NCBI GenBank assembly: GCA_023150835.1
Contig: JAKLKB010000005.1
Coordinates: forward strand, 30,992 to 94,991
Origin: Myxococcota bacterium
GTDB lineage: Bacteria; Myxococcota_C; UBA6777
Length of the DNA stretch: 64,000 bases
Direction: 5' to 3'
The notes under the pieces are model-generated. The model was not told the DNA's origin and made no database searches. It worked only from the letters and a program-made list of their open reading frames with translations. The position numbers and the translations under genes are program-made. This document shows positions 1 through 64,000 of this stretch, in pieces. Numbering within the stretch: the stretch's first letter is position 1; each line of letters begins with the position of its first letter.

Positions 1-821
1 AAGCTCTTGCGTTGCGTCACTCCTTCGCGTGGACGAAAGACCAAGCTCACGCTCTCTTGCGAGCGCAGCGCTCCCTCTAACACCGTCGCATCGGTGGCGC
101 TTTGCAGGCGTACCCCCAACGGAAGACCGCTGACTTCTTGTTCGGGTGGCAGACGCAGGCGAAGTTGTGACACGGGACTTGGGGGGAGTTGGAAGGCCAA
201 CACAGATCCACGAGGCGTATGACGGATCGCACTTCCTGCATCGATCCACAAACGCCCTTGCGACGGCCCCCACACGTCCAACACAAAGCCAGCGCTTGTT
301 GCGCGCACGCTGCCCAGAATGCCCGAGAGTTCGACATTTGATACGGCAAATCCGCTCATCGGCAAAAAGATCCGCTGCCATCCTTGGCGTGCGACACGCA
401 GTTTCATCTCGATCCGCAGACGAGCTTGTTGGCCTTGCCAGACGGCCCCTTCGCAATGAACGCGCTTCAACAACCATCGCATCGGAGCCTGCTTGGTTTC
501 AGCGGATTGTTGCGCAACCCACGCTTGCCAACGCGCATACAACTGGCCGTATGGAACGACCACACCATCGGCTTGATCTTGCAACAAGCTTTGCCAAGCC
601 TCGACAGGCGTCCAGATCAAACGCAACGAGGGAAAAGACTCCGAGGGTTTCGGCCTTGTAAGACGTGGGCCATGACTCCCGTCCCATCGAGAAAAAGATG
701 CACCCGTTCCATCTAAAAACGGACTCGGTTTGCCCGCAAATGCCGCCTGTTGTGCGCCCCACTTCCACACGCACACACACACGACGCACATCCACCAACG
801 AAGGAGGTTTTGGTTCTCCAT
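1..821 (-). CDS. Secreted envelope protein, 3' end outside the window
   Basis: Read by hand on the minus strand. An open frame begins at ATG 821 (GTG at 824 is also possible) and has no stop down to base 1, so at least 273 residues are present. The Shine-Dalgarno AAGGAGG lies in the last codons of the upstream 1287-aa gene, whose stop is only 5 bp away, so the two are coupled in an operon. Residues about 8-30 form a hydrophobic signal segment ending near FAG. The mature part is beta-rich. Around residues 115-200 it resembles the N-terminal part of the upstream protein, with a strand pattern LRIEMKLRVARQGWQRIFLP against LLEADLALRVLRDKGWVRVS. I infer a paralogue. The family is not recognised and the function is unknown. 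Export is well supported by the signal segment. Confidence 0.75.
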   Translation of the reverse strand, partial: MENQNLLRWWMCVVCVCVWKWGAQQAAFAGKPSPFLDGTGASFSRWDGSHGPRLTRPKPSESFPSLRLIWTPVEAWQSLLQDQADGVVVPYGQLYARWQAWVAQQSAETKQAPMRWLLKRVHCEGAVWQGQQARLRIEMKLRVARQGWQRIFLPMSGFAVSNVELSGILGSVRATSAGFVLDVWGPSQGRLWIDAGSAIRHTPRGSVLAFQLPPSPVSQLRLRLPPEQEVSGLPLGVRLQSATDATVLEGALRSQESVSLVFRPREGVTQRKS

Positions 822-826
822 CACGA

Positions 827-3800
827 TCAATCCTCCTTTTTACCCGTTTTTTTCGCCGCTGGGGTCTTGGCTTTGGCGGTGGACTTTGGCGCAGCGGAGT
901 CCACCTCAGCAGAGGTGTTTTGTTGAGGCTTGTTCGTTTGGGAGGTTGCGCTGCCTGACGAAGTTTCTGGAGCCGCACTGGCTTCGGGCACATTGGCAAC
1001 TGTCTTCGCGGTCGTGCCAGCAACCGTCTTCTCGGTCGTTTGGGTAGAAACAGGCGGAGCAGATGAAGAGGTCTTGCTCGATGTTGCCGATCCCGCTTTG
1101 TAATTGTCCAAGACCGCAAGATCATCGCCCTCATCGGACGGGATAGTTGGAAGCGGTGAAGCCGACGGACTCGGCGCGGTTTTGGGAGCAGATGAAGCCG
1201 ACGGACTTGGCGCGGTTTGTGGGTTCGCTTCGGCCAGCTTCGCCCAACGATCATCTCCGCCGAGGTTTGCGGCTCCCACCAACATCTGCCAGCGTTCGCC
1301 CGCGTTGCGGAACAAAGCGATCCCCATCCATCCCACCGACAACATCGCCACCGACACCGAGGCAGAATACAGCAAATGCACCCACGCCACAGGCAACAGG
1401 CTCGAACCAAACAACAGCAACAAAAAGGCGAACGTCGCAAGCCGTAGCCGCTGAATCCCCTGTTGTAACGGGCTTCCTAGCACCAACAGCACCACAAACA
1501 TCACCAAAAACGCCGCCAGTTCCAAAGCCCATTGCAACCAAGGACTGCGAAAGGCCACGTTGACACGGACGTTTCCAGAGCGCGATACAAACGCTTTGTA
1601 TTTTGCACGACGCGGAAACTGCGTAGACATCTCTCCCGCAGCCCCCACAAGCCCGGCATATTCGCCCGATAACGTCCCCCAAAATCCACCATCCCACGCC
1701 GAAACCCACAACGCCTCACGCAAGATCTGCCACATCCCCCGCACATTCAAGCGATGCCACATCGACGTATCGTAGGCCACATACGACGGATTCTTGGGCA
1801 GATGCAGACGCAACGTACTTCGCAACACAGGCGTATCCACCAAGATCGGGCCTTGGTAAGCCAAACTTCCCGACCACTGATCCAATCGCGTCTTGTTGGG
1901 CAAGGCATGGCGATAACGCACGATCAACGGAAAGACTTGGCCATCGTTTCGCTGCACCAGATCCACCAACAACTCACCTTTTGCATCCAACTCGAAACGA
2001 TATCGATCACGCTCTGCCACCCGCAAGGAAAGCACCTGTGCTTCTTGTGGCAACTTGACCTTCAAAAACTGACGGCCCCGATTGCGGATCTGCGCCATCG
2101 CCAAGACTTGGACCTCGCCTTCCATATTGACCACCGCTTCGATGTGCATCACGGGAACCACCGCACTCAACACTTGTGCATAACGATGGCGACGCAAGTA
2201 GATCTTCAAAGCAGGCGGTTCTTTTTCACGCGAACGCAACACCCGAGACACTTTGGTTCCTGACGCAAACGACGGGATATCCGAGACATCCACACGTGTG
2301 ATCCCTCGCGTCTCTTCGTCTTGCAATGACAAGCTCTCTTCTTTCTTTAATCCCCAATACACCTCTTGGCGCAAAGCCCCCGGGATCACAAATGCAGGCA
2401 ATACCACATCGCGCAAAGCTCCTACATCCATCGCCTTTTTGAAGGGGTAGGCGTAGGTAAACGACACCAAAAAATGCGCATCACGCGGGATGCGGCGATC
2501 CATCAACAAGGTATACGTCGTCTTGCCTTGCTTCTCTTCTTTTCGGGTTTCACGGACGATCGTCGTGATCTGGATGCGCTTTGCCACTTCCGAAGACACC
2601 GTAAATTGAAGCTGCTTGGTCCCTGCAAAACGCACTTGATATCGCAACGTCCCCTCGATCCGATAGCCATCTTCGCGCAGTTGCACAGGCAACCAAGCCT
2701 GCGCTTCGATCGCCGTAGCTTTCCGACGCAGCTTGACTTTCCCCTCGGCAGGACGGCCCACATAGCGAAACGCTTGACGCAACGGATAACGCCCACCTCG
2801 TCCCAACGCCGCCACTTCGTCGATATCTTCGACCGACATCAGCCCCTTCAAACCTTCGGTCTCAAGGTCCAGATGGCGTGGCAACAACAAGCCCACCTCG
2901 CCACGTTCGCTCTCCAATCCCAACGGCTCAATCAACGGAATCGCCAACGTATCCGCCAAAGTATGCTTTCGCTGCATCCGCACCTGACAACGATGCACCA
3001 AACCACTCTGATAACGCACACGACCAAACAGCCGCTGCAAGGCTTGGAGCGAACGCGGACTCGTCAACCGCTCACGCAACAAACTCTCCGAAGACCCGAT
3101 CTGTTGCAAAAGGTCCCATCCCATCTGGTGTTTCAACGTCGCCCAAAGCTGCTGCGCTGAGACTTGGCGGATCTGCACAGGCCCCCCGATCTTGTCCTTT
3201 AACGTCACCACCAAAGTGTCCTTCCCTTCGAGGTAATGATCTTCCATCGAAGGACACGTCACCTGCAACAACTTCCAGTCCGCAGGGATCCGAAAACGCA
3301 GGCGATCCACTCCCGCACGCTCGATCTGAAACGCCACATTTGTCCACAACATCGCTTGCTCTTCATCCAATTGAAGCTGATGTGCGACACGGCCCCGCAA
3401 GCGCGGCTGGATCTTTTCGAGCGTCACCGTCAAACTGTAATCCGTCGAAAGATACGAAAAAGCCTGCTGAGGAGCGCTGGTCTTGTTGATGCGGGCGTAT
3501 TCTTCGGGATCGATCTGGTTGACGCCTTGTTGTGCGGGGATCTTGATCTGCAACGCACCATCCACGCGCAACGCGATCCCTCCGTGTTGCCAAGCCGCTC
3601 CCTCGACACGTACCTTCGGGATCTCCACTCGTTCGGGCGTCTTCGGCCAGATCTGCTCAAACTCCAAACGCAGCGACTGGCTGCCTTTCAGCGTCTTTCG
3701 CCACAGCAACACAAGGATCTGTGCATCGTTGTGTTTGCGCGTGCGCCATCGCAAAAGCTGTCCACCCGCATCCACCGAGATCAAACGATTTCCCGCAGGC

Positions 3801-4690
3801 AAATGGATCTCCGTCGTATCCTGCCCCCCGCGCAAGATCCGCAAGCCGATATCTGCCCGCATCCGCAACGCCCCTTCGCTCAACACGCAATCCAGTTGGG
3901 TTTGCGCCGACAAGATCGTCCGACTCCCCGTCTGGACCTGTTGGCGCGGAAACCACCGCAACAACAAGGCACTCTGCGGACCCAACTGCAACGTCGCGGT
4001 CGCTTCGTCGCCCTTACTCACCAACGGCGCAGATTCCCCATTGACCGACATCTGAAGCCCTTTGCCTTGAACGCTGATCTGCAACTGTGTCTGTGGCGTC
4101 GGAGGGATCGAGATCTGCGCCTCACGCCAACCCCCTTGGCGCTTTGCTTGGCCTTGAAACACCAAGTGCAGCTTGTGGACGCCTGCTCCCTGCACCAACA
4201 AGTGCGGTGTTCCCCCTTGTCTTGCCGAAGAAAACAACAAAGCCGGCTTTCCGTCCAGATGTGCCGTCCACAGCGGCAACCCTTGGAAGGGCAATGACAC
4301 GCGCACCCACCCTTTGTCTCGCAAAACACGCAACGCGAGATCGGCCTCCAACAACACCTGCTCGCCCTGCACGCGCACCCGATACGTCGCGTGTGTCAAC
4401 ACCGCTGACACAGGCACCTGTTGAGAACGCTGTTTCTGCCAACGTTTCAGGATATCCATCAACACGCTGTACTGCTCGCGTGAAAGAAACACCCCCTCTT
4501 CCTTCATCACTTGTCCGAGCCGATGATAGGGCACATACACGCGCACTTCTCGCAAGGTCTCAATCTTCTCGCTGTTCGTCGGACGCGAAGACGGCCCACT
4601 CTCCGCCTTCACCACACCCATCGCACCCCACCATGACCCCAACAAGGCCAAAGCACACCATAGACCGCACCACCGTCGTCTCTCAAGCAT
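827..4690 (-). CDS. Very large envelope protein with C-terminal membrane segments (1287 aa)
   Basis: Starts at ATG 4690 behind GGGAAGAGG. Residues 1-30 form a signal peptide ending near VVKAES. Most of the chain (about 50-1040) is beta-rich with no enzyme motif I can name. From about 1060 to 1130 there are two or three hydrophobic segments (for example LAAFLVMFVVLLVLG), then a tail of about 150 residues rich in Ala, Ser, Thr, Pro and Lys, ending KKTGKKED. This suggests a large extracytoplasmic domain held by C-terminal membrane helices, with the tail probably cytoplasmic. It is followed at once by a shorter secreted protein with similar beta modules, so the two may act together. The family is not recognised. 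Localisation is an inference from the hydrophobic segments. Confidence 0.85.
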   Translation of the reverse strand: MLERRRWCGLWCALALLGSWWGAMGVVKAESGPSSRPTNSEKIETLREVRVYVPYHRLGQVMKEEGVFLSREQYSVLMDILKRWQKQRSQQVPVSAVLTHATYRVRVQGEQVLLEADLALRVLRDKGWVRVSLPFQGLPLWTAHLDGKPALLFSSARQGGTPHLLVQGAGVHKLHLVFQGQAKRQGGWREAQISIPPTPQTQLQISVQGKGLQMSVNGESAPLVSKGDEATATLQLGPQSALLLRWFPRQQVQTGSRTILSAQTQLDCVLSEGALRMRADIGLRILRGGQDTTEIHLPAGNRLISVDAGGQLLRWRTRKHNDAQILVLLWRKTLKGSQSLRLEFEQIWPKTPERVEIPKVRVEGAAWQHGGIALRVDGALQIKIPAQQGVNQIDPEEYARINKTSAPQQAFSYLSTDYSLTVTLEKIQPRLRGRVAHQLQLDEEQAMLWTNVAFQIERAGVDRLRFRIPADWKLLQVTCPSMEDHYLEGKDTLVVTLKDKIGGPVQIRQVSAQQLWATLKHQMGWDLLQQIGSSESLLRERLTSPRSLQALQRLFGRVRYQSGLVHRCQVRMQRKHTLADTLAIPLIEPLGLESERGEVGLLLPRHLDLETEGLKGLMSVEDIDEVAALGRGGRYPLRQAFRYVGRPAEGKVKLRRKATAIEAQAWLPVQLREDGYRIEGTLRYQVRFAGTKQLQFTVSSEVAKRIQITTIVRETRKEEKQGKTTYTLLMDRRIPRDAHFLVSFTYAYPFKKAMDVGALRDVVLPAFVIPGALRQEVYWGLKKEESLSLQDEETRGITRVDVSDIPSFASGTKVSRVLRSREKEPPALKIYLRRHRYAQVLSAVVPVMHIEAVVNMEGEVQVLAMAQIRNRGRQFLKVKLPQEAQVLSLRVAERDRYRFELDAKGELLVDLVQRNDGQVFPLIVRYRHALPNKTRLDQWSGSLAYQGPILVDTPVLRSTLRLHLPKNPSYVAYDTSMWHRLNVRGMWQILREALWVSAWDGGFWGTLSGEYAGLVGAAGEMSTQFPRRAKYKAFVSRSGNVRVNVAFRSPWLQWALELAAFLVMFVVLLVLGSPLQQGIQRLRLATFAFLLLLFGSSLLPVAWVHLLYSASVSVAMLSVGWMGIALFRNAGERWQMLVGAANLGGDDRWAKLAEANPQTAPSPSASSAPKTAPSPSASPLPTIPSDEGDDLAVLDNYKAGSATSSKTSSSAPPVSTQTTEKTVAGTTAKTVANVPEASAAPETSSGSATSQTNKPQQNTSAEVDSAAPKSTAKAKTPAAKKTGKKED

Positions 4691-4814
4691 CCTCTTCCCT
4701 CGCTTCTTTGCTAGGTTGTTTTGCCAAACACAGATCGGTATAACACAGATCCCCCCCCAAACGCATCCCCCCCAAAAACGATCTAACTCCGCCCTTCCCC
4801 GTTGTCCTTGTGGC

Positions 4815-5849
4815 TTAATTTCGCCCCATCATCTCGTCGTCTTCGGCGTAAAAATCCAGATACCACGCGACAAACCGCCGCACGCCCTCTTGGATCGATG
4901 TCGCAGGTTGAAACTGCGTGACTGCCGCAAGTTCCGAGGCGTTCGCGTACGTCGCAGGAACATCGCCGGGCTGGATCGGCAACAGCTCCTTTTGGGCTTT
5001 CTTGCCGAGCGTCTCTTCGAGCGCTTCGATCATCTCCAACAAACGAACAGGTTGGTTGTTGCCGATATTAAACAGGCGATACGGTGCGGAACTTGTGGCA
5101 GGATCGGGATGCTGCGTAGAAAAAGCAGAGTTGGGCTGCGCAGGGTGATCGAGCAAACGAACGATGCCTTCGACGATATCATCCACATAGGTAAAATCGC
5201 GCTGCATATCGCCGTGATTGAAGACTTGGATCGGTTTTCCCGACAGGATGGCGCGTGTAAACAAAAACAACGCCATATCGGGCCTTCCCCAAGGGCCGTA
5301 CACCGTAAAAAATCGCAAACCTGACGTCGGGATCTGGTAGAGATGACTGTACGCATGGGCCATCAGCTCGTTGGCCCGCTTTGTGGCTGCGTAAAGGCTC
5401 ACAGGATGGGACACATCGTGATGCTCCGAAAATGGCATCGCTGTATTCATCCCATACACCGAGCTTGACGAAGCGTACAACAAGTGCTTGACGGGATGAT
5501 GACGGCATCCTTCGAGGATATGCAAAAACCCCATCATGTTGCTGTCGATGTAAGTGTAGGGATCGCGCAACGAATGGCGCACTCCTGCTTGTGCCGCAAG
5601 ATGGATCACATACGTGGGCTGCTGTTGCGCAAAGATCCGCTCCATCACCTCCCGCTCGCACAGATCGTTGCGAAAAAAGGTAAAGCCCTCAAACCCCCGC
5701 AAATGCCCAAGCCGCGCTTCTTTTAAACGCACATCGTAATAAGCGTTCACGTTGTCGAGTCCGATCACTTCGTCACCCCGCGCAAGCAACCGCAAACTCA
5801 CATGATACCCAATAAACCCCGCAACTCCCGTCACAAAGATACGCGCCAC
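4815..5849 (-). CDS. UDP-glucuronate 4-epimerase-like SDR enzyme
   Basis: Extended short-chain dehydrogenase that interconverts nucleotide sugars, most like LpsL/CapI enzymes making UDP-galacturonate from UDP-glucuronate. Visible are the NAD motif GVAGFIG near the N terminus, the SSSSVYG strand, the catalytic YAATK (Tyr and Lys) and the family signature VYGPWGRPDMALF. I chose GTG 5849 (344 aa) because AAGGAG sits 6 nt upstream; ATG 5882 would add 11 residues without a good Shine-Dalgarno. It lies just downstream of a nucleotide-sugar dehydrogenase on the same strand, so the pair probably makes uronic-acid precursors for capsule, LPS or exopolysaccharide. The exact sugar cannot be fixed from sequence alone. 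Confidence 0.9.
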   Translation of the reverse strand: MARIFVTGVAGFIGYHVSLRLLARGDEVIGLDNVNAYYDVRLKEARLGHLRGFEGFTFFRNDLCEREVMERIFAQQQPTYVIHLAAQAGVRHSLRDPYTYIDSNMMGFLHILEGCRHHPVKHLLYASSSSVYGMNTAMPFSEHHDVSHPVSLYAATKRANELMAHAYSHLYQIPTSGLRFFTVYGPWGRPDMALFLFTRAILSGKPIQVFNHGDMQRDFTYVDDIVEGIVRLLDHPAQPNSAFSTQHPDPATSSAPYRLFNIGNNQPVRLLEMIEALEETLGKKAQKELLPIQPGDVPATYANASELAAVTQFQPATSIQEGVRRFVAWYLDFYAEDDEMMGRN

Positions 5850-5922
5850 ATCCCACTCCTTGACCTTGTATTGGCCTTTCATCGACTCTTCGGCGTGGAA
5901 ACCCCCGTGTTGACGAGGCTTC

Positions 5923-7200
5923 TTAAAGACTCCAATAATGAAAACCTGTCGGGACTTGGTGAGGTCTCAAGATCGACTTGATATCGCCGATCACACCACC
6001 CGCATTCAGTCCTGCAAACAGTTGCGCAACGGGCATCTCTCGAAACATCCGATGCGCCACCGCCAAGATCACACCATCCAGATCCCTCATCTCTTCCCAT
6101 CCCACCAACGAAACACCGTACTCTTCAAATGCCTCGTGTGCGTTGGCGGTCGGATCGAACACCAGCGTTTTGACCCCAAATTCCTGCAATTCATGGAGGA
6201 TATCTGGCACGCGGCTGTTGCGCAGATCCGTCACATCTTCTTTAAAGGTCAAGCCCAATACTCCGATACGCTTTCCCGCAGGGGCCAGCCCCGAACGCAC
6301 CATCGTCTTGATCATCCGTTGCGCAACATACGCCCCCATTCCATCATTGATCCGACGCCCCGCCAAGATCACCGCTGGATGATAACCTGTCGCTTCCGCC
6401 TTTGCCGTCAGATAATACGGATCCACACCGATACAATGCCCCCCCACCAGACCGGGACGGAACGGCAGAAAGTTCCATTTGGTCCCCGCTGCCTCCAAAA
6501 CGTCTGTGGTTCGGATGCCAAGACGCTCAAAGATCAGCGCAAGCTCGTTCATTAGCGCGATATTGAGATCACGCTGCACGTTTTCGATCACCTTAGCTGC
6601 TTCCGCCACTTTGATCGAAGAAGCCCGATGCAAGCCGGCCTTTACAAACGCCCCGTACACCGAGGCCACCCGCTCAAGCGTTTCCTGATCTTCGCCTGCC
6701 ACGATCTTCACAACCCGCTCAAGCGTATGTTGCCGATCCCCCGGGTTGATCCGCTCTGGCGAGTAACCTAGCTTAAAATCACTGCGCGAAAGGCCCGATA
6801 CCCTCGCCAAGATCGGACCACAGATATCTTCCGTCACTCCGGGATACACCGTCGACTCATACACCACCACATCGCCTTTTTTGAGATAGCGCCCCACCGT
6901 TTCCGAGGCTTTCTCGACGATGCTCAAGTCCGGGTTGCGATCTGAATCGATCGGCGTCGGCACAGTCACAATAAAAAAAGTCGACTCTCGCATCTGTTCG
7001 GGATCGACCGTGAATTGGATCGCGAGATCGCGCAGACTTTCGGATTCCACTTCGCCCGTCCGATCCACTCCGCGCTGCAATTCTTCGATTCGGCTCTTTT
7101 GGATATCAAACCCCACCGTCCGAGAAAAATGACGCGCACACGCCACCGCCACAGGAAGCCCCACATAACCCAATCCCACCACAGCAATCTTTTCAGGCAT
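5923..7200 (-). CDS. Nucleotide-sugar 6-dehydrogenase (TviB/CapL/WbpA type)
   Basis: NAD-dependent four-electron oxidation of a UDP-hexose or UDP-N-acetylhexosamine to the uronic acid. The chain shows the N-terminal Rossmann motif VVGLGYVGLP, the STVYPG strand, and the active-site segment GGHCIGVDPYYL with the catalytic Cys. The C-terminal domain begins near VLGLTFKEDVTDLRNS. The GGHCIGVDPYYL and AGRRIND wording is closest to the TviB/CapL group, so UDP-HexNAc is a likelier substrate than UDP-glucose. I chose ATG 7200 (425 aa); the open frame extends upstream to 7365 only by reading through a duplicated intergenic repeat. It is cotranscribed with the epimerase downstream. Confidence 0.93.
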   Translation of the reverse strand: MPEKIAVVGLGYVGLPVAVACARHFSRTVGFDIQKSRIEELQRGVDRTGEVESESLRDLAIQFTVDPEQMRESTFFIVTVPTPIDSDRNPDLSIVEKASETVGRYLKKGDVVVYESTVYPGVTEDICGPILARVSGLSRSDFKLGYSPERINPGDRQHTLERVVKIVAGEDQETLERVASVYGAFVKAGLHRASSIKVAEAAKVIENVQRDLNIALMNELALIFERLGIRTTDVLEAAGTKWNFLPFRPGLVGGHCIGVDPYYLTAKAEATGYHPAVILAGRRINDGMGAYVAQRMIKTMVRSGLAPAGKRIGVLGLTFKEDVTDLRNSRVPDILHELQEFGVKTLVFDPTANAHEAFEEYGVSLVGWEEMRDLDGVILAVAHRMFREMPVAQLFAGLNAGGVIGDIKSILRPHQVPTGFHYWSL

Positions 7201-7232
7201 CGTTTCTTTACCTTTGTTTTTTCTCACGCCGC

Positions 7233-7331
7233 TCCCTTCGCACAAGTATCGCGCAAAAGGAGGTGCTGCTTGTGTCTTCATCACCTCTTTATTCCCTTCG
7301 CACAAGTATCGCGCAAAAGGAGGTGCTGCTT
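7233..7331. repeat. 39-bp direct repeat, two perfect copies, 60-bp period
   Basis: Copies occupy 7233-7271 and 7293-7331 and are identical. They lie directly upstream of the dehydrogenase start on the minus strand. If translated in the dehydrogenase frame they would give the peptide AAPPFARYLCEG twice, which is why the longer start is rejected. Each copy carries short complementary arms (CCTTCGC and GCGcaaAAGG), so a weak hairpin is possible. Confidence 0.9.
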
Positions 7332-7404
7332 TGTCTGGACCCTGCGCTTCTACGACCCACCGCACGTCTTAGCACACCCCAGCACGCACCCCAACACTCT
7401 TCTA

Positions 7405-8214
7405 TCAAAACAACGGATCATGCCCAAGGGCTTGCGCTTCGAGCGTCGGGATCCGATACTCGCGCCGCGCCACCAAGATCAAACGCGATGCCTCCAAATC
7501 ATACGCAGCCCCCTCCAGATCCCCGTACGCTTCCAAGCTAATAAACCCACACTGCTTGCACATATCGCTCAACTCCACTGCCGAATAAAGCTGCATATCC
7601 CACGTGAATTCACGCGTCTCTGCGCCATTAATCACGATCCAACGATTGTTGATCGAACGCCACGCATCCACCGCACGCCGCTCCTCCAACAAATACACTC
7701 CACCTTCTTCGCTCCAACTTCGCGCCACAAAATGCCGAATCAACAACTCTTTCCCCAACAAGTCCATCAAGAGCTGTCCCCCCGGGCGCAACGAATTGTG
7801 CATATTCTTGAGGGTCTTGAAATTCTCCTTTGGGTCCGCAAAATAACCAAAACTCGAAAACAAATTCAGTACCGCATGAAAACGACCCGGGCGAACAAAC
7901 CCGCGCATATCCCCCTGCACGACCTCCAGCGACAACCCTTCGGCATCCGCTTGCAAGCGCACCTTCTCCAAAAAACTTGCCGTCCGATCCACGCAGGTCA
8001 CCGCATATCCCCGACGCGCCAACTCCAACGCATGACGCCCCGGCCCACAAGCCACGTCCAAGATCTGCGCTCCTTCGGGCAAATTCAACAACGCCAACAT
8101 CTGCGTCACTTCTTGCTCTGCCCGCTCCCATCGCTGCGCCGAAAACAACACGGGCGACACCGCTTCCCAAAACGCATCGTCCTCATGCCACCTCTTCTCC
8201 GTACCCCTGCTCAT
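7405..8214 (-). CDS. Class I SAM-dependent methyltransferase
   Basis: Rossmann-fold methyltransferase of 269 aa. Motif I is ILDVACGPGRHALELARRG, followed by the acidic strand end VTCVDRT and a motif around VVQGDMRGF. The substrate cannot be told; the C-terminal part has beta strands typical of small-molecule methyltransferases. ATG 8214 is chosen because GGGAGAAG sits about 7 nt upstream; the frame stays open to 8295 but that part overlaps a dispersed repeat. It lies upstream of the nucleotide-sugar genes on the same strand, separated by the 39-bp duplication, so a role in the same polysaccharide pathway is possible but unproven. Confidence 0.88.
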   Translation of the reverse strand: MSRGTEKRWHEDDAFWEAVSPVLFSAQRWERAEQEVTQMLALLNLPEGAQILDVACGPGRHALELARRGYAVTCVDRTASFLEKVRLQADAEGLSLEVVQGDMRGFVRPGRFHAVLNLFSSFGYFADPKENFKTLKNMHNSLRPGGQLLMDLLGKELLIRHFVARSWSEEGGVYLLEERRAVDAWRSINNRWIVINGAETREFTWDMQLYSAVELSDMCKQCGFISLEAYGDLEGAAYDLEASRLILVARREYRIPTLEAQALGHDPLF

Positions 8215-8258
8215 CGCTTTCTTCTCCCAAGCTGCTTTCTGGCGCTGTTTTCTCTCTG

Positions 8259-8378
8259 GATAGGACTTACGCAGTTCGATACGAAAAAGGCCCATGTTCG
8301 GGCGTGGGCGGTTCGCGAACCGCCCCTACAACGTTCTGATATCTCAGGGTTTCCCTTTTCAACTGCGTAACTCCTATC
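8259..8378. mobile_element. MITE-like element, about 120 bp, TIR family A
   Basis: The ends are inverted repeats: GATAGGACTTACGCAGTT on the left against GATAGGAGTTACGCAGTT read inward from the right, one mismatch in 18. The interior holds a perfect 20-bp palindrome GGGCGGTTCGCGAACCGCCC (about 8309-8328) followed by CTACA. No coding capacity. A second, longer element with the same type of ends lies at 25799-25961. It sits in the divergent space 8215-8732 between the methyltransferase and the MopE-like lipoprotein. I see nothing else in that space. Confidence 0.75.
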
Positions 8379-8732
8379 TGGAATCTTTTTTGTTCCCCAC
8401 GCAAACACCAAGTTTGCCCGAAGCCACGCCACCAACGCAACCCCCTCCGCTTTCCACCCCCCACCGCACTTCACGATCGCCTCGCCTTGCAGAAGCACAA
8501 CACCTTCGCTAAAGTACCCTCCACACAAACGCGGCGCTTTTTTTCTTCTCGCAGCCTCCCCCAACGTCACCGTCCTCACCCCATCCACACACCGCAGCGT
8601 TTGATTCTCTGACCCTTGCCATCGAGTTTTCCGCAAGGTGCGTCCCCTCAACCCAACCGCACATACGCGCCTGCGTTGTCGAGACTCGAACAAACCTCCA
8701 TTCCCAAACCTCTAGCCCCCGTGAGGTGGATC

Positions 8733-10382
8733 GTGCCTTCGAGACGTTTGCTTTTGTACTCATTGTTGCTTGTTTGCCTTTGTACCACTCCGCTTTTCCT
8801 CGGATGCGAAACCTATATGGCGATCTCTCAAGATCCGACCCAACGCCCAAAAACCGAACCCATCGCCTCGATCGAACCCCCCCCCGAAGAGATCCCCCCC
8901 GAAGAACCTCCCCCCGAAGAACCCGAATGTACCGACGGTGTCCGTGAGTCTTGCGAAACAGGAGAACCCGGTGTCTGCGCACCCGGCGAACGCCTCTGCA
9001 ACAACGGACGCTTTGGCCCTTGCAAACGTCTCCAAGAACCCAGCGCGGAAATATGCGACAACCTCGACAACGATTGCGACGGAAAAACCGACGAAGACCT
9101 CCAACGTAGCTGCTACACAGGCCCCCCCGAAACCCGACAAATCGGCGACTGCCGCGATGGAATCCAAGTCTGCAACTCTGGACAATGGGGCCCCTGCCTC
9201 GGCGATATCTTGCCCAAAGAAGAGATCTGCGACAACCGCGACAACGACTGCGACGGCTTTATCGACGAGTACCTCCCGATCCAACAAATCGGCACCGTTC
9301 GCAACTACTCGAATCTCGGCGATTATAGCCACTTGTACATGGTCTCCACACCCAACGGCTATGCCTTCGGTTGGTCCGAACGCGCTCAAAGCGAGATGAC
9401 GGGGCAGATCCGCGTCACAGGCGTCCGCCCCGACGGCGACCGCGAAGGCTCCGACTGGCCCGTCACCAAAGAAGGAGAACGCGGGAATATTCACGGCCTC
9501 GCATGGATGGGCAAAGGCTTTGCCGTCGCATGGGATACAGACCAATCGCGTGGACGCGATATCTCCGATGCGTATATAGGAACCTTTAACCCCAACGGCA
9601 GTCGATTACGCGGCCCCTTGATGCTTGAACAAGGCGGACGTGCCGCCAACACAGGCGTGACCTACGGTGCGGGCCTTTTAAGCGTTGGCTGGATCCGCTA
9701 CCTCGACGAATCTAGCGGATACATACGCCTCCAACTCTTTGACACCGATCTCAAACCCCAAGGCGAGATCACCCCCATCCAGCCCGAATACGCGCTGCTT
9801 CCTCAAAACTCTCCTTTCCCCGCCATGGCTTTCAGCGGAAACCAAGTCGCCGTTTCTTGGTGCGCTCCCCAACGAAAACTCAAACTCGGACTCTTCGACA
9901 ACAAGGGCAAACCCACCAACACCTTCTTCGATATCCCCAACGCAGGGATCGCTCCTGCCGACCCCGCCATCACGGGCTACAACGACGGCTACCTCCTGCT
10001 GTGGACCGACCTCAACAGCAACCCACCCGGCGCTCTCTACGCACAACGCCTCGACCGACAAGGCCGCACCGTCGGCACACGCCAAACCCTCAGCAACGAA
10101 GGCAGCCGCACCCCCACCCTCCAAGTCACCTCCTTTGGTGCGGTCGTCGCGTGGTATCAAGAACAGGCTCGCGGATTGGGCGTCTCCATCGGTCGCGTCG
10201 ACCGCGACGGAAAACTCCTTGCCCCTGCTTCTTGGTTCTCTGTCCCCAACATCCAACCCTACATCACGATGGCTTGGACTGATCTCGGAAAAGGCTCTGG
10301 ACGCGGTGCCATCGCTTGGATAGAACGCGAACAACGACTCAATGTCGATCGCATCATGGTTGCCCCCCTCGGCTGTCGCTAA
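8733..10382 (+). CDS. MopE-like lipoprotein with two DNDCDG repeats
   Basis: I chose GTG 8733 (549 aa): GAGGTG lies upstream and this start gives a compact signal peptide with a lipobox LFLGC (Cys about residue 25). Next comes a Pro/Glu-rich spacer and then two Cys-rich modules. Each has a segment like CNNGRFGPC or CNSGQWGPC and ends in DNLDNDCDGKTDE or DNRDNDCDGFIDE, the putative metal-binding repeat seen in MopE-related proteins of deltaproteobacteria. The remaining 350 residues are beta-rich, probably a propeller-like domain. It should be a surface or periplasmic lipoprotein; calcium binding by the Asp clusters is inferred from the family. A downstream gene follows after 35 bp and is likely cotranscribed. 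Confidence 0.88.
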   Translation: MPSRRLLLYSLLLVCLCTTPLFLGCETYMAISQDPTQRPKTEPIASIEPPPEEIPPEEPPPEEPECTDGVRESCETGEPGVCAPGERLCNNGRFGPCKRLQEPSAEICDNLDNDCDGKTDEDLQRSCYTGPPETRQIGDCRDGIQVCNSGQWGPCLGDILPKEEICDNRDNDCDGFIDEYLPIQQIGTVRNYSNLGDYSHLYMVSTPNGYAFGWSERAQSEMTGQIRVTGVRPDGDREGSDWPVTKEGERGNIHGLAWMGKGFAVAWDTDQSRGRDISDAYIGTFNPNGSRLRGPLMLEQGGRAANTGVTYGAGLLSVGWIRYLDESSGYIRLQLFDTDLKPQGEITPIQPEYALLPQNSPFPAMAFSGNQVAVSWCAPQRKLKLGLFDNKGKPTNTFFDIPNAGIAPADPAITGYNDGYLLLWTDLNSNPPGALYAQRLDRQGRTVGTRQTLSNEGSRTPTLQVTSFGAVVAWYQEQARGLGVSIGRVDRDGKLLAPASWFSVPNIQPYITMAWTDLGKGSGRGAIAWIEREQRLNVDRIMVAPLGCR

Positions 10383-10417
10383 TCCTCCTAAACAACCTCC
10401 GCCTTTTGGAGACGGCA

Positions 10418-11998
10418 TTGAATCGCTCTTCTCTCACTCGAACGCTCGTCCTCCTCGCTTCTTTTCTCTTGTCCTTCACCTTTTGGCAGATCCTCTCCAG
10501 TTGGCATCACCGAGTCCCCCCAAACGAAACGGTCTGGGGCCTGTTTCAAGGAGATATGCCCACCTATCTCGCCAACGCACGCGCCACTTCCCCGCGCTTC
10601 TTCCACCTCACCTACGCAAGCCCCCTCGATATCTCTCCCCAAAAACACGATTACCTCACCCAGCTTCCCATCTCTTTGCTTTCGCTCTTGTTGAAAGCGG
10701 GCCTTAGCGAAAGCCAATCCAACCAGTTCCTCACTTTGTTCTTTGGAACGCTCATGTTCTTCGGCCTGTTTTTTTTGATCGAGAACACACTCCAACACCA
10801 AACCTTTCGCATCCTCCTGTTTTTCCTTCTGTCTTTTGGCGGTGGACTCGCTTGGCTTTCGAGTCTCCTTCGATCGGATGTCGGCTTTTGGGCGGGCATC
10901 CGTTTTTTTGAACACAACTACTACTGGTGGTTTTTTAATCTGTTCCGCAACTTGCTCTACCCCCTCGAACTGATCCACCACTGCATCTTTTTTTGGTATT
11001 TGTTGTGCTTAATCAATCGCCAATGGCTCCCTGCCAACGGCCTCCTTGTGCTTGCTTTGTTGAGCAATCCTTTTTTAGCCGCGCACTTGATCTTGATCCA
11101 CGCGCTCACAGCGATGTTCGACGCCACCTCCTCGTGGCTCAAAAAATCCGCTAGTCTTCCTCTTGTCCTTTTGTGGGTCCTCTATTACACTCTCCTCTTG
11201 CCCTCAAGCCCCACATTCCACAGCCTGATCTCACAACACGCAACAGCCTACAAAACCCCCATGCAGTGGGCTGATCTCTTCCAAGCCTATGGGTTTTCAA
11301 CCCTCGCTTTTCTTTTGTTCTTGGATCGATCGTTTGTTCGGGCCGTTTGGGCCGAATGGGTATTGATCCCCATCGTCGCTATGGCTCTCGTCACTTTCGC
11401 TTTGGTACACCATTCTCGCCTGCCCTTTCTCCACGCCGTTCAACCGCTTCATTTCAGCCGAGGATATCTCTTCGTCAGTTTGTGGTTGCTCCTCTTCAGT
11501 TGGATTGAATTTCGTACTCGACAAGGACATCTCCAAAAATCATTCTCTCTGTTTTTGCTCACGATGTTCCTTCTGAGTGCTTTGCCCGACAACCTTTCGT
11601 TCGCCCGCGATATGTACTTGATCAAGCCTGACTCTCCCCTCCTTGTTTGGGATTCCGGCAGAAACACGGTGCTGCGCTTCGTCAAAAATCTACCCCCCAA
11701 AACAAAGATCCTTGCCACAGATCTCACACTCAACCGCCAGATCAGCGCGATGACGGATCACGTTGTTCTTTTTGGCACGCCTTACACGACCCCCCATTTT
11801 CAACTCCGAATGCAAAAAACCATCGAATTCCTCGCCAACGGCGGTGTCGGCAGCCTCTCCTTGCCCTCCGCTTGGTGTCCCGATCTGATCATCGCTCCCA
11901 AAAACCCCGATATCCTCGCACGCCTTGATCGCTCCCTTTGGGAACACTTCCCGCTCTCGCCTTCTTGGAACATCTACCTCAAAAAAGCCCCCCGCTAA
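10418..11998 (+). CDS. Polytopic membrane protein, GT-C glycosyltransferase-like
   Basis: I chose TTG 10418 (526 aa) because GGAG is 7 nt upstream and it lies just after the stop of the lipoprotein gene; longer frames overlap that gene. Residue 10 onward is a first transmembrane helix, then a large loop with QGDMPTYLANAR. About ten more hydrophobic helices follow, and a C-terminal soluble part of about 110 residues. An acidic residue in the first outer loop and a soluble C-terminal domain are the layout of GT-C glycosyltransferases that use lipid-linked sugars. I see no diagnostic motif, so this is a topology-based suggestion. Specific sugar and acceptor are unknown. Confidence 0.75.
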   Translation: MNRSSLTRTLVLLASFLLSFTFWQILSSWHHRVPPNETVWGLFQGDMPTYLANARATSPRFFHLTYASPLDISPQKHDYLTQLPISLLSLLLKAGLSESQSNQFLTLFFGTLMFFGLFFLIENTLQHQTFRILLFFLLSFGGGLAWLSSLLRSDVGFWAGIRFFEHNYYWWFFNLFRNLLYPLELIHHCIFFWYLLCLINRQWLPANGLLVLALLSNPFLAAHLILIHALTAMFDATSSWLKKSASLPLVLLWVLYYTLLLPSSPTFHSLISQHATAYKTPMQWADLFQAYGFSTLAFLLFLDRSFVRAVWAEWVLIPIVAMALVTFALVHHSRLPFLHAVQPLHFSRGYLFVSLWLLLFSWIEFRTRQGHLQKSFSLFLLTMFLLSALPDNLSFARDMYLIKPDSPLLVWDSGRNTVLRFVKNLPPKTKILATDLTLNRQISAMTDHVVLFGTPYTTPHFQLRMQKTIEFLANGGVGSLSLPSAWCPDLIIAPKNPDILARLDRSLWEHFPLSPSWNIYLKKAPR

Positions 11999-12122
11999 CC
12001 CACCTCAAAGAACCCCCCCCCTCGCTCCAACCGCCCCCACTCTACACCTTTGAGCATGGGCAATCCCAGCGGCTCGCTTTTCCATCTCCTCGCTCCAACC
12101 GCTCTCACTCCGACCTACACCC

Positions 12123-12875
12123 TCAAGGTGCAAAAGACGACAGCGGACTGCGTTTTCGTGGGGCGGCGATGCGTGCGGTCATACGCCCACCACAGCAGCG
12201 CACGTTGTTGTGCGCAACACAAGCGAAACGGCCTTGGTTGCGCTTCGAACACCGATAACGCCACGCAGCCATCCACACCACTTGACGCCCTTTGCACTGG
12301 CGCGAAGCATGGCGACGTGCGGTTTGGCGGGCTTGTTTTTGTGCGGTTTCTTTGTTTCGATCGCGCCCAACGCCACGCAGAGCTTTTGGGCGTGTACACG
12401 CCCCACCGCGAAGACTCATCCGACGAATCGGCCTTTGCAACAGCTTCCGTTCGCGTCGAGAGATGCGTGCCACAAGGCGTTTCCGAACGCTCCCTTTGCG
12501 CTGCACGACTACTTTGCGCACAACACGACGCTTTCGAGCGTTTCTTTTGCGCTGTGCAAGCATCTTCCGCTTGGATTGACGCGGGCCGCACACAAAGCGC
12601 CGCTTTACCACACAGATCACCCGCCCTTTTTGGGTACGGCATTGCTGCCGCCATACCCCCGCCACGCTGGCTCCCTGTTTTCCGCAACGTTCCCTCGCCG
12701 CAACAAGCACGCGTTGTCGAGCGCGCTTGACGGTATGCGCGCTGTTTCGACCTTCAACACTCCGTGTCACAACAAAAGCCTTCCCTGCTTTCTTGGGGGA
12801 CGCGACCGCTTGACTCCCCCACCCGATCGCACACAAACACAAACACAACCAACCGCTTCTCCAACGCTTCTCCAT
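12123..12875 (-). CDS. Secreted, strongly basic Arg/Lys-rich protein (250 aa)
   Basis: ATG 12875 is preceded by a near-perfect Shine-Dalgarno GAGGAGG at 9 nt. Residues 1-26 form a signal peptide ending in AVAS. The mature part is extremely rich in Arg and Lys with runs such as KRKMLAQRKRNARKRR, and has about ten scattered Cys. The very high predicted pI suggests binding to nucleic acid, LPS or another polyanion after export. No family is recognised. The good signal peptide and Shine-Dalgarno make this a real gene despite odd composition. It converges on the membrane protein gene and diverges from the FHA gene. Confidence 0.65.
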   Translation of the reverse strand: MEKRWRSGWLCLCLCAIGWGSQAVASPKKAGKAFVVTRSVEGRNSAHTVKRARQRVLVAARERCGKQGASVAGVWRQQCRTQKGRVICVVKRRFVCGPRQSKRKMLAQRKRNARKRRVVRKVVVQRKGSVRKRLVARISRRERKLLQRPIRRMSLRGGACTRPKALRGVGRDRNKETAQKQARQTARRHASRQCKGRQVVWMAAWRYRCSKRNQGRFACVAHNNVRCCGGRMTARIAAPRKRSPLSSFAP

Positions 12876-12893
12876 CGCCCAAAGCCTCCTCAC

Positions 12894-13095
12894 AACGATA
12901 TACGAAAGATGTGTAAACAAAGGGTAGGTGCGATCCGCTGTAGACGCCCTGTTCTTGGGCAGCCACAGGGGGATGCCCGTGCATATGTCGGCACACACCC
13001 TGCGGATTTCGTGCAACGCTCCACATAGACGCACTGTTCTTGGGCAGCTGCCCCTACATGTCGGCACACACCCTGCGGATTCCGTACAACGCTCC
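12894..13095. repeat. Dispersed GGGCAGCC-type repeat, tandem pair
   Basis: Two related units lie side by side at 12942-13023 and 13027-13095; the second lacks about 14 bp inside. Both contain CTGTTCTTGGGCAGC, a hairpin-forming GGGCAGCCacaggggGATGCCC or shortened form, then TGTCGGCACACACCCTGCGGATT. The left edge ACGATATACGAAAGATGTGT closely resembles the left edge of the repeat at 28131. It fills most of the divergent space 12876-13262, which otherwise holds the FHA gene promoter. Confidence 0.8.
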
Positions 13096-13203
13096 AAAAC
13101 TCGCAAACCCCATCCCAACGAACCGAACGAGGCCATACATCACCTCACCCATCAAACGGCAGAAAACCACACGCCCGCTCGTTTCACAAATTTTCGGAAC
13201 GTC

Positions 13204-13233
13204 TTGGCGCATCCCAACGAAACGTGCTAGGAT
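13204..13233 (+). promoter_or_regulatory. Sigma70-type promoter for the FHA gene
   Basis: TTGGCG (13204-13209), an 18-bp spacer ending TGC (extended -10), then TAGGAT (13228-13233). It is 30 bp before the GTG start of the FHA gene. The same TGC-TAG -10 form recurs before several other genes in the window. Confidence 0.45.
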
Positions 13234-13262
13234 GCGGGCCTCCCAAGGGAAGGAGCTTGAAC

Positions 13263-15107
13263 GTGCCAAAGTTGGATATCAGGATAGGCCATCACGCAAG
13301 ACAGCAAGTGGATATCAACAAACCGCAGATCTGGATCGGCAGCGACGAAAGCTGCGATGTTTTTTTGCGCGAACCCGGTGTCTCGCGTTTTCATGCACAA
13401 CTGCACGTGGACGAACAAGGCCGATTCTGGCTCCAAGACGCAGGTGGTAGCTTTGGAACGCTGCTCAATGGCCGCGATATCGAGCGAGAACAACTTTTTG
13501 AAGGCGACGAGATCACCCTCGGTCGGATCAAGATCCTTTTCCACGAAGAAGGCGCTCCCTACCGCAGCGGCCTTTCCCTCCCCCCCCAGATCGCAGGACT
13601 CCAACTCCCCGCACCCGCACCTCATCCACCACATCCACTAGGTTCCTTGCCTCCCGCACTGCGCGATGCATCCCTCCATTCATCCCCACCACTCGGCTCT
13701 TTGTTTCCTCCTGAACCCCACGAACAAAATATGCTGCCTCCATCCAAATCCACCGCACAAAGCGCATCATCTCCATCCGAACCCACCGCACAAAGCGCAT
13801 CATCTCCACCCGAATCAACCGCACAAAGCGCATCTCTTCCACCCGAATCCACCGAGCAAGACGATATCGCGATGCTTCACGATTTTGCATACGATGCCGA
13901 TCTTCCCGAAACAACCGAATCTTCCGCTCCATCGCCGCTTTCGCTGTTATCTGCCGACGAACTCCCTGCTCCACCACCCACTTCGCCTTCTTCTTCGATC
14001 TGGCCAGAAGCCTCGGAGCTTGCAACCAATTTGCCCACCCATGCCTTTACTCAGACCAGCGAAGCAGAACCAGAAGCCTCGGAGCTTGCGACCGATTTGT
14101 CCGATCATCACTTTACCAAAAACAACGAAACCGTGATCACCGCCTATCCATCGGCCTCAACAGCAGACGACTCACACGCTTTTTTAGATGGACTGATGTC
14201 CTCTGTGCCTTCGATCCAAGATCTGGATCGAGACTTTGATGCTGTGATGTCGAACCTGCCGCACACTTCGATCTCTCCACTTGCTAATCCTCAAAAAAGC
14301 CCTTCTTTCGGTGCTTTTGCACAAGCCATCCAGCCCTACATACAGCCCCAAAGCTTTCACCACGATCCACACGGGATCGTTCTTCCTATCCAAGAAGAAG
14401 ATATCCCCGCTCACCCCTCCCGCGTTTCATCCACACACACCCAAGACACCCAAGACGCCCAAGATATCTGGCAAAAAGAGCAAACAGCTTTGGGGCTGTT
14501 TCCGTCTTCGCTCTCCAACGAAACAGCCAGCTACGGACTGTTTCCTTCCGCAGAAGATCGCACACAACCTGCCGCCCACGCGCCTCCGCATCTCTTGGCT
14601 CCGCCCTCGGCCCAAACAAGCCCCTTGTCTTTGAATGAAACGATCGCGCATATACTTTCGCACGCACCACAAAGCCGCCACGAACTCTCGTCGTCTTTTC
14701 ACAAAGGCGACGTCTGGGCAAGCGAGGCGGATCGGCTGCGTGGCCTTCTGCGACAACGCGAAGAAGAAACCTCCACACTCCAAGAACGCCTTCGCCTTCA
14801 AGCCCAACAACACCGAGATCTGATGAACACCACGCTCCAACGGTACCGCGAAGAAAATGAACAACTTCAACGACAGATCGCGTTCTACGATCAAATGCGC
14901 CTCGAACAAACCCAGATGCTCCAAGCTCTCCACGATCTCGAAGAGGCGAAACAACGGCTCCTTGAAGAAAATCAGCGCCTACGTGCTGAAAACCAAGCAT
15001 GGCGCGAAGACGCGAAGACGCGAAGACAACAGCCTCCACACGCTCCGACTTCTCCTGACAACCCCCTGAATCACGGGTTGCCGCCGCAAGCAGCAAAGAA
15101 CTCATGA
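13263..15107 (+). CDS. FHA-domain protein with long linker and C-terminal coiled coil
   Basis: GTG 13263 (614 aa) has AAGGGAAGGAG 7 nt upstream. Residues about 5-95 are a forkhead-associated domain: IWIGSDESCDVFLREPGVSR (the GxxxxC/N and SR positions that bind phosphothreonine), then FHAQL and GSFGTLLNG. A long Pro/Ser/Ala-rich disordered linker follows, with a Ser-Pro repeat near residues 160-200. Residues about 490-595 are a charged heptad-rich coiled coil. The stop overlaps the ATG of the next gene (ATGA), so it is translationally coupled to a kinase. The natural inference is that the FHA domain reads threonines phosphorylated by that kinase. No enzymatic domain is seen. Confidence 0.9.
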   Translation: MPKLDIRIGHHARQQVDINKPQIWIGSDESCDVFLREPGVSRFHAQLHVDEQGRFWLQDAGGSFGTLLNGRDIEREQLFEGDEITLGRIKILFHEEGAPYRSGLSLPPQIAGLQLPAPAPHPPHPLGSLPPALRDASLHSSPPLGSLFPPEPHEQNMLPPSKSTAQSASSPSEPTAQSASSPPESTAQSASLPPESTEQDDIAMLHDFAYDADLPETTESSAPSPLSLLSADELPAPPPTSPSSSIWPEASELATNLPTHAFTQTSEAEPEASELATDLSDHHFTKNNETVITAYPSASTADDSHAFLDGLMSSVPSIQDLDRDFDAVMSNLPHTSISPLANPQKSPSFGAFAQAIQPYIQPQSFHHDPHGIVLPIQEEDIPAHPSRVSSTHTQDTQDAQDIWQKEQTALGLFPSSLSNETASYGLFPSAEDRTQPAAHAPPHLLAPPSAQTSPLSLNETIAHILSHAPQSRHELSSSFHKGDVWASEADRLRGLLRQREEETSTLQERLRLQAQQHRDLMNTTLQRYREENEQLQRQIAFYDQMRLEQTQMLQALHDLEEAKQRLLEENQRLRAENQAWREDAKTRRQQPPHAPTSPDNPLNHGLPPQAAKNS

Positions 15108-18100
15108 CGCAGATATCTTATCAACTGACACAAAAACTGCGCGAAGGCGAAGCCTACAGCACCTATCGCGGGACGGCCTACCTACCTGACGGCAGCCAAC
15201 GCAGCGTCGTCATCAAGCTCTTGCAACCCCGCCTCGCAAGCGACGGCGTGCTGATCTCCCATCTAACGGGCTTTTTGGACGCCTTGCGCAGCTTGATCCA
15301 CAGCAGCCTCGCTCCGATCTGGGACTTTGGACGAGCGGGCGATCTGTTCTTCTTGATCCGCGAATACATCCCGGGTGTTTCGCTCGAACAACTCTTTGGC
15401 CTTGCACAACAAAACAAAGCCTCGATCTCACCGGCCCTTGCGCTGTATCTCGCACGCGATATCGCCCAAGCCATCCACCTCATCCACAAGCATCGCGTCC
15501 CGGGCGATCAACCGATCTTTTTGTTTCATGGCGGTTTGACTCCCCAAAACATCATCCTCACGCGCATAGGCGATGTCGTGATCACGGATACCGGCCTTGA
15601 CGTGATCTTCTGGCGCGATGATCTGATCGTCAATGCCCTACGGCAACGCAAACAACCCTATCATCCGCCAGAATACCTCGTCGGACAACGCCCCTTGCGC
15701 CGTGGAGATACCTACAGCGTCGCAGCCCTGCTTTATCAGATGCTTGTCGGACTTCCCCCTCAACAAGCTGCCCAACAGTGGGGACACGCCCAACATTTTG
15801 TCCCACCTTCCAGCCAAAGTCAGCGCGCCACACCCGAACTCGACCAACTCCTCCAACACGCACTCTTCCCACAAGTCGAACAACGCCTCGTCCAAGTCGA
15901 ACTCTTGCTCGACGCCCTCAAGTCGCCTTCCCTGATCCGACAAAAACACCTCGATCGCCGCGAAGCCATGGAATACATCGAGGTCCTTGTCCGCGAAGAA
16001 ACCACCGATCCACCGGCTCTTCAAGAGCCTCTGCTCTTCGGCTACCCTTTTCACATCGAATCGCTACTCCCCCAACGCGACGATCTACCACCACCCCACA
16101 AACGCTACCGCCCACCGCGATTCGAAGACACCGACGCTTTCCATCCGCTCCAAGAAGCCGACACGGAACGCTATCACCCCCATCTTGTCGAAGGAAGAGA
16201 TCTTCCCACCAACCCCGCGCTGCGACCCGCTCCGCTTTCTGTCACCCCCTTGCCTCGCCAAACCTCTTCCCTCGGCAGCGCTCTCTTCGTCTCCCCCGAC
16301 GCACTCGGCCAACCCACCGCCACACCTCGCACCATCTCTTCACCCGCCCAAACCCTCGATGAAAGCATCGATATCGCCGCCCCACTCGATCCCTTCCAAC
16401 AAGAAGAAAACACACACTCCGGCCTTTCTTCCCCCTCAAACGTTGCTCCTCCCCCGCACACACCTTACATCGCCCCTGACGAAGATACGGACTACCACCA
16501 AGGCACCGCCATCGCGCCTGTCCCCCTCCTTCCCACGCCCATCACAGCGCCCACATCCGCATCGGCCTCTACGACCCCCACAGCACCGACCTCTGCGCCC
16601 CAAGCAGAATCCGATTCCAACGAAGAGATCCAAGAACTCGGTAGCTACGAAGACAGCGACGAATACGACTCCAACGAAGAGATCCAAGAACTCGGTAGCT
16701 ACGAAGACAGCGACGAATACGACTCCACAAACCATCACTCCGCAGACACCGCCAAAGACGCCCCTCGTTCGGGCCAATCCACCGAGGGGACCGTTGCCCT
16801 TTCCATCGAAGACGTCGCAGGATACGAAGGCGATACCCTCTACCGCAAAAACGCCAATCCCTTGGTCCCTCCCCAAATAGCCGAAGCCACGACATCGCGA
16901 ACGGCTCCGCTGCCGCCCTCCCCTCATGCCACCACCACACAAACAGCCCCGCTGCCAACAACTTCTCCATCCTCCTCCTCTCCCCCCGTCCCATCGCCTT
17001 CTCCATCCTCCTCTTTGCGCCCCGTCCCATCGCCTCCTCCATCCTCCTCTTTGCACCCCGTCCCATCGCCTTCTTCCGAACCGATCGAAACCTTGGAACC
17101 TCTCGAAGACGAGGACGAAGAAGAAGAACCCAGCGAGTCCACCGTCACCGTCCCTCTCCACCAAGTCCACGGGATCATCGCAGCCCAAAAAGCCGCACAA
17201 ATCCCCTCCGTCCCCACAGACCCATTTCACTCGGCCACACCGCAAGCCTCCGTCGCCCCCACCATCACACCGATGCCCCCACCAAGTCCAGCCGCTTTCG
17301 CCCTCCACAGCGCAGCCGCTTCCTCCACACCCATCAAACCTCCGATCCCCGATATCCCACTCCCACCCCATCTGCTCGCTGGCGCACCAAAAAAGCAAAG
17401 CAGCGATCCCCAACCCACCCAACACTTCGAGCCTCCCGAACCGCCCTCCGATCTCGCCTCTGCCGTTCGCCCGGGACAAGCCATCTTAGAACAACTCGAA
17501 GAAGGCCAAGAACGCTTCGGAAAATTTGTCCTGCTTGGCCGCGTTGCCCTCGGTGGCATGGCCGAAGTCTTCCGAGCTAAGCTCAAACAACCCGATGGTT
17601 CCGAGCACATCGTCGCAGTCAAGCGCATCCTCCCCGAATTCTCTGGCGACGCGAACTTTATCCAAATGTTCAAAGACGAAGCCCGTATCGCAGGCGCTTT
17701 GCTTCATCCCAATATCGTCCAGATCTACGAACTCGGCGAAGTCGACGGCATTTATTTTATCTCGATGGAATACATCGATGGCATCGACCTTGCCCGTGTC
17801 ATCAAGATCCGACGCGCCCTCAATATGCCGATCTCTCCAGAACTCGCGATCGTCATCGGCGTCGGCGTGTGTCGCGCTCTCTTTTACGCACACGAAGAAA
17901 AAGACGCCAACGGCGAACCCCTCAACATGATCCACCGCGACGTCACCCCTCACAACGTCTTAATCAGCCGCAGCGGAGACGTCAAACTGACCGACTTTGG
18001 GATCGCCAAAGCCTCACAAAACCTCGCCGAAACCGCCGTCGGTGAACTCAAGGGCAAACTCTCCTATATGTCCCCCGAACAAGCCGCTGGCTACCCCCTC

Positions 18101-18916
18101 GACAAGCGCTCCGACCTCTTCCAAGTCGGCATCATGCTCTACGAGATCCTCACCCTCCAAAAAATGTTCGAAGGAAAGTCCGACCAAACTCTGCTCGCCA
18201 AGATCCAACGCGGCGACTTCCCACGCCTCCACACCATGCTCCCTCACCTTCCTCCCGTCTTTGAACAAGTCATCATGAAAGCCCTCGCCCTTCAACCCAA
18301 CGAACGCTACCAAAACGCCCATGAACTCGAACAAGATCTCTTGCGCGTTCAGTACGAGATCCAAAGCCCCCCCACTGCCTATGCCCTCGCCCCCTTCGTC
18401 GACCAGATCATCGAACAGCGCGACGCCCTCCTCGAACAATACGCCCAAGCTCGAAAACAACAAGCCAAACAAACCTTTTCCGTCTGGGACACCCCCAACG
18501 AAGCCCCTCCTCTCGAAGCTCCTCCCCCTTCCAAACACCCACACCCCTCCCCCCGTCCCACTCTACCCGCACCGCGCCGACGCACTTGGATCTACGCTTC
18601 CTTTGCGCTGCTTTTCCTTGTGAGCGCCGGCCTCAGCGCAGCCTACTTTTTCTACGCCGTCCCTCCGCCCGAAGGCATCCTCTCCGTCTCCACCGTCCCC
18701 CCCGGTGCCACCGTCCGCCTCGACGGCGACATCCTCGGCCAAAGTCCCGTTGAAGAAAAACGAATCCCCTTCGATAAAGATACGCACGTACTTCAGATCC
18801 AAAAGGACGGCTTTGAGATCGAAACCAAAACTTTTCAGTTCTCCGACCCCAACACTCCCGTCCAAATCGCCGTCCTCCTCCAACGCAAGAAACACAAAAA
18901 GCCACCCACCCGATAA
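15104..18916 (+). CDS. Pseudokinase-linker-Ser/Thr kinase with membrane helix and PEGA domain
   Basis: A 1270-aa protein. Residues 1-245 have a kinase fold but the catalytic loop reads HGGLTPQN instead of HRDxxxxN and the metal loop DTG instead of DFG, so this copy should be inactive. Residues about 250-800 are a Pro/Ser/Glu-rich linker with an exact 18-residue duplication. The active kinase begins near 805: G-loop GRVALGGMAEVF, VAVKRI lysine, HRDVTPHN (943), DFGIAK (962) and SPEQAAG. One transmembrane helix lies near 1161-1183, then a PEGA domain (from about 1190: GILSVSTVPPGATVRLDG) outside the membrane. ATG 15104 overlaps the stop of the FHA gene. Likely regulated by ligand or envelope contact through PEGA and by the pseudokinase. 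Confidence 0.93.
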   Translation: MTQISYQLTQKLREGEAYSTYRGTAYLPDGSQRSVVIKLLQPRLASDGVLISHLTGFLDALRSLIHSSLAPIWDFGRAGDLFFLIREYIPGVSLEQLFGLAQQNKASISPALALYLARDIAQAIHLIHKHRVPGDQPIFLFHGGLTPQNIILTRIGDVVITDTGLDVIFWRDDLIVNALRQRKQPYHPPEYLVGQRPLRRGDTYSVAALLYQMLVGLPPQQAAQQWGHAQHFVPPSSQSQRATPELDQLLQHALFPQVEQRLVQVELLLDALKSPSLIRQKHLDRREAMEYIEVLVREETTDPPALQEPLLFGYPFHIESLLPQRDDLPPPHKRYRPPRFEDTDAFHPLQEADTERYHPHLVEGRDLPTNPALRPAPLSVTPLPRQTSSLGSALFVSPDALGQPTATPRTISSPAQTLDESIDIAAPLDPFQQEENTHSGLSSPSNVAPPPHTPYIAPDEDTDYHQGTAIAPVPLLPTPITAPTSASASTTPTAPTSAPQAESDSNEEIQELGSYEDSDEYDSNEEIQELGSYEDSDEYDSTNHHSADTAKDAPRSGQSTEGTVALSIEDVAGYEGDTLYRKNANPLVPPQIAEATTSRTAPLPPSPHATTTQTAPLPTTSPSSSSPPVPSPSPSSSLRPVPSPPPSSSLHPVPSPSSEPIETLEPLEDEDEEEEPSESTVTVPLHQVHGIIAAQKAAQIPSVPTDPFHSATPQASVAPTITPMPPPSPAAFALHSAAASSTPIKPPIPDIPLPPHLLAGAPKKQSSDPQPTQHFEPPEPPSDLASAVRPGQAILEQLEEGQERFGKFVLLGRVALGGMAEVFRAKLKQPDGSEHIVAVKRILPEFSGDANFIQMFKDEARIAGALLHPNIVQIYELGEVDGIYFISMEYIDGIDLARVIKIRRALNMPISPELAIVIGVGVCRALFYAHEEKDANGEPLNMIHRDVTPHNVLISRSGDVKLTDFGIAKASQNLAETAVGELKGKLSYMSPEQAAGYPLDKRSDLFQVGIMLYEILTLQKMFEGKSDQTLLAKIQRGDFPRLHTMLPHLPPVFEQVIMKALALQPNERYQNAHELEQDLLRVQYEIQSPPTAYALAPFVDQIIEQRDALLEQYAQARKQQAKQTFSVWDTPNEAPPLEAPPPSKHPHPSPRPTLPAPRRRTWIYASFALLFLVSAGLSAAYFFYAVPPPEGILSVSTVPPGATVRLDGDILGQSPVEEKRIPFDKDTHVLQIQKDGFEIETKTFQFSDPNTPVQIAVLLQRKKHKKPPTR
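16616..16723 (+). repeat. 54-bp perfect tandem duplication inside the kinase linker
   Basis: Units 16616-16669 and 16670-16723 are identical at the nucleotide level. They encode the acidic 18-residue segment SNEEIQELGSYEDSDEYD twice. The absence of any synonymous difference points to a recent duplication or ongoing length change. Confidence 0.95.
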
Positions 18917-19050
18917 CCCTCCTTGTTCCTTGCGTTCGTACCGTTATGTTTTTTGTGTGATGTTTCTTGAGTCGTCTTGTATATCCCGCAAAGGTGAACA
19001 GACCGAAACCCTTGGTTGCGACCCTTTGTCCTTTCTGTGAGGCAACGTCT

Positions 19051-19713
19051 ATGGACCGTAAAACGGAAATCTCTCTAATCCACCGCATCCAACAACACGG
19101 CTGCGTCACTTCCTATACACAACTCCTCACCGAACTCAAACTCTATCGCGATGTGTATCACTTTGTACGGCGATATCTCCCCAACCCCTCCGATGCCGAA
19201 GAAGTCACCCAAGAAACCATGTTCCGCGCCTTCCACAACATCCAAGGCTTTGATTGCGAACGCGGACGCTTTCGCGCTTGGGTCTTTGGCATCGCCGTCC
19301 ACCAAGCCTACGACCGACTCAACGAACGCAAGCACCGTAGCCTCTTCGAGATCGAAGACCTCCCCCTCCGTCACCGCTCCCCCGAAGAGATGCTCCAGAT
19401 CGTCGAGATGGAAGAAGCTCTCGTCGCCGCCGTCGAACTCCTTGGCGAACGCTACCGCCGCATCCTCGTGATGTATTACGTCGATGGACTCTCTCACAAA
19501 GAAATCGCCGAAGCCGAAAACATCACTCCCAACAACGCAGGCACGTTGCTCAATCGCGCAAAAGACCGATGCCTCCAGCTTTATGAAGAGCAACTCGCCC
19601 AACAACGCGGCTTCGCTCGATTTCCCGAACGCCCCTCCCAAGCCACCCAAGCGTTCGCGGATATCTTGGCTTCGCTCAATCAAAAATTTCTGCATTATCT
19701 CAGCCATCGCTGA
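19051..19713 (+). CDS. ECF-type RNA polymerase sigma factor
   Basis: ATG 19051 (220 aa) has GTGAGG about 8 nt upstream. Region 2 is clear: DAEEVTQETMFRAFHNI, then RFRAWVFGIAVHQAYDRLN. Region 4 is LGERYRRILVMYYVDGLSHK and onward with the helix-turn-helix EIAEAENITPNNAGTLLNRA. There is no sigma 1.1 or region 3, the layout of group 4 sigma factors. About 30 residues precede region 2, slightly longer than usual. The next gene encodes a TPR protein with an anti-sigma zinc motif, which is the expected neighbour for this class. Target promoters are unknown. Confidence 0.93.
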   Translation: MDRKTEISLIHRIQQHGCVTSYTQLLTELKLYRDVYHFVRRYLPNPSDAEEVTQETMFRAFHNIQGFDCERGRFRAWVFGIAVHQAYDRLNERKHRSLFEIEDLPLRHRSPEEMLQIVEMEEALVAAVELLGERYRRILVMYYVDGLSHKEIAEAENITPNNAGTLLNRAKDRCLQLYEEQLAQQRGFARFPERPSQATQAFADILASLNQKFLHYLSHR

Positions 19714-19788
19714 TCTTCTTGCGACCCACCGCGAGACGCTCGCTCGCATCGATGATCGCATGGCTGTCAACAAACGGCGTCGATAGCT

Positions 19789-21630
19789 ATGGCAGAAACA
19801 AAGGCCCCTTCTTCACACGGTACAAATATGCGATGCGCTGACGTCGACACCGCCTTCCGTCCATCCGATTGCGCGCCCTCCCCGCATCTTCTAGCGCACA
19901 TTCGCGATTGCAAAACCTGCCAACAAAAACACACGCACCTCTTGCTCCTCAACGCCCATCGCTCCGAGCCTTTGATGGCCCCCGGCGAATCCGACTTTCT
20001 CGCTCGGCTTCACAAACTCGGTGAAGCCCAAAACGACGCGATCCAACGCTCTCAAACCCTCCATCAATCCGTCCTCGACGGCGACCGCTTCTTTTGGCAA
20101 GGCGATTACGACAAAGCCACCCAAATCTACCGCGATGCCCTCATGATCGTCAAAGACGACCAAGGCCGTGTCGCTCTCCTCAACAAGATATCCCGCGCAC
20201 AAAGCCACCGCCACCACACCAAACAAGCCATCTCCCTCCTCCAAGATGCCCTCGCCACTCTCCGCGAACCCCTCCCTCCCCGCCGATTTCGTACCCTCGT
20301 CACCTTGTGGCAAAGCCTTTGCGTCGCCTTTTTGCTCCTCACACAACAACTCCGACGCCTACGCAAAAACAAAACCGACTCCTCCACCCGCTACGGCGAT
20401 CGCAGCCGCTCCGCCCAACACATCTACCGCGAACTCTCCATCCTCTCCCAAGGTTACGACAAAACACTCTGCCGTTGGGCCTTGATCCAAGAGATCCGTT
20501 GGGCCTTGCGTCTCCAACAACCTCTCGAACTGGTCGTCGCATGGGGCCGCCTCGCCGTCTTTTCCACCCAACACCACATCCATGCTTTCGCGCATTTTTG
20601 CACCCGACAGATCGATCTCCACACACCCGAAAACGACACCATCACCCAAGCCGCTGCTGACTTTTATCTCGGTCGGATCGCCTATCTGCGCGAAGAATGG
20701 GAAGATGCACGCATCCACCTCGAACGCTGCGTCGAACGCTGTCGCGATGCCCGTGATGCTTGCCTGCGCGAAGCCTCCCTTCAACACCTGATCCGCGTCT
20801 ACCGCAACGACGGCAACTTTGCCAACGCCGTCCGTGTCGCAGGTCAACTCCTCAGCCTTTACCACAAACTCGGCAATCTTTCCCGACTCTCCGCATGTTG
20901 CCGACACTTCTCTCTGATCTACCTCGCCTACGGCGATCTCCGACGCGCCCGTCTCTGGGCCTTCAAAGCTCTTGATGTCGCCAACCAGCCCGAGATCCAA
21001 CAAGACGACCGTATCCTCTCGCAGATCCGTTGCTATGTCTTGCTTGCTGACCTCGAATTCCGCAGCAGCCGCAAAGACAACGCTCGCCGCTTCCTCGGCG
21101 AAGCCATCCGACTCCAACGCCTTCATCGCCAGCCCTTTGCTTATATCCGCGATGGCATCGAGCTTTTGCGCCTCATCCTCGGCGAAACCCAACGCAGACA
21201 CAAACTCCCCCTCTCCCAACGCCTCTTCCGCGCCATCGCCTCCCGCGTCGCCATCTGGCGCGGTGATGCCACCCGCGCTCTCGCCCTCCAACAAGCCCCT
21301 CGCATCCGCACACAAGAACACGCCGTCCCCGAAGAGATCGCCTACCTCTACCAAGAATACACGGGCGACGAACGACAACCCGGTCTGCGCGAAGCCATCC
21401 CCGCTTCCACCTTCGCTCGCGCTTTTCTACTCAACGAGATCCCCATCCTCCCCTCCCCCGAAAAACGCATCGACTCCGAAACGCTCGCCGCCATCTTCCC
21501 CGTCGGTGCGGTCTCTTCGCGCTGGGGACGCGGTACCCTCGCCAACGAGATCACCGGCCACACCACCACCCAATTCTCCAACGCCGTCGAAGCTCCTTGG
21601 GGATACTTCTTTGCCGATGACATCGGTTAG
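19789..21630 (+). CDS. Anti-sigma-like zinc domain fused to TPR-type helical repeats
   Basis: A 613-aa protein directly downstream of the ECF sigma gene. Near residues 33-45 it has HIRDCKTC, the Hx3Cx2C core of zinc anti-sigma (ZAS, zf-HC2) domains. The rest is alpha-helical with TPR-like units (for example DRFFWQGDYDKATQIYRDAL and DFYLGRIAYLREEWEDARIH). I see no convincing transmembrane helix, so unlike most anti-sigma factors it should be cytoplasmic. I infer that it binds the sigma factor through the zinc domain and senses a partner through the TPRs. No strong Shine-Dalgarno precedes ATG 19789, so the start is less certain than the frame. Confidence 0.8.
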   Translation: MAETKAPSSHGTNMRCADVDTAFRPSDCAPSPHLLAHIRDCKTCQQKHTHLLLLNAHRSEPLMAPGESDFLARLHKLGEAQNDAIQRSQTLHQSVLDGDRFFWQGDYDKATQIYRDALMIVKDDQGRVALLNKISRAQSHRHHTKQAISLLQDALATLREPLPPRRFRTLVTLWQSLCVAFLLLTQQLRRLRKNKTDSSTRYGDRSRSAQHIYRELSILSQGYDKTLCRWALIQEIRWALRLQQPLELVVAWGRLAVFSTQHHIHAFAHFCTRQIDLHTPENDTITQAAADFYLGRIAYLREEWEDARIHLERCVERCRDARDACLREASLQHLIRVYRNDGNFANAVRVAGQLLSLYHKLGNLSRLSACCRHFSLIYLAYGDLRRARLWAFKALDVANQPEIQQDDRILSQIRCYVLLADLEFRSSRKDNARRFLGEAIRLQRLHRQPFAYIRDGIELLRLILGETQRRHKLPLSQRLFRAIASRVAIWRGDATRALALQQAPRIRTQEHAVPEEIAYLYQEYTGDERQPGLREAIPASTFARAFLLNEIPILPSPEKRIDSETLAAIFPVGAVSSRWGRGTLANEITGHTTTQFSNAVEAPWGYFFADDIG

Positions 21631-21650
21631 CCAACAAACCCTAGACCTAC

Positions 21651-21950
21651 CACCCAAAAAACCTCTCATCACCTTCTTTTGGCACCACCCACCACCCAAA
21701 AAACCTCTCATCACCTTCTTTTGGCACTCCCTACCACCCAAAAAACCTCTCATCACCTTCTTTTGGCACTCCCTACCACCCAAAAAACCTCTCATCACCT
21801 TCTTTTGGCACTCCCTACCACCCAAACCAACCTCCCATCACCTTCTTTTGGCACTCCCTACCACCCAAACCAACCTCTCATCACCTTCTTTTGGCACTCC
21901 CTACCACCCAAAAAACCTCTCATCACCTTCTTTTGGCACTCCCTACCACC
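21651..21950. repeat. 42/43-bp tandem array, seven copies, noncoding
   Basis: Copies begin at 21651, 21693, 21735, 21777, 21819, 21862 and 21905, with a fragment at 21947. The unit starts CACCCAAAAAACC and ends TTCTTTTGGCACTCCCTAC. Two copies (21819, 21862) carry a variant AAACCAACC and are 43 bp long. Read on the minus strand, every unit contains AAGAAGGTGATGAGAGG, a Shine-Dalgarno plus ATG look-alike. The array fills most of the space 21631-22086 between two convergent genes. There are no unique spacers, so it is not a CRISPR. I see no other feature in that space. Confidence 0.95.
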
Positions 21951-22086
21951 CCTCAACTCGTCGTCGGCTTTTTTTGGAACCACCCAACATCGCTCAAAAA
22001 TCCCCACCTATTCAGTCTCTCCGCCTGTTCCCCTTCACAGCATACACACGCAGCAACCCCCGCCTTTCCGATCGGAACGCTCGGCG

Positions 22087-22755
22087 TTATTGCTGCCACA
22101 AAAACTTGGCCGCGTGCGAGCCACAGCAAAAGACATACGCGCTCCCTCCCCCAAAATTCATCGAGGTCTCGTACCTTGGCCCCTCCTCCAATTGGGCAAT
22201 GAACGCCATCCCTTTCCCACACGTCGGACACTCCGGGTCGTCGGCACTTTGTAACCAAGACGGCTGCCCGAACATCTGCCCTACGACTTTGCGACGCGCC
22301 ACTTTATGCGCGTCCGCCCACGATTGACGGGCTGGATCGTAAACATCACCATCCTCATCCGCTTGGGCCTCCCAATCCACCATCTCCACACCGTACACAT
22401 CCGACCGCAACAACGGCGTCCCGCTTCCACCCACCTGTGGAGGCTCCCAGATCTTCCAACTATTCCCCACAACCACCATCGCCTTGTTTGCGCCTTGTTC
22501 GGCGTCCCACGTCTCGCATGTATCCGCAGAACACATAAACAACAGCACCAACCGATCCAGCCGCTCCCCTTTTTCTGGAGCCAGCACCAACTGCCCCAAA
22601 AATTGCATCGGCTCTTTGCACTCCCGACAACACGGCCACACGGGCGTCGCTGCACGCGGAATCAACGGCCTACCCCCAAAACGACTCGCCAACGCCGTCT
22701 CTTGCGGAGCCTCTTTTGCTACCATCAAATGCACTGTACTTTTTTTGTTTTCCAT
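22087..22755 (-). CDS. DUF1963-like (YwqG-type) cysteine-rich protein
   Basis: A 222-aa protein. Near the N terminus is FGGRPLIPRAATPVWPCC, followed by CKEPMQFLGQL. The C-terminal half repeats the theme with CPTCGKGMAFIAQLEEGP, then NFGGGSAYVFCCG and a final tryptophan. This arrangement is like DUF1963/YwqG proteins, where paired Cys may bind a metal. Molecular function is unknown. Three candidate starts (ATG, GTG, ATG) sit in a row; GGAGG is 7 nt before the third (22755), so that one is chosen. It converges on the TPR gene across the 42-bp array. Confidence 0.7.
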   Translation of the reverse strand: MENKKSTVHLMVAKEAPQETALASRFGGRPLIPRAATPVWPCCRECKEPMQFLGQLVLAPEKGERLDRLVLLFMCSADTCETWDAEQGANKAMVVVGNSWKIWEPPQVGGSGTPLLRSDVYGVEMVDWEAQADEDGDVYDPARQSWADAHKVARRKVVGQMFGQPSWLQSADDPECPTCGKGMAFIAQLEEGPRYETSMNFGGGSAYVFCCGSHAAKFLWQQ

Positions 22756-23083
22756 CACCATGCCTCCATGCTTTGAGCCACGTCGGCATCTTGCCCTAAT
22801 TTTTCATCCACGCAAAGTCTCCTCTTCATCTCTCTCCACACCGCCTCCTAAAAATTTCGTAATTTCCGTCCTTTCCGCTCTTTCTGCGCCTTGACTGCTC
22901 CTTGTTACCTCGATCTTCTTGGCGGCGTTGAAGCTTCCCAAACCTTCCGTGTTTTCCGTGTTTTCCGTGGACTCGTTTTGGTCTTGACAGCAACCAGCGC
23001 GGCGGCTAAGGTGTCCAACCCATCGAATCCTTGCGAAATCCTCCCGAAGAAACAAGACCCACGAAAAAAAGCGGAGCATGATC
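22756..23083. other. Divergent intergenic region with short CCGTGTTTT repeats
   Basis: No gene is supported here. Around 22945-22972 the direct repeat TTCCGTGTTTTCCGTG occurs about three times, and 22855-22890 is similarly pyrimidine-rich. The minus-strand reading gives the peptide STENTENTEG, a pattern typical of spurious frames over a widespread intergenic repeat. The leuS Shine-Dalgarno lies at the right edge. Confidence 0.6.
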
Positions 23084-25603
23084 ATGGCAGAAGAGCAATA
23101 TCGACCTCACGATATCGAACAACGTTGGCAAGACTACTGGGAAAACCACAAAACATTCCGCGTGGTCGAAGACCCCACCAAGCCCAAATACTACGTCCTT
23201 GATATGTTCCCCTATCCATCGGGCGCAGGCTTGCACGTCGGCCATCCCGAAGGCTACACCGCAACAGATATCCTTTGTCGATACAAACGGATGCGTGGTT
23301 TCAACGTCTTGCATCCGATGGGATGGGACGCCTTTGGCCTCCCCGCAGAACGCTACGCCATGCGCACAGGCATCCATCCCGCTATCACCACACGCAAAAA
23401 CATCGACACCTTCCGCCGCCAGATCAAACGCTTGGGCTTTTCCTATGATTGGGATCGCGAAGTCGACACCACCGATCCCAACTACTACCAGTTCACCCAA
23501 TGGATCTTCCTCAAGCTTTATGAACAAGGACTCGCTTATCAAGCCGAAGTCCCCGTCAATTGGTGTCCTGCCCAAGGCACCGTCCTCGCCAATGAAGAAG
23601 TCAAAGATGGCGTCTATGTCGAAACGGGCGATCCCGTCGAACGCCGCGTCATGAAACAATGGATGCTCAAGATCACCGCCTACGCACAACGCTTGCTTGA
23701 TGACCTCGACGAACTTGATTGGCCCGAAGGCATCAAAGCCATGCAACGCCATTGGATCGGTCGTTCCGAAGGGGCCGAAGTCGACTTCCGCGTCGCCGAA
23801 ACCAACGACACCTTCCGTATCTTTACCACCCGCCCCGATACCCTCTACGGCGCAACGTATTGTGTACTCGCTCCCGAACACCCGCTGATCGCCAAGATCA
23901 CACAACCCCACCAACGCGATCAAGTCGAACAATACGTCCACACCGCTCGCAACAAACCTGACCGCGAACGCATCGACGAAGGCCGCCAAAAAACAGGCAT
24001 CTGGACAGGCGCACACGCCATCAATCCCGTCAATGGACAGCCTATCCCCATCTACATCGCCGATTATGTCTTGATGCACTACGGCACAGGCGCGATCATG
24101 GCCGTCCCTGCGCACGATCAGCGCGATTGGGAATTCGCCAAAACCTACAACCTCCCCATCCTCGAAGTGGTCCAAGGTGGCGATATCACCACCGCTGCTT
24201 ACGAAGGCGACGGCTCCCACGTCAACAGCGACCTGATCGACGGACTCCACATCGACGATGCAAAACGCCGTATCATCGACTGGATCGAAGCACAAGGCTT
24301 GGGAACAGGCACCATCACCTATCGCCTCCGTGACTGGCTGTTTTCTCGACAACGTTATTGGGGCGAACCCTTCCCGATCTTGCACCTTGCCGACGGCACC
24401 ATCAAGCCTATGCCCTCGCAAGATCTGCCCTTGCTCTTGCCCGAACTCGAAGATTACCGACCCACCGAAGATGGACGACCACCCCTCGCACGCGCCCAAG
24501 AATGGGTCCGAACCCTCGATCCCGAAACAGGCATGGCCGCCGAACGCGAAACCAACACCATGCCCCAATGGGCCGGCTCTTGCTGGTATTACCTCCGTTA
24601 TCTCGATCCCCACAACACCGAACTCCCCTTTGCTCCCGAAAAAGAACGCTATTGGATGCCTGTCGACCTCTACGTCGGCGGCGCTGAACACGCTGTCCTT
24701 CACCTCCTCTATTCGCGCTTTTGGCACAAAGTCCTCTTCGATTGTGGTCTCGTCTCCACCAAAGAGCCTTTCCAAAAACTCTTTAACCAAGGCATGATCC
24801 TCGCCTACAGCTACCAAAACCAAGCAGGCAAGTACTTTTCCCCCGAAGAAGCCACCGAAGAAGCCGGCAAGTGGTTCACCCGCGACACCCACGAACCCCT
24901 TCACACCCAGATCGAAAAGATGTCCAAGTCCCGCTACAACGTCGTGAACCCCGACGATGTGATCGCACACTACGGTGCAGACGCCATGCGCGCTTACGAG
25001 ATGTTTATGGGCCCCCTCGATCAAGACAAACCTTGGAGCGACCAAGGGATGCAAGGCGTCTTTCGCTTTCTCGCCCGTGTCTGGCGGCTCTTTGTCAAAG
25101 ATGGCTCCCTCCAACACAACCTCGACAACACGTATCCCTCTCCCGAAATCCAAAAGCTCCTCCACAAAACCATCAAAAAAGTCGGCGAAGATATCGAGTC
25201 CTTCAAATTCAACACCGCCATCGCCGCCCTCATGGAACTCACCAACGCTTGCTACAAACACGACGCTCTTCCCCGCGATCTGATCGAACAATTCACCCTG
25301 CTACTCTCCCCGATATGCCCCCACATCGCCGAAGAGATCTGGAGCCTCCTCGGTCATCCACACTCCCTCGCTTATGAGCCTTGGCCCTCCTACGATCCCG
25401 CCCTTGTTGTCGATGAAACCATCACCATTGTTGTCCAAGTCAACGGGAAACTCCGCGCCAAAATCGATGTCCCCCACGATATCGCTCCCGCTTCCCTCGA
25501 AAACCTCGCACGCAACGATCCAAAGATCCTCGCCCTTCTCGAAGGCAAACCTCCCCGCAAAGTCATCGTTGTCCCGGGACGCCTCGTCAACATCGTCCTC
25601 TAA
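23084..25603 (+). CDS. leuS: Leucyl-tRNA synthetase
   Basis: Class Ia synthetase charging tRNA-Leu in the cytoplasm; 839 aa is normal for bacteria. The HIGH-type motif is in [18 protein letters not shown] (HVGH). The editing domain CP1 spans roughly residues 220-420 and includes the threonine-rich TTRPDTLYG segment and [26 protein letters not shown] and the KMSKS loop [15 protein letters not shown] follow, then the anticodon-binding helices and a C-terminal domain with [15 protein letters not shown] 23084 is chosen over ATG 23078 because GGAG is 8 nt before it. A long open frame on the opposite strand is a shadow of codon usage. Confidence 0.98.
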
Positions 25604-25798
25604 CGCCTCGCAAACAGCCCAACCATTGCACCAAATCCAAGGTGCCTCGTCGAGTCCTTTAACGCCTCCTCTCGTCATCCTCCGCCCAAAAAAATTCTTG
25701 CTCTCCAACCCAAAAGTAGCGATACTCTCGCTTTTGTGCGTATCAACACCGACACACACAACCAAACGCACCACGCACCTGTCGAGATCGAAGAAAAA

Positions 25799-25961
25799 AG
25801 GAGTCACGCAGTTGAAAAAACCCGTGTTCGCGGCACTTCAAGCGAGAGAGTCGCTGGGTTGAAAACCTGTGCTCTGTTCGCCGATACGGGGTCAAGGGGC
25901 GACAGTCCCTTGCGGGGTGTGGTGCCGCGCCCCACAAAAACAGCCCAACTGCGTCACTCCC
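25799..25961. mobile_element. MITE-like element, about 163 bp, TIR family A
   Basis: The left end AGGAGTCACGCAGTTGAAAA and the right end (read inward) GGGAGTGACGCAGTTGGG form imperfect terminal inverted repeats sharing GGAGTxACGCAGTTG. These match the ends of the element at 8259-8378. The interior has GC-rich arms but no coding frame worth calling. It lies between leuS and a kinase gene, filling most of the 395-bp space 25604-25998. Confidence 0.7.
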
Positions 25962-25998
25962 ACCAAAAAAACTCAAGCAGCAAAGCGGGTACGGCTGT

Positions 25999-28134
25999 AT
26001 GTGGATTGAACCGCATGATCTGATCGGACGACAAGTCGGAAAGTACCGATTCCTTGAACGCATCGGGCGCGGAGGGATGGCCTTTGTGTACCGAGGAGAA
26101 CACGTCGACATGGCCCAACCCATCGCGATCAAAGTTCTCTTCCAAAAACACAGTCAGTCCCCCGAAAAACGCGCTCGCTTTCATCGCGAAGCCCAACTCC
26201 AATTCCGATTGCGTCATCCCCATCTTGTCCGTAGTTTCGACCTGATCGATGAGCAAGGCATCCTCGGCATCGTCATGGATTGGGTTGATGGATTCGACCT
26301 CGCGACCCACACCGAACAACATGGCGGACGCCTCGGACTCACCGACCTCAAACCCCTGTTTTTCCCAGTCCTTGAAGTCGTCCACTACGCCCACCGCCAA
26401 GGCATCATCCACCGCGACCTCAAACCCGCCAACATCCTCATCGAACACCGCGAAGGACAAACCATCCCCAAAGTCCTTGACTTCGGCATCGCCAAACTTC
26501 TCAACGACACCGAATGGCAAACCGAAGAAGGTGTCCTCCTCGGTACACCCGCTTACCTTGCCCCCGAACAAGCCGAACGCGCCCAAATTGACCACCGCGT
26601 CGATATCTACGCCCTCGGTATCACCTTCTACCAACTCGCCACAGGACAACTCCCCTTCTCTGGAGAAACTGTCCTCGAAGTCCTCCTCGCACACCGCGAC
26701 AAAAATCCACCCCCCATGCGCTTTTGGGATCCCGCCATCCCACCCTCCATCGACTACGTCATCCAAAAAGCCCTCGCCAAAAACCCCAACGAACGCTTTG
26801 AAAACTGCGATGTCTTTGCCGATGCCCTTCAAGCCGCCTACGTCAACGAACACTATCCCTTTGTCTCCTTAAACGCCCGTGCATCCGAATCCATCGCCAG
26901 CACAAAAACCGAAATCTCTCTCTCCCCTCACCTTCGCAACCTCGAACCCTCTGCCTCTTCTTTGCCCGATCCACAACTCTTTCCCCGCCTCGCTGCACTT
27001 GCCAAACATCGCCCACCACCCGACCCATCACCTCAACCCCTCCCCAACCCCCAAAACCCTTCCCCCCTCTCCACCACTTGGAGCCCACCCATCCCTTCTC
27101 CTCTCTTGCTCCCCACCGAAGATACGCCCACCCTCACTCCCCCCAAACCACTCAAAAACACCTTCACTCAGATCACACAGATCTCCCTCGCCGCTTTTTC
27201 CGCACCCCCTCAAACAACCAGCACAACCTCCCGAAACAACAACGCTTTACTGACACCTCACACACCCAGCCACAACGCTTCGCCCATGCCTCGCACACCC
27301 ATGCCTCGCACACCCAGCCACAACGCTTCACCCATGCCTCGCACACCCATGCCTCGCACACCCAGCCACGAAGCCTTACCCACCGTACCCTCCCCAAGCT
27401 ACGACGCTTTGCCCACCGTACCCTCCCCAAGCTACGGCGAGTTGCCCACCGTACCCTCCCCAAGCTACGGCGATTTGCCCACCGTACCCTCCTCCCCAAG
27501 CTACGGCAGCCTCTCTGCCGCCATCACCCCTCCTCACAAGCTCTCTGCTCCACCTCTTTCTTCTCGAATCATCTCACCCACCGATCCAACCGACGTCTCG
27601 CCCCCTCCAAACCATCCGCTCTCACCTCTATCCGAATCTCTCCGTCTTCTCGATCCCAACGACGAGATCGACTCCATGATCCTTCGCCTCTATCAATCCC
27701 CGCCGCCCTCCGATCCACCCACACCCGACCACTCGACACCCATCCCGCCTCTTTCCCCTCCTGCCGACTCGCCGCATCGCCTCGACTTCACGCCAGAACA
27801 ACTCCCCTCCTCTTTTCTTTCTGAGCCGGTCTCTTCCGAGGGTATTGATCGCACAAACAACGCTCCTCTCACCTCCCATCCAAGCACCCGCCTCCCCGCT
27901 CACCCCTCTTTCGACGTGAAGCCTTCGAGGAACCCAACGGGCGCACCGACCCGCCTCCCCGCTCCCCCCTCTTTCGACTCGTCGCTCCCCTCACACACCA
28001 CAGCCCGAAACGCCGTCCCTCCCCAAAAAAACCTCTCCGCCAAACCAGAAGGCTTCGACTTTCGCATCGCACTGTTTTTTGGCCTGCTGATCGGCTTCCT
28101 TCTCTTTCTCGTCGTCCGCTTCTTCCCCCGATAA
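25999..28134 (+). CDS. Tail-anchored Ser/Thr protein kinase
   Basis: A 711-aa protein. The kinase domain covers residues about 15-275: G-loop IGRGGMAFVYRG, IAIKVL lysine, HRDLKPANIL (about 138), DFGIAK, and GTPAYLAPEQ. The whole catalytic set is intact. Residues 290-680 are a Pro/Ser-rich, probably disordered segment with several short tandem repeats (PMPRTP and LPTVPSPSY units). The last 25 residues (ALFFGLLIGFLLFLVVRFF) are a single C-terminal membrane helix, so the kinase faces the cytoplasm as a tail-anchored protein with no external domain. The start ATG 25999 has no strong Shine-Dalgarno. Substrates are unknown; the FHA protein elsewhere in the window is a possible type of partner. Confidence 0.92.
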   Translation: MWIEPHDLIGRQVGKYRFLERIGRGGMAFVYRGEHVDMAQPIAIKVLFQKHSQSPEKRARFHREAQLQFRLRHPHLVRSFDLIDEQGILGIVMDWVDGFDLATHTEQHGGRLGLTDLKPLFFPVLEVVHYAHRQGIIHRDLKPANILIEHREGQTIPKVLDFGIAKLLNDTEWQTEEGVLLGTPAYLAPEQAERAQIDHRVDIYALGITFYQLATGQLPFSGETVLEVLLAHRDKNPPPMRFWDPAIPPSIDYVIQKALAKNPNERFENCDVFADALQAAYVNEHYPFVSLNARASESIASTKTEISLSPHLRNLEPSASSLPDPQLFPRLAALAKHRPPPDPSPQPLPNPQNPSPLSTTWSPPIPSPLLLPTEDTPTLTPPKPLKNTFTQITQISLAAFSAPPQTTSTTSRNNNALLTPHTPSHNASPMPRTPMPRTPSHNASPMPRTPMPRTPSHEALPTVPSPSYDALPTVPSPSYGELPTVPSPSYGDLPTVPSSPSYGSLSAAITPPHKLSAPPLSSRIISPTDPTDVSPPPNHPLSPLSESLRLLDPNDEIDSMILRLYQSPPPSDPPTPDHSTPIPPLSPPADSPHRLDFTPEQLPSSFLSEPVSSEGIDRTNNAPLTSHPSTRLPAHPSFDVKPSRNPTGAPTRLPAPPSFDSSLPSHTTARNAVPPQKNLSAKPEGFDFRIALFFGLLIGFLLFLVVRFFPR
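27260..27510 (+). repeat. In-frame tandem repeats in the kinase linker
   Basis: Two blocks lie back to back. The first encodes PMPRTP units, with a 48-bp unit repeated about twice. The second encodes about four copies of LPTVPSPSY, about 30 bp each. All are multiples of three and stay in frame. Confidence 0.8.
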
Positions 28135-28251
28135 TACGATATCCGCGAGATGTGTTACCGAAGATGGGCGCGGAGATACCCTGTGATTGGGCAGCCACAC
28201 CTGTCCGCCTCTACATCTTTACGATCACACTACAGGCGGATTTCGTATTAT
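28131..28251. mobile_element. MITE-like element, about 121 bp, TIR family B
   Basis: The left end ATAATACGATATCCGC and the right end (read inward) ATAATACGAAATCCGC match at 15 of 16 bases. The interior carries GGGCAGCCACACCTGTCCGCC followed by TCTACA, the dispersed hairpin seen at other sites. The left end overlaps the TAA stop of the kinase gene, so the element's first bases provide part of that stop. It lies between convergent genes. Confidence 0.75.
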
Positions 28252-28293
28252 CCGCCCCTTCCCCCGAGAATCCACCTCTTTCGCACCGAGGGA

Positions 28294-31113
28294 TCAGCCC
28301 GTACTCTTCAAGCCGCCTGCAACGCCACCGATGGTAAGAAATACGTCTCGCATCAATTGCTGTGCTTCCAAAGAATTGGGATCGCCAAGACCGCGCAACT
28401 GCCGCAACAATCGGATCTGCAAAAAATTCAACGGATCGATGTACGGGTTGCGCAGCGCGATCAAACGCTGCAACATCGGTCGATTGTCCAACAGAGTTTT
28501 GTGCTCGCTGACTTGCAACACCCAATGCGTCGACTCATCAAAGGATTCTTTGATATGCGAAAACACCTTGTGCCGGATCTGCGCATCTTCGACCAACATC
28601 GAATAATGCTCCGCGATCCCCATGTCTGCTTTACACAACGAAAGTTCTGCGTTGTTCACAAGACTGTAAAAGAACGGCCAGTCCCGATACATCTCTCGCA
28701 ACAACGCCAACCGCGATGCACTTGACGCAAAACAACGAAACGCTTCGCCGATCCCGTACCATCCCGGCAACGCATGACGCGACTGCATCCAACTAAACAC
28801 CCAAGGAATCGCCCGCAACTGCGCGATCGTCGAAGACGCCGAACGCCTCGCAGGGCGAGAACCCAAACGCAATTGACTCAGTTCGTTGATCGGCGTGGCT
28901 TGGCTCCAATACACCAAAGTGTCGGGATCCTCGTACACAAAGCGCCGATACGCCGCACGCGCCACTTCTGCAAGCTCGTCCATCGCTTCACGCCAAGATG
29001 CCTTCGGAGCCACTTGTTCGGGATGAACAGGGCAACTTGCGATCAACACCGCATGAAGCACTTGTTCCAAGTGCCGCCTTGCCACTTCGGGATGTCCATA
29101 ACGCTGATCGATCACTTCGCCCTGTTCGGTGATCCGGATCCGACCGTTGATGGTGTCGGGTGGCTGCGCCAAGATCCCTTGGTTGGCAGGCCCGCCCCCT
29201 CGGGCGATCGTCCCTCCCCGCCCATGAAACAATGTCAGCGCCACACCATGCGCCCGACAACAACGGGCGATCTCTTCTTGGGCTTTATACAGCTCCCAGT
29301 TCGCCGACACAAAACCCGCGTCCTTGTTGCTGTCCGAATAACCGATCATCACGATCTGCTGCATCCCGCAATCGCGCAAATGTTGCGCATACAACGGATG
29401 TGTAAACATCTCCGTCAAGATCGCTGGTGCCGCCCGAAGATCCGCCACCGTCTCAAACAACGGCGCGATCTTCATCGTCTCCCCACCATCCCGACGCAAG
29501 CTCAATCCCGACCAACGCGCCAACAACAACACGCTCAACAGATCATCCACACCGTTGGTCATGCTGATGATGTACGGCCCCAAGATATCCGCCCCATACA
29601 CATCCACACCCCGACGCAACAACCGAAACAACTCCACCGTATCTTGCGCCTCTTGCGATAAACCCTGAAGCATCGAAAGATCGGGCGGCCAACACCCCAA
29701 CTGCGCCGTCAACCATCCGATCCGCTCCTCCCGCTTCATCTCGCCATAACCTTCGCAGATCCCCATCCGATCAAACAATTCGTTCAATACACTGCGGTTT
29801 GAATCGCTCAACTGTCGGATATCCAGCCGCATCGCTCGCAAGCCAAACCCTTCAGCTTGATGCAAATATCCCCGTAACTCCGCCGAAGACGCCGCATCAA
29901 AACCATGCGCTTCAAGCTGGTGCAACATCTCTCGCAAAGGCTCACTCAACTGTTCGCTCTTGCGCAAATACGGCGACTCTTCTCCTACCTCTCCCAACAA
30001 ACGCGGCTTGATCTTTTCTTTCTTTGCTTCTTCTAGATCTGCCGCCAACAACGCCATCCGCTGCCGAAACGGCTCCTCTGGATAACGTTCCGCGATATAC
30101 ATCGCATATTTCTCAGGCCGCGTACTCCCCGTCAGCGCCGCCACCACCTCCTCCTCCAACCCCAACAACTCCTGCGAAACGCTCATATAACGGTCGAGAT
30201 CCAACGCCGTCTGCCAATGCCGCTCCAACGCACGCCGACGATGCCAACGCAACGCAGAAGCCGTCGTCTCTGCCGTCACGTTTGGGTTCCCGTCTCGATC
30301 TCCCCCGATCCACGAACCAAATGACAAAAACCGCCTTGGGGGTTTCACCGTCGGATAATACCGACGCAATGACGAAAGAAACGCCTCGTACACTTGCGGC
30401 AACACCTGCCACAACGTCGCCTCCAAGTAGTACAACCCCGTCCATACTTCATCCAACACGGTCGGAGCGGTCTTTGCGGCACGTTCTGTCACCCATAACG
30501 TCGTGATCTCCCCGCGTATCCGCTCCAACATCTCCTCGCGCTCGCTCGGCAAGAGATGCCTTACTTCCATCTCCAGCATGGTATTCGCCACTTGCCGCAG
30601 CTTCGCAAGGACGGTTCGACGCTTAGGCTCTGTTGGGTGCGCTGTAAACACCAACTCCACTTCCAGTTCATCCACGATCCGTTGCACTTGCTCTGCGCTC
30701 ACACCGCGATCTCGCAACGTACAAAACGCATCCGCCAACGACTCCCGCAACGGCGTCGGATGGCTCGCCCTTTGACGCCCCCGCAACATCCGAACCCGAT
30801 GATGCTCCTCCGCCAGATTCACCAACTCAAAATGCGCTGTAAACGCCCGCGCAGCCTCGCTTACCTCTCGCGAGGTCAACGTCGCCACACGCTCCATCAA
30901 CGCCTTCTCGGTCTCCTCATGCCTTGTGCGACCTCGCTCCTCGTCCAACCGCCTCCGCCGCGTCAACGCCAAGATCTCATCCAGCCGCCCGACGATCTCC
31001 GCACCTGCGTGCTTTTCCATCGCTACGTGCAACATCCCCGTCAACAACAACACATCCGCCTGAAACGACGACAACTGCTCCCGCGTTAACGCATCCTCCT
31101 CAAACCGCTCCAC
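28294..31113 (-). CDS. ppc: Phosphoenolpyruvate carboxylase
   Basis: Carboxylates phosphoenolpyruvate with bicarbonate to oxaloacetate, refilling the TCA cycle. Signature sites are present: VFTAHPTEPKRRT (catalytic His), GSWIGGDRDGNPNVT, MIGYSDSNKDAGF and FHGRGGTIARGGGP. The chain ends GGVAGGLKSTG, like the usual C-terminal NTG that reaches the active site. GTG 31113 is chosen (939 aa, near the usual 880-930) because AGGGAGGA lies 7 nt upstream; the frame is open to ATG 31227. A good promoter lies 130 bp upstream. It appears to be a single-gene transcript. Confidence 0.96.
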   Translation of the reverse strand: MERFEEDALTREQLSSFQADVLLLTGMLHVAMEKHAGAEIVGRLDEILALTRRRRLDEERGRTRHEETEKALMERVATLTSREVSEAARAFTAHFELVNLAEEHHRVRMLRGRQRASHPTPLRESLADAFCTLRDRGVSAEQVQRIVDELEVELVFTAHPTEPKRRTVLAKLRQVANTMLEMEVRHLLPSEREEMLERIRGEITTLWVTERAAKTAPTVLDEVWTGLYYLEATLWQVLPQVYEAFLSSLRRYYPTVKPPRRFLSFGSWIGGDRDGNPNVTAETTASALRWHRRRALERHWQTALDLDRYMSVSQELLGLEEEVVAALTGSTRPEKYAMYIAERYPEEPFRQRMALLAADLEEAKKEKIKPRLLGEVGEESPYLRKSEQLSEPLREMLHQLEAHGFDAASSAELRGYLHQAEGFGLRAMRLDIRQLSDSNRSVLNELFDRMGICEGYGEMKREERIGWLTAQLGCWPPDLSMLQGLSQEAQDTVELFRLLRRGVDVYGADILGPYIISMTNGVDDLLSVLLLARWSGLSLRRDGGETMKIAPLFETVADLRAAPAILTEMFTHPLYAQHLRDCGMQQIVMIGYSDSNKDAGFVSANWELYKAQEEIARCCRAHGVALTLFHGRGGTIARGGGPANQGILAQPPDTINGRIRITEQGEVIDQRYGHPEVARRHLEQVLHAVLIASCPVHPEQVAPKASWREAMDELAEVARAAYRRFVYEDPDTLVYWSQATPINELSQLRLGSRPARRSASSTIAQLRAIPWVFSWMQSRHALPGWYGIGEAFRCFASSASRLALLREMYRDWPFFYSLVNNAELSLCKADMGIAEHYSMLVEDAQIRHKVFSHIKESFDESTHWVLQVSEHKTLLDNRPMLQRLIALRNPYIDPLNFLQIRLLRQLRGLGDPNSLEAQQLMRDVFLTIGGVAGGLKSTG

Positions 31114-31245
31114 CTTCCGTTCCTCCCTATCCTTCGTTGAAAACACGCTCTCACGCCAACGATCCTCTCGCCTAACCACACACCGAAACGATCCGCGCAA
31201 ATTTCGTGAACACCTTTGCTCGATCATTCGACAAAGCCACCGAAG

Positions 31246-31275
31246 ACTCTAGCCTCCGACACAAAAATGTGTCAA
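31246..31275 (-). promoter_or_regulatory. Sigma70-type promoter for ppc
   Basis: On the minus strand TTGACA (31275-31270), 18-bp spacer ending GGC, then TAGAGT (31251-31246). It would give a leader of about 125 nt before GTG 31113. Confidence 0.6.
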
Positions 31276-31376
31276 CTTTCCAAGACTCACCGCTGCTCCG
31301 AGCCGAATCGCATCTTTGCACAATACAACACGCTCGGGCGCATCTTTTTTCCTTTCGGACCTTGTAGGAAGACAAC

Positions 31377-31871
31377 ATGTCACAAAGTGCTTTTGATGAA
31401 GCTCGCCAAACTGCCGCCGCCAGCGCCAAACAGATCGCGCAAAAACTCGGGCTGCGCTCGGACGAAGTCTCCATCCTCCTTTGCAGTTCGGATGGTTCTT
31501 CGCTGCGCTTCCTCTACCCTGAAGCTCTCTTCAAAACGGGCATCCGCCTTCCCAACGACCGCAACTCGCTCGCTGGACAGGCCATCTACTACCAAAAACC
31601 ACAACTCCACAACAACATGACCCAAATCAAGCGTATGGCCTTCTTTGAGCGCGTCAAAACAGGCGAAGAATCCCCCACCCCCATCCAAAAAATGCTCACC
31701 CTCCCGATCCTCAACGGAAACAACGTCACCGCCATCGTCCAATGCAGCCGAAAAGCCAAAACCCTCGAAGAAGCCGGCCCCGACTTCACCAAAGACGATA
31801 TCGCCGCACTCGCAGAAGATCTCTTCGAGATCGCCACCCTCCTCCCTCTCCTTCGCCCCACCGACTTTTAA
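31377..31871 (+). CDS. Small GAF-like domain protein (164 aa)
   Basis: ATG 31377 has AGGA about 8 nt upstream. After an N-terminal helix the chain looks like a single GAF domain: EVSILLCSSDGSSLRFLYPE, then SLAGQAIYYQKPQLHNNM, and ILNGNNVTAIVQCSRKAKT near the end. Such domains bind small molecules or dimerise. No output domain is attached. No ligand can be predicted. It lies divergent from ppc and convergent with the nuclease gene. Confidence 0.75.
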   Translation: MSQSAFDEARQTAAASAKQIAQKLGLRSDEVSILLCSSDGSSLRFLYPEALFKTGIRLPNDRNSLAGQAIYYQKPQLHNNMTQIKRMAFFERVKTGEESPTPIQKMLTLPILNGNNVTAIVQCSRKAKTLEEAGPDFTKDDIAALAEDLFEIATLLPLLRPTDF

Positions 31872-31884
31872 CCACAAATCCCCG

Positions 31885-32742
31885 TCAATCCGCAGGAATC
31901 GAGCCTTCGCTTTGTGGCTGTGAAGCGGCCACCGTCGTGGGTTCGTCGGGCACTTTCAACGCCATCTGTTGCCACCATTCCGCTTCCAACAATCGCTTGC
32001 GATCAGGGTTTGTGATCCGAGCCAAAAAGCAGTAGCCCGTCTCTTCTTCGAGTACACGCACAGACATCGCGTACGACCACAGATCGGCAGCGCGCACCTC
32101 TTCGTTGGGAAGCACAAACGCAATACAACGATCGTGTTTGTACGAATACACCACCTTATAAAACCGACGTGGTACGGGGATGTCCGACACACGCTGATTG
32201 CGCTCCCCATACAACGGACCCGCCACCACCGCCAGTTTTCCCAGCCCGAGCGTCCACTTGCGCACCAACATCTCCAAACTCCGCCACGCCTGCCGATTGA
32301 GCCTTGGATGCTGGAGCGCAACACAACTCATCGCAAAGGTCTCATCGTTGCTTTCGCGTGAAAAATCCACCGCAGCACTCGGCACCAGATGCCCTTTGTC
32401 GTAACCCGAATTGCGAAACGCATCGGGTTTCACACGATACTTCTCGGGGACCTCAGGATCGGCATAAAAGCGATCTCCTCGATCTGTGTCCACTCCGATC
32501 GAATGGCGCGAGATAATGTACGACACCCACAACGCCGTCTTGCGCTTGAAACAATAACCCGCGCTGTATCCAATCCGATCAAGCACCAGATCGCTCGGAC
32601 AAGGCTCTCCCACCGCTCGGTGATTGCGAAAACGAAACACCCACGTATACGTCCGATGTCGATGCGGCCAGATGTACCGCACAAACAGATGATACAACCC
32701 ACCACCCACCACCGCTGCCAAAAGATGCGTCACGATCCACAC
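31885..32742 (-). CDS. Membrane-anchored DNA/RNA non-specific endonuclease (NUC1 family)
   Basis: GTG 32742 (285 aa) has GGAGGG 6 nt upstream. Residues 2-25 form an N-terminal hydrophobic segment, likely an uncleaved anchor or signal. The active site is YDKGHLVPSA (residues 114-123), a Lys variant of the usual DRGH with the catalytic His kept. The metal-binding Asn is in LNRQAW (149). The segment before it reads AMSCVALQ where the family often has SN..PQ, so some divergence exists. The enzyme should act outside the cytoplasm, in nutrient scavenging or prey DNA degradation. It starts 27 bp after the methyltransferase stop and is probably cotranscribed. Confidence 0.88.
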   Translation of the reverse strand: MWIVTHLLAAVVGGGLYHLFVRYIWPHRHRTYTWVFRFRNHRAVGEPCPSDLVLDRIGYSAGYCFKRKTALWVSYIISRHSIGVDTDRGDRFYADPEVPEKYRVKPDAFRNSGYDKGHLVPSAAVDFSRESNDETFAMSCVALQHPRLNRQAWRSLEMLVRKWTLGLGKLAVVAGPLYGERNQRVSDIPVPRRFYKVVYSYKHDRCIAFVLPNEEVRAADLWSYAMSVRVLEEETGYCFLARITNPDRKRLLEAEWWQQMALKVPDEPTTVAASQPQSEGSIPAD

Positions 32743-32768
32743 AGCAACCCTCCATCACGAAAATTCGC

Positions 32769-34052
32769 TCAAACAGCCCTTGATGATCGCGGTCGGATCG
32801 CTTGGATCACCAACATCTCATCGCCCTCTTCCCACGGCGTTTTGTGCAGATCACAATAACAACCGCCGATCACAAACCCCACTTCCTCCAACATCGACAC
32901 CAACTGCGCTTGGTGCAGATAACGCTGTGGGATCGCATACACTTGTTCGCTCTCCACACCGTCTTCCGTTGTTCGGTACAGATAATAAGCATCCCAACGC
33001 TGTTCGCTCGGCTCCAAACAACGACCCTCCAAGATATCAACGCATCGCTCGCCCTCATACAACGAAGCCAACGGCTCGAACGTCACCAGCTTTCCGTCCG
33101 CCAAAAAAAAACTCCCTCCCCGCGACCGCTCCCGAACCTCTTCATCCTCCGAGACTTCGGCACTTTCATCGACACCAACGTCCGATGCTTCGGCCCTTTC
33201 AGCATCGTTGTGTTCGCCCGATACTTCGGCCTCTTCAGCGGATGTCTGTTCCTTCGATGCTTCGGCTTCTTCAGCGGATGCTTGTTCCTTCGATACTTCG
33301 GCTTCTTCAGCAGATGTCTGTTCCTTCGATGCTTCGGCTTCTTCAGCAGATGTCTGTTCCTTCGATGCTTCGGCTTCTTCAGCGGATGTCTGTTCCTTCG
33401 ATGCTTCGGCTTCTTCAGCGGATGTCTGTTCCTTCGATGCTTCGGCTTCTTCAGCGGATGTCTGTTCCTTCGATACTTCGGCTTCTTCGGACGAAGCGTC
33501 CAGATCGACTTGATACAGATCGAGCCAAAGTTCGCCCCCTGCGACGAGGTGGTCAAAAGCCCGTTGCAAACAGGCGCGTTGTGCGGACTCGCTGAGTAGC
33601 ACGTACAGGCCATTGTAGGGGATCAGCACCCGATCAAAACGTTGTGGAAGGGAAAATTCGGACATATCGGCAAGGATCAAAGAGGCGCGATCGCGGATCG
33701 CGTCGGGAGCGGAAGAGAGGCGTTGTTGGAGGGCGGCGATCATGTCGGGATGGAGGTCAAGACCTGTCACGCGATGCCCTGCCTCTAAAAGCGGTCGCAT
33801 CACGCGACCCCACCCACAACCCAACTCCAAGACGGTCTCGGCCCCCCGACACACCCGCCGATAAAACGCGATATCTCCTGCGTTTCCTCGGTGCGTGATC
33901 TGATACAGCGAAACATCATACAGATCGGACGAACAGACATCGTGTGGATCGGGCAAAGAGACATCGTGCGGATCGGGCGAAGAGACATCGTGCGGATCGG
34001 GCGAAGAGACATCGTGCGGATCGGGCGAAGAGACACCGTGTGGATCGGACAA
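32769..34052 (-). CDS. SAM-dependent methyltransferase with two tandem-repeat insertions
   Basis: TTG 34052 (427 aa) has GGAGG 5 nt upstream. Residues 1-47 are six copies of an 8-residue unit (consensus PDPHDVSS). The Rossmann core follows with VLELGCGWGRVMRPLLEAGH, VTGLDLHPDM and ILADMSEF. After WLDLYQVDLDASS comes an acidic block of eight 12-residue units, consensus EEAEASKEQTSA (about 188-284), where other methyltransferases go straight to the C-terminal strands. The fold then resumes with SFFLADGKLVTFEPLASLYE. The substrate is unknown. Because the insertions stay in frame and flank a well-kept core, the protein is probably functional. Confidence 0.85.
   Translation of the reverse strand: MSDPHGVSSPDPHDVSSPDPHDVSSPDPHDVSLPDPHDVCSSDLYDVSLYQITHRGNAGDIAFYRRVCRGAETVLELGCGWGRVMRPLLEAGHRVTGLDLHPDMIAALQQRLSSAPDAIRDRASLILADMSEFSLPQRFDRVLIPYNGLYVLLSESAQRACLQRAFDHLVAGGELWLDLYQVDLDASSEEAEVSKEQTSAEEAEASKEQTSAEEAEASKEQTSAEEAEASKEQTSAEEAEASKEQTSAEEAEVSKEQASAEEAEASKEQTSAEEAEVSGEHNDAERAEASDVGVDESAEVSEDEEVRERSRGGSFFLADGKLVTFEPLASLYEGERCVDILEGRCLEPSEQRWDAYYLYRTTEDGVESEQVYAIPQRYLHQAQLVSMLEEVGFVIGGCYCDLHKTPWEEGDEMLVIQAIRPRSSRAV
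33201..33488. repeat. 36-bp tandem array inside the methyltransferase gene
   Basis: Eight 36-bp units encode EEAEASKEQTSA and close variants on the minus strand. The units differ by single bases (A/V, T/A), with the last one (EEAEVSGEHNDA) the most diverged. All stay in frame. Confidence 0.92.
33913..34050. repeat. 24-bp tandem array at the start of the methyltransferase gene
   Basis: Six units; those at 33961-33984, 33985-34008 and 34009-34032 are identical and the outer ones vary. They encode the N-terminal PDPHDVSS repeats. Confidence 0.92.
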
Positions 34053-34091
34053 AACAACCTCCGTCTTGGCCTCCTAGATACCGCGTTGGGG

Positions 34092-35702
34092 CTAGGAGCT
34101 CTGTTGGCGAGCGGCGGCGGCGGGTGGAAAAGCGTTGTCGTCTTTTGCGTCGCGTGTCTTGGGTGAAGGCAAGGCCACGAGGTTGTTTTTGGGAGGGAGT
34201 GCCTTGGTTTCGTCCAGTTGATAGTCTCGAACGATGCAAAACTCGGTGGCTTCGGCAGAAAGCATCACACCCGGGACACCTGCGCCGGGATGGGTTCCTG
34301 CACCGACCATATACAACCCTTCGACATCTTCGCTTTTGTTATGTGGCCGCAGATAGGCCGTTTGCGAAAGTTTGGGCTCAACACCAAAGGCATTGCCGTA
34401 GTGCGAGTTGAGCGTATGCTGAAAGTCGTTGGGTGTAAAGACTTCGCAAACGTCGAGGTGTTCGCGCAATCCTTCAAGCCCCCACTCTTCAAGGAAACGC
34501 AGCACCTTGTCGGTGAATCCGTCCTTGATCGCGTCCCAATCGAGACCCGAAGTATTGTTGGCGACGGGAATCAACACATACATACTTTCGCAACCTTCGG
34601 GAGCCATCTCCGCATCGGTGCGCGTCGGGACGTGCAGGTACATACTAAAATCATCGGGCAAGATCTTGTTCTTAAAGATATCACGGATTAGTTCACGATA
34701 CCGCTCCGACAAGATCAACGTGTGGTGCTTGAGAGACGGATACTGCTTGCGAACACCAAGGTACAGCAAAAAGCAGCTCATGGTGTACGAGGTCTTGGCC
34801 ACTTTCTTGTCGGTCCATTTCTTCCGATTCTCCGAAGCGATCAGCTTGGAGTAGGTGTGTCCAAAGTCTGCGTTGCTCACCACCAGATCTGCGGGGAAAA
34901 AAGTATCATTGGCTTCAACGCCCACCGCACGGCCTTGTTCGACACGGATCTTTTGGACTTCGCACGAGGTATGTACTTCGCCACCAAGCTCCAAAAAGAC
35001 CTTCTCTAGGGCCTTGACGAGGCTGTACATCCCGCCCTTCGTGAACCACACCCCAAGCTCTCGTTCCAAATAAGGGATCATCAAGTACACCGACGGAGCG
35101 CTGAATGGGTTGCCACCGATAAACAACGGGTGAAAGCTAAACATAAAGCGGTGACGGAAGTCCTGAAAATAACGCTGGACGTAGTTGTGGACAGGTCGAT
35201 AGGCTTCCAGTTTGATCGCACGCGGAACAAACGCAAGCATCGAGCGGATCGTATCAAAGGGCCGTGCGCCGAGTTGATCCGTGATCACCGCTTCGTAGAT
35301 CGGCTTGAGCTTTTCCATGAAAGCATCATAGCGCTCCGCGTCTTTGGCATTAAACTTCCGCATCTCCGCTTTCATCTTCTCGCTGTCACCGCTGTAATCA
35401 AGAAAAGTCTTGTCGTGGTAATAGATCCGATAATACGGATCGAGCGGCAGCAGTTCGAGATAATCCGATAGTTTCTTGCCTGCGGCTTCAAAGATCGATT
35501 CGATGATCGGTGGTGCGGTGATCAAGCTCGGTCCCATATCGAAGGTGTATCCGTCTTTTTTGAGCTGGTACGCTCGGCCCCCGACCATCTCCCGCTTCTC
35601 AAGCAGCTTGACTTGGATCCCTCGCGCCTGCAATCGCACCGCCAACGACAAACCACCAAATCCACTTCCGATCACCACTGCACTTTTCGGCTTTTTCTGC
35701 AT
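34092..35702 (-). CDS. crtI: Phytoene desaturase-type carotenoid oxidoreductase
   Basis: FAD-dependent enzyme that introduces double bonds into phytoene or a downstream carotene. The N-terminal dinucleotide motif is VVIGSGFGGLSLAVRLQARG, followed by LLEKREMVGGRAYQL. The C-terminal FAD signature is GLYMVGAGTHPGAGVPGVML. The length (536 aa) fits CrtI. ATG 35702 is taken as start since the FAD motif follows within 10 residues; it lacks a strong Shine-Dalgarno, and TTG 35735 is an alternative. A tail of about 30 residues rich in Pro and Ala is added at the C terminus. It lies downstream of the fused carotenoid gene on the same strand but about 750 bp away across repeats, so it may have its own promoter. 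Confidence 0.92.
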   Translation of the reverse strand: MQKKPKSAVVIGSGFGGLSLAVRLQARGIQVKLLEKREMVGGRAYQLKKDGYTFDMGPSLITAPPIIESIFEAAGKKLSDYLELLPLDPYYRIYYHDKTFLDYSGDSEKMKAEMRKFNAKDAERYDAFMEKLKPIYEAVITDQLGARPFDTIRSMLAFVPRAIKLEAYRPVHNYVQRYFQDFRHRFMFSFHPLFIGGNPFSAPSVYLMIPYLERELGVWFTKGGMYSLVKALEKVFLELGGEVHTSCEVQKIRVEQGRAVGVEANDTFFPADLVVSNADFGHTYSKLIASENRKKWTDKKVAKTSYTMSCFLLYLGVRKQYPSLKHHTLILSERYRELIRDIFKNKILPDDFSMYLHVPTRTDAEMAPEGCESMYVLIPVANNTSGLDWDAIKDGFTDKVLRFLEEWGLEGLREHLDVCEVFTPNDFQHTLNSHYGNAFGVEPKLSQTAYLRPHNKSEDVEGLYMVGAGTHPGAGVPGVMLSAEATEFCIVRDYQLDETKALPPKNNLVALPSPKTRDAKDDNAFPPAAAARQQSS

Positions 35703-36455
35703 GACACGCTTCACTTTCTTCTCTTGCAACAACGCAGCCCAAACGATCCGCCTCAAACACACAAAAATCATGCTTTTTGGACAGCATCAGGGCATTGCGA
35801 TATCTCGCGTCGATCCCCCTACACGTTCGGGGGTGTACGCTTGCGTTTTGTGTTCCCTACAGATTCTGCTCACGCTCAAAGGATTCGCGAAAAAATCCCA
35901 AAACATCGATCTCATAGGAGTGAGAGGGTGTCTGGATCAGCGATATCTGAACGCGATATCTCCGCGTAATGTATGAATGAGGGGGGGGCAAAGACGCTCT
36001 CTCGTGCAAACAGCGTGCGGCATGGAACACCAAAACCTCGCAGCCTCCGAAGATCGAGGGCAGGCACGGGGGCCTGCCCCTACGAAACACCGTGTGATTT
36101 CCAACACGTAGGGGCAACCCCCTGTGGTTGCCCTGTTGTTGGGGTTAGTTCAAAACAGATGGCGATGAAGAGGTCACCGACGCAACAGATCGAGGGCAGG
36201 CACACCTGTCTGCCCCTACATATCGGCGCACACAACGGGCGGATATCGTATGAGAGGGTCCCCCACGACGCTTCGCTGTGGAGCGAGGAAGGGTAAGGGG
36301 CATCGCGAGAAAGCGCATAGATGCGATTTTGGATGAGTTGCATACACAAAGGAGGGTTTTTGGATGGGGGGTTTGTTTGGGAGGATGCGATTTTGGACGG
36401 GCGTCATGTACGGGGATGCGATTTTGGATGTATGGCGAGAGTCGGGTCTGCCTCT
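35703..36455. other. Repeat-rich intergenic region between carotenoid genes
   Basis: No gene is supported. Three copies of GCGATATCT occur at 35797-35805, 35940-35948 and 35953-35961, upstream of crtI. Between 36050 and 36253 lie several hairpin repeats. From 36318 to 36430 the phrase GATGCGATTTTGGA recurs about three times. The right part runs into the 3' end of the fused carotenoid gene. Confidence 0.6.
36050..36253. repeat. Cluster of GTAGGGGCA-type hairpin repeats
   Basis: Three hairpins: GGGCAGGCACGGGGGCCTGCC with CCTAC (about 36059-36083), GTAGGGGCAACCCCCTGTGG with TTGCCC (about 36107-36132), and GGGCAGGCACACCTGTCTGC with CCCTACA (about 36193-36220). The right edge GCGGATATCGTATGAG resembles TIR family B. 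These belong to a dispersed family also found at 8309, 12955, 28189 and 61461. Confidence 0.8.
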
Positions 36456-39400
36456 TCACCCATTCGACTCGGCGTGGCTGTGCAGCACAAACGGCTGCGT
36501 GGAAGGTCGTTTCCATCGCAAACGCTCCTGACGCAAAGACCGCAAAGCTCGCCACGCCAGCCATATCTTTTGCTTCTTGGTTGTGTAGACGCGCTCGCTG
36601 AGGTTGTCGAATCCGCGTTCAACAAGCCGATCTTGGATCCCCTTGTACACGGTCGCAGCGACCGCCACAGGGCGCTGGAAAAATTCGGGCAAACACGGGA
36701 TCGCCACAAAAGCTTCTTGGTAAGCCCGATCGGCGATCTCGGCGATCTCTTGCAAACAGGCCCGATACCCCGAAGTGATCGGCATCTTTCCCTCAACCAT
36801 CTCCGCGATCTGCGCTTCCTCCACCCCATGCTTCGCCATCACCGACGCAGGCAGATACAACCGACCCATCCGCCAATCTTCGCTCACATCGCGCAAGATA
36901 TTGGTCAACTGCATCGCATGACCCAACAAAGACGCTCGCCGCAACACTTCGCGATCATGCACCCCAAACAACTCCGTCAACCAACACCCCACCACCGAGG
37001 CCACACGATACGTATACAGCTGCAACGCCTCCATATCCCGATAACGACGCGGCGTGATATCCATCCGCACCCCTTCGATCAACGCATCCACATACGCAAA
37101 CGGCACTCCCGCCCCCGCCATCTCACCCATCACAGACCCCAACAACGGATGCTCCGACAACTTCCCCTCATAGGCCGCTCGCGCCAAGCCTTTCCAAGCA
37201 TCCAACAACCGATGCAACGCCGTCTCCGAGAGCCCTTCTCGACCATCCACCAGATCGTCTGTGTAACGGCAAAAAGCATACACGCCCGCCACTTGTTCCA
37301 TCTCACGTTTCGGAAAAAACTGCGATGCAAAACGAAACGACTTGCTGTGTTGCGCAAAATAATCGAGATGCGAACCCGATCCAACCAGATCACGCGCTTC
37401 CAACAATCGCTTGATCTCCGCATCTTCGGCTTTTGTCACCGCGTTCTCATACGCCACTTCATCCTCGATCACCTGATGCGCACGCTCTTGCCAACGCGAA
37501 ACCACCGCGCACAACACAGGTTGCTCCCCCGCAAGCTCCCGCAAGTCCGACAAAAATGCTGTATAGATCTCGTCAAGATGTGACAGCGCCCGTTCCATCG
37601 CAGCCTTTTGCTCTACCCGACGAAACAACGCACCACACAAGCCAGCCCCGACCTTCTCTCCTTGTGGCACTGCAAAGAACGCTCGCGGCCAAGTCCACTT
37701 TCCTTGAAGAAAGTCTTGAAAGGCAGGTTTCCCCGTCTGAGCGCGTGGACAATAATCCAGCAGATCATCCAACATCTGATACAAACAACCCAAACGCCGA
37801 CCCAACGCATAATACGCCATCGCCTGCGGATCTTCCGACAACATCGGCTGGATCGCCATCGCAAAACCAAACAACTCGCCCGACTTGCCACCGACGATCT
37901 CTTCGTACGCTTCCCGCGTCAGTTCTTTTCCAACAGCACGCGCTTGACGCAACTCACCTGCCACCGTTCGCTCGACCACCCGCGCAAACAGCGTCATCAA
38001 CGGCAACGAACCCGTCTGCGCGATCACCCGATACGCCGCCGTCAAAAAATGATCGCCCATCACCAACGCCGCTCCTACGCCGCGCTCTGCATACAACGTC
38101 GGTTGCCCCCGTCGTTCGGCGGCTTCGTCGATGATATCGTCATGCAACAGCGAAGCCTCGTGAACCATCTGCACAGCCAGCGCTCCCTGCCAAAACCGCG
38201 CATCCTCCGCCCCCAACGAAGCGGCGATCCCGTATCCCACCAACGGGCGGATCATCTGCCCTTCCAACGCGATCTTCGGCAAACCTTCGGCTTCCAGTCT
38301 TGCGGATTGGCCTTGCAAACCCAACAAGACCGCTGACTGCGCAAGCTCCAACGTTCCCTCACGCTCTCGCCTCAACAAACCTTCGCTCTGTTGTGTGTCC
38401 ACAGAAACCGACGTAGCATCCGCCGTATTCGAAGCATCAGTGGACAGAACCGCTGCGGCAGACACCGATGGCGTAGACTCTTCGGTGCGCTTCCATACTC
38501 CGCTGGATGCAGCCCCCAAGATGCCCGACGATACCGACCCACCGTTGGACGAGTCCGACGAAGCACCCGCCGAACGCCACATCACGCTCTCCATAGAAAA
38601 CGCTGGCTTCCCTCCGCTCGGTGGCTGCGCTTCTTGTGCGCGCCAACGCGCCCACAACATCCCCAAAACACACACCTGATACGCAAACAAGTTCAGCGCC
38701 ACCGCGCCCCACAAACCACCGATCGCCACCATCCCCAGCGACAAACCTACATTCAACCCATAAAACCACGCCATCCACCGCACGGGCAACGCACGCACCC
38801 ACGCATCGACACGCAACCACACCAACGCTCCCATCACCGCAAGGCTCGTCACATACCAACCAAAGAAGTTGATCAGCGGCATCCCGTAGTAATAATGGCC
38901 TTTTTCCGCCCAGATCCAATAACGGTTGAGGTAGCTCATCGCTGGATCAAGACTCAAGTCCCACATACTCAACAGCAGCGCACCCAGCATCACCCGCCCA
39001 TACCAACGCTGCTCCTGCGGAAAGGTCCACAGCGCCAGCACATACGCAGGCACCGCCATAAAAAACCAACTCACCGGGATCACCAGCGGCACATGGCCCA
39101 AAAGCTTCCAACCCAAAAGCTCCGAGTAATGGTACGATCCGAACGGAAAGCCCAACGTCGTCCCCGCATACTCGCTCAAAAAACTCAGCGCATACACCGC
39201 AACAAACGCCGACCACCAACGCCAACCCACAAAACGCACCAAGACCACCACCAACACCACACCCGCAAGCCACGATTGGCCTTCACCAAACAACCGAAAT
39301 GAGATCCCGTAAAACCACGTCAAATGCGCCTGCCAACCGATCGGAAGCATCGACAGCCAGTGCGGATGACGACCAAACGTCGCATAACCCACCAACGCGA

Positions 39401-39482
39401 CAACGCAAAACGCAGCCAAACCCAACAAACTCCAATCCTCTACGCCAAAACGCGAGGCATATCGCTTCCATTGTGCGTTCAC
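36456..39482 (-). CDS. cruF-crtE-crtB: Three-part carotenoid fusion: CruF-like, GGPP synthase, phytoene synthase
   Basis: One 1008-aa chain with three enzymes. Residues about 14-285 form a polytopic CruF/DUF422 domain (carotenoid 1',2'-hydratase type): SEYAGTTLGFPFGSYHYSEL, WDLSLDPAM, and MPLINFFGWY. A linker of about 100 residues rich in Ser and Ala follows. Residues about 390-680 are a polyprenyl synthase with both Asp motifs, LLHDDIIDEA and QMLDDLLDY. Residues about 700-985 are phytoene synthase: YAFCRYTDDLVD, LTNILRDVSEDW and GRLYLP. All catalytic motifs look intact. GTG 39482 is chosen: AGGAGG precedes it and its GTGA overlaps the stop of the upstream regulator. It should make GGPP and phytoene, with the hydratase domain acting later. 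Membrane attachment through the CruF part is inferred. Confidence 0.93.
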   Translation of the reverse strand: MNAQWKRYASRFGVEDWSLLGLAAFCVVALVGYATFGRHPHWLSMLPIGWQAHLTWFYGISFRLFGEGQSWLAGVVLVVVLVRFVGWRWWSAFVAVYALSFLSEYAGTTLGFPFGSYHYSELLGWKLLGHVPLVIPVSWFFMAVPAYVLALWTFPQEQRWYGRVMLGALLLSMWDLSLDPAMSYLNRYWIWAEKGHYYYGMPLINFFGWYVTSLAVMGALVWLRVDAWVRALPVRWMAWFYGLNVGLSLGMVAIGGLWGAVALNLFAYQVCVLGMLWARWRAQEAQPPSGGKPAFSMESVMWRSAGASSDSSNGGSVSSGILGAASSGVWKRTEESTPSVSAAAVLSTDASNTADATSVSVDTQQSEGLLRREREGTLELAQSAVLLGLQGQSARLEAEGLPKIALEGQMIRPLVGYGIAASLGAEDARFWQGALAVQMVHEASLLHDDIIDEAAERRGQPTLYAERGVGAALVMGDHFLTAAYRVIAQTGSLPLMTLFARVVERTVAGELRQARAVGKELTREAYEEIVGGKSGELFGFAMAIQPMLSEDPQAMAYYALGRRLGCLYQMLDDLLDYCPRAQTGKPAFQDFLQGKWTWPRAFFAVPQGEKVGAGLCGALFRRVEQKAAMERALSHLDEIYTAFLSDLRELAGEQPVLCAVVSRWQERAHQVIEDEVAYENAVTKAEDAEIKRLLEARDLVGSGSHLDYFAQHSKSFRFASQFFPKREMEQVAGVYAFCRYTDDLVDGREGLSETALHRLLDAWKGLARAAYEGKLSEHPLLGSVMGEMAGAGVPFAYVDALIEGVRMDITPRRYRDMEALQLYTYRVASVVGCWLTELFGVHDREVLRRASLLGHAMQLTNILRDVSEDWRMGRLYLPASVMAKHGVEEAQIAEMVEGKMPITSGYRACLQEIAEIADRAYQEAFVAIPCLPEFFQRPVAVAATVYKGIQDRLVERGFDNLSERVYTTKKQKIWLAWRALRSLRQERLRWKRPSTQPFVLHSHAESNG

Positions 39483-40471
39483 TGGATCGCCTCCTGCCCG
39501 ACTTGAAACCCTGAAAAAGTCTTCTTGATCCACTCACGAAACGTCTTCGTTGCCGTAAAGACACACAAACTCTCAAACGGAGCCTCTTCGTCCACCGACG
39601 CCCCCTCCAACGCGCTCCCACCCAACACCAGATGATAAGGCTGCGCAGGATCGTAAAACTCCGACAACACTCGCACACAGCGCAGCGCATCCGCCCTCTT
39701 GCGCGGCGGCACAAACGACACGCACACCATCTGCGCATCATACTTTTTCTGCGCCTTCGCGTACGCCTCCAGCGGCACATTCGCCCCCAAGTAGTATACC
39801 CGCCAACCCAGATGCTCCAACACGATCCGCGTACACAGCGCTCCGATCTGATGCTGCTCTCCCTCCGAACATCCCACCACCGCCCGTCTCGCCGATGTAT
39901 CCGAGATCTGCAACGATGCCTCTCGCAGCTTCCTCAAACTGTGCAACGCATCCACAATCAACTGCGTGTACAAATGCTCTTGCCCCACATCGATCTCGCC
40001 CGACTCCCACAAATTCCCCACATGCACCATCAACGCACGCACGCTCTGATCCATGATATCTTCAACAGGCACTTCCGCCCGCTGCTGCATATACAACCAC
40101 AATGGCTCCAAAAGCTGCGGATGCGATCCCGAGATCCACTTCATCGCAAGCTGATTGATCAGCTCAAAATCCCCGCGTTCTCGGCTCGCTTCGATCCCCC
40201 ACCACACCATCGACTCGAACGGCTCGAACATCTGCAACGCCAACGGTATCGACCGCTCCCGCGCAAACCGCAACAAATCTTCCAACAAGATCCGCCGATG
40301 ACCACCCCGCGTCTTTGTCGACACCATCTCTTCGTTGTTGCACCAACGCTTGATCGTCGACTCATGCACTTCCAACAGGTCCGCTGCTCGCGTTGTCGTC
40401 AACAAGATCTCGCTCAAATCGTTCTCTCGTGTATCCACATCCATCTCTGTTCGTTCTCCCAAAACGCTCAT
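39479..40471 (-). CDS. carH: CarH-type B12-dependent light-sensing repressor
   Basis: The N-terminal MerR-like helix-turn-helix (LLTTTRAADLLEVHESTIKR with GGHRR wing) is followed by a cobalamin-binding half. The four-helix bundle has the photoreceptor signature Wx9EH (LWESGEIDVGQEH; W155, E165, H166). The Rossmann part has ExHxxG in GEQHQIG (H207, lower axial ligand). In characterised CarH, adenosylcobalamin holds a DNA-binding tetramer in the dark and light breaks it, so genes are switched on by light. Here the stop overlaps the start of the carotenoid fusion gene, so the repressor would control its own operon. ATG 40471 (330 aa) is chosen for GGAGAAGG upstream; ATG 40507 and 40489 remain possible. 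Confidence 0.9.
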   Translation of the reverse strand: MSVLGERTEMDVDTRENDLSEILLTTTRAADLLEVHESTIKRWCNNEEMVSTKTRGGHRRILLEDLLRFARERSIPLALQMFEPFESMVWWGIEASRERGDFELINQLAMKWISGSHPQLLEPLWLYMQQRAEVPVEDIMDQSVRALMVHVGNLWESGEIDVGQEHLYTQLIVDALHSLRKLREASLQISDTSARRAVVGCSEGEQHQIGALCTRIVLEHLGWRVYYLGANVPLEAYAKAQKKYDAQMVCVSFVPPRKRADALRCVRVLSEFYDPAQPYHLVLGGSALEGASVDEEAPFESLCVFTATKTFREWIKKTFSGFQVGQEAIQ

Positions 40472-40694
40472 CGAACCTTCTCCGCTCATCCGCTTCTTAC
40501 GAGACATGGCCTGTTTCTTTTGCTGCACCTGCCCATCGCTTCGCAGGCCCCTCACAAAAAACGACCAGCTTCGTCGAATAAACGATTTTCAGGCTCATAG
40601 GATGCTGATCCACAAAAAAACGATGCTGTCTTTGTTTTCCCCAGTACAAATTTTAGGAGAGGACTTATGCGGTTGGACTTCGTTTCGTGGGGTG

Positions 40695-40946
40695 TCACTT
40701 CTTGTTTATACCTAAAAACGTCTCCCGTATGGGGAGTCCAGACCGGAGAGGTGCCCCCCCCTCGCCTCTTCGGTCTGTTCTTTCTTCTACAGTCGGCCAG
40801 CCCAACGCCGCTGCCCGCTCAAATAGCGGAGGTGTGGACGGCCTCTCGTAAACAAACACCTCTTCCATCGGTTCCAGCGTCTGTTGTTTCTTGCGGTGCA
40901 TACGCAACAACAGCACGATCCGCTCCATTCGATCGATACGTCTCAC
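40695..40946 (-). CDS. Possible small basic protein (83 aa)
   Basis: GTG 40946 on the minus strand has AAGGAG 9 nt upstream. The peptide begins VRRIDRMERIVLLLRMHRKK and is basic, with a short hydrophobic stretch. It ends across a strong hairpin (40739-40777). A competing plus-strand frame covers the same bases. Codon choice resembles neighbouring genes only moderately, so this is a weak call. No family is recognised. Confidence 0.35.
   Translation of the reverse strand: MRRIDRMERIVLLLRMHRKKQQTLEPMEEVFVYERPSTPPLFERAAALGWPTVEERTDRRGEGGAPLRSGLPIRETFLGINKK
40739..40789 (+). terminator. Strong hairpin with pyrimidine tail (terminator or attenuator)
   Basis: Stem arms CAGACCGGAGAGG (40739-40751) and CCTCTTCGGTCTG (40765-40777) pair over 13 bp with one G-U, around a 13-base C-rich loop. 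TTCTTTCTTCT follows on the plus strand. A smaller hairpin CTCCCgtatGGGGAG precedes it. The T-rich tract lies only on the plus-strand side, so it would stop plus-strand transcripts. Confidence 0.5.
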
Positions 40947-41180
40947 CGCTTTGACTCCTTCCCGCTCCACAAAAACCACCGAATATCCGGCAAAAACAAA
41001 CCCCACTTACCAACGCTCAACAAGATGCTTTATGCCCGTGTGTTCTGCCAGATCGCGACACGCGGCCGATCGCCCTAAAAAGCCCAACCAAACAAGCCTA
41101 TTTTGCGGGACTTTTTAAACTCTTTGCGTTTGTAAGCGGCATGGGCTACGATGGCGGCCTTCCACAGGGAGGAGGCTGCG

Positions 41181-42509
41181 ATGTTGTTTGTGGGTCGCCG
41201 AGGACCAGTTGCAGAATTAAGCGCTTGGCTTCAAGAAGAAACGGTCTCCAAAGAACCCGTACGGCTGGGGAGTATCTCGGGAGCGGGAGGGATCGGAAAG
41301 AGCTTTTTGCTCGAACATTGTTTGCGCAACACGCCGCATTTTTCGTTGGAAGATCAGCTTGTTGTCCGTTTTGAAGGGCAGCAACAACCGCGCAGCCTTG
41401 TGCAGCTTTTTGCGGTGGAATGGTTGGCCCAGTTGGATGCGCGCCATCCGAGCCTACCCAAGGGCAGTTTTGTTCGTCTGCGTGAATTGTCCGACCAATA
41501 CAAGCGGATCATGGAGCAGATGGGATCTGTGGCGTTGCGTTCGGGAGAAGAGGGCTTGCGCGAGGTCTTGCAGGCGCTGCTGCGATTTGGGCTTTGCCCA
41601 GAACGTGCGTTGCCGTTGCGTCCGTTTGAACTGGCCTTTGCTTCGGTCGATGACACAACGCTTGAAGAAGCCATACGCTGGCTACGAGAACAGCGAGGTT
41701 TGCGCACCGAGTGGCAATGGTGGTCTCGCATCGGCGTTTGGAAAGGAAAGGGCCTACGAAACCGATTGCGCCGCGATCTTCATGCGACGTTAAGCGATGT
41801 ACTGGCTTATGACCTTGACACTTTGTTCCGACACAAACACCGCTCTGTCCGACAGTTGCTGTTGATCTTTGACGATTACGAAAGTCTCTCGCCGATCGTT
41901 GGGGATTTTTTGGTGGATGATCTACTCCCACGAATCAAATCCGCGCATTATCCGAGCTTATTGTTGTTTTTAGGCCGCGACTCCTTGCTTGCCACACATC
42001 CCGAATGGGGGCAACATTATCGACCGTTGCTTGGCACACGTCAGATCGAGCTACGGCCCTTTACGCGCCCTGAAGCCGAAGAATTCATCCGCCGCAAGGG
42101 AATCTTACAAACCGAAGCGATCGATCGGGTGTGGGAACGCACACAAGGTTTCCCCTTTTTGTTGGACACAGAGTGCGACGACGAAAAAACGGGCGGAACT
42201 TCTGCGTTGGGACTCAAGCTGTTTTATCAACGCTTGACACGTTGGATGACGCCGATCCAACGTCGTTGGTTGTTGCCGCTATGTTTTCTTGATGAGATCA
42301 ACCTTGAAACCGTGTCCTCGATCTTGCCCGATACATCGGCTGAAACCGTACTGGCTTGGTTCAAAGAAGAAGCCTCCTTGCGCGATCCACACGCAGCACG
42401 CTGGCAAGTGATCCCCTTTGTTCGACAGCGTTTGCTGCAATACATCCAAAATGACTCCCCACAACAATACGCCCGCTGGACAACACTCGCCCGTAGGAGT
42501 TTTCCGTGA
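41181..42509 (+). CDS. P-loop (STAND-like) ATPase
   Basis: ATG 41181 (442 aa) has GGGAGGAGG 5 nt upstream. An N-terminal MLFVGRRGPVAEL strand, often found at the entry of such ATPase domains, precedes Walker A GAGGIGKS (residues 34-41). Walker B is LLLIFDDYESL (about 226-236). Then come RPLLGTRQIELRPFTRPEAEEF, like the sensor/arm region after the core, and a C-terminal winged-helix-like part. No repeat or effector domain follows, so the ATPase may act on the proteins encoded next to it. It is the first gene of four that overlap by 4 bp each. Substrate and trigger are unknown. Confidence 0.85.
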   Translation: MLFVGRRGPVAELSAWLQEETVSKEPVRLGSISGAGGIGKSFLLEHCLRNTPHFSLEDQLVVRFEGQQQPRSLVQLFAVEWLAQLDARHPSLPKGSFVRLRELSDQYKRIMEQMGSVALRSGEEGLREVLQALLRFGLCPERALPLRPFELAFASVDDTTLEEAIRWLREQRGLRTEWQWWSRIGVWKGKGLRNRLRRDLHATLSDVLAYDLDTLFRHKHRSVRQLLLIFDDYESLSPIVGDFLVDDLLPRIKSAHYPSLLLFLGRDSLLATHPEWGQHYRPLLGTRQIELRPFTRPEAEEFIRRKGILQTEAIDRVWERTQGFPFLLDTECDDEKTGGTSALGLKLFYQRLTRWMTPIQRRWLLPLCFLDEINLETVSSILPDTSAETVLAWFKEEASLRDPHAARWQVIPFVRQRLLQYIQNDSPQQYARWTTLARRSFP

Positions 42510-42763
42510 CTGATTCATTGACTTGGACGCTGCTTCCGCCCTTGCCTGCTTCGCCTCCGACGCTCGGCTTGATCGGTCTTGGCTCACGATGGCAAACCAC
42601 ACAAGCCGAACTCCAACGATGCGCCTCTTCCGCTGCTCTTGCGCTTGCTACGCCGACCGCTCGGACACCTTGGTCGGTCGCGCTCTGGCAACATCCCATC
42701 CCCTCGCTACCCAAAACACCCAAGACTTGGCTCTCACTGCCTTCTCAAAGGAAATTCTTATGA
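42506..42763 (+). CDS. Small protein in a coupled operon (85 aa)
   Basis: GTG 42506 overlaps the stop of the ATPase gene (GTGA) and has AGGAG 6 nt upstream. Its own stop overlaps the ATG of the next gene (ATGA), and the next gene's Shine-Dalgarno AAGGAAA lies within its last codons. This precise fit on both sides argues for a real gene although the peptide matches nothing I know. It is rich in Pro, Ala, Leu and Trp, with no clear signal peptide or membrane helix. It may be an adaptor between the ATPase and the downstream proteins. Confidence 0.6.
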   Translation: MTDSLTWTLLPPLPASPPTLGLIGLGSRWQTTQAELQRCASSAALALATPTARTPWSVALWQHPIPSLPKTPKTWLSLPSQRKFL

Positions 42764-43362
42764 CCACACCACTCCAAGAAACCATGCAGATCGTCATGCA
42801 AGCACAAGCGATCCAACACCAATTCCACAAAAACCTCGCGGACCTTTTTCGCTTGCTCGTCGCAGAACTCGAAGAAAGTGATCTCGCTTACACTCCGCTG
42901 CTTGAGCGCGGTGCGCTGTGGACTTCCTCGATATCTCCGCTCCTTCGCGAAGCCAAGTCTTGGCAGATCAAGCACTTTGCCATGCCTCTCGTCCCCCAAG
43001 ACTCAGACCACCCCTTTCTTTTGCTACATGTCTCGACAGACGAACAATTCTCCTCTGCTCCCGAACTTTGGCTTGGCCTTATCCGCAACCTCGATAATTT
43101 TGGTGTAGAAAAATATCCCTACCTCGATTCTCTAGAGTATATCTTTCGCGATTACTTTGGCCCTGAAGAAACATGGACCGAACCACGAACTTGGTACGAA
43201 GACTCGATCGAGGATGAGCGTATTCAAGCCGATCTTGCATTTTACTGTATCCCTTTGTCGGCTCTTGAGGACGTCTTCGCTGCCCGAAAAGAGATCCGTG
43301 ATCCCATACAGCGATACATCACAGAAGATGATTCATCCCATCATCGGAGTAAGTCCCGTTGA
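42760..43362 (+). CDS. Uncharacterised 200-aa protein in the ATPase operon
   Basis: ATG 42760 is preceded by AAGGAAA and overlaps the previous stop. The N-terminal 60 residues are helical (MQAQAIQHQFHKNLADLFRL). The middle is mixed, with HPFLLLHVSTDEQ and SAPELWLGLIRNLDNFG. The C terminus is acidic. No signal peptide, membrane helix or catalytic motif is visible. The family is not recognised. Its stop overlaps the TTG start of the receiver-domain gene. Confidence 0.75.
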   Translation: MTTPLQETMQIVMQAQAIQHQFHKNLADLFRLLVAELEESDLAYTPLLERGALWTSSISPLLREAKSWQIKHFAMPLVPQDSDHPFLLLHVSTDEQFSSAPELWLGLIRNLDNFGVEKYPYLDSLEYIFRDYFGPEETWTEPRTWYEDSIEDERIQADLAFYCIPLSALEDVFAARKEIRDPIQRYITEDDSSHHRSKSR

Positions 43363-44114
43363 ACGAAGAGAAAAAGACCCAGATCGAAAGCCATCCTCTG
43401 CTTGACGAAAAAAAAGCGAGCGAGCCGCACGTCCCCATCCGCCTTTCTTTTCACACGCTCAACAACCACCTCGCCGCGTGCCGAGGCTATGCCGAACTGC
43501 TTGCACGTCTTCCTGCTCTTCCGCCCGAAGCGACCGAATACAGCAAGCAGTTATCGCGTGCGCTTGGTGACGCGCTGGTAAGTGCGATGGCGCTCGAACA
43601 ACAAGCCAAAGAACGCGCTTCCGAAGTACCCGTTGCGGACGTTGGCACAAAGACTCCCCCCAAAACAGAGATCGGCGCTCGTGCTTCTTCGGATGAAAAC
43701 CAGATCGCTTGCGAGACGCTTTTAATTGTGGAAGACGACGAAGCTTTTCGTGAGATGTTGACCAACTATCTTCAACGCCGTGGCTACACGATCCTCGCCG
43801 CCCAAAACGGCGAAGAAGGGATCACGAGGATCCAACAACATCTCGAAGATATCGATGCGGTGTTGCTGGATCGGCACATGCCGCGCTGTGATGGACTCGA
43901 ATTCTTAGAAGAGATGCGCCGATATGCCCCTCGCTTGCGCGTCGTGATGCTCAGCGGCAACGACCTTGAACACGAGCGCACGATCTTAGAACGATACGGT
44001 GTCTTTTCTCATCTCAAAAAACCCTTTTCTCTTCGGGTGTTATCCCACACACTCCGTCAACTCTTCGCCGCCCCTCCCCCTTCCCCTCTGCTTTCCCCCT
44101 CAAACGACGAATGA
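43359..44114 (+). CDS. DHp-like helix fused to a response-regulator receiver domain
   Basis: TTG 43359 overlaps the upstream stop (TTGA), with GGAG 9 nt before it; 251 aa. Residues 26-85 look like a histidine-kinase dimerisation helix pair: RLSFHTLNNHLAACRGYAEL has the His-x-Leu-Asn-Asn pattern of an H-box (His32). There is no ATP-binding domain. Residues 119-235 are a receiver: LLIVEDDEAF, phosphoacceptor Asp171 in AVLLDRHMPRCDG, Ser199 in VVMLSG and Lys220/221 in LKKPF. No DNA-binding output follows. It may work as a phosphorelay protein or be phosphorylated by a kinase elsewhere. The coupled ATPase suggests a shared pathway, which is an inference. Confidence 0.85.
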   Translation: MNEEKKTQIESHPLLDEKKASEPHVPIRLSFHTLNNHLAACRGYAELLARLPALPPEATEYSKQLSRALGDALVSAMALEQQAKERASEVPVADVGTKTPPKTEIGARASSDENQIACETLLIVEDDEAFREMLTNYLQRRGYTILAAQNGEEGITRIQQHLEDIDAVLLDRHMPRCDGLEFLEEMRRYAPRLRVVMLSGNDLEHERTILERYGVFSHLKKPFSLRVLSHTLRQLFAAPPPSPLLSPSNDE

Positions 44115-44216
44115 TCGTCCCCCCCCAACGAGAAACAACGCTCTCCACCTCAGACCTTTTCCCCTTCAGACCTTTTTTCGCCAGACTTTCTCCCTCTCAG
44201 ACCACGACAAACAACG

Positions 44217-45458
44217 CTACGGATTGACGGCAAACAGATAACGTCCTGCCGAAACATACAACGTTTGCTTTCCGCGCTTTTCATCCCCGTAATAGATCGG
44301 TGCGTTGTCCACCCATCCATGCAGATCCAACTGCCACAAGATCTTTCCTTCACTATCAAGCGCCGTTAGATACTCGTTGACCGAGCCAAAAAAGATCTTG
44401 CGGTTCTTTGGATCGCGAGACGAATTCGTCTCCGCTGTGGCTTGGATATAACCTTCGGTGTGTTCTTGCCGCTTGTGTTCGCCGCTTTTGTTGTCTTTTT
44501 GATACAGACCACTTTGAAAACGCCAGATCTGCTCGCCACTTTGAGAGCGGATCGCATAAAACCAACCATCATCCGCCCCGATGTAGATCGTTCCATCCGC
44601 ACCGATACGCGGACTCGATAGCAAGGGGTGAAGCTTTTGCGTCTCCTCGCTTTTTTCTGTTGAAAACTCCCACACCTTCTTCCATCGCCTCGCTCCATCG
44701 GGCTTAAACGACATCAGCTTACCATTTTGACAAGCCACATACGTTGTCCCATCCGTATCTGTCACGGTAGACGAAGAGATCCGATCGCAGATCTGATCCG
44801 ACCAAAGCGGCGAACCATCGGTCATGCGGATCACATGCAAGACACCGTTTTGATCGCCCACAAACATCATGCCCCGTTCTTCAAAAAACGACGGCTTGGC
44901 CCCACGAAAAGGATAACTCCCATCATACGGCTTGCTCCAACGCAGACGATTTGCTTCGCTCACATCGTTTCCGGGGCGCAACGAATATACCCGCATATCT
45001 TTGGAGGCGACGTAGACATAACCTTCGCTATCGACGGCAGGAGGCGATTCGATCGAGTTTTGTGTCCGATAAGACCACAGCTTGCGGCCTGTGGTGGACA
45101 CAGCGTACAAACTGCCGTCTGTCGAGCTTACATAGATCACGCTCGAATCTGCCGAAGTTTCAGGCGAAGCAACCACCAGTCCGTCCGTTTCAAAGCGCCA
45201 ACGCAACTTCCCTTCCGAAGAGACGGCTGTGAGCGACTTGTCGAGCGTCGTGACGTAGATGGTGCCGTCGAATCCGACTTTGGGTGTTGAAACGATCCGT
45301 TCGCTGGCCTTGAAATACCAACGCGGCATCCCACTACGCGTCGGATGGGTGGGGATCATCAACGCGGGCAAAGGTTTCGGTGGCTTGGGGGCAGGATGTT
45401 GACAAGCAGGCAACGCCACAAGACAGCCAAGCCAAACGATCTCCCAAAAACGACGCAT
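44217..45458 (-). CDS. PQQ-type beta-propeller lipoprotein
   Basis: ATG 45458 (413 aa) with GAGGTG upstream gives a signal peptide ending in the lipobox LPAC. The mature protein consists of repeated blades with GTIYV, GSLYAVSTTGRKLW, GYVYVASKD, GKLMSFKPDG, GTIYIGADDGWFYAI and ALDSEGKILWQLD, the PQQ-like repeat also found in BamB. No quinoprotein active-site residues can be assigned, so a structural or binding role at the outer membrane is more likely than an enzyme. It lies 75 bp downstream of the DUF4388 gene on the same strand. Confidence 0.87.
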   Translation of the reverse strand: MRRFWEIVWLGCLVALPACQHPAPKPPKPLPALMIPTHPTRSGMPRWYFKASERIVSTPKVGFDGTIYVTTLDKSLTAVSSEGKLRWRFETDGLVVASPETSADSSVIYVSSTDGSLYAVSTTGRKLWSYRTQNSIESPPAVDSEGYVYVASKDMRVYSLRPGNDVSEANRLRWSKPYDGSYPFRGAKPSFFEERGMMFVGDQNGVLHVIRMTDGSPLWSDQICDRISSSTVTDTDGTTYVACQNGKLMSFKPDGARRWKKVWEFSTEKSEETQKLHPLLSSPRIGADGTIYIGADDGWFYAIRSQSGEQIWRFQSGLYQKDNKSGEHKRQEHTEGYIQATAETNSSRDPKNRKIFFGSVNEYLTALDSEGKILWQLDLHGWVDNAPIYYGDEKRGKQTLYVSAGRYLFAVNP

Positions 45459-45532
45459 ACGCACCTCGCAATCCAAACTGGCGAATCCCAAAGACCCAAG
45501 CCCCTTGAGCCTTTGACGGCGGCTTCCTTCGC

Positions 45533-46633
45533 TCAAGGGCGATTCGAGCCACCTAGCAACAAACGATCATCTTGCACACATTCTCCGAGGACTTGGCCAT
45601 TTAACAAAAGGATCTCCAACTCCGCAAGGAAAAATAAAAAGCGCTGGATATCCTCAAACCCGATACCGCCCGCCCGTTCGCCCGCTCGGATCAATTCCCA
45701 CAGCGTCGAACGCCCCCGCTTGGCTTGGTTGTAAAGCCGCGCTTCTTGGGGCGTCATCTTGAGATCGTCCAAACTCACCACTTCGTTTTCGCCGATCGAC
45801 ACTTGGCAATGGTAATACGGCTCCATATACCACTGCAAACGTTTGCTCAAATAGGCATGAAACACACCCGCTTTGATCAAAGACAATGGCTGAAGCTGCA
45901 ACGGAATCGGCGTCTCATGTGGTTTTTCATTCGCAAAAAACAAGTAGCGTCCTCGTCGAAAAAAGAACGAATCGATCACAAACCCCGACATCTGGTCTCG
46001 GTAGACCTCAGAAAGCGTGTATGGATCGACGATCCCCGTCGCCACAAGATGATGGCCCAAAAAAGAGGTGCCGGGACGTGTCGCACGCTGCGCAAACTCC
46101 CGTAGCTGCTGCGCTGGAGCGATTCGACGTTCCGCCAACCGCTGCACCAGATCTTCGGGGTCGCTCAACGACGGCAACATCTGCGCAACCCCACGCACAA
46201 AAAAGATCTGCCGTTCGCTTTGATCTTCGGCAGTTAACAACAAACGACCGCTGGCTTGTTGGCTATACAGCCCATACAACAAACGAGGCAACGGGACGTC
46301 TTCGAGTTGTCCCGCATACATCGGCGCTTGGAGCGCGGGCGCTGCGTGGCTTTCGGGAAAGATCACCCGCATCGGTTGGAGATCTTCGAGCAACACCTCT
46401 GCGGGCAACCCTTCGACCACATCCAACGAAGACGAAGAACGCACCTCGCGCAAAACGTCCTTGAGTTCGGGATAATCGACAAGCGGGCGAAAGGGCTTCC
46501 CCACCACCGCAAGGCTCGAACTATCCGAAACACGGCGCGAACGCACAAGCTCCTGCACTTTTTGCAAAGTCAGAGGCCCCACCAAATCGCCGTTGAGGTC
46601 GCGTAACGCATAAAGCTGTCTTGCATCACTCAT
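45533..46633 (-). CDS. GYF_2-like and DUF4388 domain protein
   Basis: A 366-aa cytoplasmic protein. Residues 5-55 (QLYALRDLNGDLVGPLTLQK through GKPFRPL) look like a GYF_2-type peptide-binding domain. Residues 105-160 (GQLEDVPLPRLLYGLYSQQA, GRLLLT, IFFVRGVAQML) match DUF4388, common in deltaproteobacterial signalling and gliding proteins. The C-terminal half resembles the helical parts often joined to DUF4388, with EVYRDQMSGFVIDSFFFRRG. It may link signalling to an envelope process. The start ATG 46633 is the first in frame. The PQQ lipoprotein follows. Confidence 0.8.
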   Translation of the reverse strand: MSDARQLYALRDLNGDLVGPLTLQKVQELVRSRRVSDSSSLAVVGKPFRPLVDYPELKDVLREVRSSSSLDVVEGLPAEVLLEDLQPMRVIFPESHAAPALQAPMYAGQLEDVPLPRLLYGLYSQQASGRLLLTAEDQSERQIFFVRGVAQMLPSLSDPEDLVQRLAERRIAPAQQLREFAQRATRPGTSFLGHHLVATGIVDPYTLSEVYRDQMSGFVIDSFFFRRGRYLFFANEKPHETPIPLQLQPLSLIKAGVFHAYLSKRLQWYMEPYYHCQVSIGENEVVSLDDLKMTPQEARLYNQAKRGRSTLWELIRAGERAGGIGFEDIQRFLFFLAELEILLLNGQVLGECVQDDRLLLGGSNRP

Positions 46634-46673
46634 CGCTCCACCCTACACCATCGTTCGCCGCACAAGCCTCCGA

Positions 46674-48293
46674 TTACTCGGGCTTTGCTCCGTTGGGTTC
46701 TTCGTCGGCTTCGTAGCGCGCCAAGATCGCCGCTCCGACCAGATCGCCCCACACGTTGACTGTCGTTCGACACATATCCAACAACCGATCCACCGCCAAG
46801 ATCACTCCGATCCCTGCGATCGGCAAACCCACAGCCGCCAACACCATCACCATCGTCACGGTCCCTGCGCTTGGGATGCCTGCCGCACCGACCGCCGCCA
46901 AACCCGCCGTCAAAAAGATCAGCGCCTGCGGACCCAGACCCAGATCGATCCCATACAACTGCGCAATAAACATCGCTGCCACCGCCTCATACAACGCTGT
47001 ACCGTCCATATTCACGGTCGCTCCAAGCGGCAACACAAAACCGGATACCCGCTTCGGAATCCCTGCGTTGTTCTCCACCACTTCCAAACTCACAGGCAAC
47101 GTCGCCGACGAGGACGAAGTGCTAAACGCTACGCTCAACGCATCCCGTACCTGCAAAAAATAACGCCATGGCGACACTCGACCAAATACCCACAAGATCA
47201 AAGGCAACACGATCACTGCGTGGATCAACAAGCCGATCACCACGCAAAACATGTACTTCGCAAGCAAAAACAAGATATCAAGGCCGCTTCGTGCGATCTG
47301 TGTCGCCATCAATGAAAACACCCCGATCGGTGTCAGCTTCATCACCAACGCCACAAAACGCATCATCGCTTCGTTCAATGCTTCCGCAAGATCCAGCACT
47401 TTTCGACCTTGCTCGCCCATCCGCACCAAGATCAACCCCAGTATCAGCGCAAAAAGGATCACGGCCAGCACGTTGTTTGTGGTCAAAGCCACAAACGGAT
47501 TTTGCAAGATCTTTCCGATCTGCGCCCGCAAAAAACTCTCGACTGTGAGTGGCGCTCCCTTGCTACGGGCTTCTGCGCGCATCTCTTGCGCGGCCTTCAT
47601 CCCCCGACGAACACCCACTTGCGCATAAATCAACTCTGTGCGCAGACGGCCTTCTATCCGACGAAGACGCCTCTCTTTCGAGAGATCAGACAAAAAGATC
47701 TTCTCGATCTCCATACGCGAACGCTGCGCCAACTTCTTTGCGCGTTCTTCTTGCTTGGCACTTGGCGGGCGATAACTCTGCAAGCTCTCGCGCACAAACA
47801 AAGACTCGAACGCATCCATCCGCGTACGCAGATTTTTCAAAGCCACAGGTTCTGCTCGCTCGCCCGTCCGCACTTTTTTTGTTGCGCTTTGTGTGGTCGG
47901 CGGCGCAACCCGAAGCTCACGTCCCCCCCCGCTCTGTTCGTGTGTTTGCGTAAGATGTTGCACCAAGGCCGACGGCAACGGCGTTTCCCCCGGTCGGATC
48001 ACGTTCACCAAGATCAACCCAATGATGATCGCAAGAAACGTCGTCAGCATATAATAGACGATCGTGCGTCTCCCCATTCTCCCCAAATCATCGGGGTTTC
48101 CTAACGATCCGACCCCTGCGATCATCGTCACCAAGATCAGCGGCATGATCAACATCATCAGCGCCGCCATAAAGATCTCCCCCAACCAACTCAATCGCAA
48201 CGCTGTCTCAGGAGACGCCACGCCCAACACCACGCCCGCCAACAACGCAAGAAAGATCTGTACCGTCAAACCCACTTTTTTTTCTGTTCTCAT
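46674..48293 (-). CDS. Dicarboxylate/amino acid:cation symporter with large insert
   Basis: Member of the DAACS (GltP/DctA) family, taking up dicarboxylates or acidic amino acids with Na+ or H+ across the inner membrane. Signature parts are STSSSSATLPVSLE (hairpin HP1), GFVLPLGATVNMDGTALYEA (TM7 with NMDGT), AAGIPSAGT (HP2) and DRLLDMCRTTVNVWGD (TM8). At 539 aa it is about 110 longer than usual: residues about 105-250 form an extra charged helical segment (for example QEERAKKLAQRSRMEIEKIF) between early helices. The substrate-binding region is intact. ATG 48293 is the start, with GGAG close upstream. Confidence 0.93.
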   Translation of the reverse strand: MRTEKKVGLTVQIFLALLAGVVLGVASPETALRLSWLGEIFMAALMMLIMPLILVTMIAGVGSLGNPDDLGRMGRRTIVYYMLTTFLAIIIGLILVNVIRPGETPLPSALVQHLTQTHEQSGGGRELRVAPPTTQSATKKVRTGERAEPVALKNLRTRMDAFESLFVRESLQSYRPPSAKQEERAKKLAQRSRMEIEKIFLSDLSKERRLRRIEGRLRTELIYAQVGVRRGMKAAQEMRAEARSKGAPLTVESFLRAQIGKILQNPFVALTTNNVLAVILFALILGLILVRMGEQGRKVLDLAEALNEAMMRFVALVMKLTPIGVFSLMATQIARSGLDILFLLAKYMFCVVIGLLIHAVIVLPLILWVFGRVSPWRYFLQVRDALSVAFSTSSSSATLPVSLEVVENNAGIPKRVSGFVLPLGATVNMDGTALYEAVAAMFIAQLYGIDLGLGPQALIFLTAGLAAVGAAGIPSAGTVTMVMVLAAVGLPIAGIGVILAVDRLLDMCRTTVNVWGDLVGAAILARYEADEEPNGAKPE

Positions 48294-48390
48294 CCGCTCC
48301 GCCTAGCCGCGCAGAACACCTCGATCTGCTGCGTTTCAACTCTTCCGCTGCACTTTTTTTCTCACACCACAACAGGCCATCCCGCCCTCG

Positions 48391-49290
48391 TTATCGAAGG
48401 GTGGTGCGACGCATCCACCATAACAACAACACCACAAAACACCACACCGCACTCTGATCGGCCATCGGTGACGCTTCGCAACTTTGTTTGGGGGGAGGAG
48501 CCTCGTAAGATGGCCTTGGCTCGGGACAAGCCCGCCGACCGTCCTCCACAGCCACAACTTCAAAGCGAAGCCGATCTTCTGGGGTCTTTCCATAGATCGA
48601 GCAGATCCCGTCGATATCATCGCTCGCGAGATCTCGCTTTTTGATCTCGCCTGACGGAGAATCCGCATACATCGTTGCATCCGCATCGGTCGAATGCTCC
48701 AAGCCCAAAACGTGGCCAAATTCATGTACCGCTGTATTCATGATGTCGTGAAGCCCCGTTGGCGTCGGACTTTTCGCCGACCATCGAAAACTACGACCAT
48801 TGAGCTGCATATCCGCATCCTGTAGCTCACCCGTCGCAGGAACATAATTGATCGTCGTGAGGGCCAAAACCTCTAGAGAATCCGGCCAAGGCTCGGGATC
48901 TTCTACCCAATACACCACATTTTGGTTCCTCCCTCCTGCGGTGTAGGTGGCTTGGGGCTTTTCAACAACACCTTGAAACACAAGCCGCGCTTGCGAACAA
49001 GGCACCACCGACCAAACCGCCGCTGCTTGCTTGATCGCTTCGATCGCTGCATCGCCTTCGACATCACGACTCCCCCCTTTGCCCACAAAGAACGGAATCT
49101 CCGACCTCCCCCAATAGACGGGCATCCCAAGCGATGTTCGCGTCTGCTGAAACGCCCAAACATCCGCACTTCCCATCCAACTCAGCAGCAGCGCGCAGCC
49201 GATCCATGCGGATCCATCCCGCACGCTCCGAACACAACAGCCAAACCACCCGCACACCCAACTCATCAACACACCATCCTTCCGCACCAT
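48391..49290 (-). CDS. Secreted metzincin (matrixin-like) protease with C-terminal sorting tail
   Basis: Zinc protease with HEFGHVLGLEH (HExxHxxGxxH, residues 189-199) and a following Met-turn ATMYAD, as in M10/matrixin enzymes. A signal segment occupies residues 26-47 (IGCALLLSWMGSADVWA). The C terminus has a Cys, then WCFVVLLLWWMRRTTLR, a hydrophobic stretch with basic end like MYXO-CTERM sorting signals. It is thus probably surface-exposed. ATG 49290 lies 6 bp after the upstream stop; ATG 49266 with GGAAGGA upstream is an equally good start. No propeptide is obvious. It is cotranscribed with the small lipoprotein gene before it. Confidence 0.9.
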   Translation of the reverse strand: MVRKDGVLMSWVCGWFGCCVRSVRDGSAWIGCALLLSWMGSADVWAFQQTRTSLGMPVYWGRSEIPFFVGKGGSRDVEGDAAIEAIKQAAAVWSVVPCSQARLVFQGVVEKPQATYTAGGRNQNVVYWVEDPEPWPDSLEVLALTTINYVPATGELQDADMQLNGRSFRWSAKSPTPTGLHDIMNTAVHEFGHVLGLEHSTDADATMYADSPSGEIKKRDLASDDIDGICSIYGKTPEDRLRFEVVAVEDGRRACPEPRPSYEAPPPKQSCEASPMADQSAVWCFVVLLLWWMRRTTLR

Positions 49291-49296
49291 CCGCCT

Positions 49297-49842
49297 TTAC
49301 AGCAGCGCACGCAACACCACCAACGGACGATTCGAGGAATTGCCTCTGGCGTCTGTGATCTCGACCTCCACTTGCAAGCTTTGCCCACGCTCTAGCGCGA
49401 TCCCCGTCAGATCCAACCACAAGATCGCATTGCCTTTGATCGCCGAAGGATCCCGAACGCTCGGAAACGGGCGCGACGACAAGACTTTTCCATCCACCCA
49501 AAACTGATACGTCCCGCCCTGTAGATCCGACTCCATATCCAAATATTCGATGTAGATCTCCAACAATCGGCGATTTGCGGGGTCTCGACCAAAATAACTA
49601 ATCTGTTGGATCTCAGGCCGACCGGGACCACGCTCAAAACAGCGGTAAGCCTCTTCTCCTCCCGCATCACCCGCCACTTCCTCGCCCCAAACCGGCGACG
49701 GGCCACAGCCCAACGGAACGCCCGACAAACAACTCCACCCGATCCCGACAAAGACCAAGCATCCAAACAATCCATCCCACCGTAAAAAACGCAAACGATG
49801 CGCTTTGTTCAAGGATTCTCTCGCTCGATCTATCGGGTTCAT
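49297..49842 (-). CDS. Small lipoprotein of unknown function (181 aa)
   Basis: ATG 49842 has GGAAGG 8 nt upstream. A signal peptide with a lipobox GVPLGC lies near residues 25-46. The mature part is beta-rich with IYIEYLDMESDLQGGTYQFW and SLQVEVEITDARGNSSNRPL, which could be a small Ig-like or C2-like sandwich. Family not recognised. It lies immediately upstream of the metzincin gene, so the two may act together on the cell surface. Confidence 0.75.
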   Translation of the reverse strand: MNPIDRARESLNKAHRLRFLRWDGLFGCLVFVGIGWSCLSGVPLGCGPSPVWGEEVAGDAGGEEAYRCFERGPGRPEIQQISYFGRDPANRRLLEIYIEYLDMESDLQGGTYQFWVDGKVLSSRPFPSVRDPSAIKGNAILWLDLTGIALERGQSLQVEVEITDARGNSSNRPLVVLRALL

Positions 49843-49927
49843 CGATCACACCTTCCCAAACAAAACATCCCATCACCCAACACCGCACGCTCTCGACAAA
49901 AACACAAAGCACCCCGTTCACAAACCG

Positions 49928-52900
49928 CTACCGCTGTTGCAACCACAGCGCAGCCAGTTTGCGAATGGACTCGCGCTTGGCAGGCGAAGCTTCTGGATCG
50001 TAACCAAAATCATCGCCAAACTCGTCTCGCAGATCTTCCTTGACCATCCGACGAATCCCTGCATCTTCGTGATTCAACGCATCCAAGATCCAATGCTTTC
50101 GGCTCTTTTGGCTTTGCAAACTGTACCACTGATTCCATTGACGGCTGTCCAAGCCAAACGATTGCAACGCAAGATGTCGCAACACCCGCTCGCTTTGTTC
50201 GCGGACTTCTTTTTCTTTCGACATCAATACTTTGATCAATTCAGGGATCGCCTCTGTAATACGCAGCTCTTCGATCAGCTGTAGCGCATGTTTGATCCGT
50301 CCCATCTCTCCCGACTGGAGATTGCTCACCAAAAAAGGCAGTAACTTTTCAAAACCGCCTTCTTCTTTGTAAGACAAGATCACCTTCCGAAGCATCCGAC
50401 GCACAGCCCCGTCCTGCTCGACCAACAACTGCCTGATCAAGTGCGACATCGCGTTCGGAGACAACCATTTCCCCAACAACAGCAGCGCTCGCATCCGCGC
50501 AGGCGGTGCTTCTTTTTGCAAGACGCGGATCAGACGCAACAACGCCGGCTCATCGATCTTTTCACAGACCATCACCATCCGCTCTAGCTTTTCCTCTAAA
50601 TCCGTATTCTTGCCCACCACATCTTGCGCAGGAAGATGCTCCAACATCGGCAAGATCACTTCACCACCAAAACTCGCCAGATCTCCCAGCAGTTGTGGAA
50701 TCCGATGTAGCGGCGCAAGAAAAAGCTCCTCCAACAAACGTGCGGGCGTATCCGCCCCTTGTTTTGAACTGATGCTCTCCGCTGAACTCGGTGGTGGCTC
50801 TAGCGACGCCCCCAAGTCCACATCGATCTCGATACCGTCAACCACATCGTCCTCCACAAAGGATTGTCCTTGCAAAACCACTTGTGGGCGATCATCCGTG
50901 TCGTATGCTTTTTCCGCTGGCATCGCTGGCATCGCTGGCACCGTATAAGTTGACTCTTCACCGATCACCTCGGCAGGCCCCAACAACAGCGTCGGTTCGG
51001 CTTCCACCACCAACGGCGGAGCTTGCTTACGATGCACCTCCGCACGCATCGCTCCCGCCCGACGAGCGACAGCATCGCCCTCATCCCTTCCCAAGACAGA
51101 GGCTCTCTCCACCCAAGCCTCCCTGCCTTGGCTCCCCCTATCTTCCGCTTTTTTCACATCGTTCGGCGCAATCGACGTAGCTTCGGCTTTTCTCACATCG
51201 TTCGGCGCAATCGACGTAGCTTCCGCCTTTTTCACATCGTTCGGCGCAATCGACGTAGCTTCCGCCTTTTTCACATCGTTCGGCGCAATCGACGTAGCTT
51301 CCGCCTTTTTCACATCGTTCGGCGCAATCGGCGTAGCTTCCGCCTTTTTCACATCGTTCGGCGCAATCGGCGTAGCTTCCGCCTTTTTCACATCGTTCGG
51401 CGCAATCGGCGTAGCTTCGGACTGTTTCACATCGATCGGCGCAATCGGCCTAGCTTCCGCCTTTTTCACATCGTTCGGCGCAATCGGCGTAGCTTCGGAC
51501 TGTTTCACATCGATCGGCGCAATCGGCCTAGCTTCGACCTTTTTCGACACCATCGGTGCAATCGGCGCAGCTTCCGCCTCGCGACTCTTTTCGCCTCTTT
51601 CTTCTGCGCTGTACGTCAAAGACATCTCTGCGCCTGTGCTCGTTTGTGCGGGCAACGTCCGAGCCTTTGAAGCGTTCGGCGATGCCGTCGACGGAGCCGA
51701 AGTCGTCGATGAAAGCGACGACGTAGATGTTGTCGACGGAGCCGAAGTCGTCGATGAAAGCGACGACGTAGATGTTGTCGACGGAGCCGATGAAAGCGAA
51801 AGCGCAGAAGGAGAGGATGCCGCCGATGAAAGCGACGGCGCGTTTGGGATAGCGGGTGGAGGCGCGTCTTCTTGGGCGGTTTCAGAGGGAGATCTTCGGG
51901 TGGGGCGGAAGGCGTTGCGCAAAGATTCCACAGGCGGCAAGGCCAACTTGATCTCTCCTCCGTTGGTTGGCTTTTTAGAAGATTCCTCTTTGTTTTCTAT
52001 TTTGTCAGTTGGAGCGCTGCGCGGATCGACAGCCTTTTTTCCGACAGGTGGCTGCTGTTCGGTTTTTTCGGATTGTGGGGGGAACGCCATGTGCTTTTGG
52101 GCTTTTGGAGAGACCGAATCGATTGCAGCCTCTGTCTGCTTTGGTGACGGTGATTCCTTCGATATATCGGCCTTTTCCGTTTCATTAAATCGCATACTCG
52201 CGGGCGCTGATTCGAGAGCGGCATCTTTCGCCGGCGATGCCGCTTCGTCTGGGCCTTCTTCGATCAGCATGGCTGCATCAAGCTCAACGGAGCTATCTTC
52301 CGGACGCATCGGCGGTTCATCGACGATGTACGCTTCGATCTGAGAGGAGATGTCCGTTTTCTCGCTCTGTGTTGCCTCTTTGATACGTGCGGCCTCTTTG
52401 ATACGTGCGGCCTCTTCGATACGTGCGGCCTCTTCGATGCGTGCGGCCTCTTCGATACGTGCGGCCTCTTCGATGCGTGCGGCCTCTTCGATGCGTGCGG
52501 TCTCTTCGATGCGTGCGGCCTCTTCGATGCGTGCGGTCTCTTCGGTGCGTGCGGCCTCTTCGATGCGTGCGGTCTCTTCGATGCGTACGGTCTCTTCGAT
52601 GCGTGCGGTCTCTTCGATGCGTGCGTCTTCTTGATGGAGAGACAAAAGGGGCGAAGTTTCGGCGTTTTGTGCGAATTGTTGAGGATCGTTGTTGCGAGAA
52701 GCAACCGCACGATCGCGACCCAAGGCGTCCGCCAAACGATGCGGGTCGATCGACGAAGAAGTCTCGCGCAGCGCAGCCACACCGCGCACAGAAGCTGCCA
52801 ACGCCGCAGAAGGTTCATGAGCATCGGGATCAGCCCATCCTGCGGGAGGTTGAAACAAAGACGTTGGAAACCGCTGGCTCAGATGCAGCCAACGACGTGG

Positions 52901-53329
52901 CATCTTGTGTTGATAAAGGGCTTCCAATCCCTGAACAATCCGAAGAAAAGGCACGCGATGGATCTGGATCGTTTGGCCCAACCAGTACGACAACGGCCAC
53001 TGATCGCTGATCGTTCCCACAGCCGCGAGAAGATGCAAGACGCCATGTTCTTCGCGGATGGGAAGCAGCTCAAGCTGCAACGCCAGCGCAGGGGGAACAC
53101 GCAACAGCGCCTCAAGATGTGGGCATTCCATCCATAACAACAACGGTGATGGATCTTGATACGCTTGACACATCACCGCCTGAAGCTCGTCAGGCTCAAA
53201 CCAGCCAAGCTCCAGCAAGTGCGTATCCAACCCTCCCCCAAACAATTGTTGACGATGGAAAGCTTGTTCTACCTGTCCGAGCGTGAGCCGCTGTTGTTGC
53301 ACAAGAAAGTGTCCGAGTCGAAAAGACAT
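49928..53329 (-). CDS. MshEN-like and HEAT-repeat protein with long repetitive middle
   Basis: A 1133-aa protein. Residues 1-110 resemble the MshEN/T2SSE N-terminal domain (LGHFLVQQQRLTLGQVEQAF, HLLELGWFEPDELQAVMCQA), which in PilB-like ATPases binds c-di-GMP or a partner. Residues about 230-330 hold 14 six-residue units ARIEEA. Residues 590-730 hold about 10 units of KKAEATPIAPNDV. The last 300 residues are HEAT-like helices (IPQLLGDLASFGGEVILPML, HALQLIEELRITEAIPELIK) ending in a basic tail. No catalytic motif is visible. ATG 53329 is the start. It may be a scaffold. A good promoter lies 77 bp upstream. Confidence 0.8.
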   Translation of the reverse strand: MSFRLGHFLVQQQRLTLGQVEQAFHRQQLFGGGLDTHLLELGWFEPDELQAVMCQAYQDPSPLLLWMECPHLEALLRVPPALALQLELLPIREEHGVLHLLAAVGTISDQWPLSYWLGQTIQIHRVPFLRIVQGLEALYQHKMPRRWLHLSQRFPTSLFQPPAGWADPDAHEPSAALAASVRGVAALRETSSSIDPHRLADALGRDRAVASRNNDPQQFAQNAETSPLLSLHQEDARIEETARIEETVRIEETARIEEAARTEETARIEEAARIEETARIEEAARIEEAARIEEAARIEEAARIEEAARIKEAARIKEATQSEKTDISSQIEAYIVDEPPMRPEDSSVELDAAMLIEEGPDEAASPAKDAALESAPASMRFNETEKADISKESPSPKQTEAAIDSVSPKAQKHMAFPPQSEKTEQQPPVGKKAVDPRSAPTDKIENKEESSKKPTNGGEIKLALPPVESLRNAFRPTRRSPSETAQEDAPPPAIPNAPSLSSAASSPSALSLSSAPSTTSTSSLSSTTSAPSTTSTSSLSSTTSAPSTASPNASKARTLPAQTSTGAEMSLTYSAEERGEKSREAEAAPIAPMVSKKVEARPIAPIDVKQSEATPIAPNDVKKAEARPIAPIDVKQSEATPIAPNDVKKAEATPIAPNDVKKAEATPIAPNDVKKAEATSIAPNDVKKAEATSIAPNDVKKAEATSIAPNDVRKAEATSIAPNDVKKAEDRGSQGREAWVERASVLGRDEGDAVARRAGAMRAEVHRKQAPPLVVEAEPTLLLGPAEVIGEESTYTVPAMPAMPAEKAYDTDDRPQVVLQGQSFVEDDVVDGIEIDVDLGASLEPPPSSAESISSKQGADTPARLLEELFLAPLHRIPQLLGDLASFGGEVILPMLEHLPAQDVVGKNTDLEEKLERMVMVCEKIDEPALLRLIRVLQKEAPPARMRALLLLGKWLSPNAMSHLIRQLLVEQDGAVRRMLRKVILSYKEEGGFEKLLPFLVSNLQSGEMGRIKHALQLIEELRITEAIPELIKVLMSKEKEVREQSERVLRHLALQSFGLDSRQWNQWYSLQSQKSRKHWILDALNHEDAGIRRMVKEDLRDEFGDDFGYDPEASPAKRESIRKLAALWLQQR
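51150..51560. repeat. 39-bp tandem array in the HEAT-protein gene
   Basis: About ten 39-bp units encode KKAEATPIAPNDV and the variants RPIAPIDVKQSE. Plus-strand core: TTCGGCGCAATCGACGTAGC. Several neighbouring units are identical, so recent expansion is likely. Confidence 0.9.
51685..51800. repeat. 45-bp repeats in the HEAT-protein gene
   Basis: GTCGACGGAGCCGAAGTCGT recurs at a 45-bp step and encodes SLSSTTSAPSTTSTS-type Ser/Thr-rich units. Confidence 0.8.
52377..52628. repeat. 18-bp tandem array in the HEAT-protein gene
   Basis: Fourteen 18-bp units with core TCTTCGATGCGTGCGGCC encode ARIEEA/ARIEET, a charged alpha-helical segment. Confidence 0.9.
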
Positions 53330-53405
53330 GGCTGTGTTCTCTTCAAAATGTACAGGTGGTTGCGTGGTTGCGTGATCCGTCCGTTACGGTTCGCATGAGC
53401 GCAGC

Positions 53406-53434
53406 ACTCTAACACTCCCATCCTCCGATGACAA
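53406..53434 (-). promoter_or_regulatory. Sigma70-type promoter for the HEAT-protein gene
   Basis: On the minus strand TTGTCA (53434-53429), 17-bp spacer, then TAGAGT (53411-53406), about 77 bp before ATG 53329. Confidence 0.5.
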
Positions 53435-53675
53435 GCGCGTTTTGTCTTCCTCTCCTCGCTTCGATCTCGTGCTGGATCTGGAATGCAAATTTTTTACACA
53501 AAAGTGTTGTCAAAGCGTCCAAAGCGTGGCATAGAGAATCCACCCAAATCCGGTGTCGGCTCTTGATCCACGAAGCCAGCCGCTTCACCCACACGGAGAA
53601 CAATCCCTCCGTCAGCGATCTCGCCCACAAGGACGCGATCCACAAGAGCAGATGCCTTTATGTGAGGAGGAATGC

Positions 53676-53870
53676 GTGCGTTTGATGCACAACCCCACGA
53701 ACAAAACAAGCCCTCTACACGGGCTTTCGTGGGGCGTTTCTGAGATCCAACATGATCTCAAACAAGCTCCCAAAGATCGAAAGGTATGTCAGGTCTCGCA
53801 AACAATCGGTGATCACGGGGTCTTTACTCAAAACCCCGACCGCTTGTGGAAGTGTATGCTCGGAGATTAG
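53676..53870 (+). CDS. Possible small protein (64 aa)
   Basis: GTG 53676 is preceded by GAGGAGG at 5 nt, a strong Shine-Dalgarno. The peptide begins VRLMHNPTNKTSPLHGLSWG and has no known family. A hairpin (arms AAGCCC/GGGCTT inside CCCCACGAA/TTCGTGGGG, 53692-53733) lies within the frame, which weakens the call. The space 53435-54233 contains otherwise only a 13-bp repeat array and the speD promoter. Confidence 0.35.
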   Translation: MRLMHNPTNKTSPLHGLSWGVSEIQHDLKQAPKDRKVCQVSQTIGDHGVFTQNPDRLWKCMLGD

Positions 53871-53895
53871 TGGCGATTGGCGTTGATTTGCAGCA

Positions 53896-53960
53896 AAAAG
53901 CAAAAACGAAAAGCAAGAACGAAAAGCAAGAACGAAAAACAAAAACGAAAAACAAAAACG
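53896..53960. repeat. 13-bp tandem array, five copies
   Basis: Five 13-bp units of AAAAGCAAGAACG or AAAAACAAAAACG in a purine-rich run. 13 is not a multiple of three, so it is unlikely to be coding. Confidence 0.9.
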
Positions 53961-54068
53961 CAACACGTGTTGACCGTTCCACCCGTTCTGAATGCCCCCA
54001 AATCGCCCCCTCCTTTTTAGCGCTGCCTTCTTGGATCACGCGCTCTCTCTCCAACGCATAAATTTTCC

Positions 54069-54095
54069 TTGACAGACTGCCCTTCTTTCTTTAAT
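54069..54095 (+). promoter_or_regulatory. Possible promoter for speD
   Basis: TTGACA (54069-54074) and TTTAAT (54090-54095) are good hexamers but the 15-bp spacer is short. The start at 54234 would give a leader of about 130 nt. Confidence 0.3.
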
Positions 54096-54233
54096 CAAGC
54101 CACCCTATTTTTGCGCGTCCGGTTTGGAGGATCCGTTTCCCATGAGGGGAGACAGGCGTCTAAAAAAACACGAAGCGCATCACGCTTCAGAACTGGTTGC
54201 GAGACGACTCGACAACCGATGGAGGATTATGGA

Positions 54234-54671
54234 TTGAAAGCGTTAGGCCGTCAAATCATCCTTGAGTGTTACGACTGCGATGCAGAGATCATCAACGATG
54301 TCCAGCTTGTCGAGCAGATCATGGTCGAGGCTGCGATCGAAGCCGAGGCGACCGTCATCAAATCAGCGTTCCACCCCTTCTTTCCCCAAGGAGTGAGCGG
54401 CGTTGTGGTGATCGCCGAAAGCCACTTGACCATCCACACATGGCCCGAACTTGGTTACGCCGCCATCGATGTCTTTACCTGCGGCGATCAAGCCTCCCCC
54501 GAACGCGCTTGCGAGTACCTCTTGCAAAAGTTCGGCTGCGGTCATCACACCACCCTCGAAGTCAAACGCGGACAAATGGTCCCCGCCTCCCAACACTTTG
54601 AACCCCAACACTTCGAGGATGAAGTGGTTGTCCCGCTGCAACCCGTACTCCGAAAAAGTAGCTTCCGTTAA
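54234..54671 (+). CDS. speD: S-adenosylmethionine decarboxylase proenzyme
   Basis: Makes decarboxylated SAM, the aminopropyl donor for spermidine. It is a self-cleaving pyruvoyl enzyme: cleavage occurs before Ser63 in AESHLTIHTWPELGYAAIDV. TTG 54234 (145 aa) is chosen because TGGAGG lies 8 nt upstream. With this start Ser55, Ser63, His68 and Cys83 fall exactly at the numbers known for the Thermotoga enzyme, which strongly supports it. ATG 54219 would add five residues. The C-terminal 30 residues (from SQHFEPQHF) extend beyond the usual end. speE follows on the same strand. Confidence 0.95.
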   Translation: MKALGRQIILECYDCDAEIINDVQLVEQIMVEAAIEAEATVIKSAFHPFFPQGVSGVVVIAESHLTIHTWPELGYAAIDVFTCGDQASPERACEYLLQKFGCGHHTTLEVKRGQMVPASQHFEPQHFEDEVVVPLQPVLRKSSFR

Positions 54672-54851
54672 ATCATCCCGGGATATCTTCTCCCACACCA
54701 GCCTCCCAAGCCAAATACCCAAAGGCAGGCTCACCCTTTTAATCCTCCGCATCACCGCTGTTTTGCGACAAGCGCATCGATCTATTCGCTCCGCCCGATC
54801 GCACACGCCCAAACAGCGCGCCATGCTGCATCGCCCTTGGAGACACCCGCG

Positions 54852-55709
54852 ATGACCTCACACCTCTGGTTTCACGAAGTCGGTCAACACCACTTCGGTA
54901 TCCAAATCCGCGTACGCCGTACGCTTTGTCATGTCCAATCCCCCTACCAAGAGATCATGCTCCTTGAGACCGAAGGGATGGGACGCATGATGATCCTTGA
55001 TGGTTGCGTCATGCTCACCGAACGCGACGAATTCTTGTACCACGAGATGCTCGCTCATCCCGCTGTTTGTAGCCACCCCGATCCCAAACGCGTCCTCGTG
55101 ATCGGCGGCGGAGACGGCGGAACGGTCCGCGAACTCCTTCGCTATCCCGAGATCGAATCGATCGATCTCGTCGAACTTGACGAACAAGTCGTCCGCCTCT
55201 CCCAAGAATTCCTCCCCGAGATCAGTGCTGGACTGACCGACCCCCGCGTCACCATGCACTTTCGCGATGGCGTCGTCTTCCTCCAAGAACGCACCAACAC
55301 CTACGATATCATCTTTATCGACTCCACCGATCCTGTCGGTCCTGCCGCTGGATTGATCGCCCAAGAATTTTTCGCCAACTGCAAACGCGCACTTCGCGGT
55401 CAAGGCATCGCCGTGATGCAAAGCGAATCTCCCTTCGTCCACGCCAAAGAAATCAAACAGATCCATCACAACCTCAAACCCGTCTTCCCCAACCCCCAAC
55501 TCTACCTCTCCCCCATGCTCTCCTATCCTTCGGGCTGGTGGAGCTTTACGATGGTCTCCGAAAAATTCGACGCTCGCCGCGACTTCGTCGAAGAACGCTG
55601 CCATCGCGTCTCCAAACAACTCGAATACTACAACCCCGCCATCCACCAATCCGCCTTTACCCTGCCCAACTTCGTTCAGCGTATGCTCAACGAACCCCAA
55701 AACGCTTGA
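54852..55709 (+). CDS. speE: Spermidine synthase
   Basis: Transfers the aminopropyl group from decarboxylated SAM to putrescine. The 285-aa chain has the N-terminal beta hairpin domain (YQEIMLLETEGMGRMMILDG), the binding loop VLVIGGGDGGTVRELLRY, the acidic VELDEQVV and the catalytic segment IIFIDSTDPVGPA. ATG 54852 has GGAG 10 nt upstream. It follows speD by 180 bp, and the two form the standard spermidine module. No ornithine or arginine decarboxylase lies in the window. Confidence 0.95.
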   Translation: MTSHLWFHEVGQHHFGIQIRVRRTLCHVQSPYQEIMLLETEGMGRMMILDGCVMLTERDEFLYHEMLAHPAVCSHPDPKRVLVIGGGDGGTVRELLRYPEIESIDLVELDEQVVRLSQEFLPEISAGLTDPRVTMHFRDGVVFLQERTNTYDIIFIDSTDPVGPAAGLIAQEFFANCKRALRGQGIAVMQSESPFVHAKEIKQIHHNLKPVFPNPQLYLSPMLSYPSGWWSFTMVSEKFDARRDFVEERCHRVSKQLEYYNPAIHQSAFTLPNFVQRMLNEPQNA

Positions 55710-55968
55710 TCCCTCCCTCTTTTTTTGAGTTCCCTCCTGTCTTCGTTCGATAAAAGAGCCTGCGATCCCTCGCTTGCGCTCGGTTCCTCCGTTCTTGACT
55801 TCGCTTCGAGGGCAAGATACCTTGGCCGACAAATGAGGCCAAAACCCCGAAAGTCCTTAATCCTGATGGCTGGCCTGTTTTGAAACGATCCTGCGCGTTT
55901 TTTCTCTTCACAAAACAAACGCGACTCCGCTCAAAACACGCCCCCACAAGAGTGGTGCGGTTGAAAAG

Positions 55969-57246
55969 ATGGCGAAAAATCACGGAAAATCCACAAACAC
56001 CAATACCAAGCTCACACAGATCTCCATCCAAGCGTGGGTCAAAAGCGATGTCGGACGCGTCCGAAAAAACAATGAAGACAACTTCCTCGCAGACACCGTC
56101 AACGGACTCTTCGTTGTAGCCGATGGAATGGGCGGACACGAACACGGCGAACTCGCAAGCCAACGCGCCACCGAATCCGTCCGAAACTACATCCACAACG
56201 CCATGAGCGGCATCAAAGCCTTCGCCCTCGATCCGAGCCCCGAACGACGCGCTTGGCTCGAACAGATCATCGAAGGAGCCATCCAAGCCGCAAACCTCGA
56301 AGTCTTCAAACTCGCCGAACAAAAAGGCGTCGCTGGCAACATGGGAACCACCCTCTCCATGCTGCTCTTTGTCTCACCCAACGAAGCCCTGCTCGGACAC
56401 GTCGGTGATAGCCGCATCTATCGCATCCGCAACAAAGAAGTCAAACAACTCACCGACGATCAAACCCTCGTCCAAGAACAACTCCGCAAAGGTCTCGTCC
56501 GCCTCGAAGATGCCGCACACGTCCCCTTTGGCAACACCCTCCTCCAAGCCGTCGGATACCGCGAGCGCGTCGCCCCCGATATCCTTTGGCTTGAACTCGA
56601 ACCCGGCGATCAATTCTTGCTCTGCTCCGATGGCCTCTCCAACTACTTGATCGAAGATGAGATCGTCACCGTCTTCTCCCAAGCTCGCGGTGAACAGATC
56701 GTCCCCCGTTTGATCGCCTGCGCCAATGCTCGCGGTGGACGCGACAACATCACCGCCATCGTCACCGAGATCGAAGATCCTTCCGCTTCCATGGCCGCCA
56801 CGCAACTCGATCTCAGCGCTGACCTGCTCTCCCAATGCCCGCTGCTCGAAGGCCTCGGTATGGCCCAATCCATGCGCCTTCTCCCCATCGGACAACTTCG
56901 CCTGTTTATCAAAGACGAGATCATCCAAGCCGAAGGGAACCCCGGTGTCGGCTTGATCATGATCCTTGCCGGACGCATCGGACTCTATCGACGCGGAACT
57001 TGGATATCCACCGCTGGCTCAGGCGATCACTTCGGCGATGTCGAACTCTTCGACCAAAAAAATGCCTCCGAAAGCGCCATCTGCGAAGAAGAAACCCGCG
57101 TGATCATCTTTGAACATGAAAAACTTCGCCAATTCTTCAATGAAAACGCAGATATGGCCCAAAAACTTCTCTGGAATATCGCCAAATACCAAGCCAAACG
57201 CATCCGCAATTACGAAGGCCGCCTCGCTCAACTCCTCGGCCAATAA
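55969..57246 (+). CDS. PP2C-type phosphatase fused to a cyclic-nucleotide-binding fold
   Basis: A 425-aa protein. Residues 20-265 are a PPM/PP2C Ser/Thr phosphatase: SDVGRVRKNNEDNF, VVADGMGGHEHGE (metal Asp), GHVGDSRIYRI, LLCSDGLSNYL and GGRDNITAIV, with metal-binding Asp residues intact. Residues about 285-405 have the cNMP-binding beta-roll: FIKDEIIQAEGNPG, GRIGLYRRGTW, GDHFGDVELFDQK. The position that holds the phosphate-binding Arg in CAP-like proteins reads SES instead, so cNMP may not bind. The partner is probably one of the Hanks kinases. The domain could instead sense another ligand. Confidence 0.92.
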   Translation: MAKNHGKSTNTNTKLTQISIQAWVKSDVGRVRKNNEDNFLADTVNGLFVVADGMGGHEHGELASQRATESVRNYIHNAMSGIKAFALDPSPERRAWLEQIIEGAIQAANLEVFKLAEQKGVAGNMGTTLSMLLFVSPNEALLGHVGDSRIYRIRNKEVKQLTDDQTLVQEQLRKGLVRLEDAAHVPFGNTLLQAVGYRERVAPDILWLELEPGDQFLLCSDGLSNYLIEDEIVTVFSQARGEQIVPRLIACANARGGRDNITAIVTEIEDPSASMAATQLDLSADLLSQCPLLEGLGMAQSMRLLPIGQLRLFIKDEIIQAEGNPGVGLIMILAGRIGLYRRGTWISTAGSGDHFGDVELFDQKNASESAICEEETRVIIFEHEKLRQFFNENADMAQKLLWNIAKYQAKRIRNYEGRLAQLLGQ

Positions 57247-57320
57247 CTCCACCCCTTCACCCTCCACAACAGCCCATCCTCCCGCCCACACAACAAAACC
57301 ACAACCCCGAAAGAAGAACC

Positions 57321-57349
57321 TTGACAGAAAACAGGCGCTTCGCTAGTGT
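57321..57349 (+). promoter_or_regulatory. Sigma70-type promoter for the vWA-like lipoprotein gene
   Basis: TTGACA (57321-57326), 17-bp spacer, TAGTGT (57344-57349). About 155 nt would be transcribed before ATG 57510. No terminator or riboswitch-like fold is evident in the leader. Confidence 0.5.
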
Positions 57350-57509
57350 GTGGCGATCTTTGGCGCAAGGGCCCTAGCAGACGTAGACTCTACCGCCGAT
57401 CCTTTCGGTCTCATGGTTTGTTTGAACGCCTCGCTTTTCTTTCCGCCCACTCGTCTCATGCACACGATGGATACAAGAGTTTGTTGCTTTATTGTATGGA
57501 AGGTTGATC

Positions 57510-58883
57510 ATGAACGCTTTCGCGAAACGATGGAAACGATTCGGATTCTACGGCATATTGGGCGGATGGCTTGCGATCACGAGCTACCTCGCCGCTTGCC
57601 AAGCCAATGTCGACTTGATCAGCGAAAAACGCATCATCGACAAGATCGAAGGTAGCCCCCGCTGCGAACAAGGTCTCCGCGTCGTCGAAGGACAAAGCGG
57701 CACCGCCACCCTTCGCGTCTACCTCGTCGATGACGGCAGCGAAGAGATCCCCCCCGGTCGCTTGCAAAGTACCACCACGCCCTTCACCGTCAAAGACAAC
57801 CTCAGCCTCCGCCCCAACACCATCCGCGTCATCGACGCCGACACGGGCGCACAAGCCAACGGCGTCACCGCCAACCTCACCCTCGTCGATCAAGCCGACA
57901 GCGCCAACTGGATCCAAGAAAACCCCAACTATGCGCTCGTCAAACAAAACGCTGAAAACCTCCGCGCACCCCGCGCTGTCTCCCTTCTGATCGACATGAG
58001 CGAAACTGCCGCTGGACCCGACTTTAGCATGACACGTGGCTCTTCTCCTACAGGTTGGCTTCTTTCGGTCTTCAATCAAAATCAACAACGCGGAAACCTC
58101 GATGCCTTGGCCGTTTTGCTCATGAAAAATAACCTCTTCACCCGCACCGACAACCTCTTCCTCGGTACCGACACCAACCTCCAACTGATCGGGGCCAGCG
58201 CACAGCCCCGTGGATTCGTCGTCACCAGCGCCGACGGAAAAGATATCCTCAGTCGTGGCCTCCTCAACCTCAGCAACGGCACCGTCAACCTCAACGCCCC
58301 TCTCTACGGAACTGTCCGTGAAGCCGCTGTCCTCACCCGCGACGTAAGCTGGGATGAAAGCGCCAATGCCATCAGTAACCCCGCTGTCATCGCTCTCTCC
58401 CTCTCCCAAGACGCACACGTCCTTTCCCCCAAAGACGTCGCCGATGACTTCGCCAACGCACAAGCCGGCTTGCGCGGACAAAACTCCCAATTTGTCCCCT
58501 TTATGGGCATCACCTACCCCAAACCCGCCGGCGTCAAAAACGAAGCTTGGGAAGACCACCTCAACAAACTGTGCGAACTCGCCCGCGTCGCGGGCACAGG
58601 CGGAGCCAACTACTTCGGCCAAGTCTTCTTTGTTCGCAAAGATCTTGAGATCGTCACAGGCGAACGCCGCGAACTTCAAAACAGCGTCCGCGATCAACTT
58701 GATATGGCCTTCCACGCCATGGGCGGATGGCTTGAACTCAAAGTCTCCTACCAGCTCTCGGGCGCACAGGCCGGAAAACGCTACCTCGTTGCCTTCGGAC
58801 TCAATGGCAAATTTCTTGGCGAAACCACCGAAAAAAGCAGCAAAAACAACGAATCATTCTTGATCTTTGAAGTCAAATCCTGA
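57510..58883 (+). CDS. Lipoprotein with a vWA-like MIDAS segment
   Basis: ATG 57510 (457 aa) has GGAAGG 7 nt upstream. The signal peptide ends in lipobox SYLAAC. A segment AVSLLIDMSETAAGPDFS near residue 155 has the DxSxT form of a vWA MIDAS metal site, though the rest of the fold is hard to trace. The C-terminal 150 residues are less distinctive, with a late beta-rich part (LELKVSYQLSGAQAGKRYLV). The next two genes encode beta-barrel proteins, so an outer-membrane complex is plausible. Family not recognised with confidence. Confidence 0.75.
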   Translation: MNAFAKRWKRFGFYGILGGWLAITSYLAACQANVDLISEKRIIDKIEGSPRCEQGLRVVEGQSGTATLRVYLVDDGSEEIPPGRLQSTTTPFTVKDNLSLRPNTIRVIDADTGAQANGVTANLTLVDQADSANWIQENPNYALVKQNAENLRAPRAVSLLIDMSETAAGPDFSMTRGSSPTGWLLSVFNQNQQRGNLDALAVLLMKNNLFTRTDNLFLGTDTNLQLIGASAQPRGFVVTSADGKDILSRGLLNLSNGTVNLNAPLYGTVREAAVLTRDVSWDESANAISNPAVIALSLSQDAHVLSPKDVADDFANAQAGLRGQNSQFVPFMGITYPKPAGVKNEAWEDHLNKLCELARVAGTGGANYFGQVFFVRKDLEIVTGERRELQNSVRDQLDMAFHAMGGWLELKVSYQLSGAQAGKRYLVAFGLNGKFLGETTEKSSKNNESFLIFEVKS

Positions 58884-59016
58884 ATACTGCGCCTCCTTGT
58901 CCCTACGGTTGTCGCTCTCAACCCGTCCAACACACGGGTCGCCCTGTTCGGATCTTGAAGAATCAGACCTGCCATCGACCTCGATCGATCGTGCTAGAAG
59001 AAGATGGGATTTCCAC

Positions 59017-59745
59017 ATGAGATATCGGTTCCGACTCCTGTTGTATGTTTTCGCTTTGTCTGCGCTGCTCCCTACCCCCCAAGCCTCCGCACAATCCGTC
59101 GGAGAACAGATCGCCATCATCACCGAACGCGCCAACCAAAAAAGCGGTCGCTTCGAGATCGGTGCCTTCTTTGGCTGGGTCGCCAACAACCCCTACCTCA
59201 CCTACCTCCCCCTCGAAGGACGCTTGGCCTTCCACTTCGCCGAAGGCTTCTCCTTTGAAGGCACTTTTGGCTACTATCCACCCTTTGGCTCCGGCCAAAA
59301 CCGCTACTCCGGACCCCTGCGCAATCGCCTGATCGAAGATCTGCGCAGCGACCCCCATTACGTCCGCGTCGAAGTCTTTGAACAACAAGAACTCTACGGG
59401 CATTTTGACCTCCAATGGACTCCCCTCTACGGAAAGATCTACACCGAAGGCATCAAAGCCCTCGGTCATTGGGAGATCTACCTCCAACTCGGCGCAGGCT
59501 TTATCGGCGTCCTCGACTTTGAAAACTCCGGCAGCAACACCAACCGCGAACGCAATCCCATGCGTATGCGACCCACCGTCAACTTCGGCGCGGGTACACG
59601 CTTTTGGCTCCTTGATTGGCTCACCCTCCGCCTCGATGTGCGACACTTCCTGTTCCAACGCCAATTCGGAAACGGGGGCGTCACCCAAAACCTCACCGTC
59701 GCTTTGGGCCTCTCTTTTGTCTTGCCGAGCCTTTATCGCCGTTAA
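59017..59745 (+). CDS. Outer-membrane beta-barrel protein
   Basis: ATG 59017 (242 aa) gives a signal peptide ending ASAQS. The rest alternates polar and aromatic residues in strands: FEIGAFFGWVANNPYL, FSFEGTFGYYPPF, YGHFDLQWTPLYGKIY, WEIYLQLGAGFIGVLDF, VNFGAGTRFWLLDWLTLRLD and LTVALGLSFVLPSLYRR, a barrel of roughly eight to ten strands. Function unknown. Gene order suggests it works with the lipoprotein before and the barrel after it. Confidence 0.83.
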   Translation: MRYRFRLLLYVFALSALLPTPQASAQSVGEQIAIITERANQKSGRFEIGAFFGWVANNPYLTYLPLEGRLAFHFAEGFSFEGTFGYYPPFGSGQNRYSGPLRNRLIEDLRSDPHYVRVEVFEQQELYGHFDLQWTPLYGKIYTEGIKALGHWEIYLQLGAGFIGVLDFENSGSNTNRERNPMRMRPTVNFGAGTRFWLLDWLTLRLDVRHFLFQRQFGNGGVTQNLTVALGLSFVLPSLYRR

Positions 59746-59785
59746 TCCGCGCCTTGCGCGCTTATGATTGTTGGAGCATCCCCTC

Positions 59786-60586
59786 ATGCGTATCCGAAGC
59801 CTCTTTGTCTTGTTCTTTGTTTTGGGACTGACGATCCCCCAAACCGTACGCGCTGCCGAAGACGATCTCGACAAGCCTTTGGGCCATCCCCTCGAAAAAG
59901 GCGATCAGGCCGCAGCACCCGTCGCCAAAGGCATCTTCCTCGCCACCGACGTCGGCTTGCTCACTTTCTTGCCCGGTATCGGTGACGGCGCGCTGATGTA
60001 TCGCGGTGGCATGATGCTCACCTTCCGCCTCGGCGGACAGATCACCCCCAACATCAAACTCTACGGCCGCCTCGGTGCTACACTCCTTGACAACACCGTC
60101 TGCGCACGAAACCCCAACCCCACCGACAAAGAATGTGAAGGCTTCCCTTATCCGCCTCCTCGCGCAGCACGCCGCCCTCTCGCACGCCAAGGTCTCTCGA
60201 TCTTCGCAGGCATCGGTATGCGTTGGGCCTTCCTCAACCTCGACGACCGCTTCATGCTCAACCTGATCGTCGAAGGACTCTTCCAAGCCCTCCCCCCTGA
60301 CAGCCTACCCAACGAAAGCACCATCCTACCCAACGAAAAAACAACCCTCGAAAAGAACCACAAATACCGCCTCAATCCGGCCTTTGGTGGCGGGCTCGGC
60401 GTCGGCATCGGTGGGGAGTACTTCTTTTACCTCAAGCACTTCTCCTTCACCTTTGAACTCACCTACTATTTTCTCGCTACGCCCTTCATGCAAGTCGCAC
60501 CCGGCCAAACCAACTCCGGCCTACTCGCCGGCCTCATGGGCCACGCCATCCTCGCCTCCGTTGGACTCAAATACACCTTCAATTAA
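59786..60586 (+). CDS. Second outer-membrane beta-barrel protein
   Basis: ATG 59786 (266 aa) has GGAG 10 nt upstream. The signal peptide ends VRAAED. The mature chain has strands GGMMLTFRLGGQITPNIKLY, LSIFAGIGMRWAFLNLDDRF, GGLGVGIGGEYFFYLKHFSF and ILASVGLKYTFN, typical of a small barrel ending with an aromatic residue. Two Cys near CARNPNPTDKEC could form a disulfide in a loop. It is 40 bp downstream of the other barrel. It could relate to the barrels in gliding-motility loci (CglE-like), but I cannot show this. Confidence 0.82.
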   Translation: MRIRSLFVLFFVLGLTIPQTVRAAEDDLDKPLGHPLEKGDQAAAPVAKGIFLATDVGLLTFLPGIGDGALMYRGGMMLTFRLGGQITPNIKLYGRLGATLLDNTVCARNPNPTDKECEGFPYPPPRAARRPLARQGLSIFAGIGMRWAFLNLDDRFMLNLIVEGLFQALPPDSLPNESTILPNEKTTLEKNHKYRLNPAFGGGLGVGIGGEYFFYLKHFSFTFELTYYFLATPFMQVAPGQTNSGLLAGLMGHAILASVGLKYTFN

Positions 60587-60587
60587 T

Positions 60588-60750
60588 CCCCCAGCATCCG
60601 CCCCTCCGCAACACCCCTCCGCAACACCCCCAGCATCCGCCCCTCCGCAACACCCCTCCGCAACACCCCCAGCATCCGCCCCTCCGCAACACCCCTCCGC
60701 AACACCCCCAGTATCCGTCCATCCGCAACACCCCCAGCATCCGCACTCTA
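60588..60750. repeat. 39-bp tandem array, intergenic
   Basis: AGCATCCGCCCCTCCGCAAC repeats at 60593, 60632, 60671 and 60710 (39-bp period); a shorter unit follows at 60736. It begins right after the stop of the second barrel gene. The rest of the space up to 60973 holds only the promoter below. Confidence 0.93.
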
Positions 60751-60782
60751 CAAACCCTATCCCATCTCAAACGATTTTTTGC

Positions 60783-60811
60783 TTGCGCGCACACAGATCT
60801 TGTGCTAGACA
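60783..60811 (+). promoter_or_regulatory. Sigma70-type promoter for the Lys-rich protein gene
   Basis: TTGCGC (60783-60788), 17-bp spacer ending TGTGC (extended -10), then TAGACA (60806-60811). Confidence 0.4.
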
Positions 60812-60973
60812 TCACGACCCGCGCTTCCAAAGGGTCTGTTCCCACCAAGCGGAACCTTGTTCCCCCCGTTAGACGCGACAAATCAAACGCGGGCGTTTTG
60901 CCCGAAGGTATGGGCTGCATCGCAACAACGCGATGCCATGCTGGCACCCTTTTGCCATCGAGGAGTCAAGATC

Positions 60974-61387
60974 ATGTCCAAAGCATCCCCCAAAGAAAAA
61001 ATCCTCTCCATCGTTTCCGTTTCAGGCGAAGGCAAGTGGAAAAAACAAGCCGCCGAAGCCAAAGGCAAGTTGGTTCGCGACCTCGCACAACACCTTGAAC
61101 CCCGCAAAAACGAAACCGTCGAAGAGATGCAAGCTCGCCTCCTTGGCGGAAAAGGCGGAAAAGGCGGACTCTCCAACAAAAAACTGCTCAAGCTTCACGG
61201 CGTCGTCCAACGTCTCAAAACAGAGTTCGGTGGGAAAAAAGAAAATCTCGTCAACGCTTTGATGGACACCCAACGCGGAAAAGACGGCAAAGTCAACGAA
61301 GACTACCGCACCCACCTCCAGCGCAAAAGCGTTGCAACCCTCTTGCTCCAATTCGACCACGCCAAAAAAGCCGGACGCATCAGCTAA
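60974..61387 (+). CDS. Lys-rich helical protein of unknown function (137 aa)
   Basis: ATG 60974 is preceded by GAGGAG at 8 nt. The chain is rich in Lys and Gly with helical segments (KILSIVSVSGEGKWKKQAAE, KKLLKLHGVVQRLKTEFGGK, TLLLQFDHAKKAGRIS) and a Gly-rich turn GGKGGKGG. No signal peptide. It could bind nucleic acid or a polyanion, which is only an inference from charge. Family unknown. The stop TAA is adjacent to the left end of a repeat element. Confidence 0.75.
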   Translation: MSKASPKEKILSIVSVSGEGKWKKQAAEAKGKLVRDLAQHLEPRKNETVEEMQARLLGGKGGKGGLSNKKLLKLHGVVQRLKTEFGGKKENLVNALMDTQRGKDGKVNEDYRTHLQRKSVATLLLQFDHAKKAGRIS

Positions 61388-61540
61388 TCCGATATCCGCC
61401 CGTCGTGTGATCGTAGAAGGTTGTACGAAATCTGCCCATCGTGTGATCGCAAAACGCAGGGGCAGACAGGTGTGGCTGCCCAACAATCGGGTGTCTACGC
61501 ACTATCCTACGGGAACACTTCACTCGGATATCGTATAATC
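61385..61540. mobile_element. MITE-like element, about 156 bp, TIR family B
   Basis: The left end TAATCCGATATCCGCC resembles the right end read inward, GATTATACGATATCCG. The interior holds GGGGCAGACAGGTGTGGCTG with CCC, the dispersed hairpin. The left end overlaps the TAA stop of the preceding gene, as at 28131. It lies between convergent genes. Confidence 0.65.
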
Positions 61541-61630
61541 CACACACATCCACACACCGCCCTCTCTCTACACACCGCCCCTCGCCTCCCCCTCCAACAT
61601 CCCAAGCACCCGCATCCCCTGACCTCTACC

Positions 61631-62428
61631 CTAAGGCCGCGTGTAGAAATACACCAACAAGATCGTTGCCATCGTCCAGAGATAGGGCGTAAACCAATAC
61701 AGTTTGCCTTGACGCACCACGCGCAACAACCACGACAACACAAAAAATCCCGTCACTCCCGCCACGATACCCCCCACCAAAAAGGGTAAGAGTCCCTCCA
61801 AGCTCTGCAACTTCCGCAACTCCAACAGCGCAGCCCCCACGATCGCTGGAATCGCCAACAAAAACGAAAACCGACCTGCTTCGTCTCGACGCATCCCCAC
61901 GATCAACGCGAACGTGATCGTCGTTCCCGAACGGCTGATCCCGGGCGTGATCGCCAACCCTTGCGCGATACCAATGATCAACGCAGGCATCCAACCGAGG
62001 CTCGCACACGTCCGCTCCCCTTCCCTCAAAAATCGCGTCATCAACAACAACCCCCCCGTCACCACAAACATCCATGCCACCGTCACCGACGACACCCCCT
62101 CAAAATACTTCTTCGCCGACAAACCGATCACCGCCGTCGGAAACGTCGCCGCACCGATCCAAAAGATCTCCGACAAACCCTGCCTGCGTTGCGCTTGCTC
62201 CAACCCCATCCCTCCCAACACAGCTTTGACGTACACCACCAACGAATCCCGAAACGCCCACAACACCGCAAACAACGTCCCCACATGCACCACAATACTA
62301 AACAACAGATCTTTCTCGTTGGAACCTAAAAAATGCTGCGCGATCTTCAAGTGCCCGCTCGACGATACTGGCAAGAACTCTGTGAACCCCTGTATGATCC
62401 CCAAAACGATAGCCTCTAAAAAACCCAA
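61631..62428 (-). CDS. uppP: Undecaprenyl-diphosphatase
   Basis: Membrane phosphatase that recycles undecaprenyl diphosphate for peptidoglycan and surface polysaccharide synthesis, conferring bacitracin resistance. TTG 62428 (265 aa) has AAGGAG 8 nt upstream. Conserved parts are GIIQGFTEFLPVSSSGHL and ITPGISRSGTTITFAL, the two family signatures with the catalytic Glu/Ser/His and Arg. About eight membrane helices are visible. Divergent from the NlpC/P60-like gene. Confidence 0.97.
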   Translation of the reverse strand: MGFLEAIVLGIIQGFTEFLPVSSSGHLKIAQHFLGSNEKDLLFSIVVHVGTLFAVLWAFRDSLVVYVKAVLGGMGLEQAQRRQGLSEIFWIGAATFPTAVIGLSAKKYFEGVSSVTVAWMFVVTGGLLLMTRFLREGERTCASLGWMPALIIGIAQGLAITPGISRSGTTITFALIVGMRRDEAGRFSFLLAIPAIVGAALLELRKLQSLEGLLPFLVGGIVAGVTGFFVLSWLLRVVRQGKLYWFTPYLWTMATILLVYFYTRP

Positions 62429-62628
62429 TGTTTTTTCTCCTTTTCACCCAGATAGGCCCTGTGCTAAAGTGGGGCGCTTGTGGGTACAATCACCCAAGCA
62501 TTGCGCCACACCAAACCATCTACCCAACAAAGGACGTGATCCGACACACAAGATCAAGAAATATCACCGCGCACTCCCTATCCACCGAACATCCGTGCGC
62601 TTGGCACTTCTCGAAACATAGGCGGTCC

Positions 62629-63639
62629 ATGCACATCACCCAACGCAACCACCCAACTCCGCGCTCCTTGGGGATCTTCCTCTTTGCACTTTTCCTTGGA
62701 GGATGCGCTTCCCAAAAAGCCACCCTCCACGATGACCACCTCTTCGGCGACTCCACCGCACACCAAGCCCTCCTTCATCCCCCTCCCCCTCCCCCTCCCA
62801 CCGCCACACCCTCCCCCCCCAAAGAGATCACCCTCCCAAAACTTCCTCTGTCTGTTCCCGGTGTTGTTTCGCCCCTTCCTTCCGCTCCTTCCGCCCCCAT
62901 CACTCGCCTCTGGCCCGCCCCCGCACGTTTTCCGCTCTGGCAATTAGCTTCCCAACCGCGCATCGCTCTTTTGCGACAGCGCCTCGTCCATCTCGCAAGC
63001 CAGCCTCTCCCCTCTAAAAAAATCTTGCGCTATCGCGGGCAATCCTTCCGTTATGATTGCTCTGGCTATGTCTCTTTTGCTTACGCACACCTCGGATTCT
63101 CCTTGCTCACCAACACCGACGCTCTCGATAGTGCTGAACCCGCCAACGGCGTCAAACGCATCTACCATTACAGCCGACACATCGGCGCATTTCACGATCG
63201 CAAGATCCCAAGCATCGGTGACTTGGTCTTTTGGCATGGCACGTATGATGTCAATCACGATGGCCGTCTCGACGATCCTTGGACGCACATCGCCATCGTC
63301 GAATCCGTGGATCAACGCGGCACCATTACATTTTTACACGCGGAAAAAAACCGCATCCGCCGTGGCCGCATGAATCTCTTGCTACCGCACCATCAACGTG
63401 ATACCAACTACAACACGTCTCTGCGACGCTGTCGGTTTCCATCCGATCGCTGCCATACCAGCGAGCTTTGGGCTGGATTTGCAACCCTTCTCAAAAACCC
63501 ACTGCCTCCGCATCTTGATGGCTCTTTCCTTGCCTCCCGACGCTCGCAACGCGAACCCGCAACACCCCGTCTCCCTTTCTATTCACGACCCCCACGCCAC
63601 ACACGATCACGGCGATGGTTGGTCCAACGAGACCTCTAA
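62629..63639 (+). CDS. NlpC/P60-like lipoprotein with EF-hand-like loop
   Basis: ATG 62629 (336 aa) gives a signal peptide with lipobox LFLGGC. A Pro-rich stretch (PPPPPPPTATPSPP) follows. The catalytic part has RYDCSGYVSFAYAHL (nucleophilic Cys), GDLVFW and PWTHIAIVES (His), as in NlpC/P60 cell-wall amidases. Between GDLVFW and the His lies DVNHDGRLDD, a calcium-loop-like insertion. The enzyme should cut peptide stems at the outer membrane's inner face or in a target cell. A basic tail of about 60 residues ends the protein. Confidence 0.85.
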   Translation: MHITQRNHPTPRSLGIFLFALFLGGCASQKATLHDDHLFGDSTAHQALLHPPPPPPPTATPSPPKEITLPKLPLSVPGVVSPLPSAPSAPITRLWPAPARFPLWQLASQPRIALLRQRLVHLASQPLPSKKILRYRGQSFRYDCSGYVSFAYAHLGFSLLTNTDALDSAEPANGVKRIYHYSRHIGAFHDRKIPSIGDLVFWHGTYDVNHDGRLDDPWTHIAIVESVDQRGTITFLHAEKNRIRRGRMNLLLPHHQRDTNYNTSLRRCRFPSDRCHTSELWAGFATLLKNPLPPHLDGSFLASRRSQREPATPRLPFYSRPPRHTRSRRWLVQRDL

Positions 63640-63660
63640 AGCATCGGCAACACAAGCATC

Positions 63661-64000
63661 ATGGCCAAAAAAAACCAATCCCCCAAACCTGAAACTCCTC
63701 AATCCTCCGCAAATCCTCTCCCTTCACTACCTGTCAAAAAAATCTCCGCAACCGCTCGAATTCTGCTCGAACTCGACCGCCCACGTTCTACTCCTCAACC
63801 CGCCCCCTCCACAAAAACCGACCCCTCCGCACCTACAAAACAGACCTCCGCAAAGGCCGAATCCTCCGCATCTACAAAACAGACCTCCGCAAAGGCCGAA
63901 TCCTCCGCGCCTACAAAACAGACCTCCGCAAAGGCCGAATCCTCCGCGCCTACAAAACAGACCTCCGCAAAGGCCGAATCCTCCGCATCTACAAAACAGA
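63661..64000 (+). CDS. Repeat protein, C-terminal part outside the window
   Basis: ATG 63661 opens a frame with no stop to base 64000 (113 codons seen). It begins MAKKNQSPKPETPQSSANPL and contains a helical ISATARILLELDRP. From 63841 it is a 13-residue unit rich in Lys, Thr, Ser and Ala repeated every 39 bp (QTSAKAESSASTK). No signal peptide. The rest of the protein cannot be judged. Confidence 0.6.
   Translation, partial: MAKKNQSPKPETPQSSANPLPSLPVKKISATARILLELDRPRSTPQPAPSTKTDPSAPTKQTSAKAESSASTKQTSAKAESSAPTKQTSAKAESSAPTKQTSAKAESSASTKQ
63841..64000 (+). repeat. 39-bp tandem array at the window end
   Basis: Copies start at 63841, 63880, 63919 and 63958, and a fifth begins at 63997. Adjacent copies differ only by GCATCT versus GCGCCT. 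Array length beyond the window is unknown. Confidence 0.95.

Follow-up and report, generated by a model that had tools for sequence, protein, structure and literature searches.

A three-enzyme carotenoid gene fusion of one Myxococcota genus, coupled to the gene of a B12-type, CtMerR-like regulator

One gene of a Myxococcota bacterium encodes, in a single frame, a CruF-type carotenoid hydratase, a polyprenyl (GGPP) diphosphate synthase (GGPPS), and a phytoene synthase (PSY), and it starts within the stop of a gene for a B12-type regulator. Peculiar to the genus is the addition of CruF to the fusion; the regulator-fusion pair itself belongs to a conserved pigment operon. We consider it likely that the two genes form an autoregulated, B12-dependent, light-switched unit that makes a membrane-anchored three-enzyme carotenoid protein. 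The window (the whole stretch of DNA analyzed, 64 kb) comes from a genome of 7.56 Mb in 239 contigs. The order on its minus strand is regulator (40471-39479), fusion (39482-36456), a 684-bp gap, crtI (35771-34092), and then genes for a methyltransferase and an endonuclease. The features are as follows.

34092-35771, minus strand: CrtI-type phytoene desaturase, the next gene after the fusion, 684 bp apart (TIGR02734, 574 bits; cut-off, 238)
36456-39482, minus strand: fusion gene (CruF-type carotenoid hydratase, polyprenyl [GGPP] diphosphate synthase, and phytoene synthase), 1008 aa, with three Pfam families in one frame, kept in congener G001 under purifying selection
36576-37355, minus strand: phytoene synthase domain, residues 710-969 (PF00494; DDLVD at 37245-37259, DVSED at 36876-36890), the genome's only copy
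37677-38267, minus strand: polyprenyl (GGPP) diphosphate synthase domain, residues 406-602 (PF00348; DDIID at 38127-38141, DDLLD at 37755-37769)
38397-38627, minus strand: CruF-GGPPS linker, residues 286-362, predicted disordered (pLDDT below 50; dN/dS 0.58 for residues 281-375)
38628-39482, minus strand: CruF-type membrane domain, residues 1-285 (PF04240 at 72-266, E 1.7e-41), helical in the model, the genome's only copy
39479-39482, minus strand: GTGA in which the regulator's stop and the fusion's start overlap, with AGGAGG at 39490-39495
39479-40471, minus strand: CtMerR/CarH-like regulator, HTH_17 and two B12-binding domains, 330 aa (four light-response signatures; sequence and structure matches)
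40555-40591, minus strand: predicted operator, an inverted pair of half-sites (40576-40591 on the plus strand, 40555-40570 on the minus strand) 21 bp apart (score 27.1; matrix trained without the window genome)
40614-40629, minus strand: possible third half-site, weak (ACAGCATCGTTTTTTT; score 5.5), at a distance of 38 bp from the pair, which is close to the step of 40-42 bp in Gemmatimonadota

The regulator gene starts at an ATG (40471) with GGAGAAGG 4 nt upstream, and its product matched the Pfam families HTH_17, B12-binding_2, and B12-binding. The cobalamin motifs named in an earlier, sequence-only reading (Wx9EH and ExHxxG) were seen again as GNLW-x9-EH and GEQH; with QEH and GANVP, all of GxxW, EH, GxxH, and GxxxP are present, the B12-domain signatures that have been tied to light response (PMC11796333). 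The top PDB sequence match was 8JBS, CtMerR (phmmer E 6.8e-25 over residues 53-322 of a 358-aa reading, covering the HTH and B12 domains), the B12 domain of which changes from a tetramer to a monomer on illumination (PMC11796333). A structural model of the regulator (pLDDT 75) matched full-length Thermus CarH (5C8F; Foldseek E 1.6e-11) and 8JBS_B (TM 0.77). The name CarH, given in the sequence-only reading, captured the B12-photoreceptor signatures but was too specific: the sole DNA-binding match is HTH_17, not MerR type (TIKRW..GGHRR versus the AWERRY type of Gemmatimonadota CarH-like proteins), the NCBIfam CarH model gave 53.8 bits against a cut-off of 400, and the nearest solved relative is CtMerR. 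CarH operators are tandem 11-bp direct repeats with TnnACA (PMC9304148); no two such units (TnnACA every 11 bp) were found in the 679 bp upstream of the regulator, where the best degenerate score did not exceed that of shuffles. A canonical CarH with a direct-repeat operator was rejected on these grounds. We regard the regulator as a CtMerR-like light-sensor candidate of the B12 type, which may bind adenosylcobalamin and repress in a light- and B12-dependent manner.

An operator of another form was predicted instead. A matrix trained on 29 upstream regions from Gemmatimonadota, neither the window nor G001 among them, has the consensus half-site AnATGAnCGnTTT, occurring in inverted pairs 21-22 bp apart. 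In a motif search that left out the conserved start codons, the core TGAKCGNTT occurred 11 times upstream of 20 regulator genes of the B12 type (shuffles: mean 0.23, maximum 3); before the 12 genes of a type with ER in place of EH, it was present 12 times (shuffles: mean 0.24, maximum 2). In Gemmatimonadota, 17 inverted pairs lay before the regulator in 15 loci (counts that include the training sequences); the rest of those loci held no pair, the other three orientations gave none, and neither did five MerR-type loci. In the window, 40555-40591 is the sole pair scoring 24 or more, situated 84-120 bp upstream of the regulator in the right orientation. Congener G001 has the same predicted pair, and a relaxed pattern gave 2 matches in 7.56 Mb, one of them at the regulator (reversed control, 0). 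We conclude that 40555-40591 is the probable operator of the regulator-fusion unit; that a Gemmatimonadota-trained operator is unique in the window and lies upstream of the regulator supports self-regulation of this unit.

The same search set bounds on the unit. The pair is absent before CrtI, and it is absent, even at a score of 17, at a second cluster on contig 234 that holds lycopene-cyclase-like, Rieske, methyltransferase, and FAD oxidoreductase genes. The earlier proposal of one light-switched transcript thus holds up, as a prediction from the conserved operator, for regulator and fusion, but a single transcript covering the entire pathway lacks support, since CrtI stands 684 bp off with no operator and the lycopene cyclase is on another contig. 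No strong pair was found in some Gemmatimonadota loci, including those of the clade nearest the window protein in the regulator tree, nor was a pair found upstream of the regulator in Acidobacteriota homologues. A search for a sigma-70-like promoter before the regulator was likewise negative.

It is unlikely, if the most serious of the alternatives, that the regulator controls the operon yet senses B12 supply or some other signal rather than light. B12-binding folds serve in many non-photoreceptor proteins, and in one Gemmatimonadota clade, whose regulators occupy the equivalent place in the operon, ER stands in for EH and the Gly of GxxH is replaced, although the strongest operator pairs are retained there, so control of the carotenoid operon may not need a full B12 site. 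The window regulator, however, retains the four signatures of PMC11796333, and its solved relative CtMerR monomerizes in light, which keeps a light-sensing regulator as our preferred reading.

The open reading frame of the fusion spans 36456-39533 on the minus strand (a 1025-aa reading). Its likely start is the GTG at 39482, inside the GTGA at 39482-39479 as had been claimed, with the ribosome-binding site AGGAGG at 39495-39490, 7 nt upstream; the protein would then have 1008 aa. Three Pfam families matched in the same frame, far above cut-off (1025-aa numbering): (i) Caroten_synth (PF04240) at residues 89-283 (E 1.7e-41; 142.9 bits versus a gathering cut-off of 25), (ii) polyprenyl_synt (PF00348) at residues 423-619 (E 4.2e-42, 144.5 bits), and (iii) SQS_PSY (PF00494) at residues 727-986 (E 1.6e-62, 212 bits). 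The GGPPS domain has both Asp motifs (DDIID at residues 448-452 and DDLLD at 572-576, 1008-aa numbering), and the phytoene synthase domain has two DxxxD motifs, DDLVD and DVSED, in agreement with the initial report of three carotenoid enzymes in one gene. No further PF00494 or PF04240 match was found anywhere in the genome. An AlphaFold2 model built from eight sequences only (mean pLDDT 71.5, pTM 0.43) showed helical domains and an unstructured stretch at 286-362; it does not reveal how the domains are arranged. Near residue 378 there is a TTG with what was judged by eye to be a Shine-Dalgarno-like GAGGGA.

The linker is long, fast-evolving, and predicted to be disordered, and together with the TTG it lends something to the rather improbable view that the long frame is cleaved, that GGPPS-PSY is also initiated in the linker, or that CruF is just a membrane anchor. 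Against that view, selection on the CruF part is purifying (dN/dS 0.14), the genome has no second CruF, and neither species has a stop in the linker; we retain a trifunctional protein as the favored interpretation.

None of the domains reached an NCBIfam equivalog cut-off, so we infer their product identities. The CruF domain fell below both CruF equivalogs (NF045693, 104.4 of 400; TIGR03460, 100.5 of 154.7), which weakens the claim on its exact substrate. The synthase domain scored 165 of 500 bits on the 15-cis-phytoene synthase equivalog, below cut-off, and its best model was HpnD, also below cut-off (203.5 of 278.6 bits); its best structural matches were CrtM-like C30 enzymes. Few structures of C40 phytoene synthases are known that could have matched. 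The polyprenyl synthase domain resembles octaprenyl synthases and has Ala at position -5 of the first Asp motif, which leaves GGPP not fixed as its product and longer products possible. Taken at face value, these matches would suit a C30 carotenoid made from farnesyl diphosphate, or longer chains, in place of C40 from GGPP; we think this improbable, as the CrtI-family and CruF partners and the lycopene-cyclase-like gene in the genome point to C40. A plausible conjecture for the product would be a monocyclic, hydrated carotenoid.

The fusion is no product of error. In G001, the frame is uninterrupted across both junctions and 91% identical, up to a contig edge at residue 988, with the last residues on another contig. 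Nei-Gojobori dN/dS values between the two species were 0.136 for CruF, 0.110 for GGPPS, 0.128 for PSY (0.11-0.14 across the domains), and 0.109 for the regulator; the linker (residues 281-375, 0.575) was the only loose part of the fusion. Even though both assemblies are in multiple contigs and the congener's contig ends within the gene, the joining of separate genes by assembly or sequencing error, the danger raised in the sequence-only reading, is scarcely conceivable given the same joined frame under purifying selection in two species, and we reject it.

A check for the same three-domain order in other genomes found it fused in G001 and, with CruF separate, in Gemmatimonadota. The family sample comprised five genomes, all other genomes being no closer than the same domain. 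Within the family, G003 (MAG Deltaproteobacteria bacterium NP119) has GGPPS-PSY as a single gene and no CruF match, and in G004 CruF and PSY are neighboring genes. Among 395 Gemmatimonadota genomes, 56 matched at E 1e-35, and 42 loci were examined closely. One open reading frame held both GGPPS and PSY in at least 36 of the 42, CruF had a separate frame in all of them, and CrtI followed GGPPS-PSY directly, within about 220 bp, in 23. A regulator of the window type stood directly upstream of CruF-GGPPS-PSY in 30 loci (12 with the ER type and 18 with the B12-signature type, one member of the latter being without the His of GxxH); five had a MerR-type CarH-like gene on the opposite strand, and seven, some cut by contig ends, had no regulator. 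The regulator/CruF overlap in two loci (L027 and L028) is GTGA, as at the start of the window fusion. These two and L030 had been candidates for full-length three-way fusions and proved to be adjacent genes in different frames. Apart from the window genome and G001, no three-way fusion was found in 386 domain-wide genomes, in the 395 Gemmatimonadota genomes, or among the contig-search matches listed.

The three-way fusion is therefore a genus-level joining of neighboring coupled genes. The sequence-only reading was right that it is not standard, in that CruF is joined in this genus only; the GGPPS-PSY fusion and the coupling to a regulator recur in Gemmatimonadota. Since the CruF stop and GGPPS-PSY start frequently overlap there as ATGA or GTGA, the most plausible origin of the fusion is a shift of frame at an overlap of this kind. 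A recent transfer of the enzymes from Gemmatimonadota was not supported, as the four relatives formed one clade (99.7/99) in a midpoint-rooted tree of concatenated enzymes; a PSY-only tree left the question unsettled. In the regulator tree, the window protein fell beside one Gemmatimonadota clade (93/95), and its history may thus differ from that of the enzymes.

We propose the following mechanism. In the dark, the adenosylcobalamin-loaded regulator would sit on the inverted-repeat operator in its own promoter region and repress both its own gene and the overlapping fusion; in the light, breakage of the Co-C bond would release it from the DNA, and regulator and fusion would be made. The GGPPS domain would supply the C20 precursor, two of which the adjoining PSY domain would condense to phytoene beside the membrane, where CruF, as an integral-membrane hydratase, would tether both domains through the flexible linker. 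Phytoene would be desaturated by CrtI, from its separate gene, before CruF hydrates an end group of the completed chain. The fusion itself would have arisen when a coupled CruF gene and an older GGPPS-PSY fusion gene, overlapping each other, came to share one frame.

Known systems resemble this one in part. The AdoCbl-dependent, light-responsive repressors CarH/LitR (Thermus, Myxococcus) share with the window regulator the B12 core with its GxxW/EH/GxxH/GxxxP signatures, the company of carotenoid genes, and an operator at the regulator's own operon, which in the window is a prediction, but differ in having MerR-type DNA binding and tandem 11-bp direct repeats rather than HTH_17 and inverted half-sites. 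CtMerR of Chloracidobacterium thermophilum (8JBS/8JBT, PMC11796333) is the closest solved protein in sequence and has the same signatures, whereas the Acidobacteriota homologues looked at have, at most, a polyprenyl synthase nearby and are not found beside this operon. CrtIBY of thraustochytrids (PMC10016063) also combines three carotenoid enzymes per protein, but it is eukaryotic and joins desaturase, phytoene synthase, and cyclase. The Gemmatimonadota operon has the genes in the same order, with overlapping starts, a regulator of the same type, and the same operator, and differs in that CruF is always its own gene. In a literature search with subscription papers and preprints mostly outside its scope, no description was found of that operon or of a GGPPS-PSY or CruF-GGPPS-PSY fusion, CrtIBY being the nearest.

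We lean, by a little, toward a wider reading in which these regulators would form a separate group of B12-type carotenoid-operon repressors in two phyla, with a DNA code of their own (inverted AnATGAnCGnTTT half-sites 21-22 bp apart, some repeated at about 62 bp), one branch with a degraded B12 site and the operator kept, and one genus in which the operon was condensed to a membrane-anchored three-enzyme protein. CtMerR-like light-sensor candidates would thereby gain a probable function, at carotenoid operons, and a concrete predicted DNA site unlike that of CarH. The series from separate coupled genes through a two-enzyme to a three-enzyme fusion puts the stepwise fusion of pathway genes on show, and the window protein offers a ready-made three-domain enzyme for testing channeling at the membrane.

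Two carotenoid genes were noted in G004, a genome of the same family in which CruF and phytoene synthase (PSY) are encoded by neighboring genes:

L025:10813-13143, minus strand, fusion of lycopene-cyclase and FAD amine-oxidase-like domains (776 amino acids) in the G004 carotenoid cluster
L025:8411-9514, minus strand, separate PSY of G004

In the window's own genome, contig 234 carries the counterparts of the two domains of the 776-amino-acid fusion protein as separate genes. The stand-alone PSY of G004 retains an N-terminal extension and, because this resembles the GGPPS-PSY linker, a formerly fused GGPPS may have been lost from it.

Comparison with the congener also bore on two further features of the window:

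40695-41006, minus strand, small ORF upstream of the regulator
33219-33488, 36-bp tandem repeat (7.5 copies) within a methyltransferase gene

The small ORF had no Pfam match; its conservation in the congener, with 8 synonymous versus 4 nonsynonymous changes across 70 codons, suggests that it is probably a real small gene. The 36-bp array is shorter in the congener, and the window holds many further tandem arrays whose periods are multiples of three bases.

Among Acidobacteriota, genes resembling CtMerR, the B12-type regulator of Chloracidobacterium, lie within ~3 kb of a polyprenyl-synthase-like gene (L237, L238, L241, L242, and L244); the operator pair of inverted half-sites was not found at these loci. 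Nor was it found at five Gemmatimonadota loci (L192, L194, L200, L205, and L207), where the same carotenoid enzyme genes adjoin an oppositely oriented CarH-like gene of the MerR type. Other Gemmatimonadota regulators (L030, L183-L186, L188, L189, L191, L196, L198, L201, and L208) form one clade and occupy the same operon position as the window regulator. In this "ER-type" clade, the EH light-response signature has become ER and GxxH has lost its Gly, and the strongest predicted operator pairs are retained at many of the loci. CarA of Myxococcus is B12 independent, and the ER-type regulators are possibly likewise.
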